Positions 1 to 49,655 of a DNA stretch of 49,655 bases are shown here, piece after piece. The DNA lies in the IMG/VR virus record IMGVR_UViG_3300009024_000021, positions 1 through 49,655 of that record, one strand, 5' to 3'. Numbering within the stretch: the first letter of the stretch is position 1; each line of letters opens with the position of its first letter. The DNA is from a virus. Under the pieces are notes generated by a model. That model saw only the letters and a list, made by a program, of their open reading frames with translations. It had not been told where the DNA came from and searched no databases. The translations under genes and the position numbers were made by a program.

Positions 1-1
1 C

Positions 2-2821
2 TTAACTATAAACGGAACGCTAACACATACCGGTAATGTTTCCCATACAGGCAACTACGATATTACCGGAACTTGGACTAACCAAGAGATAAGAATTATT
101 GGCAATGTAGTTGAAACAACTACTACAAATACAGATTTAGAACTACGTGCAAGCGGAAGTGGCGATGTATTAATACCAAATGACGATGTTATTTTATCAC
201 AAGATTTAACTGTAAATGGAACAACAGATCTACAAGCAACAACAATAAATGGCACAGTTACACATACTGGCGATCACATACAAACCGGTAATTTAACAAT
301 TACAGGACTTCTTGAAGTTGACGATATTGAAATTAATGGCAACACTATTCAAGCAGCTACTAATGATACAGATTTACAATTAACTGCAAACGGCACTGGA
401 GAAATAGTAGTTCCAACTAGTGATGTAGTAATCACTAATAATTTAACAGTTAACGGAACAACTACCTTACAAGATACAAGTGTCACAGGGACACTAACAC
501 ATGTTGGTGATAGAAACCATACAGGTAACTTTAACATTGGTGGAACTTTCTCAAACGGAGAAATTCAAATTGATGACAACTTCATTACAACTACAACTAG
601 TAATGCTGATTTAGAGCTACGTGCAAGTGGCACCGGCGAAGTTACTGTACAAGGTAATGACGTTGTATTTGGACAAGCACTTACAGTAAGCGGAGCAACA
701 GACCTACAAGCAACTACAATAACTGGAATAATAACTCACACAGGGAATGTTACACAAACAGGCAACCTGAACTTAACAGGTGACTTTGACAATGGCAACC
801 TAAGTATAGCTGCAAATGTAATTCAAACTACTGACAGTAATGCAGACTTAGAGTTACGTGCTCAGGGTTCTGGTAAAATACTTGTACCAAATAACGATCT
901 TCAAGTTACTGGAACACTTGATGTTGATCAATTAACTACACTTGACGACACAAATATTACAGGTGTAATAACTCACGTAGGCAATTCAACTATTACTGGT
1001 AATTACGATATTACTGGACAATTAAATGTTAATGATGTAAGTTTTGATACAAATAGAATCTTTACAAACACATTAGACACAGATCTTATATTAGAAGCAA
1101 ACAATACTGGTAAAGTAATAGTTCCAAATAATGATGTAGAGATTGAAGAAAATTTAACTGTTGGTGTTGGTGCTACTTTACAGAATACAAATATTACTGG
1201 CACAGTTACACATGCAGGTAATTATACGCAAACTGGTAATTCAAATATTGACGGTAATCTTACAGTAACTCAAGATTTAGATATTACAGGTTCTGCACAG
1301 TTTGAGGAAATATTAATTGATGATAACTTTATCACAACTACAACTAGTAATGCAGATCTAGAACTACGTGCAAATGGTACTGGAGAAGTATTAATACCAG
1401 ATGCCGATTTAAGAATTAATAATGACTTAATAGTTACTGGTACAATTACAACTGGAGATATTAATAGTGCTGGTACAATTACAGCAAATAGATTTAGTAC
1501 CGGAGATATATTAATCGATGATAACTTTATCACAACTACTACATCAAATAGTGATTTAGAATTACGTGCAAATGGCACAGGTGAAGTAATAGTACCAAAC
1601 AATAATGTTGAAATTACTGGTGACACTACAGTAAGTGGAACAACTGATCTAAACGGTGATACAGGCATTACTGGTACGCTTACGCACATTGGCAATTTAT
1701 CACAAACAGGAAACTTTAATATTACAGGAAGTTTAACTGTTACTGGTGACTTAGATGTTTCCGGAGCATTCCAGTTTGAAGAAATATTAATTGATGATAA
1801 TGTTATTACAACTACATCTAGCAATGCTGATTTAGAATTTAGAGCTGCAGGTACTGGGGAAATTATTATACCTAGTAATGATGTTAATATTTCAAATAAC
1901 TTAACTGTTGATGGCACATTAACTGTAGGGAATATTGTAAGTACAGGAACTATACAAGCAAATAACTTTACTACTGGTGATATATTAATTGACGATAACT
2001 TTATTACAACCACAACATCAAATAGTGATTTAGAATTACGTACTAGTGGTACAGGAAGCATTGTACTAGATGATATTTCTATAATTGATTCAACAATATC
2101 TAGTACATCAAATATAACACTACAGCCAGACACTGAATTAGTTATTTTAGATGCAACAGGGGCACTCCAACTACCATCAGGAAATACAGCACAACGACCT
2201 AGCGGAGTGTTAGGACAAATTAGGTATAATGCACAACTTAATAGATATGAAGGATACACTAATATTGGTTGGCTAAAACTAGACGGTCTTGAAGATGCCG
2301 ACGGAGATACAAAAGTAACAGCAGAACTGTCGCCAGGTGCTAATGATAACACTATTAGATTTGTTGTATCAGGAAACACTATAGCATCGGTTACTGAAAC
2401 AAAATTAGATGCTAATTTAATAACCGTAGATGACATCCAACTTGATGGAAATGTGATAAGTACTATTACTAATAATACTGATCTACAGTTAACAGGCAAC
2501 GGCACAGGCGCAGTCAACATTGAGAACTTTAAGTTCGATGATGGTACAATAACAAATGTTACACCTAACGGAGTGACAACTATTGTAAGTACTAATCAAG
2601 GATATGTTGATTTTTCAGACCCATACGGGGTTGTTATTCCAGTAGGAAATAACACAGAAAGACCTACAGGGGTTACAGGAATGATAAGGTTTAATACCGA
2701 AGACCTTAGAGTTGAAATGTATGACGGAAGTAATTGGATATCAGTAGCAGGTGCATCAGGTGGTATTAGTTACGCAGATGCAGAAGACATAGCGATAGAA
2801 AAAGTATTAATATTTGGATAA
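2..2821 (+). CDS. Repeat-built tail fibre / adhesin, 5' end outside the window
   Basis: The frame is open from the left edge (codons starting at base 2) to TAA at 2819-2821, about 939 residues, so the gene starts upstream. Most of it is a degenerate tandem repeat of about 79 residues, each carrying the elements TTTSNADLELRA, a GTGEVLVPNNDV-like strand and THTGN..TGNFNITG. Such Thr/Asn/Gly-rich beta repeats are typical of trimeric phage fibre shafts. The C-terminal 200 residues hold two copies of a motif of the form P-x-G-N-T-x-x-R-P-x-G-x-x-G-x-x-R-[FY]-N (starting about 2172 and 2640), which also opens several fibre proteins downstream. The role is inferred to be receptor binding or fibre shaft; the receptor is unknown. 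The gene below starts 6 bases later. Confidence 0.75.
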   Translation, partial: LTINGTLTHTGNVSHTGNYDITGTWTNQEIRIIGNVVETTTTNTDLELRASGSGDVLIPNDDVILSQDLTVNGTTDLQATTINGTVTHTGDHIQTGNLTITGLLEVDDIEINGNTIQAATNDTDLQLTANGTGEIVVPTSDVVITNNLTVNGTTTLQDTSVTGTLTHVGDRNHTGNFNIGGTFSNGEIQIDDNFITTTTSNADLELRASGTGEVTVQGNDVVFGQALTVSGATDLQATTITGIITHTGNVTQTGNLNLTGDFDNGNLSIAANVIQTTDSNADLELRAQGSGKILVPNNDLQVTGTLDVDQLTTLDDTNITGVITHVGNSTITGNYDITGQLNVNDVSFDTNRIFTNTLDTDLILEANNTGKVIVPNNDVEIEENLTVGVGATLQNTNITGTVTHAGNYTQTGNSNIDGNLTVTQDLDITGSAQFEEILIDDNFITTTTSNADLELRANGTGEVLIPDADLRINNDLIVTGTITTGDINSAGTITANRFSTGDILIDDNFITTTTSNSDLELRANGTGEVIVPNNNVEITGDTTVSGTTDLNGDTGITGTLTHIGNLSQTGNFNITGSLTVTGDLDVSGAFQFEEILIDDNVITTTSSNADLEFRAAGTGEIIIPSNDVNISNNLTVDGTLTVGNIVSTGTIQANNFTTGDILIDDNFITTTTSNSDLELRTSGTGSIVLDDISIIDSTISSTSNITLQPDTELVILDATGALQLPSGNTAQRPSGVLGQIRYNAQLNRYEGYTNIGWLKLDGLEDADGDTKVTAELSPGANDNTIRFVVSGNTIASVTETKLDANLITVDDIQLDGNVISTITNNTDLQLTGNGTGAVNIENFKFDDGTITNVTPNGVTTIVSTNQGYVDFSDPYGVVIPVGNNTERPTGVTGMIRFNTEDLRVEMYDGSNWISVAGASGGISYADAEDIAIEKVLIFG
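110..2090 (+). repeat. Degenerate tandem repeat, about 237 bp period, coding for the fibre shaft
   Basis: The repeat is marked by the recurring gaa-cta-cgt-gca codons (E-L-R-A) or degenerate versions near 140, 377, 613, 850, 1087, 1361, 1559, 1835 and 2033. The first five intervals are about 237 bp (79 codons). Later intervals alternate near 275 and 198 bp, as expected after unequal crossing-over and insertion of an IDDNFITTTTSN block. Confidence 0.75.
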
Positions 2822-2827
2822 TAGAGA

Positions 2828-3157
2828 ATGGCAACAACACTTAAAAACACAGTTATAAAACAATGCGGCACACAGCCTGTACTTATATATGAAACACAAC
2901 CTGGGAACAGGGTAACTGTTCTTGGTATAAGTTTTACAAACCTAACTGACAAATTTGTTTATGTTGACGTACTAGTTGAAGACGATACTAGTGTAAGCGG
3001 GTATTACTTAAAAGATAGTATTCTACCAGCAGGCACAAGTTTAAGAGCGGTATCAACAGGTGAAAAATTAGTGTTGGCCCCTAGCAATAGATTATTAGTT
3101 AGATCAAGTTTAGATGATTCAGTTGACGTCATTGTTAGTTACGTGGAGATAACATAA
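2828..3157 (+). CDS. Small tail-fibre-associated structural protein (unknown)
   Basis: This is a 109-residue protein of unknown function. The sequence is beta-rich and hydrophobic/Thr-rich, with no signal peptide or membrane segment. It opens MATTLKNTVIK, like the attachment ends of the fibres at 18787 and 20796 (MATLKNT). In size and texture it resembles the 106-aa product at 17530. It begins 6 bases after the large fibre stop, and its own TAA shares one base with the next ATG (3157), so the genes are translationally coupled. A baseplate or fibre connector or small beta-sandwich virion protein is the best guess, from context only. Confidence 0.6.
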   Translation: MATTLKNTVIKQCGTQPVLIYETQPGNRVTVLGISFTNLTDKFVYVDVLVEDDTSVSGYYLKDSILPAGTSLRAVSTGEKLVLAPSNRLLVRSSLDDSVDVIVSYVEIT

Positions 3158-3567
3158 TGGCATATTATATAGGAACTACACCACAAGATGTTTTAGATGG
3201 ATTTATAAAAAGATATTTTTATGGTCTTCGTAGAAACAACGATGGAGAATTATTTCTTGTACAAATTGACCAACTTAGAGGCGGCAATGAAAATGTTGTT
3301 GTTGTAAACGATTTAGGTATTGCATCTGAAAACTATCCAGACTTTGAAGAAGGTATTGATTTCTTAGATGGAATTGATGCAAATCACGATGTAGTATATC
3401 CTAATGTGAGATATCCACAATTTAAATGGGAAAACAGATCGTTATTATATTATATAGAACCAGAAACAGGATTCTTTGTGCAACGAATATCAGAAGCATA
3501 TGATTATCCAACTGGAGTATCAACAGTAGCATATGGCGAAGGCCAAGATGAAAACGTAATTGACTAA
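3157..3567 (+). CDS. Conserved-looking virion protein, unknown
   Basis: This 136-residue acidic protein begins MAYYIGTTPQDVLDGFIKRY. No catalytic motif, signal peptide or membrane segment is visible. It is rich in aromatic residues and Asp/Glu, including an EEGIDFLDGIDANHD segment. It overlaps the preceding stop by one base and is followed 11 bases later by a giant fibre protein, so it probably belongs to the same tail-fibre transcription unit. A structural or adaptor role for the giant protein is inferred from position only. Confidence 0.6.
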   Translation: MAYYIGTTPQDVLDGFIKRYFYGLRRNNDGELFLVQIDQLRGGNENVVVVNDLGIASENYPDFEEGIDFLDGIDANHDVVYPNVRYPQFKWENRSLLYYIEPETGFFVQRISEAYDYPTGVSTVAYGEGQDENVID

Positions 3568-3578
3568 GGGAAAGAACA

Positions 3579-6500
3579 ATGGCAGAGTTTAAGTTAGATA
3601 GATTTAAGTATAATTGGAAAGGTGATTGGACAACTGGCGCCGATTACAAACGTGATGACGTTGTACGTGTAAACGGATTTAGTTATGTTTGTATCATATC
3701 GCACACAGGATCTGCACTTTTTGCAACAGACTTAAACGCAATACTACCAGATAGTAATCCTCCGCAACCGCAACCAAAATGGGTTGTAATGACAGCAAGT
3801 AAATCATTTGTAGGTGATTGGACTCCGGGAACATCTTATAACGTAGGTGATACAATGTTATTTGGTGGAACTGTTTGGGACTGTGTTACAGCACATACAG
3901 CTTCGTCATTCCAGTCAGATGTAGCAAACTGGGCTGTATTTACTAAACATATTAAGTTTGATGCTGCTTGGACAGTAGGTACAGAATACGGACACGGAGA
4001 TATTGTAAAGTATGGCGGCAATCTTTGGAAGTGTTTAACATCACATACAGCACAAGGAATACTAGAAAATAATCAAGGCGATTGGGAAGAATTCCACGTA
4101 GGTCAAGAATATAGAAATGCTTGGTTACCTAGTACTGATTACACTCTTAATGATATTGTAAAATATGGTGGATCATTATTTAAATGTATTGAGTCACATA
4201 CATCAAATAGTGTAGAATTGGAAGACAGTAAGTTTTCAGTATTTGCATTTGGTACACAGTTTGACGGTGAATGGAATAGTACTACTACATATAACATTGG
4301 TGATGTAGTAAGGTACGGCGGAACTTCGTATTATGCAATTACAAATAATGTTGATTCAGATCCGTCAAGAATTTTAAGAGGCAATTCTTCAGGGTACGAT
4401 AGTACTAATGATTGGCTTGTACTTTCCAAAGGATATCAATTTGCAGGCGAATGGGAATTAAGAAAAGAATTTAAAACAGGCGACATTACTCAACGTGGCG
4501 GCGACTTGTATGTTGCGTTAACAGATGTTAATATTAATGACGGCGACGAAAGTTCGTTAACATATTTAGATAATACTATTTGGGAAAAACTAGTTCCAGG
4601 TAATAGATGGAAAGCGCCTTGGGGAACTGGAACTTATTATTCAGTAGGTGATGTAGTTTACCATTTAGGTACAGCATATTCATGTAACTATGAGCATACA
4701 GCAGACGGAGAGAATTATCCAGGAGATAACGGAAACGTTTATGATTATTGGGATATACTAATACAAGCAGGTGACGAAGGCGGATTACACGACAAAGGCG
4801 ACTTGCTTACTTTTGGGTTATCACGAACAGGCACAGGTGACGGAAGTACACTTGGCGATACTCGTGTAGAAATTGGCAAAGCAGAAAATGTACTATCTAT
4901 TACAAATGAACAAGAAATATTTTGGAGAACATTTACAGCTGACTCAGATGTAATTTATGTTGCTCCGTATGGAGTTAACGATAACACTATTCTTAGAGGA
5001 AGAAGTCCAGAATTACCATTTAGAACAGTTAGATATGCTTGTGAATTTATTGAAGATAACTTTGCACCTTTAGCACCTACTAAGGTTGCTGTTGCAACGG
5101 GTAATTATGACGAAATAGGACCAATTATTATTCCAGCAGGGTGCGTAGTAATGGGAGACGAATTAAGATCGACTACAATTACTGCAACAGGTCCTATTCC
5201 AGAATATGCATACAATGCTGTTACTGATGTTGGTGACTATGTTCATGTAAAAAACTATTTTATACACATATCATCATTTATATTTGATTTAATATCAAAC
5301 AATCCTGTAGTTAATACTGCTGGAAATACCGAAACACCAAGAACAAATATTGACCCAGGAACACTTGAAGCATCAAACAGAATAATTGAATTACTTGACG
5401 ATTTTAAAAATTATACAGAATTTAATATTGCCTCAGGCGAAGTTAATCCAACTCTTGTAGGTTCTAATGTATTATCAGATCAAGCAGGATTTATTGAAAC
5501 AGCTAATCATTTAAGAGTAAATTTAAAATGGATCCAAGAAGAGATATTTGCATTCTTAGATCTTACATATGACAATCTAAACAAAGTAAGAATTTTTGAT
5601 GATGTTAATTCTCTAGTTAGAGGATTAGCAAGAGATATACAGTATTCAGGAAATTATGCAACACTACAAGCTGCTAGAAGATATGCAAATGCTGTTATTG
5701 GTAGTCAGGGCGACGACATGTTCTACTTTAGAGATACAACTGGCATGAGAAATTTAACAACTAAAGGACTTACAGGTACACTTAATCCTCCTGGAGTGTT
5801 TGATTTATATCAAAGACCAACTGGCGGAGCATGTACAAGTTTAGATCCGGGTTGGGGTCCAGATGATCAACGTTGTTGGATTATGCAACGTTCACCTTAT
5901 ATACAAGGTGTTACAAATATTGGTGACAACTGTGTTGGTAAAAAAGTAGACGGTTCATTACATAACGGTGGAAACAAGTCAATGACATCTAATGACTTTA
6001 CACAAGTGTTAAGTGACGGCATTGGTGCATGGATTTCAAATGGCGGTCGAGCTGAGCTTGTGTCGGTATTTACATATTACTGTTCGGTTGGATATTTTGC
6101 AGAAGATGGCGGAATAATACGTGCAACTAACGGTAATAACTCATATGGTAGTTGGGGTGCAATTGCTGACGGTAACGATCCTAGCGAAACGCCGGATACG
6201 TGTTCAGTATGGAACAGAAATAACGAAGCTCAGGTAGACGAAGCATTTATTGGCGGAGCCACAGATGAAGTAAAACTTTTTGAGTATACACACGCAGGTC
6301 AACACTATACAAATGCAACAACAACTGTAGTAGGCGCCGGCGCTGGTGTTAACACAACATTCGAAGACTTTAGAGATCTAGCTGTAAGCCAAGTAAGACT
6401 AATAAACACAACAGGGTCAGGATCAGAAGGCGGTAGTAATTATCTAGTTAGGCAAGGATTTGCACAAACAACAGCAGATGCTAGTTCAACAATTAAAATA

Positions 6501-9092
6501 TCTAATGCTGACGAAACACAGTTTTTAAGCGAAATTGTTGGAATGAGACTAATTATTATTTCAGGACCAGCAACAGGGCAATATGCATACATTGACTCTT
6601 ATAGTGTTATAAGTAAAGAAGTTGGTGTTAAAAGAGAATCGGACGATCAAGATGGATGGGATCATGTTATTCCAGGAACAGCATTAGCAGCAAGTTTTGA
6701 TTCAACAACACAATACAGAATAGAACCTAGAGTAGAAGTAAGTAGTCCTAGTCTTTCAAGTAGTTCTTGGCAACTAGACAATGCTAGAACATTTAATGAC
6801 GTATCCGAAGGCGGTACTAGTGTAACATATCAATCAATTGGCTTAGGCTTAGGCAGCGGTGCTGTTGAAGGTATTGAACAGTCAGGTGCTGTTTATCAAA
6901 TTTTAAGAACTGGTAAAGTATATACACCATCATTAGTATCAGGCGGAGCAGGATATGCAGCTGGAGACGAAATAGCAATACCGGGCACAGCATTAGGCGG
7001 AGTTACACCTGATCATGATTTAACTGTTAAAGTACTAACAGTAACAGATGATAGTACTAACTCTATACTTACAGCAGAATATATTGGTGTTGGTAGAGAA
7101 CCAAGAATAGTTGCTTGTGCTAATCCTAACTACATGGCATATAGTGATAATGCAGGCGAAACTTGGACTGAAAATACACACTCAGTAGCAGGAACACTAC
7201 ACACTGTAATTGCTGGAGATAATAGATTTATCGGACTAGGCGGACAAATTAATCAATACGTATTTTCGTTAACAGGCGAAAGTTGGACAACAAGATCACT
7301 TCCAGGTGCAAACAACTGGATGCACGGAACATATGGTGGCGGCAAGTTTGTTATTTGTACAGCGGCATATGCTAACTTCTTATATAGCACCGACGGGTTA
7401 TCATGGACCGAAACACCACACGGTGGAAGTGTATCAGCATTTGCTAAAGTAGCATACGGACAAGGTACATACATATCAGTAAGTAACGAAGATAGAGCTG
7501 TTACAACATCACCAGATGGTATTACTTGGAATAGAGTTAATAATAAACTTCCTACAGAATTTGCAACAGTTAATTCAATAGAATTTTGTGGATTTGCTTA
7601 TGGCGATAATAGATTTGTAGGTATAACAGAAAGCGGTAAAACATGTTATACTGTAGACAAAGGCGCAACATGGCAACTAGGCGGCGATGTTCCACAAAAC
7701 GGTGGCGGCACTTTAGTATTCACTGGATTAAAATACGGTAATGGTGTTTGGATGGCATCAGCAAATGATAACGGAACAGGAGCAACTAACTTAGTTGCAG
7801 TTACACAAGACGGAATAACATGGAATCAATATAATTTAGATTCAAGTCAAGCATGGGGAGCGTTAACTTACACAAGTAATAATAATAATCCAGAGTTTGT
7901 TCTTATAGGCGATCAAGCAACAGGTAATGCTATTGTTAAAGCAAGAACAGGTGCTAAAGCAATATTAAGAGCAGATGTAAACCAAGGTAAAATATCAAAA
8001 TTTAAAATATGGAATCCGGGCGGCGGATACATTACTCCTCCAACAGTAACAATAACTGACAATCAGTACATATCAGAAGTTGAACCACAAGTTAGAATTT
8101 CAAGTGGCGTACTTGCACAACCAACATTTAATAATAGAGGAGCAGGATATAGAACAGGCTCAACTACTATAACAATAGCAGGTGACGGATATGCTGACAT
8201 TATTGAACAAAGTAATAAATTAACACTTGCAGGTGTAAATGTTGTTCCAGGTCCTGGAGTGCAAATTAGAATAGACGGCATTTTGGATCTATTAACCGAA
8301 GTACCAGATGATTTAAAATTATACAACGGTGTTAAAGCAACAGACTTAGGTGATGACGGTACAGGTAACGGAACAAGATTAGTTGAATTCCAAATTAGTC
8401 CAAGTATAGAAAACACTGATAACTTACAGCATGGCACAGTGGTTAACTTACGAAATAGATATAGTCAATGTAGAGTAACAGGACACGATTTCCTAGACAT
8501 AGGCACAGGCGGCTTTGCAGATACAAACTATCCAGCATTATACTCAGACGGAAACTACTTTGTAAGTGCTCCTGAAAATGAAGTATACGAAACTAATGGA
8601 GGTAGAGTATTCTACACAAGTACAGACCAAGATGGTAACTTTAGAACAGGTGAACTTTTTGCTGTTAACCAAGCAACAGGTATTGTTACAATTAGTGCTC
8701 AATTCTTTGACTTAGACGGTCTGTCAGAACTATCACTAGGCGGAGTTAGATTAGGTGGATCTGGTACAAGTGTACAAGAATTTAGTACAGACCCAACTAT
8801 GAGTGCAGACTCTAATCAAGTTATTCCAACACAAAGAGCTATTGCAACATTCTTAGCAGATAGACTATCAGTTGGTGGTGAAGATCTTCAAACTAACTTA
8901 CTACAAGCAGGTAATGTTCAACTTGGTGGTGAAGATAACAAGATTGACATGAACAATAACGAAATTTTAAACTTCAATCGTCCTGTAAACTTTGCAGGAA
9001 TAGGAGCAGACGGCATTTCCCCAGCCGGACTTGGCGGAACAATTATTTCTCAAATGTTGTTAGTAAGGAATATCAATGATACCGTACAATAA
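3579..9092 (+). CDS. Giant tail-fibre / adhesin protein with carbohydrate-binding-like repeats and beta-propeller
   Basis: The 1837-residue product opens with seven repeats of about 50 residues of the form W-x5-Y-x2-GD-[IV]-V-x-[YF]-GG-x2-[YWF]-x-C-x4-HT. These resemble carbohydrate-binding modules of family 5/12. A Y-V-A-x-x-G-x-N-D / P-F-R-T-x-x-Y-A segment (about residues 463-490) follows, as in pectate-lyase-like right-handed beta-helices, then a GWGPDDQRCW region. Residues about 1180-1460 hold repeated S-x-D-G-x-x-W strands, like the Asp-box blades of BNR/Ycf48-type propellers. The C-terminal 250 residues match the paralogue at 9140 (GHDFLDIGTG, PTQRAI). The gene has an RBS-like AGGGAAAG before ATG 3579. 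The inferred role is polysaccharide recognition at the host surface; no lyase active site could be identified. Confidence 0.75.
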   Translation: MAEFKLDRFKYNWKGDWTTGADYKRDDVVRVNGFSYVCIISHTGSALFATDLNAILPDSNPPQPQPKWVVMTASKSFVGDWTPGTSYNVGDTMLFGGTVWDCVTAHTASSFQSDVANWAVFTKHIKFDAAWTVGTEYGHGDIVKYGGNLWKCLTSHTAQGILENNQGDWEEFHVGQEYRNAWLPSTDYTLNDIVKYGGSLFKCIESHTSNSVELEDSKFSVFAFGTQFDGEWNSTTTYNIGDVVRYGGTSYYAITNNVDSDPSRILRGNSSGYDSTNDWLVLSKGYQFAGEWELRKEFKTGDITQRGGDLYVALTDVNINDGDESSLTYLDNTIWEKLVPGNRWKAPWGTGTYYSVGDVVYHLGTAYSCNYEHTADGENYPGDNGNVYDYWDILIQAGDEGGLHDKGDLLTFGLSRTGTGDGSTLGDTRVEIGKAENVLSITNEQEIFWRTFTADSDVIYVAPYGVNDNTILRGRSPELPFRTVRYACEFIEDNFAPLAPTKVAVATGNYDEIGPIIIPAGCVVMGDELRSTTITATGPIPEYAYNAVTDVGDYVHVKNYFIHISSFIFDLISNNPVVNTAGNTETPRTNIDPGTLEASNRIIELLDDFKNYTEFNIASGEVNPTLVGSNVLSDQAGFIETANHLRVNLKWIQEEIFAFLDLTYDNLNKVRIFDDVNSLVRGLARDIQYSGNYATLQAARRYANAVIGSQGDDMFYFRDTTGMRNLTTKGLTGTLNPPGVFDLYQRPTGGACTSLDPGWGPDDQRCWIMQRSPYIQGVTNIGDNCVGKKVDGSLHNGGNKSMTSNDFTQVLSDGIGAWISNGGRAELVSVFTYYCSVGYFAEDGGIIRATNGNNSYGSWGAIADGNDPSETPDTCSVWNRNNEAQVDEAFIGGATDEVKLFEYTHAGQHYTNATTTVVGAGAGVNTTFEDFRDLAVSQVRLINTTGSGSEGGSNYLVRQGFAQTTADASSTIKISNADETQFLSEIVGMRLIIISGPATGQYAYIDSYSVISKEVGVKRESDDQDGWDHVIPGTALAASFDSTTQYRIEPRVEVSSPSLSSSSWQLDNARTFNDVSEGGTSVTYQSIGLGLGSGAVEGIEQSGAVYQILRTGKVYTPSLVSGGAGYAAGDEIAIPGTALGGVTPDHDLTVKVLTVTDDSTNSILTAEYIGVGREPRIVACANPNYMAYSDNAGETWTENTHSVAGTLHTVIAGDNRFIGLGGQINQYVFSLTGESWTTRSLPGANNWMHGTYGGGKFVICTAAYANFLYSTDGLSWTETPHGGSVSAFAKVAYGQGTYISVSNEDRAVTTSPDGITWNRVNNKLPTEFATVNSIEFCGFAYGDNRFVGITESGKTCYTVDKGATWQLGGDVPQNGGGTLVFTGLKYGNGVWMASANDNGTGATNLVAVTQDGITWNQYNLDSSQAWGALTYTSNNNNPEFVLIGDQATGNAIVKARTGAKAILRADVNQGKISKFKIWNPGGGYITPPTVTITDNQYISEVEPQVRISSGVLAQPTFNNRGAGYRTGSTTITIAGDGYADIIEQSNKLTLAGVNVVPGPGVQIRIDGILDLLTEVPDDLKLYNGVKATDLGDDGTGNGTRLVEFQISPSIENTDNLQHGTVVNLRNRYSQCRVTGHDFLDIGTGGFADTNYPALYSDGNYFVSAPENEVYETNGGRVFYTSTDQDGNFRTGELFAVNQATGIVTISAQFFDLDGLSELSLGGVRLGGSGTSVQEFSTDPTMSADSNQVIPTQRAIATFLADRLSVGGEDLQTNLLQAGNVQLGGEDNKIDMNNNEILNFNRPVNFAGIGADGISPAGLGGTIISQMLLVRNINDTVQ

Positions 9093-9110
9093 CCAGGAAA
9101 AAGTTTTAAT

Positions 9111-9118
9111 GATAAATA
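9111..9118 (+). promoter_or_regulatory. T4-type late promoter (GATAAATA) for the 9140 gene
   Basis: GATAAATA matches the T4 late -10 element TATAAATA in 7 of 8 positions. It sits in the 47-bp gap between the two giant genes. With T4 geometry (element at -13 to -6) transcription would start near 9124, just before the CGGAG ribosome site (9126-9130) and ATG 9140. Confidence 0.6.
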
Positions 9119-9139
9119 CACTATACGGAGTAAAAGCAA

Positions 9140-12100
9140 ATGGCAGAATTTAAACTAGGTAGAATTAGATTTGTTTGGAAAAACAACTGGACTACCGGAA
9201 CAACATATTATAAAGATGACGTTGTCGCATTCGGAGGCAAAGTTTATATTTGCGTAGAAGGTCATGGCAGTGCAGCAGACTTTTTTACAGACTTAAACAT
9301 AGTTCCAAGTAAATGGAACTTAGTAAGTGACGGACAATCTTGGTTAGGTGAATGGGCGCATAGTACAGCATATGTAAATAACAACATTGTTAAATACGGC
9401 TCAAAGTTATACATTTGTCAAACTAATCATACTTCAAGTGTTGTAACTGGTACAGTAACTAAAGCGGTAGCTGTAGCTGTTAATACACAGTCTCCAGGCA
9501 ATAATGTTTATGTAATAGACGGAACTGAGTATCCTAGCATACAATTCCAGCATGGTAAGACATACGTGTTTACACAAGACAATGTTTCAAATGTTACACA
9601 TCCGTTCTTGTTTAGTGCAAGTAAAAATGGTACGCATAGTGGCGGTACTGAATATACAGTTGGTGTAAAGTATTATATAGATAACGTAGAAGTAGACGAT
9701 TCAACTGCATACATAGCTGCATTTGATGCTGCAACTAATAGAAAAATAACAATAGAACCTACATCATCTACTCCGGAAACATTGTATTACTATTGTTATA
9801 ACCATTCTAATATGTCAATTGACTCCGAAATTGATATTATTAACTACGGTATTGAAGCAGACTTAGGTAACTGGCAAACATTTGCCGAAGGCTTAGACTG
9901 GAAAGGTGACTGGAACGCAGGATACCAATATAGAAATAATGATTTTGTAAAGTATGGAGGAGCATCATATGTATGTAAGACTCCGCATACATCACAAGCA
10001 AATGGTCTTGAAGACGACCAAGCAAAATGGGAACTTTTAAATAAAGGTTTTGATTATAGATCAGAATGGACAGCAAGTAAAAAATATTTAGAAAACGATG
10101 TAGTACGTTATGGTGCAGGTCTTTGGATATCAATTAATAATCACACTAGTAGTTCAGCATTTAGTACAGACTCAGCAAATTGGGAAAAGTTTGTAGAAGG
10201 CTTCCAATTTGAAGATGTATGGACCTGGGAAGGAAGTTACCAAACAGGTGACGTAGTACGTTACGGTGGTAATCAATATATTGCAAAACGTGATAACACT
10301 GATAAGACTCCGTCTTTAGAAACAACTGACTGGGACTTGTTTTCAGAAGGATTAAGATTAATAGGTGATTGGGGCGCAGATAGTTCACAGTACGAGTACC
10401 AAGTTGGTGACGTAGTTAGACTAGGCGGCTTTACATATCGTTGTATTTTAGATCATCAAAACCAACAACCGCCAAGTGCATTGTACTGGGAAAGATTAAA
10501 TTCAGGATTTGAATGGAGAGGCGAATGGGTAGACGAGCAAGAATATTACCAAGGTGACGTAGTACGTTACGGTGATAGCTCATATGTTTGTTTACTTGGT
10601 CATATATCAGAAGGTGACGATTATTCATCTGATCAAGTTGGCGCAGCAGGTTCGCGTCCAGACTTAGCAGATAGTGGAGCATATTGGTCAGCACTAGCAA
10701 TAGGTACAGAACAATCTGTATTAACAACTAAAGGTGATTTAGTTTACTATAGCGGAGCAGCACCAACAAGATTACCAATTGGTAAAGATGGTCAGGTTTT
10801 ACAAGTTAATGCAAATTCATTACCAGAATGGGCATTTTTAGGATCATCAGAAGATGTTTATTATGTTGCAGAACATGGTAAAGATGAACCAGCTCCAATT
10901 TACGGACAGTCAATTGACAGGCCTTGGAAGTCTATTAGATATGCAGCTCAACAAGTTGAACTAGGTGCTAAAAGTCCAGAAGCAGCACAAATACTTGAAT
11001 TGAATAGAAAATTTATTCAACGTGAAATAGTTGAATGGACTGATTACCAAATTACAAATAATACTGCACCATTTACATCTAGCTTTAGTTACGAGTCTAG
11101 TAAGTGTGAAAGAGACATGGGTCTTATTGTTGATGCTATACTACATGATATAAAACATGGTGGCAATGTTCGTTCAAGAGAAGCAGCTTTATCATATGCA
11201 AATGAAACTGCAGGATCACCATACCTTACACAAAAAGCAGAAACTGTTGCAAGTATTAATTATGGATTATCTGTAATTACTAACGTACTTGCACAAACAG
11301 ATCCAAGTGTTAATTACCAAACAACAAACGGTGATAACTCAACAGCAATTGTTTCACAATATAAAAATGCAAACTTAATTGCAGAAGCTGTTAACACACA
11401 AGTTACAGAAAATATAAAAATTATTACTGATGCAATTACAGCAGGCAATGATACAAATATTCCTCCAAGAATTATTAATAACACATTAATTAAAGTATCA
11501 ACAGGAAGATATATTGAAGTACTTCCGATAATTGTTCCAGCAGAATGTTGTATTATAGGTGACGAACTTAGAGCCGTAACAGTTGAACCAAGAACAGCTT
11601 TAAACTCTACACTAACTCCAACAGGCGATTTCAAGTATACATTTAAAGGACTTGAAAGAATGACAGGAATTGTTGGTGATATTGTAACTGGTCAAACAGT
11701 CACAGCAACATCAGGAAATAGCCAAGCACAATCACAAGTATGGCCATATGCTGAAACAACAGTAGTAGGTCCAGAAGTAACACGTTTGGCAAGATCAGTA
11801 AGTGACAGAATTAATGTCGGACTAGGTGAAAAGAGAAATGGTAACTTACCAGTATTCCATGATATGTCTGATACAAGTGCAGGTCGTGCAAGAGACTTAG
11901 TTCTAAAAAACAAAGCGTTTATCCAACAAGAAGTTATTGGATACATTGCCGACACATATCCAAACTTAGACTATAGCAGAACTAAATGTAAACAGGATGT
12001 TGGTCTTATACTTGATAGTATTGCATATGATTTAACATACGGCGGTAACTGGATGAGCGAAACAGCAGGTCTTGCTTATTACAATGGTGCAAGCGGAGTA

Positions 12101-15100
12101 TTACAAATTGATAGTACTGAGAGTGCAGCAACTATTGCGGCATACGGTATAATGAAATCAACAGCACAAACAGTTTCAAGAGACATAGCTGTAACTCCAA
12201 CATACCAATCAACTACAGCACAAGTAAGCGGTATCCCAGGCGATGCAGCTGATGCAACTACAATAGGTAGCTTGTTTGACGACATTATTGACATTGTTGA
12301 TAACGGACCGTCAAGCTCAAGTATTACATATCCTGTAGTAACAGGCGCAGCAGCTGGATTACAATCAGCGGCAACTACACTAGCAAGTAAGAAAACTGAA
12401 ATTGGTGAAAAGACTATCGACTTTATTAATAATAACTTTGGTAGTTTTAAATATAACAGTGCTGTTTGTAGAAGAGATTTAACAAATATCATTACTGATG
12501 TTACATTTGATGCAGCATTTGGAACTAACTATAACGGTGTTTATAACGGTATTTCATATACTAGACCAATTAATGCTTATAACTTAGCAAACCAAAGAGT
12601 TGAAACTATTGGTGCTATTAGACAAGCTAGAGATTCAGTATTAGCTCTTACTAGCGATTCAACAGCAATAACTAGAATTCGTACATCAATGAATGAAATT
12701 GTTGATATTATTAACAATAATACTGGCCCAGCTGTACCAGGCGACGGAGTAGCAAATGCACTAACTTTCCCAAGTCCAGCAGGAGTTGATCAAAACAAAG
12801 TTGACGCAAAAGATAACTTAGTAGCAAACAGAGATTTTATTAAAGCAGATGTTGTTGCATATGTTAATAATAATACTCCGCCAGCAGGATACGACGAAGC
12901 AAAATGTGCTAGAGACGTAGGCTATATTGTTGACGCAATGTGTTACGATGTGCTATACGGTGGCACAATGGCTGCAACAAGAATAACAGAATCATACTTT
13001 GGAATATTTGGTGCAATTTATCCAGATGGACAAGTAAGTGAAACTGTAGCAGCATACGGACATTTAAGTACACTAATGGGACTAATTGCACAAGAAACAT
13101 CAGTTACAGCACAATCAGGAAATAGTGAAGTTCAAACTACACTAGGTACTCCTGCAAGTGGTACTGAAGCAAGTTCAATAGCAGCAGGAATGACTATTAT
13201 TACAGATGCACTTACAGCAGGTAATACTGATAGTGTGCCTACTGTTGTATATCCTAGTGTTACTGGAGCATCGGTATCTATACAATCAGATATTACAGAC
13301 ATTAATACAGCTAGACCAGCAACGATATTAAGTACTATACAGTTTATTACTAATACATATAATGACTTCAAATATGATCATGCTAAGTGTACACGAGACC
13401 TTGGATTAATCATTGATGCAGCTGCATATGATTGGCAACTAGGTACTAACTATGCTAGTTTAATAACAGCATTAAGTTACTTAAGAGCTCCGTCAAACAA
13501 AGTAGTAGGCGACCAAAAAACAGCAACTATTGCAGCAAACGAATTTGCAAAAACACTTGCTGTAGCTAACGTAAACAGTGAAGCAGGCGCAATTACTGGA
13601 ATTAACACAACTTGGGAAATAGTACAAGATACATTATTTGCAGGTGCAGCTGAAGGTGGAAATAGAAAAGTAGCCGACCAAGAAGTGTTTAATGCTATAC
13701 GTCAACTTGAAATGAACAAAGATTTTATTGCAGACGAAGTTGTTGCTTATGTGAATGATTACTTTAGTGACACTATTACAGCAACATCAGTAGTAACTGG
13801 TGGTTCAGCAGGTGGAACAAATTCTAATAGATTAACAATTACTTCAACAGCTTGGTTAGATGAAGGCATGGAAGTTAAGTTAACTAATACAAACAGTATT
13901 TTAGAAAACTCTGGATTGTTTATTCCTAATCAAAAGTATTATGTAAAAGAAATAATTAATGGTACATCATTTACTGTGTCAAATAGTGCAAACGGTTCAG
14001 AAGTAGCTGTAGATAACCCATGGAGCGGATCAATTAAAATTGAGAAAGCATATGTTTACAGCGAAGCAATTTGTAAACGTGATATTAAAGAATATATTAA
14101 TGCAATGAAATGGGACCTTGAATGGGCACAAACATGGAAACGTCAATATAAAATTGGTAATGTAGAAAATGCACTAACATTTTATAGACCAGCAAGTTAT
14201 AAAACAAGATTAGCTGCAAGATTTTATGTAAACAGTATTATAGGATCACAAGAAGAAGATTTCTATTACTTACGTAATGGTACAGGTATAAGACTTCAGT
14301 CAATGAAAGGACTGAAGGGCGACTTAGGACCAGCAAACTCGTTTGGTACACAAAGACCAACCGCAGGAGCATATTGTTCATTAGATCCAGGTTGGGGTCC
14401 AGATGATCAACGTGTATGGATTACAGCACGTTCACCATACGTACAAAACTGTACAACATTTGGTTTTGCAGCAACAGGACAGCGTATTGACGGTGCATTA
14501 CATAACGGCGGCAATGATTCAATTGTTAGTAATGACTTTACACAAGTTATATCAGACGGTATCGGAGCACACATTCTTAACAATGGTAGAGCAGAGCTTG
14601 TGTCAGTATTTACATATTACTCACACATAGGCTACCTAGCAGAAACAGGTGGAAGAGTACGTGCAACTAACGGTAATAACTCATATGGTAAATTTGGTTC
14701 GTCAGCAGAAGGTGTTGATCCAACAGAAGTTCCAGTAACAGCAGTTATTGATAACTCGACACAATATAGTGCAACTATATCAGGTCTTAATACAAACAAT
14801 AATGAACTATTAAATATTGAATTAAGTCATGCAGGTAATGAATATACCGAAGCATTAATTGAAGTATTTGGCCCAGGAGATAACGAAGTAGTAGTAGCAG
14901 ACGAATTTAGAGATGGAGCAATGTTCCAAACTCGTGTTATTGAAACTACACCGGATACAGCAGGTGGTACAGGATATACATTAGTATCAAACGTTGCACA
15001 ATCAGGTTCTTCAACATATATTGACCTTTCGTCAACAGATGGTAATGTAAGTTCAGCTTATGTTGGTATGAGACTTCAAGTTATTGGTGGTGCTGGTATA

Positions 15101-17512
15101 GGATTATTTGGTATTATTGACTCGTACGATGCAGGTACAAAACGTGCAAGCATTACTAAAGTATCAGATGGTACAGCAGGTTGGGATCACGTTGTTCCAG
15201 GAACAACATTTGCTGCTCCTAACTCAACATCAACATATCAAATTGAGCCACAAGCGGCATTTACTGCTCCACCACAATCGAATACACAAAGATCGTTGGC
15301 AGGTGCATTAGTAGCAAATAAATCAATATTTGCAGAAACTTCAGCAGAGTATACAGCATTAGCAACCACTACTGAATCAGACGGTACTGGCGTAACTTTT
15401 GATGTTACTAGAAATGGCGAAAAATACTATGTTACTTTAAACGGTGCAGGGACAGGTTATACTAGACTTGATACTGTAGTGATACCAGGAACATCGTTAA
15501 ATGGCACATTAGTTGATAATGATATTACTGTTACAATTACAACAGTTAATTCATCCACTGGTGCGGTTGTAGACTTTGACTTTACTGGAATTGGACGAAA
15601 AGGATTGTTTATTACAATTCCAACTAGCGGCACAGGCGGCGCAAAAAGTATTGACGGCATTACTTGGACAGCAGAAACATTACCAAGTCCAGGTGCAGGT
15701 TTTTACGATGCAATAGCAACTGGATTAGTAGATGACGGATCCAGTGTTTATAAAGCAAGTGCTGTAGTAACAGTTTGTAATAATTCAAATGTAGTAGCAT
15801 ACAGTGTAGACGGCGATGCGTGGACTGGAACAACTTTACCAAACGGACTTGCTGCAGCTGGTAGCAAGAGCATTGCATATGGTAATGTCGGAGTAAACGA
15901 TAATAGATTTATTGTAAGTAGTGTAGGCGATAGAGATATTGCTTACAGTCAAGATGCTGGCCAAACATGGGCAGTATCTAGTAACGCACTTCCGTCAACT
16001 GGATTTAATTTATTAACATACGGTAAAGGGCTATTTGTTGCACTAAAAACTGGAACTAATACAACATCATTTAGTGCAGACGGTGTTACATGGAGTGCAG
16101 GCGCTGGCTTATCTACAGATACATGGACTGATATAGTTTGGGGTAACGGTAGATTTGTTGCAATTGCAGCAAGTGGAACAAAAGCAGCATTTAGTTTAGA
16201 TGGTCAAAATTGGACTGATGCTACATTACCAACAGTTGGTGCTCCACGTAATATTGCATACGGACAAGGTGTATTTGTTGTTACATTCCAAGATGACGCA
16301 GATACTATTGCATATTCAGAAAATGGAATACAATGGTCAACTAAAACTATAACAGCAAATGGAAGTTCGGGTTACGGTGCAGTTGCATTTGGTAATCCAG
16401 GACAAGATGGTAAGTTTGTATGTCATACATATGACAGTACTTCAGTAGTTGAAGAAGTTAAGATTGGTGCAAAAGCAAGAGGAAGAGCAGCTATTGCAAA
16501 CCAAAAACTATTCCAAATTAACATTGAGGAACCAGGAAGCGGATACACTAGTGCTCCAACACTTACAATTACTGATCCAAACAACATTACAGATGTTGAA
16601 TTACAAGTTAGAATCGGTAACGGTGCAATAGCAAATCCAACATTTAATAATAGAGGAACAAGTTTTACAACAGCTACGGCAACTGTAAATGCAGAAAACA
16701 GTAACGGTAAAGCAGACTTCTTCCAAAACGGAGCATTTATTGCTGTTAAGAGATTAACATCAACACCGGTTCCAGGATCAAACGTTGTAATTGCTGGAAT
16801 ACCTAACAAGTTCTTTAAACTTGTTAGTACTGTAAGTTTAATTGGTACTAACGATGGTTCTAAGAAAGGATTCTTACAAGTTAGTCCTTCATTAACAATT
16901 AGTGAAGCACCAGCAAATGAAGCAAGTGTATCAAAACGTATTAGATTTAGTCAGGTACGTTTAACAGGACATGACTTCTTAGACATTGGTACAGGCAACT
17001 TTGCAGATACTAACTATCCAGGAACTCCAGTTAATGCTCCAGTACAAAGTCAAGAAACAAACGACTTTGACGGAGGTAGAGTATTCTACACAGCAACTGA
17101 CCAAGATGGTAACTTTAGAGTAGGTGCATTGTTTAGTATTGAACAGGCAACAGGTGTTGCAACACTTGATGCTGATGCATTTAACATTGCAGGACTACAA
17201 GAACTATCACTAGGTGAAGTTACACTAGGTGGTAACTCAGCAAGTATTACAGAATTTAGTACAGACCCGTTCTTTACAGCAAATTCAGATACAGTAGTTC
17301 CAACACAACGAGCTGTAAAAGCGTATATTGAGGCTCAAATTGGTGGTGGTGGTGCATCATTGAACGTGAACTCAGTAACAGCAGGCGACATATTTATTAA
17401 CACCAATCAGATAACAACGGTGTCTGGAGAAACGATAAATATCAAAGCAAACGTTAACTTTAGTGGAAGTGTTCTTGGCTTACCACTAGCATATAATTAC
17501 ATGTTAAGATAA
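9140..17512 (+). CDS. Giant tail-fibre / adhesin (2790 aa) with inserted cupredoxin-like domain
   Basis: This is a longer paralogue of the 3579 product. It also starts with seven CBM5/12-like W..Y..GD.V.YGG repeats (9180-10640). Between repeats 2 and 3 lies a cupredoxin-like domain (residues about 108-230) with type-1 copper ligand spacing: H154 in THPF, then C219, H222 and M225 in CYNHSNM. Residues about 615-1690 carry six degenerate helical repeats, each with a K-C-x-R-D-[VL]-G-x-I-[VIL]-D core. Next come the GWGPDDQRVW region, a BNR/Asp-box-like propeller with S-x-D-G-x-x-W blades (about 15640-16400), and the shared C-terminal GHDFLDIGTG / PTQRAVKAY module. It is the largest product in the window and probably trimeric. 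Host attachment is inferred. Confidence 0.75.
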   Translation: MAEFKLGRIRFVWKNNWTTGTTYYKDDVVAFGGKVYICVEGHGSAADFFTDLNIVPSKWNLVSDGQSWLGEWAHSTAYVNNNIVKYGSKLYICQTNHTSSVVTGTVTKAVAVAVNTQSPGNNVYVIDGTEYPSIQFQHGKTYVFTQDNVSNVTHPFLFSASKNGTHSGGTEYTVGVKYYIDNVEVDDSTAYIAAFDAATNRKITIEPTSSTPETLYYYCYNHSNMSIDSEIDIINYGIEADLGNWQTFAEGLDWKGDWNAGYQYRNNDFVKYGGASYVCKTPHTSQANGLEDDQAKWELLNKGFDYRSEWTASKKYLENDVVRYGAGLWISINNHTSSSAFSTDSANWEKFVEGFQFEDVWTWEGSYQTGDVVRYGGNQYIAKRDNTDKTPSLETTDWDLFSEGLRLIGDWGADSSQYEYQVGDVVRLGGFTYRCILDHQNQQPPSALYWERLNSGFEWRGEWVDEQEYYQGDVVRYGDSSYVCLLGHISEGDDYSSDQVGAAGSRPDLADSGAYWSALAIGTEQSVLTTKGDLVYYSGAAPTRLPIGKDGQVLQVNANSLPEWAFLGSSEDVYYVAEHGKDEPAPIYGQSIDRPWKSIRYAAQQVELGAKSPEAAQILELNRKFIQREIVEWTDYQITNNTAPFTSSFSYESSKCERDMGLIVDAILHDIKHGGNVRSREAALSYANETAGSPYLTQKAETVASINYGLSVITNVLAQTDPSVNYQTTNGDNSTAIVSQYKNANLIAEAVNTQVTENIKIITDAITAGNDTNIPPRIINNTLIKVSTGRYIEVLPIIVPAECCIIGDELRAVTVEPRTALNSTLTPTGDFKYTFKGLERMTGIVGDIVTGQTVTATSGNSQAQSQVWPYAETTVVGPEVTRLARSVSDRINVGLGEKRNGNLPVFHDMSDTSAGRARDLVLKNKAFIQQEVIGYIADTYPNLDYSRTKCKQDVGLILDSIAYDLTYGGNWMSETAGLAYYNGASGVLQIDSTESAATIAAYGIMKSTAQTVSRDIAVTPTYQSTTAQVSGIPGDAADATTIGSLFDDIIDIVDNGPSSSSITYPVVTGAAAGLQSAATTLASKKTEIGEKTIDFINNNFGSFKYNSAVCRRDLTNIITDVTFDAAFGTNYNGVYNGISYTRPINAYNLANQRVETIGAIRQARDSVLALTSDSTAITRIRTSMNEIVDIINNNTGPAVPGDGVANALTFPSPAGVDQNKVDAKDNLVANRDFIKADVVAYVNNNTPPAGYDEAKCARDVGYIVDAMCYDVLYGGTMAATRITESYFGIFGAIYPDGQVSETVAAYGHLSTLMGLIAQETSVTAQSGNSEVQTTLGTPASGTEASSIAAGMTIITDALTAGNTDSVPTVVYPSVTGASVSIQSDITDINTARPATILSTIQFITNTYNDFKYDHAKCTRDLGLIIDAAAYDWQLGTNYASLITALSYLRAPSNKVVGDQKTATIAANEFAKTLAVANVNSEAGAITGINTTWEIVQDTLFAGAAEGGNRKVADQEVFNAIRQLEMNKDFIADEVVAYVNDYFSDTITATSVVTGGSAGGTNSNRLTITSTAWLDEGMEVKLTNTNSILENSGLFIPNQKYYVKEIINGTSFTVSNSANGSEVAVDNPWSGSIKIEKAYVYSEAICKRDIKEYINAMKWDLEWAQTWKRQYKIGNVENALTFYRPASYKTRLAARFYVNSIIGSQEEDFYYLRNGTGIRLQSMKGLKGDLGPANSFGTQRPTAGAYCSLDPGWGPDDQRVWITARSPYVQNCTTFGFAATGQRIDGALHNGGNDSIVSNDFTQVISDGIGAHILNNGRAELVSVFTYYSHIGYLAETGGRVRATNGNNSYGKFGSSAEGVDPTEVPVTAVIDNSTQYSATISGLNTNNNELLNIELSHAGNEYTEALIEVFGPGDNEVVVADEFRDGAMFQTRVIETTPDTAGGTGYTLVSNVAQSGSSTYIDLSSTDGNVSSAYVGMRLQVIGGAGIGLFGIIDSYDAGTKRASITKVSDGTAGWDHVVPGTTFAAPNSTSTYQIEPQAAFTAPPQSNTQRSLAGALVANKSIFAETSAEYTALATTTESDGTGVTFDVTRNGEKYYVTLNGAGTGYTRLDTVVIPGTSLNGTLVDNDITVTITTVNSSTGAVVDFDFTGIGRKGLFITIPTSGTGGAKSIDGITWTAETLPSPGAGFYDAIATGLVDDGSSVYKASAVVTVCNNSNVVAYSVDGDAWTGTTLPNGLAAAGSKSIAYGNVGVNDNRFIVSSVGDRDIAYSQDAGQTWAVSSNALPSTGFNLLTYGKGLFVALKTGTNTTSFSADGVTWSAGAGLSTDTWTDIVWGNGRFVAIAASGTKAAFSLDGQNWTDATLPTVGAPRNIAYGQGVFVVTFQDDADTIAYSENGIQWSTKTITANGSSGYGAVAFGNPGQDGKFVCHTYDSTSVVEEVKIGAKARGRAAIANQKLFQINIEEPGSGYTSAPTLTITDPNNITDVELQVRIGNGAIANPTFNNRGTSFTTATATVNAENSNGKADFFQNGAFIAVKRLTSTPVPGSNVVIAGIPNKFFKLVSTVSLIGTNDGSKKGFLQVSPSLTISEAPANEASVSKRIRFSQVRLTGHDFLDIGTGNFADTNYPGTPVNAPVQSQETNDFDGGRVFYTATDQDGNFRVGALFSIEQATGVATLDADAFNIAGLQELSLGEVTLGGNSASITEFSTDPFFTANSDTVVPTQRAVKAYIEAQIGGGGASLNVNSVTAGDIFINTNQITTVSGETINIKANVNFSGSVLGLPLAYNYMLR
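10984..14200 (+). repeat. Six degenerate Cys-containing helical repeats inside the 9140 protein
   Basis: Cores of the type KC-x-RD-x-G-x-I-x-D start near 11104, 11987, 12463, 12902, 13385 and 14070. Each is preceded by an N-x-x-F-I-x-x-E-[VI]-[VI]-x-[YF] helix and followed by YGG or GTN. The 3579 paralogue retains only a degenerate copy without the Cys (near 5520-5690), so repeat gain explains much of the size difference. Confidence 0.65.
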
Positions 17513-17529
17513 CATTAGGAGAAATAAAA

Positions 17530-17850
17530 ATGGCAACAGGAATTTTAGGAACAGCAGATTTAAGTGCTAATACAGATACAACTGTATACACGGTACCTGC
17601 TAATACATTTTCAGTAGTAACTGTAAGTGTATCAAATAGATCAGCAAATAACAGAGCTGTTCGTGTAGCATTAGCTGCTTCAGGAACACCAGGTAATGCA
17701 GAGTACATTGAATTTGACTCACAATTAATTGGTAACGGTGTGCTTGAAAGAGGCGGCATTGTTATTGATGCGGCTAAAAATATTGTATGTAGATGCGATA
17801 GTACAGACGTAAGTGTTGTAGTATACGGTATCGAAACTTCAACAGTTTAA
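17530..17850 (+). CDS. Small beta-rich virion protein, unknown
   Basis: The protein has 106 residues and opens MATGILGTADLSANTDTTVY. It is predicted to be all-beta from alternating hydrophobic/Thr stretches (TVYTVPANTFSVVTVSVSN). A good AGGAG ribosome site lies 9 bases before ATG 17530, and the gene is 17 bases after the giant fibre stop. It resembles the 109-aa product at 2828 in size and composition, and both sit next to fibre genes. The likely role is a fibre- or baseplate-associated beta-sandwich. No enzyme motif is visible. Confidence 0.6.
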   Translation: MATGILGTADLSANTDTTVYTVPANTFSVVTVSVSNRSANNRAVRVALAASGTPGNAEYIEFDSQLIGNGVLERGGIVIDAAKNIVCRCDSTDVSVVVYGIETSTV

Positions 17851-17862
17851 GGGAGAATAGTA

Positions 17863-18774
17863 ATGCGTAGAATAACAACAGGTGTACAGGGTGGACCAGT
17901 TTTAGGTACATTTACAGCAAAAGAGAATAACTTGCAAACTATTGAAGACAATGTCGATATGGTGTTTGACCCTAACGGACTCGGTGAAGTTAAATCTGCG
18001 AAACATATTCAACTAAACGCTGAAAAAACTTTAAAATTAGCCGATAGTGCAAGTAGTAATTATGCGGGACTTAAATCGCCTACTACATTAGGTGGCAGTT
18101 ATACATTAACTATGCCAACAGCATTACCATCGCAGAATGGGTATGCGATAACAAGTGATACTTCAGGTAACTTATCATTTGGTGATATTAGTTTTGAAAC
18201 AACAAACCAAACAGGAGATTCGGGCACTTATTACGTTGCCATAATGGATGATGCCGATGCAGGTGATGGTAGTGTTACAGGACTAAACTATAGTGCTGGA
18301 AAATTATCGTTTGTTCCATCAAGTGGTATGTTGTCAACAACAGCAATTACTACAACTGGTAATAGCAGTTTAGGTGGTACTACAACAGTAAGCAGTATTG
18401 ACTGTAATGGTGGCTCTATCGATGGTACAACAATAGGTGGTGCGACTAGAGCTAACGGTAGTTTTAGTACAATGACAGCAACTAGTATTGTAGAGGATTC
18501 AAGTATCACTCTTAAAGAAAATGTTAATCCTATTACTGATGCACTACAAAGTGTATTACAATTATCAGGTGTTACATATGATCGTAAAGACGGAAGTACA
18601 AAACACGAAGCAGGCTTAATTGCTGAAGATGTGTATAACGTACTACCAAATCTAGTTAAACTAGATGATGCTGGTAAACCACTTGGTATTAACTACACCA
18701 AACTTACAGCATACTTAATTGAGTCTGTTAAATCATTAACAAACGAAATTGCTGAATTAAAAAAAAGTAAATAG
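17863..18774 (+). CDS. Tail fibre with C-terminal S74 intramolecular chaperone
   Basis: The product has 303 residues. Residues 1-205 are Gly/Ser/Thr-rich fibre sequence. From about residue 212 the protein matches the peptidase S74 / endosialidase chaperone family: S213-S-I-T-L-K218-E-N-V gives the Ser/Lys pair of the usual S-D-x-R-x-K-x-N-I signature, followed by GLIAEDV and a C-terminal coiled coil (YLIESVKSLTNEIAELKKSK). In this family the chaperone helps trimerise the beta-helical fibre and then cuts itself off at the Ser. The usual Asp after the Ser is Ser here, so cleavage efficiency is uncertain. Ribosome site GGGAG precedes ATG 17863. The gene ends in TAG, in frame with the next gene four codons later. 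Confidence 0.8.
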   Translation: MRRITTGVQGGPVLGTFTAKENNLQTIEDNVDMVFDPNGLGEVKSAKHIQLNAEKTLKLADSASSNYAGLKSPTTLGGSYTLTMPTALPSQNGYAITSDTSGNLSFGDISFETTNQTGDSGTYYVAIMDDADAGDGSVTGLNYSAGKLSFVPSSGMLSTTAITTTGNSSLGGTTTVSSIDCNGGSIDGTTIGGATRANGSFSTMTATSIVEDSSITLKENVNPITDALQSVLQLSGVTYDRKDGSTKHEAGLIAEDVYNVLPNLVKLDDAGKPLGINYTKLTAYLIESVKSLTNEIAELKKSK

Positions 18775-18786
18775 GGAGCAAGCCTA

Positions 18787-19740
18787 GTGGCAACGTTAAA
18801 AAATACAACAATAAACTCAACCGGAAATATAAATCTTCCGTCGGGTACAACCGCACAGCGTCCTTCGACACCGGCAGACGGTGATATGAGATATAATACT
18901 GACCTAGGTTATGCAGAATATTATTTCAAAGGATTTTGGGCAGATGTTAGAACCGGACAGGGTGCATTTATGCGTAGGAATTGTGTTGTACAACTAGATG
19001 CCACACTACCAGAATCATATCCAGGTAGCGGAACAGTATGGTATGATTTATCAGGTAATGCAAATAATTTTAATATAAATGCTAGTGCTTACAACGCCAG
19101 TGTTAATGGAACAGGTTCTAATATAAACAGTACTACAACTACACTTGCTGGTAATAGTTACGGTGTTGACGGATATATGGATTTTAATGGTAGTTATGGT
19201 CAAGCTAAAAACGCATCTGATATAAGTTTATCAGGAGACGTTACTTACTATTGTGTGTCTAGAGTAAAAACTAGTACAGCTGAGTGGCGAACACTTACAA
19301 GGAGTTACAATGCCGACCATCATGTAATTATACAAAGTGGTGCTAACGATGTTGGTATGTACGATAACGACGGCTCAGGCTTTATAGATAGCGGCATAAA
19401 TCAAAACACACAATTTCCTTGTTACAGTAACGATCAGTATACTAGTGGCGGCAACACTCAAAGAATGTTTGCTGTATATGCATGGAGTTGGAGTAATGAT
19501 GATAATCCGACATATAAATGTTTTATTAATGGTTACCTTGCAGGAACAATATCAAATTCAAACGCACGATACAATAGGGGATTTGGATCAATTGGTGGAT
19601 ATCACAACGGTAACTCTAGCGTAAATAGTGGATCGCAGCATTGGGGAGATATAAAATTCTTTTCAGCACACGCCGATAGACATACTGATGAAGAAATTAG
19701 AAGTAATACAGCTTCGCTAAGACATAGATTTGGGATATAA
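18787..19740 (+). CDS. Tail fibre with LamG/concanavalin-like lectin domain
   Basis: The 317-residue protein starts at GTG 18787 behind AGGGAG (18773-18778). The N-terminal 60 residues (MATLKNTTINSTGNINLPSG, then QRPS..GDMRYN) form an attachment module shared with the next two genes and with the end of the 1-2821 fibre. From about residue 65 the pattern V-Q-L-D-A, W-Y-D-L-S-G-N-x-N-x-F and Y-M-D-F-N-G is that of LamG/ConA-like jelly-roll lectins common in phage fibres. A sugar-binding receptor tip is inferred. It lies in an unbroken run of fibre genes, 3 bases before the next ATG. Confidence 0.7.
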   Translation: MATLKNTTINSTGNINLPSGTTAQRPSTPADGDMRYNTDLGYAEYYFKGFWADVRTGQGAFMRRNCVVQLDATLPESYPGSGTVWYDLSGNANNFNINASAYNASVNGTGSNINSTTTTLAGNSYGVDGYMDFNGSYGQAKNASDISLSGDVTYYCVSRVKTSTAEWRTLTRSYNADHHVIIQSGANDVGMYDNDGSGFIDSGINQNTQFPCYSNDQYTSGGNTQRMFAVYAWSWSNDDNPTYKCFINGYLAGTISNSNARYNRGFGSIGGYHNGNSSVNSGSQHWGDIKFFSAHADRHTDEEIRSNTASLRHRFGI

Positions 19741-19743
19741 AAC

Positions 19744-20778
19744 ATGGCAGATTTACAAAACACAAATATTAATGATACAGGATATTTAAGATTACCAATA
19801 GGAACAGATGGTGATAGGCCCGCAAATACAGTTGGTGCTGTAAGACTAAACAGTAATAAAGGCATTGTTGAATACTGGGACGGATATGCTTGGGAGTCAA
19901 ATAGTGTAGCATTTCCGCATAGAACAATTATTACTACAGCATATGTGCTCGGTGGATACAAGAGTGCTGTTGTTTGGAATAATGTTAATAAGTGTTTTAC
20001 ACAAACAGATACTACAATTAACTTAGGTGACGGTAGTGTTGAACGAGCATTTAACTACCAATGGGGAGCATGTAGTAAAGATTATGCATATGTCTTTGGT
20101 GCAGGTAACGCTCACGTTGCAAGTTCAAACTATGTTATTGCTTTTAATATGAGAACAGAAACTAATGCTACTGATATTTCACGTAATTTAAGTTATAATA
20201 GAATACGTTTAGGTGGAGTTTTCCAAGAAGATACATTTGCATTTACTATTGGCGGCGGTTCTGCTAATATTGAAGAATACAACATGGTTACAAAATCAGT
20301 GGTATCGGTGCTTAGTCCTACGTATACGTCAGCAGATTGTTGGGGTGCTAGTCATGAAACTTATGGCATTATGTATACGTCCAACGACAATAGAAACTTT
20401 ACATTTGCAACAAGAACACTTACATCTAGAGGCGGCACAACAATAAGTAATCACCACCAACAGAAGTCAATACAGAGTAAACACAACTATGCATGGGCCG
20501 GAAACAACGGAAGTTATTCAGGTGGCTATACATATCGAAAAACTAATTTTATTACTAATAGTACATCAGGAACTGTAAATAAACCAATTGGTAATTGCGG
20601 TGAAGAGAACTATACAATGGGTCAAGATCACCAGTATATGCTAGGGCAATATAACGGACTACAAAATAACTTATCACACAGATGGAATTATAATACAGAT
20701 TCAGGCTTCCAGTTAGGCGCATCAGGCGAACCTAAAGGTAAAGCAGGAATGAGTAGTGCTGTGTGTGGCTGGAATTAA
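19744..20778 (+). CDS. Tail fibre, tandem paralogue A
   Basis: The product has 344 residues, with the same N-terminal attachment module (MADLQNTNINDTGYLRLPIG, DRP..TVGAVRLN) as its neighbours. The rest aligns along its length with the next gene: Y-V-[LM]-GGYKS, W-x-N-V-N, G-N-N-G-S-[YW]-x-GGYTYR, N-C-G-E-E-N-Y-T and Q-Y-N-G-L-Q-N-N-L. The repeated aromatic Gly strands suggest a beta-propeller or beta-prism receptor-binding tip, but I recognise no named fold. The spacing of 3 bases after the previous stop indicates coupled translation. Confidence 0.65.
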   Translation: MADLQNTNINDTGYLRLPIGTDGDRPANTVGAVRLNSNKGIVEYWDGYAWESNSVAFPHRTIITTAYVLGGYKSAVVWNNVNKCFTQTDTTINLGDGSVERAFNYQWGACSKDYAYVFGAGNAHVASSNYVIAFNMRTETNATDISRNLSYNRIRLGGVFQEDTFAFTIGGGSANIEEYNMVTKSVVSVLSPTYTSADCWGASHETYGIMYTSNDNRNFTFATRTLTSRGGTTISNHHQQKSIQSKHNYAWAGNNGSYSGGYTYRKTNFITNSTSGTVNKPIGNCGEENYTMGQDHQYMLGQYNGLQNNLSHRWNYNTDSGFQLGASGEPKGKAGMSSAVCGWN

Positions 20779-20795
20779 TTAAGGAATAATATTCA

Positions 20796-21887
20796 ATGGC
20801 AACTTTAAAAAATACTCACATTAACGATTCTGGATATCTTAGAGTTCCAGTAGGTACAACAGGTCAGCGTAATGGATCTACAGAAGGAACATTAAGGTAT
20901 AATACTGATACTGCTGCAGTTGAGTATTATTCAACATTACATAATAATGCGTGGCAAGACTTTACAATTCCTTGGTACACAAGACAGATTGTAGTAGCAG
21001 GATATGTTATGGGCGGATACAAGAGTTCTGCTGTTTGGAGAAATGTAAATAGAGTTGATCATTCAAATGATACAGCAACAGACTTAGGAGACTTACTAGC
21101 AAGATCTGGAAATTATAAATCAGGTGCTGTAGGACTAGATAGAGCATTCTATTTTGGAACAACTAACGCACATAATGCTAGTGGTAATATTACAACTGGG
21201 TTTTCTATGCGTACTGATACAGCATTTTCTACTCAAAACGGATCAAATATGGCTAATAATAGAGGTCATATGGGTTGCGTATTTAAAGAACACTTAGCAA
21301 CTTGGCTTACAGGTGGCGGAAGATCAGACGTAGAACGTTTTGACACTGTTACTGAAATGATGTATGCTAGACCAGGGTTATCTACCACAGGTGGACAGGG
21401 TGGCTCAACAGCAGGAGGACCATGGGGTACTAGTGCAGAAAACTACGGAACTTGGTATATGGGCGAAGGGTACAGCGGCACAATATATTGCTGGAATTTC
21501 CAATTTGCAAGTGAAACACTATTAGCAAGAAGTGGTACACAACCAGGGTATCATTTCCAACAAAAGAACATATCATCTAAATTAGTTCATGGGTATATAG
21601 GAAACAACGGAAGTTGGGCAGGTGGATATACATATAGAAGAACTAATCATCTTACAGATACAACAGCAAGCGGAAGTTATATGAATAAAGCGTATACTAA
21701 CTGCGGTGAAGAAAATTACACACTAGGTAATGATAAATCTTATATGTTAGGACAATATAACGGACTTCAAAACAACTTAGCTGCTAAATTTGTATATGCT
21801 TCAGAAACACAAACGACAGGTGCTTCATCAATGGAGCCAAAAGGTCCAGCAGGACGCAGTTCAGGTTTCGGCGCTTGGAGAGGCTAG
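20796..21887 (+). CDS. Tail fibre, tandem paralogue B
   Basis: The 363-residue product is a clear duplicate of the 19744 gene, with the same attachment module and the conserved C-terminal blocks NCGEENYTLG and GQYNGLQNN. The central part has diverged and gained Gly-rich loops (about residues 195-215), as expected if the two tips recognise different receptors or phase between hosts. Ribosome site AAGGAA lies 12 bases before ATG 20796. It ends with TAG, and an in-frame TAA follows two codons later. It is the last gene of the first fibre block. Confidence 0.65.
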   Translation: MATLKNTHINDSGYLRVPVGTTGQRNGSTEGTLRYNTDTAAVEYYSTLHNNAWQDFTIPWYTRQIVVAGYVMGGYKSSAVWRNVNRVDHSNDTATDLGDLLARSGNYKSGAVGLDRAFYFGTTNAHNASGNITTGFSMRTDTAFSTQNGSNMANNRGHMGCVFKEHLATWLTGGGRSDVERFDTVTEMMYARPGLSTTGGQGGSTAGGPWGTSAENYGTWYMGEGYSGTIYCWNFQFASETLLARSGTQPGYHFQQKNISSKLVHGYIGNNGSWAGGYTYRRTNHLTDTTASGSYMNKAYTNCGEENYTLGNDKSYMLGQYNGLQNNLAAKFVYASETQTTGASSMEPKGPAGRSSGFGAWRG

Positions 21888-21891
21888 TCTA

Positions 21892-21899
21892 GTTAAATA
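21892..21899 (+). promoter_or_regulatory. T4-type late promoter (GTTAAATA) for the 21942 gene
   Basis: GTTAAATA is followed by C, like the other late elements of the window. The predicted start is near 21905, leaving a leader of about 37 nt with the AGGAGA ribosome site just before ATG 21942. Confidence 0.45.
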
Positions 21900-21941
21900 C
21901 TCGTATAAGTAATACTTGGAATTATTTTTTAGGAGATATAA

Positions 21942-22799
21942 ATGACAGACCCCCGTATTGATAGACAGAAACAGTATTTTGGCGATGCGCCAACAATGCC
22001 ATTAGTTACCGACGTTGAACAGTTATCAGATAAAGAAAAAGAAACGTTAAGTGCTGCTTATAATAAGCAATGGTCAAACCCCAAATTTAAAATAAAATGG
22101 TTTGTTGGTCAAACACAAATTACACCATTTGCAAAATTGCGTCAATGGATGTTAGAATTAAGAAGTAGGGAAGAAACTCTACAGCAAGTTTTATATGATA
22201 ATCAAAAGTGGGAAGTTGAAAGAGATCGCAATCAATGGATTGCTGATAACACTGATGATCAATTTGATAAAAGATTAGCACAAATTGAAGCTGATAACGA
22301 AACTAAAAACTTACAGCAATCACATAAAAAATTACGTGAATATTACCTTGAACGTCAAAATCTTATTGATCTTATCAATGAGTTTTTAGAGTCTGACGAA
22401 GCACTTCTTCCGGACGGTTCGGGTAGATCGTATATGGATATTCTAAATACTGAAGAAGAAGATGTTTACGAAGCAGAATATTGGACAAATAGATTAGCAA
22501 AACAAGCATCAACTGACTTAGTATTTTACGGTAGAATTGGTACCGGTAATATGGATGCTATTTTAAGTATGGCCCCAGAGCAACAATCAGAAACATTAGG
22601 TCTTGCTCTTAATTATGCAGCTCAGTTACAACAAGTTCAATCTACTCTTCAACTTGAAGTAGATGAAAAATTAAAAATTGGCGGCCAAGACCCAACTAAA
22701 GATCTTCCTTTACCAGAAGCAGTTCAAAGAGAGCAAATAACAACGCAATCTGCACCAGCTCCAAATGGAAGTGACGATTATGATATATATAATACATGA
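21942..22799 (+). CDS. Unknown helical protein
   Basis: The 285-residue product is highly charged, with long Gln/Glu/Lys-rich helices (about residues 68-150, a probable coiled coil) and no catalytic motif I recognise. It has a good AGGAGA ribosome site and a late promoter 43 bases upstream, so it is probably made late. Its 3' end overlaps the next gene by 20 bases. A virion, scaffold or fibre-assembly role is possible, but nothing in the sequence decides it. Confidence 0.6.
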   Translation: MTDPRIDRQKQYFGDAPTMPLVTDVEQLSDKEKETLSAAYNKQWSNPKFKIKWFVGQTQITPFAKLRQWMLELRSREETLQQVLYDNQKWEVERDRNQWIADNTDDQFDKRLAQIEADNETKNLQQSHKKLREYYLERQNLIDLINEFLESDEALLPDGSGRSYMDILNTEEEDVYEAEYWTNRLAKQASTDLVFYGRIGTGNMDAILSMAPEQQSETLGLALNYAAQLQQVQSTLQLEVDEKLKIGGQDPTKDLPLPEAVQREQITTQSAPAPNGSDDYDIYNT

Positions 22800-23313
22800 A
22801 ACTATAGCAAGTAATGATCCACGTTGGATGAAAGGCATGGAACGTATAGGCGACTTTTGGAACTATACAGTTACAACAGCACCTGATGGAACATATGTTG
22901 ATTGGCTAAATGGTAAAGTTGTTCCGGAAAAGGTAGCGAAGTCATATAAGTTTGTAACAGCAGTTAACGGAGAAATACCAGTTGCAAAACAAACTGATAT
23001 ATACGAGCAGATTGTTCAAGACACTGGCGATACTCATACTGAAGAAGGGCCTAAATTTTATTACGACTTAACTGCTCATGATACAAATAACGGCATAGAA
23101 TTTTTAAAATCAGTTATGATGATACATATAAAAACACACCTTGAAACTAATAATGGTTATATTCCTGCATTAACAAAAATGTTAAACGAAATTACTTCAT
23201 TAGATCAAGGTCAAAGATTAATGTATGATTATTTTGGTTGCAACTTTCCAGGAACAAACTTATCTGCCCGTAAGCCAACATTTAAAGTTGATTGGATAGA
23301 AAATCCAGCTTGA
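22780..23313 (+). CDS. Unknown protein overlapping its upstream neighbour
   Basis: The 177-residue product begins MIYIIHETIASNDPRW. An ATG five codons upstream (22765) is possible but adds only MEVTI; I prefer 22780. Both starts lie inside the 21942 gene, so translation is probably coupled. No recognised domain: mixed alpha/beta with a C-terminal Arg/Lys patch. Its last four bases (23310-23313) are the first four of the -35 box of the sigma70-type promoter for the next operon, so the two units are packed without a gap. Confidence 0.55.
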   Translation: MIYIIHETIASNDPRWMKGMERIGDFWNYTVTTAPDGTYVDWLNGKVVPEKVAKSYKFVTAVNGEIPVAKQTDIYEQIVQDTGDTHTEEGPKFYYDLTAHDTNNGIEFLKSVMMIHIKTHLETNNGYIPALTKMLNEITSLDQGQRLMYDYFGCNFPGTNLSARKPTFKVDWIENPA

Positions 23314-23338
23314 CAAACAGCACATTATCTGCTATACT
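23310..23338 (+). promoter_or_regulatory. Near-consensus sigma70 promoter for the halogenase operon
   Basis: TTGACA (23310-23315), a 17-bp spacer and TATACT (23333-23338) match the bacterial consensus in 11 of 12 bases. The start would be near 23345, 28 bases before ATG 23373. It differs from the late NNTAAATA elements of the structural genes, so this operon should be readable by unmodified host polymerase early in infection. Confidence 0.75.
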
Positions 23339-23372
23339 AAGTATAAAATATAGCTATACTAGTGAGACATAA

Positions 23373-25043
23373 ATGCAGAAAATTTTTAGTGTACCTCTAA
23401 ATCCTAAACTTGCTCCTGAGCAATTTCAAGAGTATTTTGATTTTTTAAAGGACCACAAACACCTTATTTACGATGTATATTTTACATGTAGAATACCGCC
23501 ATTTGCACAAGATGCAATGGGCGATATTTTCATGCATAATGAAGATTATACCTATGCTATTAATACAGCATTGTATATACAACAAGAATTAGATATTCCA
23601 ATTAGTGCTACATTTAATAATACAACAGTGCCGCCAACACAATCTAATTTAGATACTCTTATACGAAACTTTAAACCGTTATATGATGCCGGAGTAAGAA
23701 CAGTTACTATTCCGCATACCCACTGGATGGCAACAGGTCAAATTAAAAAAGCATTTCCAGAACTTCATGTTAAAAATACAATATTACGTGATGTACGTAC
23801 AGCAAGCGAAATAGTAAACCTTGCTAAAGTAGGATTTGATTATATTAATCTTGATAGAGATTTGATGCGTGACAGAGATACATTACTACGCCTTAAAGAT
23901 GCAAAAGTTTGGATTAAAGAAAACTTAGGTAAAGACATCAGATATAGTTTACTTGCTAATGAAGGGTGTTTAGGTAACTGTCCAATGATGGTTGAGCATT
24001 TTGAATTTAACAACACACGTCAAGGCGAAACTCCTCAATACTTTAACGATCCGATAAGCCGTGTTAGTTGCCCAAAGTGGGACGTAATAGATCCTTCAGT
24101 GCATTTAAAAACAGCAGATTTACCACCTTGGAAAGAAGACTGGGAAGAGTTTTTAAATGATCTAGGAATTGATGTTTTTAAAATGCACGGACGTGAAGCA
24201 ATACCAAGACTTTACGAAACAATGGAAATAATTCGTAAGTGGGAAAAAGATGAAGAAATTGTTGCCGCAGGATTTGAAACATATCTCCAAGAAACAAATT
24301 TAAAAGATAAGCCTATTAACATATGGCGTGATAAAATTAAAAATTGTAAGTTTGATTGTTGGGAATGCCAATATTGTGATAAAATTTATAAAGCAAAATC
24401 AGACTTAGATCATAGCGACCTTATTAAACACGTAGCAACGGTCATTGCTGATAGCGGAGTACCTAAAATAAAAGTTGATGTTCCTGGTCTAACTAGTCCA
24501 AGAGTACAAACGATATTAAACGGAATAGCACAAGGTGTTGGAAGTTATTTAGAGATTGGGTCGTACTTAGGTGCTACATTATGTTCTGTTATTAAAGACA
24601 ATCCTATAAATGCTATTGCTATTGATCAATGGCAAGAACAAATACAGCCACAAAAAGATGAAACACTACCACCAAATGATTTCCAAGTATTTAAAGAGAA
24701 TGTTGAACGCTATCAACCCCAGTCGGGTGGTGTAACTGTAGTCAACGCTGATATGATGACAGTTGACACTGCACCTTGGCGTAAACAAATACAGATGTTC
24801 TTTTATGATGGCCCCCATGACGCACAAAGTACATATAATGCTATTGTACATTACTGGAATACATTTGCAGACGAAGTAGTAATAATACTAGATGATGCAA
24901 ATTGGGACGGTGTAGTTGAAGGTTCGAGACAAGCAATTAATGATTGCGAAGGTTTAGTAACATACGAAAAAATATTACTAAACAGTGAAGAAAATCCAAA
25001 TGAATGGTGGAATGGTTTATACATATTGGTTATTAGAACATGA
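23373..25043 (+). CDS. Peptidase-U32-like / class I methyltransferase fusion
   Basis: The protein has 556 residues and two parts. Residues 1-340 look like the U32 'peptidase' fold, whose studied members (UbiU, UbiV, RlhA, TrhP) are mostly Fe-S hydroxylation proteins. Conserved-looking cysteines are C199 and C203 in EGCLGNCP, C233 in SCPKWD, and the cluster C325, C329, C332, C335. Residues about 350-556 are a Methyltransf_24-like SAM domain: motif I YLEIGSYLGATL (about 388-400), acidic AIDQW, and FFYDGPHD. It leads the operon behind a sigma70-type promoter with only a weak ribosome site. ATGA overlap joins it to the next gene. I infer a Fe-S-linked modifying enzyme plus methylation of the same product; the U32 call is the less certain half. 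Confidence 0.55.
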   Translation: MQKIFSVPLNPKLAPEQFQEYFDFLKDHKHLIYDVYFTCRIPPFAQDAMGDIFMHNEDYTYAINTALYIQQELDIPISATFNNTTVPPTQSNLDTLIRNFKPLYDAGVRTVTIPHTHWMATGQIKKAFPELHVKNTILRDVRTASEIVNLAKVGFDYINLDRDLMRDRDTLLRLKDAKVWIKENLGKDIRYSLLANEGCLGNCPMMVEHFEFNNTRQGETPQYFNDPISRVSCPKWDVIDPSVHLKTADLPPWKEDWEEFLNDLGIDVFKMHGREAIPRLYETMEIIRKWEKDEEIVAAGFETYLQETNLKDKPINIWRDKIKNCKFDCWECQYCDKIYKAKSDLDHSDLIKHVATVIADSGVPKIKVDVPGLTSPRVQTILNGIAQGVGSYLEIGSYLGATLCSVIKDNPINAIAIDQWQEQIQPQKDETLPPNDFQVFKENVERYQPQSGGVTVVNADMMTVDTAPWRKQIQMFFYDGPHDAQSTYNAIVHYWNTFADEVVIILDDANWDGVVEGSRQAINDCEGLVTYEKILLNSEENPNEWWNGLYILVIRT

Positions 25044-25627
25044 TACATAATTTTTTTAGTACCCCGATATATATTGATAATGTCTTTGATAATGCGGTTG
25101 AATCAGAACTTTCGCTAGTTATGCCTAAGTTAAAATTTAAAAATGACTGGCAGCCTGATAATGATACAGCACTTACTACGTTTATCCCAGACGAAGAAAT
25201 TAATGTGTTAGAAAATTTTACTCTAGATACAACTAAAGAATTAATCTTTAAACATGTAAACAAGTATCTTAACGATGCACAACAGCCAGTAACAGATGAA
25301 TTGCATATACAGTCTTCCTGGTTAAACACATTTGATAAAGATCAAAACATTGGTCTACATGAACATGGATATCAACCAAACGTAGTTAGTGGTGTATATT
25401 ATCATAAAGCTCATAAAGATAGCGGAATGATTTCTTTTAAAAGTCCTAATCCTTTTGTTATATCCTTTCCGCATAGATGTAATCAGTATAGTAATATTGT
25501 TAAAGTTCCGCCTGAACCAGGAATGATAATACTATTCCCTAGCTGGTTGTTGCATAAAGTAGAACCAAATAGATCTGATAAGGAACGAGTTTCCTTATCA
25601 TTTAATATTGAATTTTCATATAGGTAA
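25040..25627 (+). CDS. 2-oxoglutarate/Fe(II) oxygenase-like protein (first copy)
   Basis: The product has 195 residues. It carries the pattern of the phage 'putative 2OG-Fe(II) oxygenase' family (TIGR02466/PF13759-like): LHEHGYQPNVVSGVYY for the first metal ligands, PGMIILFPSWLLHKV for the distal His, and R-V-S-L-S-F-N for the 2OG-binding Arg. These enzymes hydroxylate or otherwise oxidise a substrate using O2 and 2-oxoglutarate. The start overlaps the previous stop (ATGA), and the stop lies 4 bases before the halogenase ATG. The substrate is unknown. The neighbouring halogenase and second oxygenase suggest successive tailoring of one molecule or protein. Confidence 0.7.
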   Translation: MIHNFFSTPIYIDNVFDNAVESELSLVMPKLKFKNDWQPDNDTALTTFIPDEEINVLENFTLDTTKELIFKHVNKYLNDAQQPVTDELHIQSSWLNTFDKDQNIGLHEHGYQPNVVSGVYYHKAHKDSGMISFKSPNPFVISFPHRCNQYSNIVKVPPEPGMIILFPSWLLHKVEPNRSDKERVSLSFNIEFSYR

Positions 25628-25631
25628 TGTA

Positions 25632-27146
25632 ATGTTTTTAAATAAAGTAAAAAAAATTGTAATATTCGGCGGCGGCACTAGTGGCTGGCTATCAGCTGCA
25701 TATTTAAGAAATCAACTTGGAACACCAGTTGAAATTGTATTAATTGAAGATTCGGACGCTGGTCCAATTGGAGTAGGAGAAGGAACGCAACCGCTAACAG
25801 CAGAGTTCCTATGGAGATGTGGAATACCTCCTCATATGTGGATGAATGCAAGTGATGCATCTTTTAAGTACGGAGTAGAATGTATTGGATGGAATGACGA
25901 ACCGTACTTTGTTGACAACGATACTACAGCAAATAGTGTTATTGCCGAAAACTTTTTCTTTTCAGACTATTTTATAGATAAGCCTTATTCGGAATTAGCA
26001 GACTGGCATCCAGCATACCAACTTGCTAAAAATAATGTATCTTTAAAATATGAGGATTACCTAGATGTTAATCCTGGTATGGGTCCAAGTGGATACGGAT
26101 CTGTACATTTTTCAGCTTATCAAATTATTAAAACTATTAAAGATCTTATTATTGACGATATTACATATATTAATACTAAGATTACTAAAGTAACACAAAA
26201 TGAAAACGGCATCGAATATCTAATTAACGATAATGGAGAAAAGTATACAGGTGATTTGTTTTTAGATTGTACAGGATTTGCTAGTGTACTACTTGAAAAA
26301 GAGTTAGGAGCAAAATGGCAATCATTTAATGATTTAGGATTATTAGCCGATAGAGCTGTAATGATACAAACACAGTATACTAATCCGCAAGAAGAATGCC
26401 ACCCATATACTAAAGCAACAACAATGAATTCAGGATGGTGTTTTACTATTCCTATCTTTACAAGAATAGGAAATGGATATGTATATTCAAGTAAACACAT
26501 TAGTGACGAAGATGCAGAGACAGAATTGAGAAAACATCTAGGCGAATATGTTGCACCGGCTAGACACTTAAAAATGAAATGCGGAGCTCATACACAAATT
26601 GCTTTAAAAAATGTAGTAGGCGTTGGACTTAGTGCAGGATTTGTTGAACCGTTAGAAGCAACAGGAATCACATTTACTACTGCACTAGTACATAGTTTAG
26701 CTGATTTATTAAATGCAAATCAAAATGTTTGGGCCGAGCAAGCTAAACAATTAATGAATCAAGGCTTTGGCGAAATGTCAGCAGAGATATTTACATTTGT
26801 TTGGTCGCATTACTATTTTAGTACAAGAAATGATACAGAATTTTGGAAAGAAATACGCGAACAAAAGATAGAAGATAGGCCACGTTTTGTTAAAGAAATA
26901 CTTGATGCATTTTTACCAAGTCCAAAAAGATTTTTACACTTAACACCTAGTAGTATGTTCTGTGTTACGCAATGGTTTAGTATGCTTCATGCAGGTGGTG
27001 CATACGAAGGAGTAGAATCTAAATTAACAGACAAACAAAAAGAGTATGCTGAGTATTTTTGTAAATCACACACTGCTAGAATTGAGATAGCAAAAGATAT
27101 GTTTGCAAATCATTACGATTACTTAAAAGAATGGTATGGAAGATGA
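25632..27146 (+). CDS. prnA-like: Flavin-dependent tryptophan-halogenase-like enzyme
   Basis: The protein has 504 residues from ATG 25632; an in-frame ATG at 25608 lies inside the previous gene. FAD site G13-G-G-T-S-G-W19; G-V-G-E-G-T-Q-P loop; K79 in SFKYGVE at the position of the PrnA catalytic Lys; and F-V-E-P-L-E342-A-T-G matching the PLExTG block with the catalytic Glu. The halogenase signature WxWxIP is present as W269-C-F-T-I-P274, so its second Trp is replaced by Phe. The family makes hypohalous acid at FADH2 and halogenates Trp or other aromatics, and needs a flavin reductase; none is encoded here. Homologues are known in marine T4-like phages. Halogenation itself is inferred; a flavin hydroxylase or oxidase is the alternative. 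Confidence 0.8.
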   Translation: MFLNKVKKIVIFGGGTSGWLSAAYLRNQLGTPVEIVLIEDSDAGPIGVGEGTQPLTAEFLWRCGIPPHMWMNASDASFKYGVECIGWNDEPYFVDNDTTANSVIAENFFFSDYFIDKPYSELADWHPAYQLAKNNVSLKYEDYLDVNPGMGPSGYGSVHFSAYQIIKTIKDLIIDDITYINTKITKVTQNENGIEYLINDNGEKYTGDLFLDCTGFASVLLEKELGAKWQSFNDLGLLADRAVMIQTQYTNPQEECHPYTKATTMNSGWCFTIPIFTRIGNGYVYSSKHISDEDAETELRKHLGEYVAPARHLKMKCGAHTQIALKNVVGVGLSAGFVEPLEATGITFTTALVHSLADLLNANQNVWAEQAKQLMNQGFGEMSAEIFTFVWSHYYFSTRNDTEFWKEIREQKIEDRPRFVKEILDAFLPSPKRFLHLTPSSMFCVTQWFSMLHAGGAYEGVESKLTDKQKEYAEYFCKSHTARIEIAKDMFANHYDYLKEWYGR

Positions 27147-27724
27147 CACAAATTCTATCAGCCAAGTTTTTTCATAAAGAAGATATAGGTACTGAAGTAC
27201 AAGTATCTAAATTACTTGACGATATTAATAATGTATACGATTCAACACAATCAACATCTGCTACTAATTTAGATTGTTGGAGATCGTCACACGTATATAA
27301 AGATACAGATTGGTTAACTGATGCAATTATAGACCTAGTTAATGAAAATGTAGATTACTATAGTGAGTTAGATTCTATATTTTCAAAGTTAATGACTACA
27401 CATCAACGTAAGTACATATTAACTTATTGGACAAATGTAAACAAACCAGGTAGTAGAAATGTAATGCATAGCCACAAAGATGCAATTTTTTCTGGTGTGT
27501 ACTATGTAAAAGGCGCCGATACTGGAGACTTAAGAATAGTAAATCCAGCAAATGTATTAGGAGATTGTGATGCAATTTCTCCTTTTGTTAGAGACTTTTA
27601 TTTTACGCCCGCTGACAAAGATTTAATAATGTGGCCTAGTTGGTTGCCGCACGAAGTTGAAACAAATAAACATGCAAGTAAAAATAGGATTAACATTGCA
27701 TTTGATATTAGGATAGCAAAATGA
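27143..27724 (+). CDS. 2-oxoglutarate/Fe(II) oxygenase-like protein (second copy)
   Basis: The 193-residue product starts at ATG 27143, overlapping the halogenase TGA; an ATG at 27131 would start inside it. It has the same family pattern as the 25040 product: V-M-H-S-H-K-D (metal ligands), FSGVYYVKG, M-W-P-S-W-L-P-H-E-V (distal His) and N-R-I-N-I-A-F (Arg). The N-terminal 80 residues are unrelated to the first copy, so the two probably act on different positions or substrates. ATGA overlap to the next gene keeps it in the same coupled operon. Confidence 0.7.
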   Translation: MTQILSAKFFHKEDIGTEVQVSKLLDDINNVYDSTQSTSATNLDCWRSSHVYKDTDWLTDAIIDLVNENVDYYSELDSIFSKLMTTHQRKYILTYWTNVNKPGSRNVMHSHKDAIFSGVYYVKGADTGDLRIVNPANVLGDCDAISPFVRDFYFTPADKDLIMWPSWLPHEVETNKHASKNRINIAFDIRIAK

Positions 27725-28458
27725 AAAAGATACAATTCTTCTCAGAAATACCTGGAGTAGCAGAAGCATGTCCAATTATACCAGCAAGTAAATTTATTAC
27801 AAACTGGCAAAAAAGAGCATTAGGTGATTTTAAAAACGCTTCTAAATCAGCAAAAGGAAGAATGGACCATATTGCACAATGCCCTGGAATCTTCGACTTA
27901 AACAGGCACGGCTATATTGTGCCAATGTGGCATGATGTACTGATTGAAACAATGGGCGACGGTAAAGAATTTAAATGGACTGTTCCTACTTCTGATATAC
28001 ACGATTTAGCAAATGGAAAAGAGATCCTTAGTAAGCAAGAAACAGGTGTTGAAACATTAATGCCAGTTAGGCCTTGGAGCATGTCTCCGTTAATTAAATT
28101 TAATACTCCTTGGAATGTAATTGCACCTAAGGGTGTTAAGTTTATAATGATACCAATTGCATATCCAGATAGTTTTGAACTTGATAGTAGTATTGGAATA
28201 TTAGATCCTAGTGTAAGTACTGAGCTTAATGTTCAAGCATATTATAATATTCCTAAAGGCGAATATTTACTTAAAGCAGGAACGCCACTGGCACAGATAA
28301 TACCTTTATCAGAAGAAAAATTTGAATTAGTAGTACGAGACAAAAATAAAAGTGACGACCTTTGGCTTAAAAAGAAAAGATTTATTATGAATTTTACATT
28401 TAAAATTCGACGTAACTTAGTACAAGATATATACAATAAGCATTTTGGAGGAAAATAA
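27721..28458 (+). CDS. Unknown beta-rich protein of the halogenase operon (DUF6065-like)
   Basis: The 245-residue product begins MKKIQFFSEIPGVAEACPII. It has an RPWSMSPLIKFNTPW segment, then hydrophobic beta strands (GVKFIMIPIAYP), and a GTPLAQIIPLS motif near residue 195. This pattern recalls the DUF6065 family found near oxygenase genes, but I recognise it only loosely. No signal peptide or membrane helix is seen. It is joined to both neighbours by stop/start overlaps (ATGA and TAATG). Its conserved place beside the oxygenases suggests a substrate-carrier or partner role, which is inference. Confidence 0.5.
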   Translation: MKKIQFFSEIPGVAEACPIIPASKFITNWQKRALGDFKNASKSAKGRMDHIAQCPGIFDLNRHGYIVPMWHDVLIETMGDGKEFKWTVPTSDIHDLANGKEILSKQETGVETLMPVRPWSMSPLIKFNTPWNVIAPKGVKFIMIPIAYPDSFELDSSIGILDPSVSTELNVQAYYNIPKGEYLLKAGTPLAQIIPLSEEKFELVVRDKNKSDDLWLKKKRFIMNFTFKIRRNLVQDIYNKHFGGK

Positions 28459-28880
28459 TGGCTATTGAAGAATTTCAAACAGATGGCGGTTATGTCATAT
28501 TTACAAATACACCTAAAAAAGTTAAAGATTCGTACACAATGCGAAAATTTCAAAGAGATAGATTACGTCTACAAGGTATGATAACTAAATTGTTAGAAAA
28601 AGAAGATGTTATTATTTTTTATAAAGACGAAGACGAGGTAATACAAAACACTGTTGGAACTAGGAATAGTCACAGACGTGAATTATTAGAAGAACCAGTT
28701 ACTATGGAAGACTACAAAAAAGGTCCTGTAGAAGAAATACATCATGTTAGTTTTCTTAGTATTCCTGGATACGAACCAATGTTATTACATGTTGATTCTA
28801 TTACTAAATTTATTGCATCGTCGACAGATATCTACGAGTTTTTAAACGAAATCGGAAAAGATAAAGAAGAAGTATCATAG
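28458..28880 (+). CDS. Unknown small protein ending the halogenase operon
   Basis: The 140-residue charged product begins MAIEEFQTDGGYVIFTN. There is no recognised domain; it looks alpha/beta with a basic helix (residues 25-50). It starts on the last base of the preceding TAA, with ribosome site GGAGG (28447-28451). It ends in TAG just before the late promoter of the next fibre gene. It is the sixth and last gene of the coupled unit that begins at 23373. Confidence 0.55.
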   Translation: MAIEEFQTDGGYVIFTNTPKKVKDSYTMRKFQRDRLRLQGMITKLLEKEDVIIFYKDEDEVIQNTVGTRNSHRRELLEEPVTMEDYKKGPVEEIHHVSFLSIPGYEPMLLHVDSITKFIASSTDIYEFLNEIGKDKEEVS

Positions 28881-28888
28881 CATACACA

Positions 28889-28896
28889 GATAAATA
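28889..28896 (+). promoter_or_regulatory. T4-type late promoter (GATAAATA) for the 28919 fibre
   Basis: GATAAATA followed by CT lies 23 bases before ATG 28919. The predicted start near 28902 leaves a short leader holding AAAGGAG (28906-28911). It marks the switch back from the enzyme operon to late structural genes. Confidence 0.6.
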
Positions 28897-28918
28897 CTCT
28901 ATATAAAGGAGTTTTTTA

Positions 28919-30232
28919 ATGGCATCAAATCAAGCACCAGTTGTCGATAGAATTAGAATAATTCCTAGACCCGACGACTTTCTAGATAGAAACGTTGGAT
29001 CTAGCGGTGAAGTCTTTTTTAACAAAGCAACAAATTCATTAAGAGTGTATAGTGGCGCATTGGCTGGCGGCTACGAACTAGTTACATCAGATCTAGCAAA
29101 TGTTACTGATAGTGCTCTTTTAGCAAAAGCAACTACAGCTGGATTAGCAAAAACTGATCTAACTAATATAACCGACAGCGACTTTTTAACAAAAGCTAAT
29201 CAAGCAGGCATAACTGCTTCAGCAGGTGCAAGCATTGATGTTTCAGAATCTGTTCCTACAACTCCGTCACAAGGTAATATTTGGCTTAATAGTAATACTG
29301 GCGCTCTCTATGTTTACATTACTGATGTAGACGGGTCTCAATGGATACAACCAGTAGTTGGTATTAGCTCAGGCGGTGGTTCCGGTGACAGTAATCAAAA
29401 CGCTTTTTCAAATTTTGCTGTAACAGGCCAAACAACAATAGCCGCAAATACTACAACTGATACAGTAAATCTTGTCGCAGGATCCGGCATGACTATTACT
29501 ACTAGCGGAGATACTATTACGTTTGTATCATCCGGCGGTGGCGGTGGCGGTGGTGGAATTGCTTTAACAGATTTATCTATTGTTACAGGAAGTGCAAATG
29601 CTACTCCATCATTAGCATACAACAATACTACCGGAGTATTTACATATACTCCACCTTCAATAGATAACTTTATTACAGCAGATAGTGCAACAGAGTTTAC
29701 AAATAAAACCGGAAACAATAGTCAATGGACTAATGACTCGAATTATATAACATCATATGCTGAAACAGATACATTAGATAGCGTAACTGATAGGGGAGCA
29801 ACTACTAGTAACAATGTTACAGTTGGAGATATTACAGCAAACGCTTATATTAATGCAGGTACAGGTTCACCAACATTTACTAGTGCTAGTTCAATAACAC
29901 TAACAGCACCAGACGGAGTAATATCAAACGGTGTAAAGGCTCCTATATATGCAGGCTTAGTAGCAGGAACAGGTACACTTACAGTAACTGGCTCAGGCGT
30001 AAGTACTGTTGGTAGTGTTGACAATGGCCTAGGTGATTATACTTTAACTTTTACTAATCCCCTTGGCGTTGATACTGACAGTTTTGGAATACTAGGAAAT
30101 GCACAAGATCAATCAGGAGCTGCAATGGTATCGTTTGTCAAAACAAGTACTACTGTAATTCGAGTATATGTACATGATGCAACCGGCAACAACATCGATG
30201 CTGATGTGTTTATTACAATTTATGAGCTGTAA
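28919..30232 (+). CDS. Tail fibre / baseplate-attached structural protein
   Basis: The 437-residue product opens MASNQAPVVDRIRIIPRPDD, a likely virion-anchoring end. Next comes a G-E-V-F-F-N-K-A-T-N-S-L-R-V-Y block like those at the ends of other fibres here, and two A-x-V-T-D-S-x-L-L-x-K-A repeats. A Gly run of eight residues lies near 29535-29558. The segment N-Q-N-A-F-S-N-F-A-V-T-G-Q-T-T-I-A is nearly identical to one in the fibre at 32254. The end is beta-rich with no catalytic motif. The gene is followed 2 bases later by a subtilisin-like protease. Confidence 0.65.
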   Translation: MASNQAPVVDRIRIIPRPDDFLDRNVGSSGEVFFNKATNSLRVYSGALAGGYELVTSDLANVTDSALLAKATTAGLAKTDLTNITDSDFLTKANQAGITASAGASIDVSESVPTTPSQGNIWLNSNTGALYVYITDVDGSQWIQPVVGISSGGGSGDSNQNAFSNFAVTGQTTIAANTTTDTVNLVAGSGMTITTSGDTITFVSSGGGGGGGGIALTDLSIVTGSANATPSLAYNNTTGVFTYTPPSIDNFITADSATEFTNKTGNNSQWTNDSNYITSYAETDTLDSVTDRGATTSNNVTVGDITANAYINAGTGSPTFTSASSITLTAPDGVISNGVKAPIYAGLVAGTGTLTVTGSGVSTVGSVDNGLGDYTLTFTNPLGVDTDSFGILGNAQDQSGAAMVSFVKTSTTVIRVYVHDATGNNIDADVFITIYEL

Positions 30233-30234
30233 CG

Positions 30235-32232
30235 ATGTCTGAAAGAGAATATGTTGTTGTTGTTAATCGAGGCGAAGACTTAGAAGCATTTGATGCTGAA
30301 CTAGAAGCATCAACGGGCGAAGGCCCAATTCCAAATAGAACAGTAGAAGTTGCTAATCCAAGACCCGGATCTGAGCGTATGACTCACTGGATGTTAACTG
30401 ACGACGAAGCAGAAGAATTAAAAAATGACCCAAGAGTGTTATGTGTAGAAATACCGCCTGACCAAAGAGACGATATTGAGATAGGCTATGCAGCTAGACA
30501 AACAGGCACTTTTTACAGAGGATCAAATTTACAATCAAGTTATATTAATTGGGGTCTTAGAAGATGTACAGCAGTTGATAATTCAACATTTGGTTTCCAA
30601 ACTACGTTAGCAGGAGATTACGATTATGCTATCGACGGCACGGGTGTTGATGTTGTAATACAAGACAGTGGTATACAAGAAGATCACCCAGAATGGCTTA
30701 GTACTAAAGATGAACTCATTGATACTGTACAAGGCGGTGTTGCTACATTTAATTTTATTGCGAGCGCCATAGCAACTAATGACATATACGTACCATATTA
30801 TCAATTTGCAAATCCTACAGCTAATTATATTGCTTCAATGACAGGCACACCTTGGGCAAACGGACAATATGACGGTGCCGAATTTTTAATACGATTTGTT
30901 TTAGCAGACGGCAAGACTATAGAAAGAACTAGAATATTCGGAGGTATAGGAAACGGTACAGTAACTGCAGGAAAAAATACTTTCGAACTTAGTCTAGCAG
31001 GTACAATACATATTGAACAAACTGACGAAGATTTAAGACTTGCTTTTACTACTGGCGGCTATACTCAAAACGGAGTAATACAGTTATGGTTAACAGCCGG
31101 ACAGACTAGAATGCGTCAAATAGATTGGTATGGTGCGAGCGGACTTACTGGTACACAAAATGCAAATCATTATAGAGATGCTGACGGTCATGGAACGCAC
31201 TGTGCAGGGATAGCCACAGGTAAAACATATGGTTGGGCTAAGGGTGCTCATGTTTATTCACAAAAGTTAGCAGGGCTAGAAACATTGTCAGGAACTGACG
31301 GAACAGGAATTGCAATATCAGATGCATTTGATGCTATAAGATTATGGCATAACAATAAACCAATAGACCCAGTTACTGGTGCAAAACGACCAACGGTTGT
31401 TAATATGAGTTGGGGGTACAGTACAGTTATAACTTCTACTCCATCAAGTGGATCTTATAGAGGATCTCCATGGACATGGGGAAGTTCATATACAGATCGA
31501 TATGTACTATGGGCAGATACTGGTGTACCAACAGCAACTGAAGGTGGTGGCTTTAGAATGCCTATCCGTGTAGGATCAATTGACGCTGAAATTGAAGCTA
31601 TGATTGACGCCGGAATTCATGTTTGTATTGCTGCAGGTAATACTCCAATGAAACATGATGTTTCAAATGGATTAGATTATAATAATGTTGTAGTGTTTAA
31701 TGCTGTATCTTACGAGTACCATAGAGGAAGTTCGCCATATAGTGATCGTGCATTAAATGTAGGTAATATCGATAGTAGTGTACAATCTTTTAGTGGAAAT
31801 TTTTATGATAAAACAGCTACAAGCTCTATTAGAGGTCCGGCTGTAAACATATGGGCTCCGGGTAACGGTGTAGTAAGTACAGCAAGTAATATAGGTGATG
31901 CATCATATACTACAATTGATTACCCAGACAATAACAGTTATAAAATCATGAATATCGGAGGCACTTCAATGGCATCTCCCCAAGTAGCAGGACTTGCTGC
32001 ATTAAAAGCACAGTCACTACCAACAAGGAATCCAGACAGGATCCGTGGAGATATTATTAATGATGCAAAAAATGTAGTATATAATACAGGATCAAGTACA
32101 GATTACGATAACTTAAATCAAAGTTTACTGGGTTCTGAACCTAACATAATGTTCTCTAAATATGCTGTTTATAATCCAATGTCATATTCGGGTCCTATAA
32201 CAATTCGTAATGTCGGACCTCGGTTACGATAA
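30235..32232 (+). CDS. Subtilisin-like serine protease (S8 family), probably virion-associated
   Basis: The 665-residue product has the complete S8 catalytic triad: D144 in VVIQDSGIQ, H319 in GHGTHCAG, and S578 in GGTSMASPQVAG; the oxyanion Asn lies in CIAAGNT. Residues 1-80 resemble an I9-type inhibitor prodomain. There is no signal peptide, so it is probably delivered as part of the particle or used inside the cell. The Asp-to-His spacing is about 175 residues where subtilisins have about 30, meaning a beta-rich domain (about 155-310) is inserted. It sits between two fibre genes that share a module, and probably acts in fibre processing or degradation of host surface protein (inference). 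Confidence 0.85.
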   Translation: MSEREYVVVVNRGEDLEAFDAELEASTGEGPIPNRTVEVANPRPGSERMTHWMLTDDEAEELKNDPRVLCVEIPPDQRDDIEIGYAARQTGTFYRGSNLQSSYINWGLRRCTAVDNSTFGFQTTLAGDYDYAIDGTGVDVVIQDSGIQEDHPEWLSTKDELIDTVQGGVATFNFIASAIATNDIYVPYYQFANPTANYIASMTGTPWANGQYDGAEFLIRFVLADGKTIERTRIFGGIGNGTVTAGKNTFELSLAGTIHIEQTDEDLRLAFTTGGYTQNGVIQLWLTAGQTRMRQIDWYGASGLTGTQNANHYRDADGHGTHCAGIATGKTYGWAKGAHVYSQKLAGLETLSGTDGTGIAISDAFDAIRLWHNNKPIDPVTGAKRPTVVNMSWGYSTVITSTPSSGSYRGSPWTWGSSYTDRYVLWADTGVPTATEGGGFRMPIRVGSIDAEIEAMIDAGIHVCIAAGNTPMKHDVSNGLDYNNVVVFNAVSYEYHRGSSPYSDRALNVGNIDSSVQSFSGNFYDKTATSSIRGPAVNIWAPGNGVVSTASNIGDASYTTIDYPDNNSYKIMNIGGTSMASPQVAGLAALKAQSLPTRNPDRIRGDIINDAKNVVYNTGSSTDYDNLNQSLLGSEPNIMFSKYAVYNPMSYSGPITIRNVGPRLR

Positions 32233-32235
32233 ATA
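32228..32235 (+). promoter_or_regulatory. T4-type late promoter (GATAAATA) for the 32254 fibre
   Basis: The element sits across the stop of the protease gene (TAA 32230-32232). Predicted start 32241 is at the ribosome site AAGGAA (32241-32246), before ATG 32254. Confidence 0.6.
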
Positions 32236-32253
32236 TAAAAAAGGAACTATATA

Positions 32254-33846
32254 ATGGCTTTAAATTTTCCAGCAACAGCTAACATAGATGACACATATAC
32301 AGATGGCACGACTACATGGAAGTGGGACGGTTCTGTATGGAATATTGTTGACGGCGCAGATGGTGTTGCATTATTTAAAACAGTAGCCGGCGATTCAGGA
32401 AGTGCAACAGCAACTATTGCAACTGATACAATAACAATCGCAGGTGGCACTGACATTACTTCTAGTGTTGCTGGCAAAACAGTTACTCTTAATTACACTG
32501 GTGCAGCATCTAATCCAAACTTGTTTGCAACTATAGGCACAGACGATGGTACATTAACAGCAGCGTCTGCTACGAGTAATGTAGATATTTTAGGTGGTAC
32601 ACATATAACTACCCAGAACGCTACAGATACTGATAACATAGAAATTAACTTAGCAGCATTTACTGTAGACTTTTTGTCAGATGTTGACACAACAACAACG
32701 CCTCCAAGTACAGGTAGTGTATTAAAATGGGACGGTGCTAAATGGGCTCCTGGAACTGATGCTACTACAGGTGGCGGTGGTACTGATGCAGATACTCTTG
32801 ACGGACAAGATGGATCATATTACTTAAACTATAACAACTTATCAAATACACCTAGTGTTCTTTCACTAACTGGTCTAAGCATAGGCAATGAACTAGCGGC
32901 AAGTGGTGACGGAGCAATTAGTTATGATAATACTACAGGGGTGTTTAGATTTACACCTGCAGATTTATCGAGTTATTTGACTAGTGTGCCAGCACAGTCA
33001 TTTAGTAGTTTAACCGGCAAACCAACAACACTTGCAGGCTATGGTATTACAGATGCATTTGACGGCGTGTTTGGTTCACTTACTAGTAAACCAACAACAC
33101 TTGCAGGATACGGTATTACAGATGCAGCTACGTCTGCAAGCATACCAACAGACTTAACAGATTTAAACATTATAGATGGTGCAGCGAATCAAGTATTAAC
33201 AACTAACGGAGCAGGCGGATTTAGCTTTCAAGACGTGAGTGCTAGTTCAGGTGAAACAAATCAAAATGCATTTAGTAATGTTGCTGTAGCAGGACAAACA
33301 ACAGTAGCTGCAGAATCAAAAACTGATACACTTACACTTGTAGGCGGTACTAGTATTAATGTAACTACTGACGCTACTACTGATTCAGTAACTATTGCAT
33401 ATAACGGAGCATCAGGTGTTACTAACTTTTCAGACTTAACTGATGTAAATGATGCAAACTTATTAACAGTTGATAGAGTTTTTGAACATGCGGCAACTAC
33501 TTTCCGAGTTGACAATATTTCAGCAACATCATATACATTTGCACCACATTATGGCGGTAATAATCCAACTATTATTTTGATATCAGGACATACATATGCA
33601 TTTAATTTAAATATTGGCGGACACCCATTTGAAATACAAGATGCATCTTTAAATGCACTTACTACAAATTTATTACACGTAGATACTGACGGCACAGTAT
33701 CGGCAGATTCGGATGCACAAGGATTTGATGGCGGTACGTTGTATTGGAGAATTCCAGAAAATACTAGTGGAACATTTGCATATCAGTGTACATTGCATCC
33801 GGCAATGGTAGGTGCAATAACTATTAAAAGATTAAGTTCTCTGTAA
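32254..33846 (+). CDS. Tail fibre with C-terminal cupredoxin-like domain
   Basis: The product has 530 residues. The N-terminus carries a T-T-T-W-K-W-D-G-S-V-W attachment-type motif. The middle has two copies of the phage fibre repeat KPTTLAGYGITDA (33019-33057 and 33088-33126, 69 bp apart) and the NQNAFSNVAVAGQTTVAA module shared with the 28919 fibre. Residues about 425-530 look like a cupredoxin, with ligands H457 (GGHPFE), C512, H515 and M518 (CTLHPAM), the C-x2-H-x2-M spacing of amicyanins. The last 15 bases overlap the convergent gene on the other strand. Copper binding is predicted; a purely structural reuse of the fold is the alternative. Confidence 0.7.
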   Translation: MALNFPATANIDDTYTDGTTTWKWDGSVWNIVDGADGVALFKTVAGDSGSATATIATDTITIAGGTDITSSVAGKTVTLNYTGAASNPNLFATIGTDDGTLTAASATSNVDILGGTHITTQNATDTDNIEINLAAFTVDFLSDVDTTTTPPSTGSVLKWDGAKWAPGTDATTGGGGTDADTLDGQDGSYYLNYNNLSNTPSVLSLTGLSIGNELAASGDGAISYDNTTGVFRFTPADLSSYLTSVPAQSFSSLTGKPTTLAGYGITDAFDGVFGSLTSKPTTLAGYGITDAATSASIPTDLTDLNIIDGAANQVLTTNGAGGFSFQDVSASSGETNQNAFSNVAVAGQTTVAAESKTDTLTLVGGTSINVTTDATTDSVTIAYNGASGVTNFSDLTDVNDANLLTVDRVFEHAATTFRVDNISATSYTFAPHYGGNNPTIILISGHTYAFNLNIGGHPFEIQDASLNALTTNLLHVDTDGTVSADSDAQGFDGGTLYWRIPENTSGTFAYQCTLHPAMVGAITIKRLSSL

Positions 33847-34104
33847 GTCGTTAACTATACTAGTTAAACGTTTACGTATATCAATCATTCTAACTCTATT
33901 TTCGTGAAGTGAACTAGGATTAATAAATCCGTTGTTTGATGGATCATGGCCTTGATCAATTTGTGATGCATGTGCTGTTAGTTCTTTAAGCAATTCATTA
34001 CATTCTTTTTTAAGTACAGGATTAGTTATTACTGACAATTTTTCAGTAAAGTACTTTAAATCTTGTTGAAATTTAGGAAGAGTTTTAAACGATAAGTTAT
34101 TCAT
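33832..34104 (-). CDS. Small helical protein, unknown
   Basis: The 90-residue product has Lys/Leu/Glu-rich helices (FTEKLSVITNPVLKKECNEL) and a central Asn/Pro loop. It starts within the end of the cupin gene (8-base overlap, ATGAATAA), so it is the last gene of the - strand unit. Its 3' end overlaps the convergent fibre gene by 15 bases. No domain is recognised. Confidence 0.55.
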   Translation of the reverse strand: MNNLSFKTLPKFQQDLKYFTEKLSVITNPVLKKECNELLKELTAHASQIDQGHDPSNNGFINPSSLHENRVRMIDIRKRLTSIVNDLQRT

Positions 34105-34468
34105 CTTCTGACTCTATATTTCCTGCTGGAATTACATGATATACATCTTGTGGATTATACTTTGTTGCTGTTTCTGCTATAGCACTTCCGGCATACAAAC
34201 ATTCTAAACTAACTGGCATTAACGGCGGAACATGAAATACTGATCCTTCACGTAAGTTGTTTTCATATAACTTTCCTGTTTGAGTGTCTATCCATCGTAT
34301 TCTAAGTTCACCACTATTAACAAACCAAGACTTAGTAGTGTCCTTAGTAAAGCTCATATTTGTTTTTGAACCAATGTGTTCAAATACTAGAATCTTACTA
34401 CAATAATGTTCTGTGTTTGCCCACAATACTTCATATCCGAATTCTGTTTTAGTTACGTTATCATTCAT
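34097..34468 (-). CDS. Cupin-like protein (mannose-6-phosphate isomerase type fold)
   Basis: The 123-residue product is a single-domain cupin by pattern: KILVFEHIGSKTNMSFTKDT at the start of the barrel, S-G-E-L-R-I-R-W in the middle, and G-S-V-F-H-V-P-P-L-M-P-V-S-L near the end. The usual cupin-1 metal ligands G-x5-H-x-H are largely missing (H-I-G-S-K-T), so catalysis is doubtful and a binding or isomerase-like role is only possible. It lies 8 bases after the Nudix gene and shares overlapping codons with the next gene. The WFVNSGELRIRW segment supports the family call. Confidence 0.6.
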   Translation of the reverse strand: MNDNVTKTEFGYEVLWANTEHYCSKILVFEHIGSKTNMSFTKDTTKSWFVNSGELRIRWIDTQTGKLYENNLREGSVFHVPPLMPVSLECLYAGSAIAETATKYNPQDVYHVIPAGNIESEDE

Positions 34469-34476
34469 ATCAATAC

Positions 34477-34914
34477 CTAATTAATTAAATTAATTACTTC
34501 AAACAATGTTTCAAGTTTGCGTAAATTAACTTTGCTTTCGAGCGTATTTTTTAATCCGAAGTGTAACGGTCTTGGCCATTTGTTAAAACTAACCCAAGCA
34601 TACCCGTCATGCTCTTTGTTAAGTTGTGGAATAAATTCTTTATCAATAATACACAAATATGTGTGAAACAAAAAGTTTGTATCGTTACTTACAAAAGTTT
34701 CAAGCGGAATAGTTTTTTTAATGTTAGGAACATTACCTATTTCTTCTTTAATTTCTCGTTGTAAGCCTTCCCACGGAGTTTCTTTATCTTCTGTTGTGCC
34801 GCCAACTAATCCCCAAACATTATCTCGCTTGGTATTAGCCCTGCGAACAAACAGGAATCGTTTAGTTTCTAGTGTGTAAAAGATTGCACCACTACAGATA
34901 ATTTTTTTGCTCAT
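34477..34914 (-). CDS. Nudix hydrolase
   Basis: The 145-residue product has a Nudix box G-x5-E-x7-R-E-I-K-E-E-I-G at about residues 39-62 (GGTTEDKETPWEGLQREIKE region). It fits the consensus except for Asn in the last hydrophobic position. Nudix enzymes split nucleoside diphosphates linked to another group; T4-like phages use such enzymes on ADP-ribose, dinucleotide polyphosphates, or RNA caps. It sits in the structural - strand unit 14 bases after gp15, which is an unusual place for a nucleotide enzyme. The substrate cannot be told from the sequence. Confidence 0.8.
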   Translation of the reverse strand: MSKKIICSGAIFYTLETKRFLFVRRANTKRDNVWGLVGGTTEDKETPWEGLQREIKEEIGNVPNIKKTIPLETFVSNDTNFLFHTYLCIIDKEFIPQLNKEHDGYAWVSFNKWPRPLHFGLKNTLESKVNLRKLETLFEVINLIN

Positions 34915-34928
34915 ACAAATAATTATCT

Positions 34929-36371
34929 TTAAAGTGCTAGTCTCCAGGTACCTCTTGGATATTCACCATCTACTGAAAGTAGCCATTCTGAGTTATTCCA
35001 ACGGTATTGTTTAGAAGTTGTAAGATTAGTTATGTATACAACGTCAGTTGAACTATCGTTTGCAGATGCATCAAATACAACATGCCAGTTTGTGCCATCC
35101 CATTCGATAATGTCATTTGCTTGTGCTACAAAGTCTGTTCCGTCTTGGTTTTTCCATGTATCGGGTCCGTCTTCATTTACTATGTCACCAATTGGATTTA
35201 GGATTAACACTCTTGGCGTTGTAGAACTTAAATTTAATGCAGATGTTCCAGTTGTAGCTGGATCTATAATATAGTCTACATTACTTCTATCACCAGCTGG
35301 ACCTGTTATTACAGTATTATCAGGAAGCGAGTCTCCGTCCCAATTAACACTAATTTTTGTTTCGTCTAGTGGATTTAAACTAAATGTTCCAACAATTGAA
35401 TATTCTACATCTTGGTAATCTAAGCGTCTGAGGTGTATCTGTGATACTCCTGGCTCATAAGTACCGGGCATTGCTTCAAATAGTGTTCTCCAATCAACTG
35501 TTCCGACTTTACCTTTGTATATTAGTTGAATACTATTACCTTCAACATATACTCCTTGGTTTTCGTAACTAATTGTTGTAACATTAGTATTATTACTAGC
35601 TTCGTATGTTTCGTTTCCGTTGCGGTCAACACGCCCTATTACAATGGAGTCGTCCCAAGCATCGAGCTGAGGCGTTGATAAATCAACTTCAATAGTGCCT
35701 TTAGATTCGTCATGTATACTAGCAATAATATTTGTTATTACTCCTAACTTTTTAACTTTAACAGGAGGACTAATATATATTGGAACAGTAAATGCCATAG
35801 ATGAAACATCAATTTCGCTTTCTGTGCCTACTGGAATAGTTCTACTACTAAAATTGATATTGCTAATGCTTACAGTTGTAAGACTAGTCCAATCAATATA
35901 ATTGTCAGTAGTCTGTATTTCTAATGTAGGATTAAACAGAACTAATATTTGCTCCATTAGTTGTAATTTTTGATCTGTATTAGAAGTCCATAAGTCAACA
36001 TTTAAGTTTAAGATATACGGAGTAGGATGTAAACGTTCTACTGTATAATTTTTACCCTGGATACCTTCGTATGTTTGCGTAGCGGCATTATATTTTTGTT
36101 CTCTAATATGTTTCTTGCTTACAAAACTAGAATCAGAAATTCTTGTATTATCTGTTTCTAATCCACCAATATACACACCCATTCTGGGTACACTAGGTAG
36201 TTTGTTCTCACTGTTATCTCGTAAAATACTACCAACTTGTCTAGTAATATCGCCATACATAACTGGTACTGTTACAAGATTATCTTGATTATCTTTGTAA
36301 CTAAAGTTACTCATTAGTCTAACCATTTGGGTTACGTATCGTCTAATTTGTCCGTCATAAAAATGTTGCAT
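34929..36371 (-). CDS. 15: Tail completion / sheath terminator protein gp15
   Basis: The 480-residue product opens MQHFYDGQIRRYVTQMVRLMSNF, matching the T4 gp15 start pattern F-Y-x-x-x-x-R-R-Y, and the first 200 residues follow gp15 (VPVMYGDITRQ, YILNLNVDLWTSN, QILVLFNPTLE). T4 gp15 (272 aa) caps the tail after sheath assembly and joins it to the neck. Here about 230 extra residues follow, beta-rich with Y-R-W-N-N-S-E-W near the end, perhaps an added surface domain. Its ATG overlaps the gp14 stop (TAATG), so the two are coupled. Confidence 0.75.
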   Translation of the reverse strand: MQHFYDGQIRRYVTQMVRLMSNFSYKDNQDNLVTVPVMYGDITRQVGSILRDNSENKLPSVPRMGVYIGGLETDNTRISDSSFVSKKHIREQKYNAATQTYEGIQGKNYTVERLHPTPYILNLNVDLWTSNTDQKLQLMEQILVLFNPTLEIQTTDNYIDWTSLTTVSISNINFSSRTIPVGTESEIDVSSMAFTVPIYISPPVKVKKLGVITNIIASIHDESKGTIEVDLSTPQLDAWDDSIVIGRVDRNGNETYEASNNTNVTTISYENQGVYVEGNSIQLIYKGKVGTVDWRTLFEAMPGTYEPGVSQIHLRRLDYQDVEYSIVGTFSLNPLDETKISVNWDGDSLPDNTVITGPAGDRSNVDYIIDPATTGTSALNLSSTTPRVLILNPIGDIVNEDGPDTWKNQDGTDFVAQANDIIEWDGTNWHVVFDASANDSSTDVVYITNLTTSKQYRWNNSEWLLSVDGEYPRGTWRLAL

Positions 36372-37510
36372 TAGATATCAGCCTCTGGTTTCTTAGGTCT
36401 AAGAGCTTTACTTAAACTACTACGTTCTTGTACAGTTTCACCTGCAATTTCATTAGTACTTGTATTATTAATAAATGTACCTTTTTGTGTAGTTTCTGTA
36501 TTTGTATTTGATAATGTCATTCTTACATCGCCTTCAACTTTGATCCATCTAGTACCGTCATATTGGAAAAGACGTTTTGGTAAAAAATCGGTTCTAAGAA
36601 AATAGTCTCCATCAACAGCATCAGTTGGAAATGATATGCCATGCCCAAATGTTGCTCCATTAGGTGCATTTTCTTGTCCTACTAAGTACCCTTGATATCC
36701 TGATCTAGACGGTTTTGCTTGTATGTCGCCGTCACTATTGGTGTTTTTAAGGTCAACACTACCGTCAGCATTAGCATCTAATGTATAGTAGTGTGCAACG
36801 TCAAAGCCTGCCTTAGGAGCATCTGCTTCTGCTTGTGCTACTACAGCATCATTAATTTGCATTTCTTGTTCATATGTTGACAATACATCTCTTAGTGTAT
36901 CGCCACCAGGTGCATGTTCGTCTGCTGGTAGGTCTAATATATCTTTGTATTCTTGTGAATCGTATATTTGCTTTAACTTTAATCTATAAAGATGTGGATA
37001 CCATGTAGGCGAAAAGCCTTCTGCAGCTCTGTTAATGTCTTCAATAACATAAAAGCGTTTGAGTGCTACACTATAATCATTAAGTGCATATTCGTCTTTT
37101 AAATGAGGTAATTCAATTACATCACCTGGCATTAATTTCCTGCCAATTGTTTCAACACTACTATTAATATGTACAGTCATAAACAATGTATCATTGCTTA
37201 GAAATAAACCAAACTGGCTTAAATCAAAATCAATATCTTGTACATTGTATATTCCCCTTATGGAAAAAATATCTTCATCGTATTTACGATCTCTATTTTC
37301 CATAAACAGCATATCTTGTATGTTTGTTTCTTTTACAACATCGTAATGAGGTTGATCAGCAGTTGCATCTTCAACCGCTGTATTTTTAGGTCCAATATAC
37401 TTGTGAACAAATAAGTCAGTTCCTCCAACTGTAAACATTTCGAGGATCTGTTTATCTAAAAACTTGTAGTCTGCACCCTTCTCGGGTTTGTATAAACTTA
37501 ATCTTGGCAT
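36371..37510 (-). CDS. 14: Neck protein gp14
   Basis: The 379-residue product begins MPRLSLYKPEKGADYKF and follows the T4-like gp14 pattern (FTVGGTDLFVHKYIGP, E-N-R-D-R-K-Y-D, DIQDIDFDLSQFGLFLS-like region, PGDVIELPH). gp14 with gp13 forms the neck that closes the filled head and receives the tail. I choose ATG 37510 because it lies exactly 5 bases after a late-promoter element; an ATG two codons upstream (37516) overlaps that element. T4 gp14 is 256 aa; the extra C-terminal part holds a GATFGHGISFPTDAVDGDYF-type domain. Transcribed opposite to gp13. Confidence 0.75.
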   Translation of the reverse strand: MPRLSLYKPEKGADYKFLDKQILEMFTVGGTDLFVHKYIGPKNTAVEDATADQPHYDVVKETNIQDMLFMENRDRKYDEDIFSIRGIYNVQDIDFDLSQFGLFLSNDTLFMTVHINSSVETIGRKLMPGDVIELPHLKDEYALNDYSVALKRFYVIEDINRAAEGFSPTWYPHLYRLKLKQIYDSQEYKDILDLPADEHAPGGDTLRDVLSTYEQEMQINDAVVAQAEADAPKAGFDVAHYYTLDANADGSVDLKNTNSDGDIQAKPSRSGYQGYLVGQENAPNGATFGHGISFPTDAVDGDYFLRTDFLPKRLFQYDGTRWIKVEGDVRMTLSNTNTETTQKGTFINNTSTNEIAGETVQERSSLSKALRPKKPEADI

Positions 37511-37515
37511 AAACA

Positions 37516-37548
37516 TATTTATCGATAAGTGTCTCCATACGATAAATA
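37516..37548. promoter_or_regulatory. Back-to-back late promoters between gp14 and gp13
   Basis: GATAAATA on the - strand (37523-37516) and GATAAATA on the + strand (37541-37548) form a perfect 9-bp inverted repeat with their flanking C (TATTTATCG at 37516-37524, CGATAAATA at 37540-37548), 15 bp apart. The - element serves gp14 without a leader. The + element serves gp13, whose GGAG site (37554-37557) would lie at the very start of the mRNA. Confidence 0.65.
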
Positions 37549-37567
37549 CTATTGGAGAAACAATTAT

Positions 37568-38551
37568 ATGACAGACTTAGCAACACAAAAACAACAAATA
37601 TTTGACTATGTGCATAGTATGTTAGGTGGCGGTATGGTCGATGTTGAACTTGACCCTGTTCATTATGAAACAGCGTTAACTAAAGCATTAACAACATATC
37701 GTCAAAGATCAGATAATGCTGTGGAAGAATCTTATATCTTCTTAGAATTAATACCTGATCAGAATGAATATACATTAGCCAATGAAATTGTCGAAGTAAG
37801 AAAGTTGTTTCGTAGAAGTATAGGATCACGTCCAAGTACCTCAGCATCAGGAGGTCCAATTTATTCAACTACTATAATTTCAACAGACTCTCAGCAAGTA
37901 TTCAATGTAAATTATAATTTAGCAATAGTACAATCTATTGTAGTAACAATTAACGGAACAGTTACTACAGATTATTCTACTGATGATGCTTCAAGAACCA
38001 TTACGTTTAATACGGCACTAGCTACTGGAGATGTTGTAAATATAAAACTTTATGATAGTGGCGAAAATGGTGGAGGAAGTTTATTTGACCCTTTCAGTTT
38101 AGCATACACAAACGCATACTTATTATCAAGTTCTAATATGGGCGGCCTTGCAACTTATGATATGTTTAGTCAGTACCAAGAACTAGTTGGACGCATGTTT
38201 GGATCATTTATTGAATTTAAATGGAATAGTACTACTAAAAAGTTAACCATTCTCCAACGACCAAGAGCGGACGAAAATGTAATGATGTATTGTTACAATT
38301 ATCGTCCTGATACCGAGCTACTTAGAGATTACCTAGCAATTCAGTGGATTAAAGATTATACACTTGCTGGTTGTAAATATATGCTAGGTGAAGCACGTTC
38401 AAAATTCGCTACTATAGCAGGACCACAAGGTGGTTCAGCACTTAATGGTGAAACACTAAAAGCAGAAGCACAGGCTGAATTAGAAAAACTACAAAGCGAC
38501 TTATCATTACAAGTTGGCGGTGGTGTTGGCTATGGTTTCACAATAGGTTAA
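37568..38551 (+). CDS. 13: Neck protein gp13
   Basis: The 327-residue product starts at ATG 37568 (MTDLATQKQQIFDYVHSML) with GGAG 10 bases upstream; the longer GTG frame (37529) would begin upstream of the late promoter. The sequence follows gp13 of T4-like phages: V-D-V-E-L-D-P-x-H-Y-E-T-A-L-T-K-A-L, F-D-P-F-S-L-A-Y, and IKDYTLAGCKYMLGEARSKF with AGPQGG near the end. Residues about 95-170 hold a beta-rich insertion (ending SGENGG) before the FDPF block. gp13 partners gp14 in the neck. Confidence 0.75.
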   Translation: MTDLATQKQQIFDYVHSMLGGGMVDVELDPVHYETALTKALTTYRQRSDNAVEESYIFLELIPDQNEYTLANEIVEVRKLFRRSIGSRPSTSASGGPIYSTTIISTDSQQVFNVNYNLAIVQSIVVTINGTVTTDYSTDDASRTITFNTALATGDVVNIKLYDSGENGGGSLFDPFSLAYTNAYLLSSSNMGGLATYDMFSQYQELVGRMFGSFIEFKWNSTTKKLTILQRPRADENVMMYCYNYRPDTELLRDYLAIQWIKDYTLAGCKYMLGEARSKFATIAGPQGGSALNGETLKAEAQAELEKLQSDLSLQVGGGVGYGFTIG

Positions 38552-38583
38552 AAACCACCTAAGTTAACGCTAACGATTTTAGT

Positions 38584-38611
38584 TCCTTGTAAATACAATA
38601 TGTAACAAGGA
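38584..38611 (+). promoter_or_regulatory. Hairpin hiding a ribosome site, with a late promoter inside it
   Basis: TCCTTGT (38584-38590) pairs with ACAAGGA (38605-38611), 7 bp plus a G-U pair, loop 14 nt. The 3' arm contains the AAGGAG site of the 38618 gene. The late element TGTAAATA (38588-38595) overlaps the 5' arm and predicts a start near 38601, after the 5' arm. Only read-through RNA could form the hairpin. Confidence 0.6.
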
Positions 38612-38617
38612 GAAGTC

Positions 38618-38818
38618 ATGTGTTCACCAGAAGTACGTAAAGAAGCCAACCGTTTAAATTGGATTATCAAAGGTAAACTAATTGATATATCCTGGAGCGA
38701 CATAGAAGTCGAAAAAACCTACCATTCATATTTTAAAAGACTTTGGGGAAATAATGAAAGTTATATCTACGAAGACGGATTTGAAGAAGAATATCAAAAA
38801 AGACTTGACAAGCACTAA
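38618..38818 (+). CDS. Small unknown protein
   Basis: The 66-residue product (MCSPEVRKEANRLNWIIKGK start) is charged and aromatic, with no recognised domain. It has a strong AAGGAG ribosome site 5 bases before ATG, held in a hairpin in read-through transcripts. The -35 box of the next sigma70-type promoter lies inside its last codons. The dedicated late promoter and well-formed start argue that it is real. Confidence 0.6.
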   Translation: MCSPEVRKEANRLNWIIKGKLIDISWSDIEVEKTYHSYFKRLWGNNESYIYEDGFEEEYQKRLDKH

Positions 38819-38833
38819 TAACGAGTATATACT
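38805..38833 (+). promoter_or_regulatory. Near-consensus sigma70 promoter for the kinase-like gene
   Basis: TTGACA (38805-38810), a 17-bp spacer and TATACT (38828-38833): the same boxes and spacing as the promoter at 23310. The predicted start is near 38840, followed by AAAGGAG (38846-38852) and the GTG start at 38862. Confidence 0.75.
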
Positions 38834-38861
38834 GTAAAGATACTTAAAGGAGTTTATATTA

Positions 38862-39422
38862 GTGTTACCTAAATTACTAGTTGTTGGGCATGGCCGTCAC
38901 GGCAAAGACACTGTTTGCGAAATGTTAGAAGCATACGGTTATACATTTCAATCATCGTCAAAGTTTTGTTCAGAACTTTTTATATTCAACGATCTAAAAG
39001 ATCAGTATGGGTACGCTGACGAAGAGCAATGTTACGCAGATAGACACAATCGTCGTACTGAATGGTATAATATGATACATGACTATTGTAAAGATGACTT
39101 AGCACGTTTAGGCCGTAACTTATTTGCAGATCACGATATCTATTGCGGGTTGCGTAATAAGCGTGAATTCTTTGCAATGCAGAATGAAGAAATATTTGAC
39201 CATGCTATATGGGTAGATAGAACAGATCACTTGCCTTTAGAAAATTATAGTTCTATGAGTATTGAACAATGGATGTGTAATTACACTATTGACAATAACG
39301 GAGATCTACAAAGATTAAAAAAGAACGTAGATGTGTTAATAAGAACAATTTTTAAAAATCGGGGATTAAGTCTCCCTGCTTCCAGCGGGTACCTTCTTTC
39401 TGAATTACACGTTGACAGTTAG
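38862..39422 (+). CDS. P-loop kinase-like protein (dNMP kinase type)
   Basis: The 186-residue product starts at GTG 38862, 9 bases after AAAGGAG. The P-loop V-V-G-H-G-R-H-G-K-D-T (residues 7-17) with K-D-T resembles deoxynucleoside monophosphate kinases such as T4 gp1 and related phage kinases. R/D-rich segments (RHNRRTEWYN, DDLARLGRNLF) could bind nucleotide. Its own sigma70-type promoter suits an early nucleotide-metabolism gene amid late genes. The last 24 codons overlap the convergent HNH gene, so the native 3' end may have been replaced. Adenylate-kinase-like function is the alternative. Confidence 0.6.
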   Translation: MLPKLLVVGHGRHGKDTVCEMLEAYGYTFQSSSKFCSELFIFNDLKDQYGYADEEQCYADRHNRRTEWYNMIHDYCKDDLARLGRNLFADHDIYCGLRNKREFFAMQNEEIFDHAIWVDRTDHLPLENYSSMSIEQWMCNYTIDNNGDLQRLKKNVDVLIRTIFKNRGLSLPASSGYLLSELHVDS

Positions 39423-39690
39423 CACATATTGTTTTTAAATTTGTTGGGCGGCAATTATTTAGATCGCCGTCTACATGAAACACATTAAACTGTTCTTGAT
39501 GATTACTTTTAAATCCACATTTCTCACATTCTCTTTTTTTAGTGTAACCAGACTGTTTCCATTTAGGAACACCGATACTTTTACCACCTGTCCTTAAACA
39601 CCGTTCACACCTCTTACGATAGTAAGTTTTATTACCTTTTTTGTAGTTAATAGCTGCAGGACGCTGTCCGCAGACGCATAATGGTCTCAT
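39352..39690 (-). CDS. HNH endonuclease, probably free-standing homing type
   Basis: The 112-residue product has an HNH core: C-x2-C (CEKCG), then F-H-V-D-G-D-x2-N-C-x3-N-L-x-T-I-C-x2-C. An N-terminal C-x-C and C-x2-C pair (CVCG, CERC) adds a probable second zinc site. Such small HNH genes in T4-like phages are mobile and cut related genomes near their own site. It lies against the flow of its neighbours and overlaps the kinase end by 71 bases, as expected for an insertion. A late element (GGTAAATA, 39702-39695) is 4 bases before its ATG. Confidence 0.75.
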   Translation of the reverse strand: MRPLCVCGQRPAAINYKKGNKTYYRKRCERCLRTGGKSIGVPKWKQSGYTKKRECEKCGFKSNHQEQFNVFHVDGDLNNCRPTNLKTICANCQRVIQKEGTRWKQGDLIPDF

Positions 39691-39694
39691 ACTG

Positions 39695-39702
39695 TATTTA
39701 CC
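39695..39702 (-). promoter_or_regulatory. Late-promoter-like element (GGTAAATA) at the HNH start
   Basis: Read on the - strand, GGTAAATA is followed by CAGT and ATG 39690. T4 geometry would start RNA at or one base inside the start codon, so the mRNA would be leaderless or nearly so. Six of eight bases match TATAAATA. Confidence 0.4.
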
Positions 39703-39757
39703 TCACCTTTTTGGTCCCTTTTTTATGGTGTTTTCGACGTCCTTTTTTATCCTAGAT

Positions 39758-39765
39758 GCTAAATA
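39758..39765 (+). promoter_or_regulatory. Late promoter (GCTAAATA) for the tail sheath gene
   Basis: The element lies 33 bases before ATG 39799. The predicted start near 39771 leaves a leader with TAGGAG (39787-39792). A 5-bp pairing TCCTA (39750-39754) with TAGGA (39787-39791) is possible but weak. Confidence 0.5.
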
Positions 39766-39798
39766 CATATAACAACTTATACCTAATAGGAGAACAAA

Positions 39799-42700
39799 AT
39801 GGCATTAACATCACCAGGAGTACAGGTTAGCGTAATAGACGAAAGTTTCTATACCCCAGCTGAACCAGGTACAGTACCAATGATATTCGTTGCTTCCGCT
39901 GAGAATAAACTCAATGGCGCAGGCACAGGGACAGCAGCAGGAACGACTAAGGCAAACGCAGGTAAGCCGTATTTACTTACTTCGCAACGAGACCTTACTG
40001 AAACCTTTGGCGACCCAACTTTTATAACAGATTCAAACAACAATCCAGTACACGCAGGAGAACTTAACGAGTACGGATTACAAGCAGCTTATTCAATGCT
40101 TGGTGTTAGCAATAGAGCATATGTTGTTCGTGCAGACATCGACCTTAATGAATTAAAAGCATCAGCAAATGCACCAGCGGCTGCACCAGCAGACGGAACA
40201 AGTTGGTTTGATACACAAACTTCAACTTTTGGTATATTTGAATGGAATTCAAATTCAGCTACTACAACAGGTGGACAAACTTTTAGTAATAAAGTTCCAA
40301 CTGTTATCACAGACGTAACAAAACTAGTTGGCAATAGTGCAACAGGTAACCCTAAGACATCAGTTGGCCAAATTGGTGATTATGTGGTTGTTGCAACTAC
40401 AACAGTAAATAAGTTGTTTTACAAAAATGCAAGCGGTGCTTGGGTACAAGTTGGAAGCACAGCTTGGAAAGGCAGTCATGCTACAGTAAAAAGTTCTTCA
40501 GCTGTTGCTAGTGTTGCAAGCGGAGTAACAATGACAATTAATAGTGCTACTGTTACATCAAGCGGAACATCATTAACTGACGTAGTAAGTGACATTAACG
40601 GTTTATCAATTGCAGGCGTTTCAGCGGCAGTAGTAGATAGCCAGTTAGAGCTTTACAACACAGGTGCTTCAACAGCAACTATTATTATTGCAGAAGGAAC
40701 AGGACTTGCAGACGATGTTAAGATTCCAGCAGGAACTTATGCAATTCCAGCGTTATCAACTGCTCCACACACAAGCGTACCAGAGTATAAGTCAACTGAC
40801 ACTACTCCAAGACCTACAGGCAGTATTTGGTTTAAAACTACTGAGCCTAATTTAGGTGCTCGTGTTAGAGTTAAGCAATACGCTGTTGGAACAGGAACAT
40901 GGACACAAGTTGCAGCTCCAATTTATGCTAACAACCAATCAGCATTATATGCGATGGACAAAAGCGGCGGTGGTGCAAACTTAGCAGCAGGTTCGTTATA
41001 TGTACAAACTAACGTAGCAGAAGAAGCTGTTAACTTAGCAACATTTAAAATATTTGAAAGAGCAGCAGCAGGCGCTACTATTGTAACAGGTTCAGCTGTA
41101 GCAGCTCAACTTTCAGCACAGAGTTATGCTTTTGGAATTCAAGAAACTTTAGCAAATAACGCGGCATTACAAACAGCAAAAACTGTAACATTTACAGCAA
41201 CAGGTGCTTCAGGTGATGCAGACGTACTAGCAGGCGCTATTAACAGTGCAGGATTTACTAACATTGTTGCAACAGTTGATGCAGCTAATAAAGTTTCAAT
41301 TAAACACACATTAGGCGGAGATTTCCGTATTAACGATACAGGCGGCGCATTAGCACTTATTGGCTTTGCTGCGTATGTAGATGCAAATACAGGAACTCCA
41401 AACTTATATGCTGTACCAGCAGGCGATTCAGTTAATGACTTTGTTGCTTCAAACTGGAAAGTATTAGCATATACAGCAGGCGAAGATGCACCAACAGCAT
41501 TAACAGCAGACGGTACACTTTGGTACAATTCAATTGTAGACGAAGTTGACTTAATGATACATAATGGTACTACTTGGGTCGGATACTTAGACGCATCAAG
41601 TCCATTTTATGCAGGTACTGACGGTGACAAAACAGATCCAGAAGGACCGCAAGTTTCAGCTTCAGAGCCAACATTACAATCAGATGGAACAGCACTTAAA
41701 AATGGTGATATTTGGATTAGCACAGCAGATTTAGAAAACTATCCGCTAATTTACAAATATAACGGTTCTACATTAAAGTGGGTATTACTAGATAAAGGTG
41801 ATCAAACTACTGAAGATGGTGTACTATTTGGAGATGCTCGTTATAATACAGCAGGTTCAAACAGTGCTGCAGCAGGCGACATTAAAGACTTACTAGTAAG
41901 TAACTACTTAGATGCAGACGCTCCAGATCCAGCTTTATATCCAAAAGGTATGTTGCTTTGGAACACAAGACGTTCAGGATTTAATGTTAAGAAATTTGTA
42001 AGAAATTATGTTGATACATCATTAGATAATGCACGTAGCGGCGACGAGTCAATGAGTGCTTACTACACACACCGTTAGGTAACTGAATCAGCTAACCAAG
42101 ACGACGGTTCCGGTAGCTTTGGTGCTAAAGCACAACGTAAAGTTGTTGTTCAAGCAATGCAAGCAATGGTTAACAGTAATGACGAAATTAGAGATGATGA
42201 GTCAAGAGTGTTTAACTTAATGGCAACACCAGGATATCCAGAACTAATTGGCGAAATGATTTCATTAAACTTTGATAGAGGCTTAACAGCATTTATTGTA
42301 GGTGATTCACCAGCTAAATTAAAATCCGATGCTACATCACTTAACGAGTGGGGTTCAAATGTGAAACTTGCTGTTGAAGATAATGGCGATGGACTAGTAA
42401 GTAGAGACGAGTACTTAGGTGTATTTTACCCATGGGGCTTCTCAAGCGATAATGCAGGTAACAACGTAGTTGTTCCACCAAGTCATATGATGCTAAGAAC
42501 ATTAGCGTTAAGTGATCAAGTTAGTTATCCTTGGTTTGCACCAGCAGGTACAAGACGCGGTGGCATTACAAATGCTTCAGCTACAGGGTACATTGATGCA
42601 GAAGGCGAATTTATAAGTGTTGCACTTAACGAAGGTCAAAGAGATACACTGTACAGTTTAAACATTAATCCAATTACGTTTATTACTGGTGCAGGACTTG

Positions 42701-43062
42701 TTAACTTTGGTCAAAAGACTCGTGCAAGAGGCGCTAGTTCTTTAGATAGAATTAACGTTGCAAGACTAGTAATATTCTTACGTAGTCAACTTAACAAGTT
42801 AGCTAAACCTTATATCTTTGAACCAAATGATAAGATCACACGTGATCAAGTCAAACAAGCAGCAGAAAGTTTATGTTTAGAACTGGTTGGGTCAAGAGGA
42901 CTATACGACTTCTTAGTTGTATGTGACGAAAGTAACAATACACCAAGCAGAATTGACAGAAACGAGCTTTATTTAGATATAGCAATTGAACCAGTTAAAG
43001 CAGTTGAGTTTATATACATTCCACTGAGATTGAAAAATACTGGTGAGATAGCAGGCTTGTAA
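39799..43062 (+). CDS. 18: Tail sheath protein gp18, interrupted by one in-frame TAG
   Basis: The frame from ATG 39799 to TAA 43060-43062 is open over 1088 codons except TAG at codon 760 (42076-42078). The N-terminus (LTSPGVQVSVIDESFY, VPMIFVASAEN, EYGLQAAYSMLGVSNRAYVVRADI) and C-terminus (AFIVGDSPAKL, INVARLVIFLRSQL, AIEPVKAVEFIYIP) are T4 gp18, the contractile sheath subunit. T4 gp18 has 659 residues; the extra length is inserted beta modules with repeated G-[ST]-[IL]-W-[FY] strands. Without read-through the product would lose the C-terminal core needed for sheath assembly. The part after the TAG has no ribosome site of its own. The TAG may be a real amber (suppressed or read through), a mutant, or a sequencing error; Trp TGG is the likely original codon. 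Confidence 0.8.
42076..42078 (+). other. In-frame amber codon inside the tail sheath gene
   Basis: Codons around it read T-H-R-stop-V-T-E-S-A-N-Q-D-D-G. The frame continues without a shift through to the gp18 C-terminus. The base after TAG is G. TAG is a normal stop of other genes here (18774, 21887, 28880, 45221), so the code is not simply recoded. Confidence 0.9.
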
Positions 43063-43066
43063 GAAT

Positions 43067-43074
43067 GATAAATA
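43067..43074 (+). promoter_or_regulatory. Late promoter (GATAAATA) for the tail tube gene
   Basis: It lies 24 bases before ATG 43098. The predicted start near 43080 leaves CAGGAG (43084-43089) in the leader, giving gp19 its own late mRNA separate from gp18. Confidence 0.6.
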
Positions 43075-43097
43075 ATACTATAACAGGAGCAAATTAA

Positions 43098-43736
43098 ATG
43101 GCTATTTCATCACTATCAAAAATTACAGTTCCACTAGCAAGTGACAGCAGTTCTTCCAACCAAGGACTGTTGATGCCAAAACTTCAATATCGCTTTAGAG
43201 TGAGCTTGGAGAACTTTGGTGTAAGTGCAGGGGAAGTTACAGAATTAACAAAGCAAGTTGCTGATGTTACTAGACCAAACGTTAGCTTCGAAACTATGAC
43301 GATTGACGTTTACAACTCAAGAGTATACCTAGCAGGTAAACATACTTGGGAAGCTATTACATTGAACTTAAGAGACGATGCAACAGGTGCTGTTCAAAAA
43401 TTAGTCGGCGAACAACTACAGAAGCAATTCGACTTTATGGAGCAATCAAGTGCTGCAAGCGGAATTGATTATAAGTTCGTAACTAGGATCGAAATACTAG
43501 ACGGTGGTAACGGTAACTATGCACCAACTGTGTTAGAAACTTTTGAAGTATACGGTTGTTATTTAGAAAGTGCAAACTATAACACATTAGCATACACTGC
43601 TAATGAGCCAGTTACAGTTTCACTAGCTATTAAATACGACAACGCTATACAAACTCAAGGCGCTAGCGGAGGCGGTGTTGGTACTGCTATTGGCAGATCA
43701 GTTGCAGCTATTGCATCTACAACTGGTGTAAGCTAA
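43098..43736 (+). CDS. 19: Tail tube protein gp19
   Basis: The 212-residue product follows the T4 gp19 pattern: M-P-K-L-Q-Y-R-F-R-V, T-R-P-N-V-S-F-E-T, I-D-V-Y-N-S-R-V-Y-L-A-G-K-H-T-W-E and V-Y-G-C-Y-L. T4 gp19 has 163 residues; the C-terminal Gly/Ser/Ala tail (about 25 residues) is extra. It forms the inner hexameric tube within the gp18 sheath. A strong terminator follows at 43763, so the gene ends a transcription unit. Confidence 0.9.
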   Translation: MAISSLSKITVPLASDSSSSNQGLLMPKLQYRFRVSLENFGVSAGEVTELTKQVADVTRPNVSFETMTIDVYNSRVYLAGKHTWEAITLNLRDDATGAVQKLVGEQLQKQFDFMEQSSAASGIDYKFVTRIEILDGGNGNYAPTVLETFEVYGCYLESANYNTLAYTANEPVTVSLAIKYDNAIQTQGASGGGVGTAIGRSVAAIASTTGVS

Positions 43737-43762
43737 ACGTAATTGTAATTACAAAATTAAAG

Positions 43763-43791
43763 AAGGGATCTTTTATAGGTCCCTTTTTTTT
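43763..43791 (+). terminator. Rho-independent terminator after the tail tube gene
   Basis: AAGGGATC (43763-43770) pairs with GGTCCCTT (43778-43785), 8 bp including one T-G pair, loop of 7, followed by a run of T to 43791. Confidence 0.85.
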
Positions 43792-43813
43792 ATCTACGCA
43801 TATAACTCACATG

Positions 43814-43821
43814 GATAAATA
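43814..43821 (+). promoter_or_regulatory. Late promoter (GATAAATA) giving a leaderless mRNA for the 43827 gene
   Basis: GATAAATA, then five bases (TTAGT), then ATG 43827. T4 geometry puts +1 on the A of the ATG. No purine-rich ribosome site is seen upstream. Confidence 0.6.
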
Positions 43822-43826
43822 TTAGT

Positions 43827-45221
43827 ATGAGCAAGTTTGGCGGATTTTTAGATAATTTAGTAAGTGGGGCTTTAAACCCTAAAGGTGACATGGCGGACTA
43901 TCGTCATGCTTCCCGACTATACACAGATGATAACTTTAGATTAGCACCCAAGACTAAGTTTCTTTATCATGTAGCATTTAATCTAAATGAAGACGTAATT
44001 AAAAAGGTTCGTCCCAACTTTGATAAAAAGCATGGACTAGAAGTTAACATGCTAGTTAAGACAGCAGACTTGCCAAAGTATAATATACAAACTGAAACTA
44101 AGAACAAATATAATCGTAAGAAAAATCTACAAGTTAGATTAGACTATGATCCAATTAATATTACATTTCATGATGATAATATGGGTCTTACTTCTTATCT
44201 TTGGGAAAGCTATTATAGGTATTACTACGTAGACGGTAACTTAGGAAGCCTAGATGCAGCTGGTAAACCTAACCAAACATCTGCAGGATTTATGCCGCAT
44301 AATACATATGAAGGCAAAACATTAAATAATTTTAGATACGGATTTGATAATAATTCGTATGCACCATTTTTTAATAGTATTCAAATTAGCCAAATGGCTA
44401 GACATCAATACATAACATATACATTAGTTAATCCTATTATTAGTAGTTTCCAACATGATACTATGGATCAATCAGCTGGTGGCGAAACATCACAAAATAC
44501 AATGCAAATATTATACGAATCAGTATTTTATAGTACAGGTGCTGTTGAAGAAGGTAATGCTCCTGTTGGGTTTGGTACAGAACATTATGATACATCACCT
44601 AGTCCAATTAGTTTAGCAGGCGGCGGTGCAGCTAGTTTACTCGGCGCAGGCGGAGTATTAGCCGGTGGTGCAAGTGTGTTTAGTGATCTTAGTAGCGGTA
44701 ACGTTGGATTAGGAACATTAATTAAAGCAACTAATACAATTAAAAATGCTAAAAAATTAACTAAAGAAGGTGTACGTAACGAAGGGTATAGTGTAGTAGG
44801 TAGAGGACTATCATCTGCAACAGGTGCAAACGTAAGTGGCTTAGCAAACTCAAGTTTTCCAAAAAGCGGCGGAACAGGACAGAATAACGTTACAACAGCA
44901 ACTCCTGTTGTGACAAAGAAAGTTGATAAGATGCTTTCTAATGTACAAATAGAAACAGAATTAGCAAATACACCAGGGTTAAAAGATGCTGTAGCAAAAC
45001 AATTAGTTGCTACTGGTGTAGTAGCATCAACAGTAGCAGGGCTATCAGAGGGTAATGCTGTTGGACTAGGAGTATATGATACACTAACAGTCCAAGAGAA
45101 AAATGCAATTAAAAATGAAGTTGATGAAAAAATTGCTTCTGGAGATCCTAGGGTCCTTTCAGTTGGTAATAAAATAGTTACTTCATATAGAGCAACGCAA
45201 GGAATTACATCTAATGTCTAG
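43827..45221 (+). CDS. Baseplate tail-tube-type protein (gp48/gp54-like)
   Basis: The 464-residue product has in its N-terminal half P-K-T-K-F-L-Y-H-V-A-F-N, V-K-T-A-D-L-P-K-Y, K-N-K-Y-N-R-K and D-Y-D-P-I-N-I-T-F-H-D-D, the tube-fold pattern of T4-like tube-initiator and cap proteins. In T4, gp48 and gp54 (364 and 320 aa) sit on the baseplate and start tube growth. The C-terminal half is Gly/Ala-rich and low in complexity (residues about 265-295), then helical. It lies directly after gp19. The portal gene gp20 usually found there is absent from the window. Its exact T4 equivalent is uncertain. Confidence 0.55.
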   Translation: MSKFGGFLDNLVSGALNPKGDMADYRHASRLYTDDNFRLAPKTKFLYHVAFNLNEDVIKKVRPNFDKKHGLEVNMLVKTADLPKYNIQTETKNKYNRKKNLQVRLDYDPINITFHDDNMGLTSYLWESYYRYYYVDGNLGSLDAAGKPNQTSAGFMPHNTYEGKTLNNFRYGFDNNSYAPFFNSIQISQMARHQYITYTLVNPIISSFQHDTMDQSAGGETSQNTMQILYESVFYSTGAVEEGNAPVGFGTEHYDTSPSPISLAGGGAASLLGAGGVLAGGASVFSDLSSGNVGLGTLIKATNTIKNAKKLTKEGVRNEGYSVVGRGLSSATGANVSGLANSSFPKSGGTGQNNVTTATPVVTKKVDKMLSNVQIETELANTPGLKDAVAKQLVATGVVASTVAGLSEGNAVGLGVYDTLTVQEKNAIKNEVDEKIASGDPRVLSVGNKIVTSYRATQGITSNV

Positions 45222-45579
45222 TAACTTACCAGTACAAACTAACGACTCAGCTGACGGAACTAAAAGATTTTTTGATCAGTATTTTACAGAGTCAATATCA
45301 TATCCAAGTAACCAAGTTGATGCAGTTGTTGGCTTTTTTGAAAACAAAGGTTTTGAAAAATTAGCTGCAAGAAGCACAGCAACAGTTATATTACAACAAG
45401 CCAAAATTGATAATGTAAACGTATTTGAAATAATTGATACTCTTAAAGGATTAAATAAAATCCAACTCAGTGAAATCGTTGCTGAAATTTTAAATTATGA
45501 TAGAAACAAAGTCAGTACACTAGGCTTTCGGTCAACATCAGTTTCAGAAAAATTAGAACGAAGAAACATTGTAGAGTAA
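45214..45579 (+). CDS. Small helical virion-assembly protein, unknown
   Basis: The 121-residue product has N-terminal Asp/Ser-rich sequence and then three amphipathic helices (VDAVVGFFENKGFEKLA, ATVILQQAKID, IIDTLKGLNKIQLSEIVAEI). It starts inside the end of the preceding gene (8-base overlap, ATGTCTAG) and stops 4 bases before gp4, so it is coupled to both. No family is recognised. A baseplate or head-completion accessory role is inferred from position. Confidence 0.6.
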   Translation: MSSNLPVQTNDSADGTKRFFDQYFTESISYPSNQVDAVVGFFENKGFEKLAARSTATVILQQAKIDNVNVFEIIDTLKGLNKIQLSEIVAEILNYDRNKVSTLGFRSTSVSEKLERRNIVE

Positions 45580-45583
45580 TATC

Positions 45584-46021
45584 ATGGGCCGTTTTGCACA
45601 AGGCAAGTATACTCCAAAATATCCAGAAAAGTATGTAGGTAATAGAACACCAACTTATAGAAGTAGTTGGGAGTTTGCTTTTATGAAATTCTGTGACGAA
45701 CATAAAAGTGTAGAAAAATGGGCAAGCGAAGCTGTAAAAATACCTTATAGAAATCCATTAACAGGTAAACATACTATATACGTACCAGACTTTTTTATAG
45801 TTTATACAGGTAAAAAAGGTGGACAACAAGTCGAACTTATTGAAGTTAAACCTGAGAATCAAACAGTATTTGAAAAGTTAGGCCGTAGTAGGCATAATCA
45901 AGCTGCTTGGGTAGTTAATCAAGCAAAGTGGGAAGCTGCTTCTAAGTGGTGCAAATCAAAAGGTATTCGTTTTAGAGTAATATCTGAAAAAGATATTTTC
46001 CACAGCGGCAAAAGACGCTAA
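45584..46021 (+). CDS. 4: Head completion protein gp4 (nuclease fold)
   Basis: The 145-residue product begins M-G-R-F-A-Q-G-K-Y-T-P-K, the hallmark of the T4 gp4 family (T4: 150 aa). The family has a TnsA/RecB-like nuclease core, here S-S-W-E-F-A-F (Glu), Y-V-P-D-F-F (Asp) and E-L-I-E-V-K-P (E-x-K), then Q-A-A-W-V-V-N-Q-A-K-W. gp4 helps finish DNA-filled heads before tails join, probably trimming DNA ends. It lies in a run leading to the terminase genes. Confidence 0.85.
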   Translation: MGRFAQGKYTPKYPEKYVGNRTPTYRSSWEFAFMKFCDEHKSVEKWASEAVKIPYRNPLTGKHTIYVPDFFIVYTGKKGGQQVELIEVKPENQTVFEKLGRSRHNQAAWVVNQAKWEAASKWCKSKGIRFRVISEKDIFHSGKRR

Positions 46022-46024
46022 ATA
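46017..46024 (+). promoter_or_regulatory. Late promoter (GCTAAATA) for gp16
   Basis: GCTAAATA overlaps the gp4 stop. The predicted start near 46030 leaves a leader of about 21 nt with GGAAAG before ATG 46051. Confidence 0.45.
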
Positions 46025-46050
46025 ATACTAGCATATAATGGAAAGATCCA

Positions 46051-46542
46051 ATGACTAAAAAATTAGAAGACTTATTAAATTTGCCGGACTCAAAAGAATT
46101 TATTGATGATGCAAAAAAAGAAAAAGTAAAAACCGCAGTTATTGAACAACAAGATACGTTTCGTGATATAGCAGAGTTTGATAAAATTGCTGGCGCATTG
46201 CCTGCAGTAAAAGGGTTAGGCGAAAAAGCAGACTCTGAATTAAATGATATTGCTGACCGTGCGTTAACGGCATATGACGATCTAATGGATCTTGGTATGA
46301 ATGTTGAGAGTCGTTATAGTGGTCGTGTGTTTGAAGTTGCAGGCGGCATGCTTAAGACTGGCCTTGATGCTAAAGTAGCTAAACTTAATAATAAGCTAAA
46401 AATGGTAGAACTGCAACTTAAAAAAGAAAAAATGGACAAAGATTCCATAGATACCGGGGACGTTGTTAACGGAGAAGGCTTTGTAGTAACTGATAGGAAT
46501 AGTCTACTAGAACGCCTAAAAGGTATTGATAAAGATAAATAA
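46051..46542 (+). CDS. 16: Terminase small subunit gp16
   Basis: The 163-residue product is almost the length of T4 gp16 (164). It is helical, with D-I-A-E-F-D-K-I, A-L-T-A-Y-D-D-L-M-D-L-G-M-N-V-E, G-R-V-F-E-V-A and a coiled-coil end K-V-A-K-L-N-N-K-L-K-M-V-E-L-Q-L-K, as in the ring-forming small terminases of this group. It regulates the gp17 motor, recognises DNA and stimulates packaging. The gp17 gene lies 1.85 kb downstream, with three unknown genes between; in T4 they are adjacent. Confidence 0.75.
   Translation: MTKKLEDLLNLPDSKEFIDDAKKEKVKTAVIEQQDTFRDIAEFDKIAGALPAVKGLGEKADSELNDIADRALTAYDDLMDLGMNVESRYSGRVFEVAGGMLKTGLDAKVAKLNNKLKMVELQLKKEKMDKDSIDTGDVVNGEGFVVTDRNSLLERLKGIDKDK
46534..46541 (+). 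promoter_or_regulatory. Late promoter (GATAAATA) for the 46566 gene
   Basis: GATAAATA lies in the last codons of gp16. The predicted start near 46547 leaves TAGGAAA (46552-46558) as the ribosome site for ATG 46566. Confidence 0.55.
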
Positions 46543-46565
46543 TATATACGATAGGAAATACTAAC

Positions 46566-47126
46566 ATGAAATCTTTCACAGAATTTTTAACAGAAACAAA
46601 AAAAACGTACCCTTTTAAAATAGGAGTAGCAGGTGAGTTACCTGAAGGCTTTGCCGATTCATTAGAAACAGCATTAAAGAAATATGATGTTGTTAATATG
46701 TCAGCAGGGAAGAAAACTCCAATACAAGAAAGACCGTTAGACTTTCCACAACTACAAAATACAGAAGTAACTTATTTTGAAGTATCAGTAAACTATCCAA
46801 CAACAACACAAGTATTACAAGAATACCTAGCAAAATGTTGTGGAATAGACCAAGGTCATTTTATTGTTCGTAATCCAAACGAGCCACAAGAAGAATACCA
46901 AACGCCTAAAGAAGACGGCGAGTATGAGCCAATGTTAACACAAGAAGACATGGGCGGCACAAGTGGTCAAGCAGAAGTTGGAAGCAACAGAGTAATGGAC
47001 TTACTAAAAGAGCTTGAAGTTGCACGTAAAGAACGCGACATGGATCCTACTGAATCAGCAGTAACAGGCGAAATAGTAAAAGACGAAGACATTAAAGAAA
47101 ACGCTACTAGCGTAATAGGGAGTTAA
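46566..47126 (+). CDS. Possible capsid-targeted internal protein
   Basis: The 186-residue acidic product begins M-K-S-F-T-E-F-L-T-E-T. This resembles the capsid-targeting leaders of T4 internal proteins (M-K-T-Y-Q-E-F type). L-T-E would fit the (L/I)-x-E cut site of the gp21 head protease after residue 10. The rest shows a V-T-Y-F-E-V-S-V-N-Y-P segment and a Glu/Asp-rich tail, and no enzyme motif. Ribosome site AGGAAA and a late promoter lie upstream. If the leader is real, the protein enters the prohead and is cleaved there; this is inference. Confidence 0.5.
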   Translation: MKSFTEFLTETKKTYPFKIGVAGELPEGFADSLETALKKYDVVNMSAGKKTPIQERPLDFPQLQNTEVTYFEVSVNYPTTTQVLQEYLAKCCGIDQGHFIVRNPNEPQEEYQTPKEDGEYEPMLTQEDMGGTSGQAEVGSNRVMDLLKELEVARKERDMDPTESAVTGEIVKDEDIKENATSVIGS

Positions 47127-47128
47127 TT

Positions 47129-47977
47129 ATGGATTTAAAGAATCTAATTCAAAAAATGGACAACATTGAATCTTCAACAGAACAGTTGAATGAGTCAGTT
47201 GTTAACGAAATGGGATATCCGGAAAATCCAGGTACTCCAGTAAGCATGAACGTGAGTATAAATGCAAGCGGAAAAGAACATGTTGCAGACTTAATTGACA
47301 TGATGAAAAATGCAGGAATTGGCGATGTTGATGGCGATTCAGAAGCATCAGGTCCAATGCGTGGCGATATGGAAAAATTTAGAAGTATGATTGACGAACC
47401 ATATGATGGTAAAGGTCATGAACACTTTGGTACAGATAAAGATATTGATGATCCTGAAGAGCCAGGACAAGACGAAGTACCAGGCGATGACGATTCTGAA
47501 GAAGGCTTCTTAGGTGGAGTAGCAGGCGGAGTAGCAGGTTCTATGGCAGCCCCGGCAATAGGTGGTGCTATAGGTGGACCAGTTGGTGCAGCTATAGGTT
47601 CTACAGTAGGACAATTGGCTACAACAGCAGCTGGCGCTCATATAGGCGACAAAATGACTGATGACGTAGCAACTGAAGCAGGTTATGACAACTCACCAGA
47701 AGAAGAATATAGAGATCATAACTATATGACAAAAGATATAAGTGGAGGCATTAACGGCGAAAAGCCAAAAGGTGCAATCCGTGCAAAAGATCCAGCAATG
47801 CATCAAACAGTTGAAGCTAGTGTTAAAGAGCAACTTTGGGCAGCATTAAATGAAAAAATGGCAGCCGAAGGACGTGGACGTGGCAAAAAGAAAAAAGTAA
47901 AAGAAACTGATTGTCCTGAATGTGGTAAGCCAGGCAAACAGAAATTAATGGCATGTGCATCATGCGGTTGTAAGTAA
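47129..47977 (+). CDS. Unknown protein with glycine zipper and C-terminal zinc ribbon
   Basis: The 282-residue product has an acidic, Gly/Asp-rich N-terminal half. A glycine-zipper stretch of about 45 residues follows (roughly 130-175; GGVAGGVAGSMAAPAIGGAI and on), long enough for a hydrophobic hairpin. It ends in a zinc-ribbon-like pair C-P-E-C-G and C-A-S-C-G-C after a basic G-R-G-R-G-K-K-K-K patch. Ribosome site GGGAG lies 7 bases before ATG. A strong terminator follows at 48004. Membrane or DNA-linked roles are both possible; the function is unknown. Confidence 0.6.
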   Translation: MDLKNLIQKMDNIESSTEQLNESVVNEMGYPENPGTPVSMNVSINASGKEHVADLIDMMKNAGIGDVDGDSEASGPMRGDMEKFRSMIDEPYDGKGHEHFGTDKDIDDPEEPGQDEVPGDDDSEEGFLGGVAGGVAGSMAAPAIGGAIGGPVGAAIGSTVGQLATTAAGAHIGDKMTDDVATEAGYDNSPEEEYRDHNYMTKDISGGINGEKPKGAIRAKDPAMHQTVEASVKEQLWAALNEKMAAEGRGRGKKKKVKETDCPECGKPGKQKLMACASCGCK

Positions 47978-48003
47978 CAACTTTATTAAATTTTAATAAA
48001 TCC

Positions 48004-48031
48004 AAATAGGCTCTTAGGAGCCTATTTTTTT
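48004..48031 (+). terminator. Rho-independent terminator after the 47129 gene
   Basis: AAATAGGCTC (48004-48013) pairs perfectly with GAGCCTATTT (48018-48027), 10 bp, loop TTAG, followed by T to 48031. The late promoter for the next gene starts 2 bases later. Confidence 0.95.
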
Positions 48032-48032
48032 C

Positions 48033-48040
48033 TGTAAATA
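48033..48040 (+). promoter_or_regulatory. Late promoter (TGTAAATA) giving a leaderless mRNA for the 48046 gene
   Basis: TGTAAATA, then five bases (CTTTT), then ATG 48046. Expected +1 falls on the A of ATG. The upstream terminator cuts off read-through, so this promoter is the only obvious source of mRNA for this gene. Confidence 0.6.
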
Positions 48041-48045
48041 CTTTT

Positions 48046-48384
48046 ATGACAGATTGGACCAAGTACTTTGAACATATAAAACCTGTGTGTCCGTGGAGCG
48101 GAGCGGCATGGAAAAAGGGTGAAATAAAAGTAAAATACTGGGATAACGAAATAGAAGAACTAGATAACAATCAAGCAATTATATACATTTGTAAAGGATA
48201 CAATCGTAGACGTCTTAAAAAACTTTGCAAAAAAGTTGACGTAAGCGAGAAATACGAATGGTTGTGGAGTGAACCTACACACGGTGATTATGCTTCTCCA
48301 GTTCCAATACTAATACAACAAGACAAACGTAAGCTATTTGATCTAAGATTCGATACAGGCTACTACGACGATATAATTGGTTAA
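48046..48384 (+). CDS. Small unknown protein before the terminase
   Basis: The 112-residue basic/aromatic product begins MTDWTKYFEHIKPVCPWSG. It has C-K-G-Y-N-R-R-R-L-K-K-L-C-K-K and a C-terminal acidic F-D-T-G-Y-Y-D-D-I-I. No family is recognised. It lies between a terminator and gp17, with no ribosome site but a late element exactly 5 bases upstream. Its clean frame and own late promoter support a real gene. Confidence 0.6.
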   Translation: MTDWTKYFEHIKPVCPWSGAAWKKGEIKVKYWDNEIEELDNNQAIIYICKGYNRRRLKKLCKKVDVSEKYEWLWSEPTHGDYASPVPILIQQDKRKLFDLRFDTGYYDDIIG

Positions 48385-48387
48385 ATA
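48380..48387 (+). promoter_or_regulatory. Late promoter (GTTAAATA) giving a leaderless mRNA for gp17
   Basis: GTTAAATA overlaps the stop of the previous gene. Five bases (CTATT) separate it from ATG 48393, so +1 would be the A of the start codon. Confidence 0.55.
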
Positions 48388-48392
48388 CTATT

Positions 48393-49655
48393 ATGAGTAA
48401 GAGTTTAGACGGTGTTCTCACCAAAAAAGCAAATCAAAAAGAAACGTTCAACGAAGAACAAATTCAAGACCTGGCCAACTGTATGGATCCGGATAATGGA
48501 TATATGTACTTTGCACGTAAGTTTGCATTCATACAACATCCTGTACAAGGTAAACTATTATTTGATCCGTATGAGTATCAATTACGATTAATGGATAGTT
48601 ATCACAGTTTTAGATTTAATATAAACATGATGCCTAGACAAACAGGCAAAACTACGTGTGCTAGTATATACCTTGCTTGGTATGCTATGTTTAATTCAGA
48701 TCAAACTATACTTGTAGCAGCACACAAATATACAGGTGCCCAAGAAATTATGTCACGTATACGTTACGTGTATGAAACTTGTCCAGACCATATTAGAGCA
48801 GGAGTTACAAGTTATAATAAACAATCAATTGAATTTGAAAACGGATCACGTATTGTAGCACAAACTACAACAGGTAATACAGGGCGTGGTATGAGTATAT
48901 CATTACTATACTGTGACGAGTTTGCATTTGTGCAACCTAATATTGCTGAAGAGTTTTGGACATCAATATCACCTACACTAGCAACAGGTGGTCGTGCTAT
49001 TATTACTAGTACACCGAACAGTGACGAAGATACATTTGCAACTATTTGGAAGCAAGCAGAAGAAAAATTTGATGAACACGGTAACGAACAAGAGTTAGGC
49101 GTAAACGGGTTTCATAGTTTTGTTGCCCAATGGGATGAACATCCTGATAGAGACGAAGAATGGAAAGTCCAAGAAATAGGACGTATAGGCGAAGAAAAGT
49201 TTAGACGTGAATATGGTTGTGAATTCTTAGTATTTGATGAAACATTAATATCAAGTATACATCTTGCAACCATGGAAGGTGTAAGTCCTATATTAAATAT
49301 GGGGCAAACACGTTGGTACAAAAAGCCAACTTCAGAATATACATATGCTATCGCACTTGACCCTAGTATGGGTACAGGTGGAGACTATGCCGCAATACAA
49401 GTGTTTGAACTACCTAGTTATACACAGGTAGCAGAATGGCAACACAACACTACAGCAATACCTGGACAAATAAGAGTACTAGCAGACATTTGTAAGTACA
49501 TACAGTCCGAGACTAATAACGAAAATGGTGTATATTGGTCTGTAGAAAATAATGGTATTGGAGAAGCGGCACTAATCGTTATAAACGATTTCGGGGAAGA
49601 GAATATACCAGGCCTATTTGTGTCTGAACCAATTCGAAAAGGCCATGTACGTAAA
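48393..49655 (+). CDS. 17: Terminase large subunit gp17, 3' end outside the window
   Basis: The frame runs from ATG 48393 to the right edge without a stop (421 residues). It begins MSKSLDGVLTKK. ATPase part: Walker A M-P-R-Q-T-G-K-T-T (codons near 48632-48655), Walker B L-L-Y-C-D-E-F (near 48904-48924), and the coupling motif T-S-T-P-N-S. Nuclease part: first acidic strand A-L-D-P-S-M-G-T-G-G-D (near 49354), then W-S-V-E-N-N-G-I-G-E. gp17 cuts concatemers and pumps DNA through the portal. T4 gp17 has 610 residues, so about two-thirds is present. No ribosome site precedes the ATG; see the late promoter at 48380. Confidence 0.9.
   Translation, partial: MSKSLDGVLTKKANQKETFNEEQIQDLANCMDPDNGYMYFARKFAFIQHPVQGKLLFDPYEYQLRLMDSYHSFRFNINMMPRQTGKTTCASIYLAWYAMFNSDQTILVAAHKYTGAQEIMSRIRYVYETCPDHIRAGVTSYNKQSIEFENGSRIVAQTTTGNTGRGMSISLLYCDEFAFVQPNIAEEFWTSISPTLATGGRAIITSTPNSDEDTFATIWKQAEEKFDEHGNEQELGVNGFHSFVAQWDEHPDRDEEWKVQEIGRIGEEKFRREYGCEFLVFDETLISSIHLATMEGVSPILNMGQTRWYKKPTSEYTYAIALDPSMGTGGDYAAIQVFELPSYTQVAEWQHNTTAIPGQIRVLADICKYIQSETNNENGVYWSVENNGIGEAALIVINDFGEENIPGLFVSEPIRKGHVRK

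Follow-up and report, generated by a model that had tools for sequence, protein, structure and literature searches.

What is modified by the products of six coupled genes, a halogenase gene among them, that lie between the tail-fibre genes of a marine virus? The window (the whole stretch of DNA analysed, 49,655 bases of IMGVR_UViG_3300009024_000021) belongs to a T4-like phage, and a sequence-only reading had described its positions 23373-28880 as six coupled enzyme genes. The coordinates and junctions were confirmed as claimed, with an ATGA overlap at junctions 1/2, 3/4 and 4/5, a 4-base gap at 2/3 and TAATG at 5/6. The six genes (numbered 1 to 6, referred to as the cassette) and their neighbours are as follows; neighbours are named by their start positions.

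17863-18774: tail-fibre protein, upstream of the cassette
21942..22799, + strand: partner gene A0 (phrog_1409), 5' of the fusion gene in relatives
22765..23313, + strand: partner gene B0, directly 5' of the fusion gene, with an in-frame ATG at 22780
23373..25043, + strand: gene 1, fusion gene, PF13578 in the C-terminal part (phrog_1458)
25040..25627, + strand: gene 2, 2OG-Fe(II) oxygenase A (OXA), PF13759/TIGR02466 (phrog_81)
25632..27146, + strand: gene 3, flavin-dependent halogenase, PF04820
27143..27724, + strand: gene 4, 2OG-Fe(II) oxygenase B (OXB), PF13759 (phrog_81)
27721..28458, + strand: gene 5, predicted dUTPase-fold (beta-clip) protein resembling DUF6065 (phrog_7084)
28458..28880, + strand: gene 6, putative 140-aa conserved protein, co-inherited with the cassette
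28919..30232, + strand: tail-fibre protein directly after the cassette (3' flank), with a late-type promoter
32254: baseplate/fibre connector
39799: tail sheath

Gene 3 is predicted to encode a member of the flavin-dependent tryptophan halogenase family. It matches PF04820 (E 3.4e-87), and GGGTSG (G13/14/15/18), K79, W269..P274 and E342 are fully or nearly invariant in 70 homologues. The W-x-W/F-x-I-P motif reads WCFTIP in the window, its second W being F, and either W or F is found in relatives. In a midpoint-rooted FastTree phylogeny, interpreted for topology alone, the halogenase does not group with the VirX1 orthologue syn9 gp42 and is nearest to bacterial genes adjoining TonB receptors. 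OXA and OXB match PF13759 (E 6.9e-21 and 9.9e-16, both above the Pfam cut-off; the NCBIfam score of OXB, 59.2, is slightly below the cut-off of 62.5), and the His-x-His...His...Arg residues are kept in the two oxygenases (H107/H109/H172/R183 and H109/H111/H170/R182). The proposed flavin halogenase and two 2OG-Fe oxygenases are thus supported by family matches and conserved active sites, and catalytic residues are kept, rather than lost, across homologues. The statement that such genes are known in marine T4-like phages likewise agrees with the cyanophage literature (PMC3037559, PMC10452541, PMC8407142): halogenases and 2OG oxygenases have been described in cyanophages (PMC3037559, PMC10452541), with a halogenase in 20 of 153 genomes (PMC10452541), and the VirX1 halogenase has been described (PMC8407142).

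The product of gene 1 joins a Cys-rich, TIM-barrel-like domain that resembles U32 (residues 1-345) to a class I catechol-O-methyltransferase-like domain (residues 360-556), with a mean pLDDT of 79 for the predicted model. The C-terminal domain is a predicted class I Mg-dependent O-methyltransferase (PF13578/COMT-like); PF13578 matches at E 5e-9, D479, D507 and D508 are at least 90% conserved, and the Foldseek/VIA-align comparison, which covered residues 360-556 only, gave Z values of 15-17 to O-methyltransferases. Residues 1-345 have a predicted beta/alpha alternation, of low confidence in the Cys regions, and 7 invariant Cys, spaced as C199-x3-C203-x29-C233 and then C325/C329/C332/C335 (C-x3-C-x2-C-x2-C). 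Pfam U32 (PF01136) gave no match at E <= 10 for the window protein and none in 25 homologues, and the TrhP-type Cys cluster C-x6-C...C-x3-C is not present. Searches of Pfam, NCBIfam and PDB sequences with the N-domain returned no match, the PDB sequence search found no U32 structure, and UbiU and UbiV gave no alignment when used as templates. With hhalign, about 90 columns of the N-domain fell in register with TrhP (FPELHVKNT...NLDRDLM of the fusion with FPEMPIHLS...ILSRELS) at an E value of 0.003 and a probability of ~11%, against E 0.076-0.73 for seven unrelated E. coli proteins used as controls. By eye, the order 'NEGC..C ... SC ... FKMHGRE' in the fusion resembles 'GALC..C ... C..C ... LKIEGR'. 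Because no model matches and the Cys spacing differs, the fusion was kept out of U32, and its N-domain is best termed U32-like by a resemblance that falls below standard significance. Of the earlier designation 'U32-methyltransferase fusion', the Cys-rich domain fused to a methyltransferase therefore stands and U32 does not, the Pfam and four-Cys tests having failed. A radical SAM assignment, suggested by the lookalike C325-x3-C-x2-C, was rejected, as the motif lies after the predicted barrel and not in the first loop, and no model matched. A genome scan with the N-domain gave two matches only, both on phage-like contigs binned in MAGs.

Genes 5 and 6 had no Pfam match. The model of gene 5 (pLDDT 92) has a predicted dUTPase fold, with Z of about 10 to dUTPases over 111-128 residues, rmsd 2.6-3.3, 11-21% identity and a Foldseek E value of 2e-4. 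PF00692 (dUTPase) does not match gene 5, its best E value being 0.08, in 2 of 28 family members. One of the 28 homologues matches DUF6065 (PF19541; E 5.8e-6) and the window protein does not; a tblastn search with gene 5 reached a plasmid gene labelled DUF6065 (E 5e-4). The description of six coupled enzymes consequently holds for the halogenase, the two 2OG oxygenases and the Cys-rich/methyltransferase fusion, but not for gene 5, which lacks dUTPase motif V, or for gene 6, which could not be recognised as an enzyme.

When viral contigs were scanned, 34 matches were obtained for the halogenase, 14 for gene 5 and 321 for the fusion gene. The best 80 of the 321 fusion loci were used; 63 were left after near-identical fusion genes had been collapsed, and 59 of these had at least 6 kb downstream. 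Downstream of the fusion gene in these 59 loci (from the best 80 of 321), a halogenase and a 2OG oxygenase were each found in 52, gene 5 in 46 and gene 6 in 33, and an orthologue of 21942 was located 5' of the fusion gene in 54; these loci are the closest relatives by search, so that conserved order is over-represented. The usual order among the best 80 of 321 is 21942 - 22765 - fusion - (OXA) - halogenase - OXB - gene 5 - gene 6 - fibre, with variants in which gene 5 is duplicated or additional oxygenases or halogenases are present. Linkage of the cassette is far beyond chance, because the halogenase lies within 6 kb in 52 of the 59 non-redundant relatives (from the best 80 of 321), and the genes are accordingly not scattered. 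An S8 protease gene is often near the cassette, though within 6 kb in just 8 of the 59 loci (from the best 80 of 321). Divergence is correlated among 21942, 22765, fusion, halogenase and gene 5 (rho 0.60-0.80, values raised also by shared phylogeny), less so for OXB and gene 6 (0.40-0.66), and at 0.28-0.46 with the downstream fibre and protease. For the halogenase, rho is 0.66 with the fusion, 0.71 with gene 5 and 0.74 with 22765, against 0.46 with the fibre and 0.31 with the protease; 22765 co-varies with both the halogenase and gene 5 (rho 0.74). A solitary halogenase copy adjoins a DNA polymerase in one locus (L028), so the gene can also move alone.

The cassette has its own predicted control elements:

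23310..23338, + strand: sigma70-type promoter with an extended -10 (TGn), TTGACA-17-TATACT, 11/12 bases matching
23323..23372, + strand: promoter/leader at the position of the hairpin and T-run of relatives (folding energy, covariation)
28890..28896, + strand: late-type motif ATAAATA, 29 bases upstream of the gene that follows, marking the cassette end

The promoter, whose 11/12 match was as first proposed, shares bases of its -35 element with the stop codon of the gene before it and is the top sigma70-type site within 12 kb. Two copies of TTGACA-N15-19-TATAMT are present in the window, where 0.29 would be expected, and the exact TATAMTAAGTA core occurs once. Its proposed difference from the surrounding late promoters was also upheld, as ATAAATA is absent within 65 bases 5' of any of the six cassette genes and present before neighbouring fibre genes. 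Of the eight + strand copies of ATAAATA in the window, 7 stand 12-31 bases upstream of where a gene starts, and the fibre-region genes so preceded include 9140, 28919 and 32254. The canonical T4 late motif TATAAATA was discarded as a candidate (0 in the window against 8.2 expected); the late motif here is ATAAATA-like. Among relatives, 27% of the 66 regions upstream of the fusion gene hold a sigma70 match of at least 10/12 (5% when shuffled) and 15% hold one of at least 11/12 (0% when shuffled), an enrichment not seen before the other cassette genes, and a late-like motif precedes the downstream fibre gene in 93% (42% when shuffled). Of 31 non-redundant occurrences of a TATAMTAAGTA-type core in 2.15 Mb, 21 precede the fusion gene. 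Since a sigma70-type promoter drives the coupled genes, host polymerase can transcribe them, and the enzymes may be made earlier than the late gene products or without dependence on them.

The -10 element is, in many relatives, part of the 5' arm of a hairpin that ends with a T-run (for example AAGGTGCTATACTAAGTATACAGTATAGTGCCTTTTTTT). Hairpin energies are -10 to -17 kcal/mol in many relatives and -6.5 kcal/mol in the window, whose own copy keeps the promoter with a weak hairpin and without a T-run. Across 14 sequences picked because they show the hairpin, 140 of 140 cells pair, and changes on both sides occur in 11 cells (0 of 500 shuffles). With an automatic terminator scan, the hairpin was detected in 9 of the 66 regions upstream of the fusion gene, compared with 0.2% of shuffled sequences and 0-3% of the regions preceding other genes. 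More hairpins before the fusion gene than these 9 were seen by eye. This suggests that the promoter-overlapping hairpin of relatives is a terminator, ending late transcription from upstream next to a new promoter. Late read-through from upstream would be stopped, and a transcript from the cassette promoter would start inside the hairpin and so escape. The proposed promoter-hairpin terminator element is new here; no description of it, of the six-gene unit or of the U32-like fusion reading was found in the open-licence literature.

Cultured phages carry parts of the cassette separately. In 50,697 phage records, 21942 and the fusion have 123 matches each with an identical organism-name breakdown (77/38/8), and 78 records match the halogenase. 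Orthologues of 21942 and the fusion are adjacent in P-SSM4 as T4-GC 353/354, and in loci that lack the halogenase the fusion gene is still surrounded by fibre genes. The segments of syn9, S-RIM44, P-TIM40 and S-CREM1 that were examined gave no match to 21942; in them, gene 5 and 2OG/JmjC-type genes come after a halogenase, next to fibre genes. Among the matches listed, halogenase and fusion records overlap only in S-RIM14, S-ShM2 and S-SSM2, in which the halogenase-like match is a remote one (22%) that lies close to transaldolase. The group to which the window belongs thus unites a 21942-fusion module and a halogenase-gene 5-oxygenase module in one transcription unit.

In cells, halogenase relatives were examined at 7 bacterial plasmid loci. 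Six of these have a neighbouring TonB-receptor gene (divergent in one, separated by a DUF6445 gene in another), and the Sulfitobacter relative does not adjoin a surface-protein gene. DUF6065 genes lie about 10 bases after an autotransporter in two Sinorhizobium plasmids; a further Sinorhizobium copy lies elsewhere, not adjoining a surface-protein gene. In a single Chloroflexota genome a DUF6065 gene is inside a lasso-like cluster (AsnB-type cyclase, ABC transporter). As an association in a small sample, this cellular context favours surface proteins or peptides as the substrate; the tail fibres in phages, taken with the bacterial TonB receptors and autotransporter, lean towards a surface protein.

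The enzyme classes and their linkage are well established; the substrate, the order of the reactions and the benefit are what we infer. A viral or host protein is probably what the cassette modifies. More narrowly, and with somewhat less than an even chance of being right, we propose a co-inherited set of tailoring enzymes in the tail-fibre region that modifies side chains of a tail or surface protein or of 21942/22765. The target would be amino-acid side chains in the tail-fibre system, most likely those of the 21942/22765 products or a fibre. The fusion would oxidise and O-methylate a residue, the two 2OG oxygenases would hydroxylate, the halogenase would halogenate (or oxidise) an aromatic residue, and gene 5 could be a substrate-binding or scaffold part. 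The benefit may be changed adhesion or stability of the virion surface. MibH acts on a Trp of a peptide. Modification of a protein is favoured because of the co-inheritance and order, correlated divergence, kept catalytic residues, and promoter with hairpin; because fibre genes flank the cassette and the 21942 and fusion counts match in phage records; and because bacterial relatives adjoin TonB receptors or an autotransporter or, in one Chloroflexota, belong to the lasso-like cluster, and the group of VirX1 includes MibH (PMC8269204). Against it, an enzyme directed purely at the virion would not need an early-type promoter, 21942/22765 co-vary more closely with the cassette than the fibre genes, and the late genes of T4-like phages host many insertions, which makes position alone weak. 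The one Sinorhizobium DUF6065 gene and the Sulfitobacter halogenase relative that lack a surface-protein neighbour also count against it, as do the sub-significant U32 resemblance and the preference of close-relative searches for conserved order. A stricter version, in which oxidised, O-methylated and halogenated side chains are all installed on a tail or adhesion protein and 21942 is the obligate partner or substrate of a new Fe-S-like oxidase/methyltransferase fusion, is unlikely to be right in full; we know of no earlier case in which a virion protein is halogenated by an enzyme, so that it would, if true, be the first.

A host metabolite (pigment, quinone or signal) might instead be halogenated, hydroxylated and methylated during infection by an auxiliary metabolic pathway. 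Every enzyme class here has small-molecule members, VirX1 iodinates many small aromatics (PMC8407142), the promoter is early-type, and cyanophage halogenases are read in this way in the literature (PMC10452541). However, family searches found no scaffold-building or carrier enzyme, as expected in a natural-product cluster, among the six genes, which likewise lack a transporter and a flavin reductase, and neither the recurring place among fibre genes nor the constant linkage to 21942 fits; we regard a small-molecule product as improbable, with perhaps one chance in five.

RNA as the substrate is a slightly weaker candidate, also improbable. The fusion would then combine a TrhP-like (U32) uridine hydroxylase with a TrmR-like O-methyltransferase and produce 5-methoxyuridine, or a similar base, in tRNA or rRNA, the other genes riding along or acting on the same RNA. 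The hhalign result with TrhP is better than those of its controls, the methyltransferase domain has TrmR (5zw3, Z 16.1) as one of its good matches, and an early promoter fits. There is also a precedent in B. subtilis, where trhP1/trhP2 and trmR, encoding a catechol-OMT-like enzyme, are in one operon for 5-methoxyuridine (PMC6599085). Yet many unrelated small-molecule O-methyltransferases score equally well (Z 15-17), the U32 model, Cys spacing and UbiU/UbiV comparisons all failed, and the halogenase and oxygenases are left unexplained.

It is more doubtful still, at about one chance in ten, that a small gene-encoded peptide is tailored in the manner of a RiPP and then matured by the neighbouring S8 protease. 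The DUF6065 gene in the lasso-like cluster, the grouping of peptide-acting MibH with VirX1 and the frequent proximity of the protease gene speak for such a peptide, but no precursor-like gene is present, gene 6 has 140 aa and no conserved aromatic- or Cys-rich core in its alignment, and the protease is only loosely associated (rho 0.31; within 6 kb in 8 of 59 loci from the best 80 of 321). T4-like phages modify their own DNA, and the fold of gene 5 could point to handling of a base or nucleotide; nucleotide or DNA modification is nonetheless very improbable, as the C-terminal Gly-rich motif V of dUTPases is not visible in the gene-5 family alignment and PF00692 reaches only E 0.08. Least credible is a draw-down of 2-oxoglutarate that steers host nitrogen signalling, proposed for cyanophage 2OG enzymes (PMC3037559), which explains neither the halogenase, nor the fusion, nor the fixed co-inheritance.

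The halogenases and 2OG oxygenases of marine T4-like phages have had no assigned natural substrate, VirX1 having been characterised on non-natural compounds. The cassette places a halogenase in a co-inherited, separately regulated unit, singles out 21942, 22765 and gene 5 as its partners, and supplies a co-expression set with which the substrate can be tested directly. It also gives a first functional lead for the fusion protein in 123 cultured cyanophage records, where it is annotated as hypothetical only.

Four known systems invite comparison. The B. subtilis trhP1/trhP2-trmR genes are alike in that a U32-type barrel co-occurs with a catechol-OMT-like methyltransferase (PMC6599085), whereas the version in the window is fused, remote in sequence, different in Cys spacing and accompanied by a halogenase and oxygenases. 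The nearest cellular relatives are proteobacterial TonB-linked genes of the tryptophan halogenase family, which share 27-32% identity and keep the catalytic Lys and Glu; their loci, unlike the cassette, are sugar-uptake-like, lie on a chromosome or plasmid, and have neither the fusion gene nor gene 5 annotated alongside. The T4-GC 353/354 pair (P-SSM4, S-RIM2, S-CAM4 and others) consists of neighbouring orthologues of 21942 and the fusion that lie among fibre genes, as in the window, but is labelled hypothetical, and the P-SSM4 segment has no adjoining halogenase. Finally, the VirX1 locus (Syn10/syn9, S-RIM44, P-TIM40, S-CREM1) differs in that the segments examined lack a match to 21942, the fusion gene or gene 6 and hold far more oxygenases, and its halogenase type belongs to another clade with 28-33% identity to that of the window; like the cassette, it combines one or more halogenases with the gene-5 family, 2OG/JmjC-type oxygenases and fibre neighbours.

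The gene at 21942-22799, which lies upstream of the cassette and matches phrog_1409, probably forms an obligate pair in cyanomyoviruses with the fusion gene (23373-25043; a U32-resembling Cys-rich domain and a catechol-O-methyltransferase-like domain). Each of the two proteins matched 123 phage records with an identical organism breakdown, and cyanomyovirus annotation describes both as hypothetical only. The fusion gene is also found on phage-like contigs (L137, L138) that have been binned into an archaeal MAG and a Dehalococcoidia MAG. In P-SSM4, homology to the fusion protein begins ~130 bases 5' of the annotated start of PSSM4_035 (L131 6460-6591 = P-SSM4 34459-34590), and this start has probably been miscalled or the frame disturbed.

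Features of the window and of other viral and cellular loci (L)
Window 30235-32232: subtilase-like protein (S8, phrog_3677 protease), among fibre genes
Window 38805-38833: TTGACA-N15-19-TATAMT promoter, the only other such promoter in the window
L104 13197-14378 and L024 5517-6713: short additional halogenase paralogue, FFEPISATS at the catalytic Glu region
L034 4032-10809: distant halogenase of another virus, flanked by glycosyltransferase-like, radical-SAM-like and methyltransferase-like genes
L134 11291-16781: S-CREM1 row of many annotated 2OG oxygenase genes and one JmjC gene, after the halogenase and gene 5
L158 8216-9019: Chloroflexota DUF6065 gene, within a lasso-peptide-like cluster
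L161 5439-8720: Sinorhizobium DUF6065 gene, autotransporter gene immediately before
L164-L168, L170: halogenase-family genes of proteobacterial plasmids, TonB receptors adjacent

The S8 protease gene lies next to the cassette again in many relatives. The short paralogue of L104 and L024 has lost the catalytic Glu and is probably not a halogenase. Among cellular genomes, the Chloroflexota cluster around DUF6065, the family that gene 5 resembles, comprises an AsnB-type cyclase, an HPr-kinase-like protein, an ABC transporter and a small ORF.

The promoter at 38805-38833 precedes a small + strand ORF at 38922, with structural genes around it. When both strands of the whole window were searched for TATAAATA, the T4 form of the late motif, 0 copies were found versus 8.2 expected, and this form appears to be avoided. 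ATAAATA is present at several gene starts; the window's late motif is unlike that of T4.
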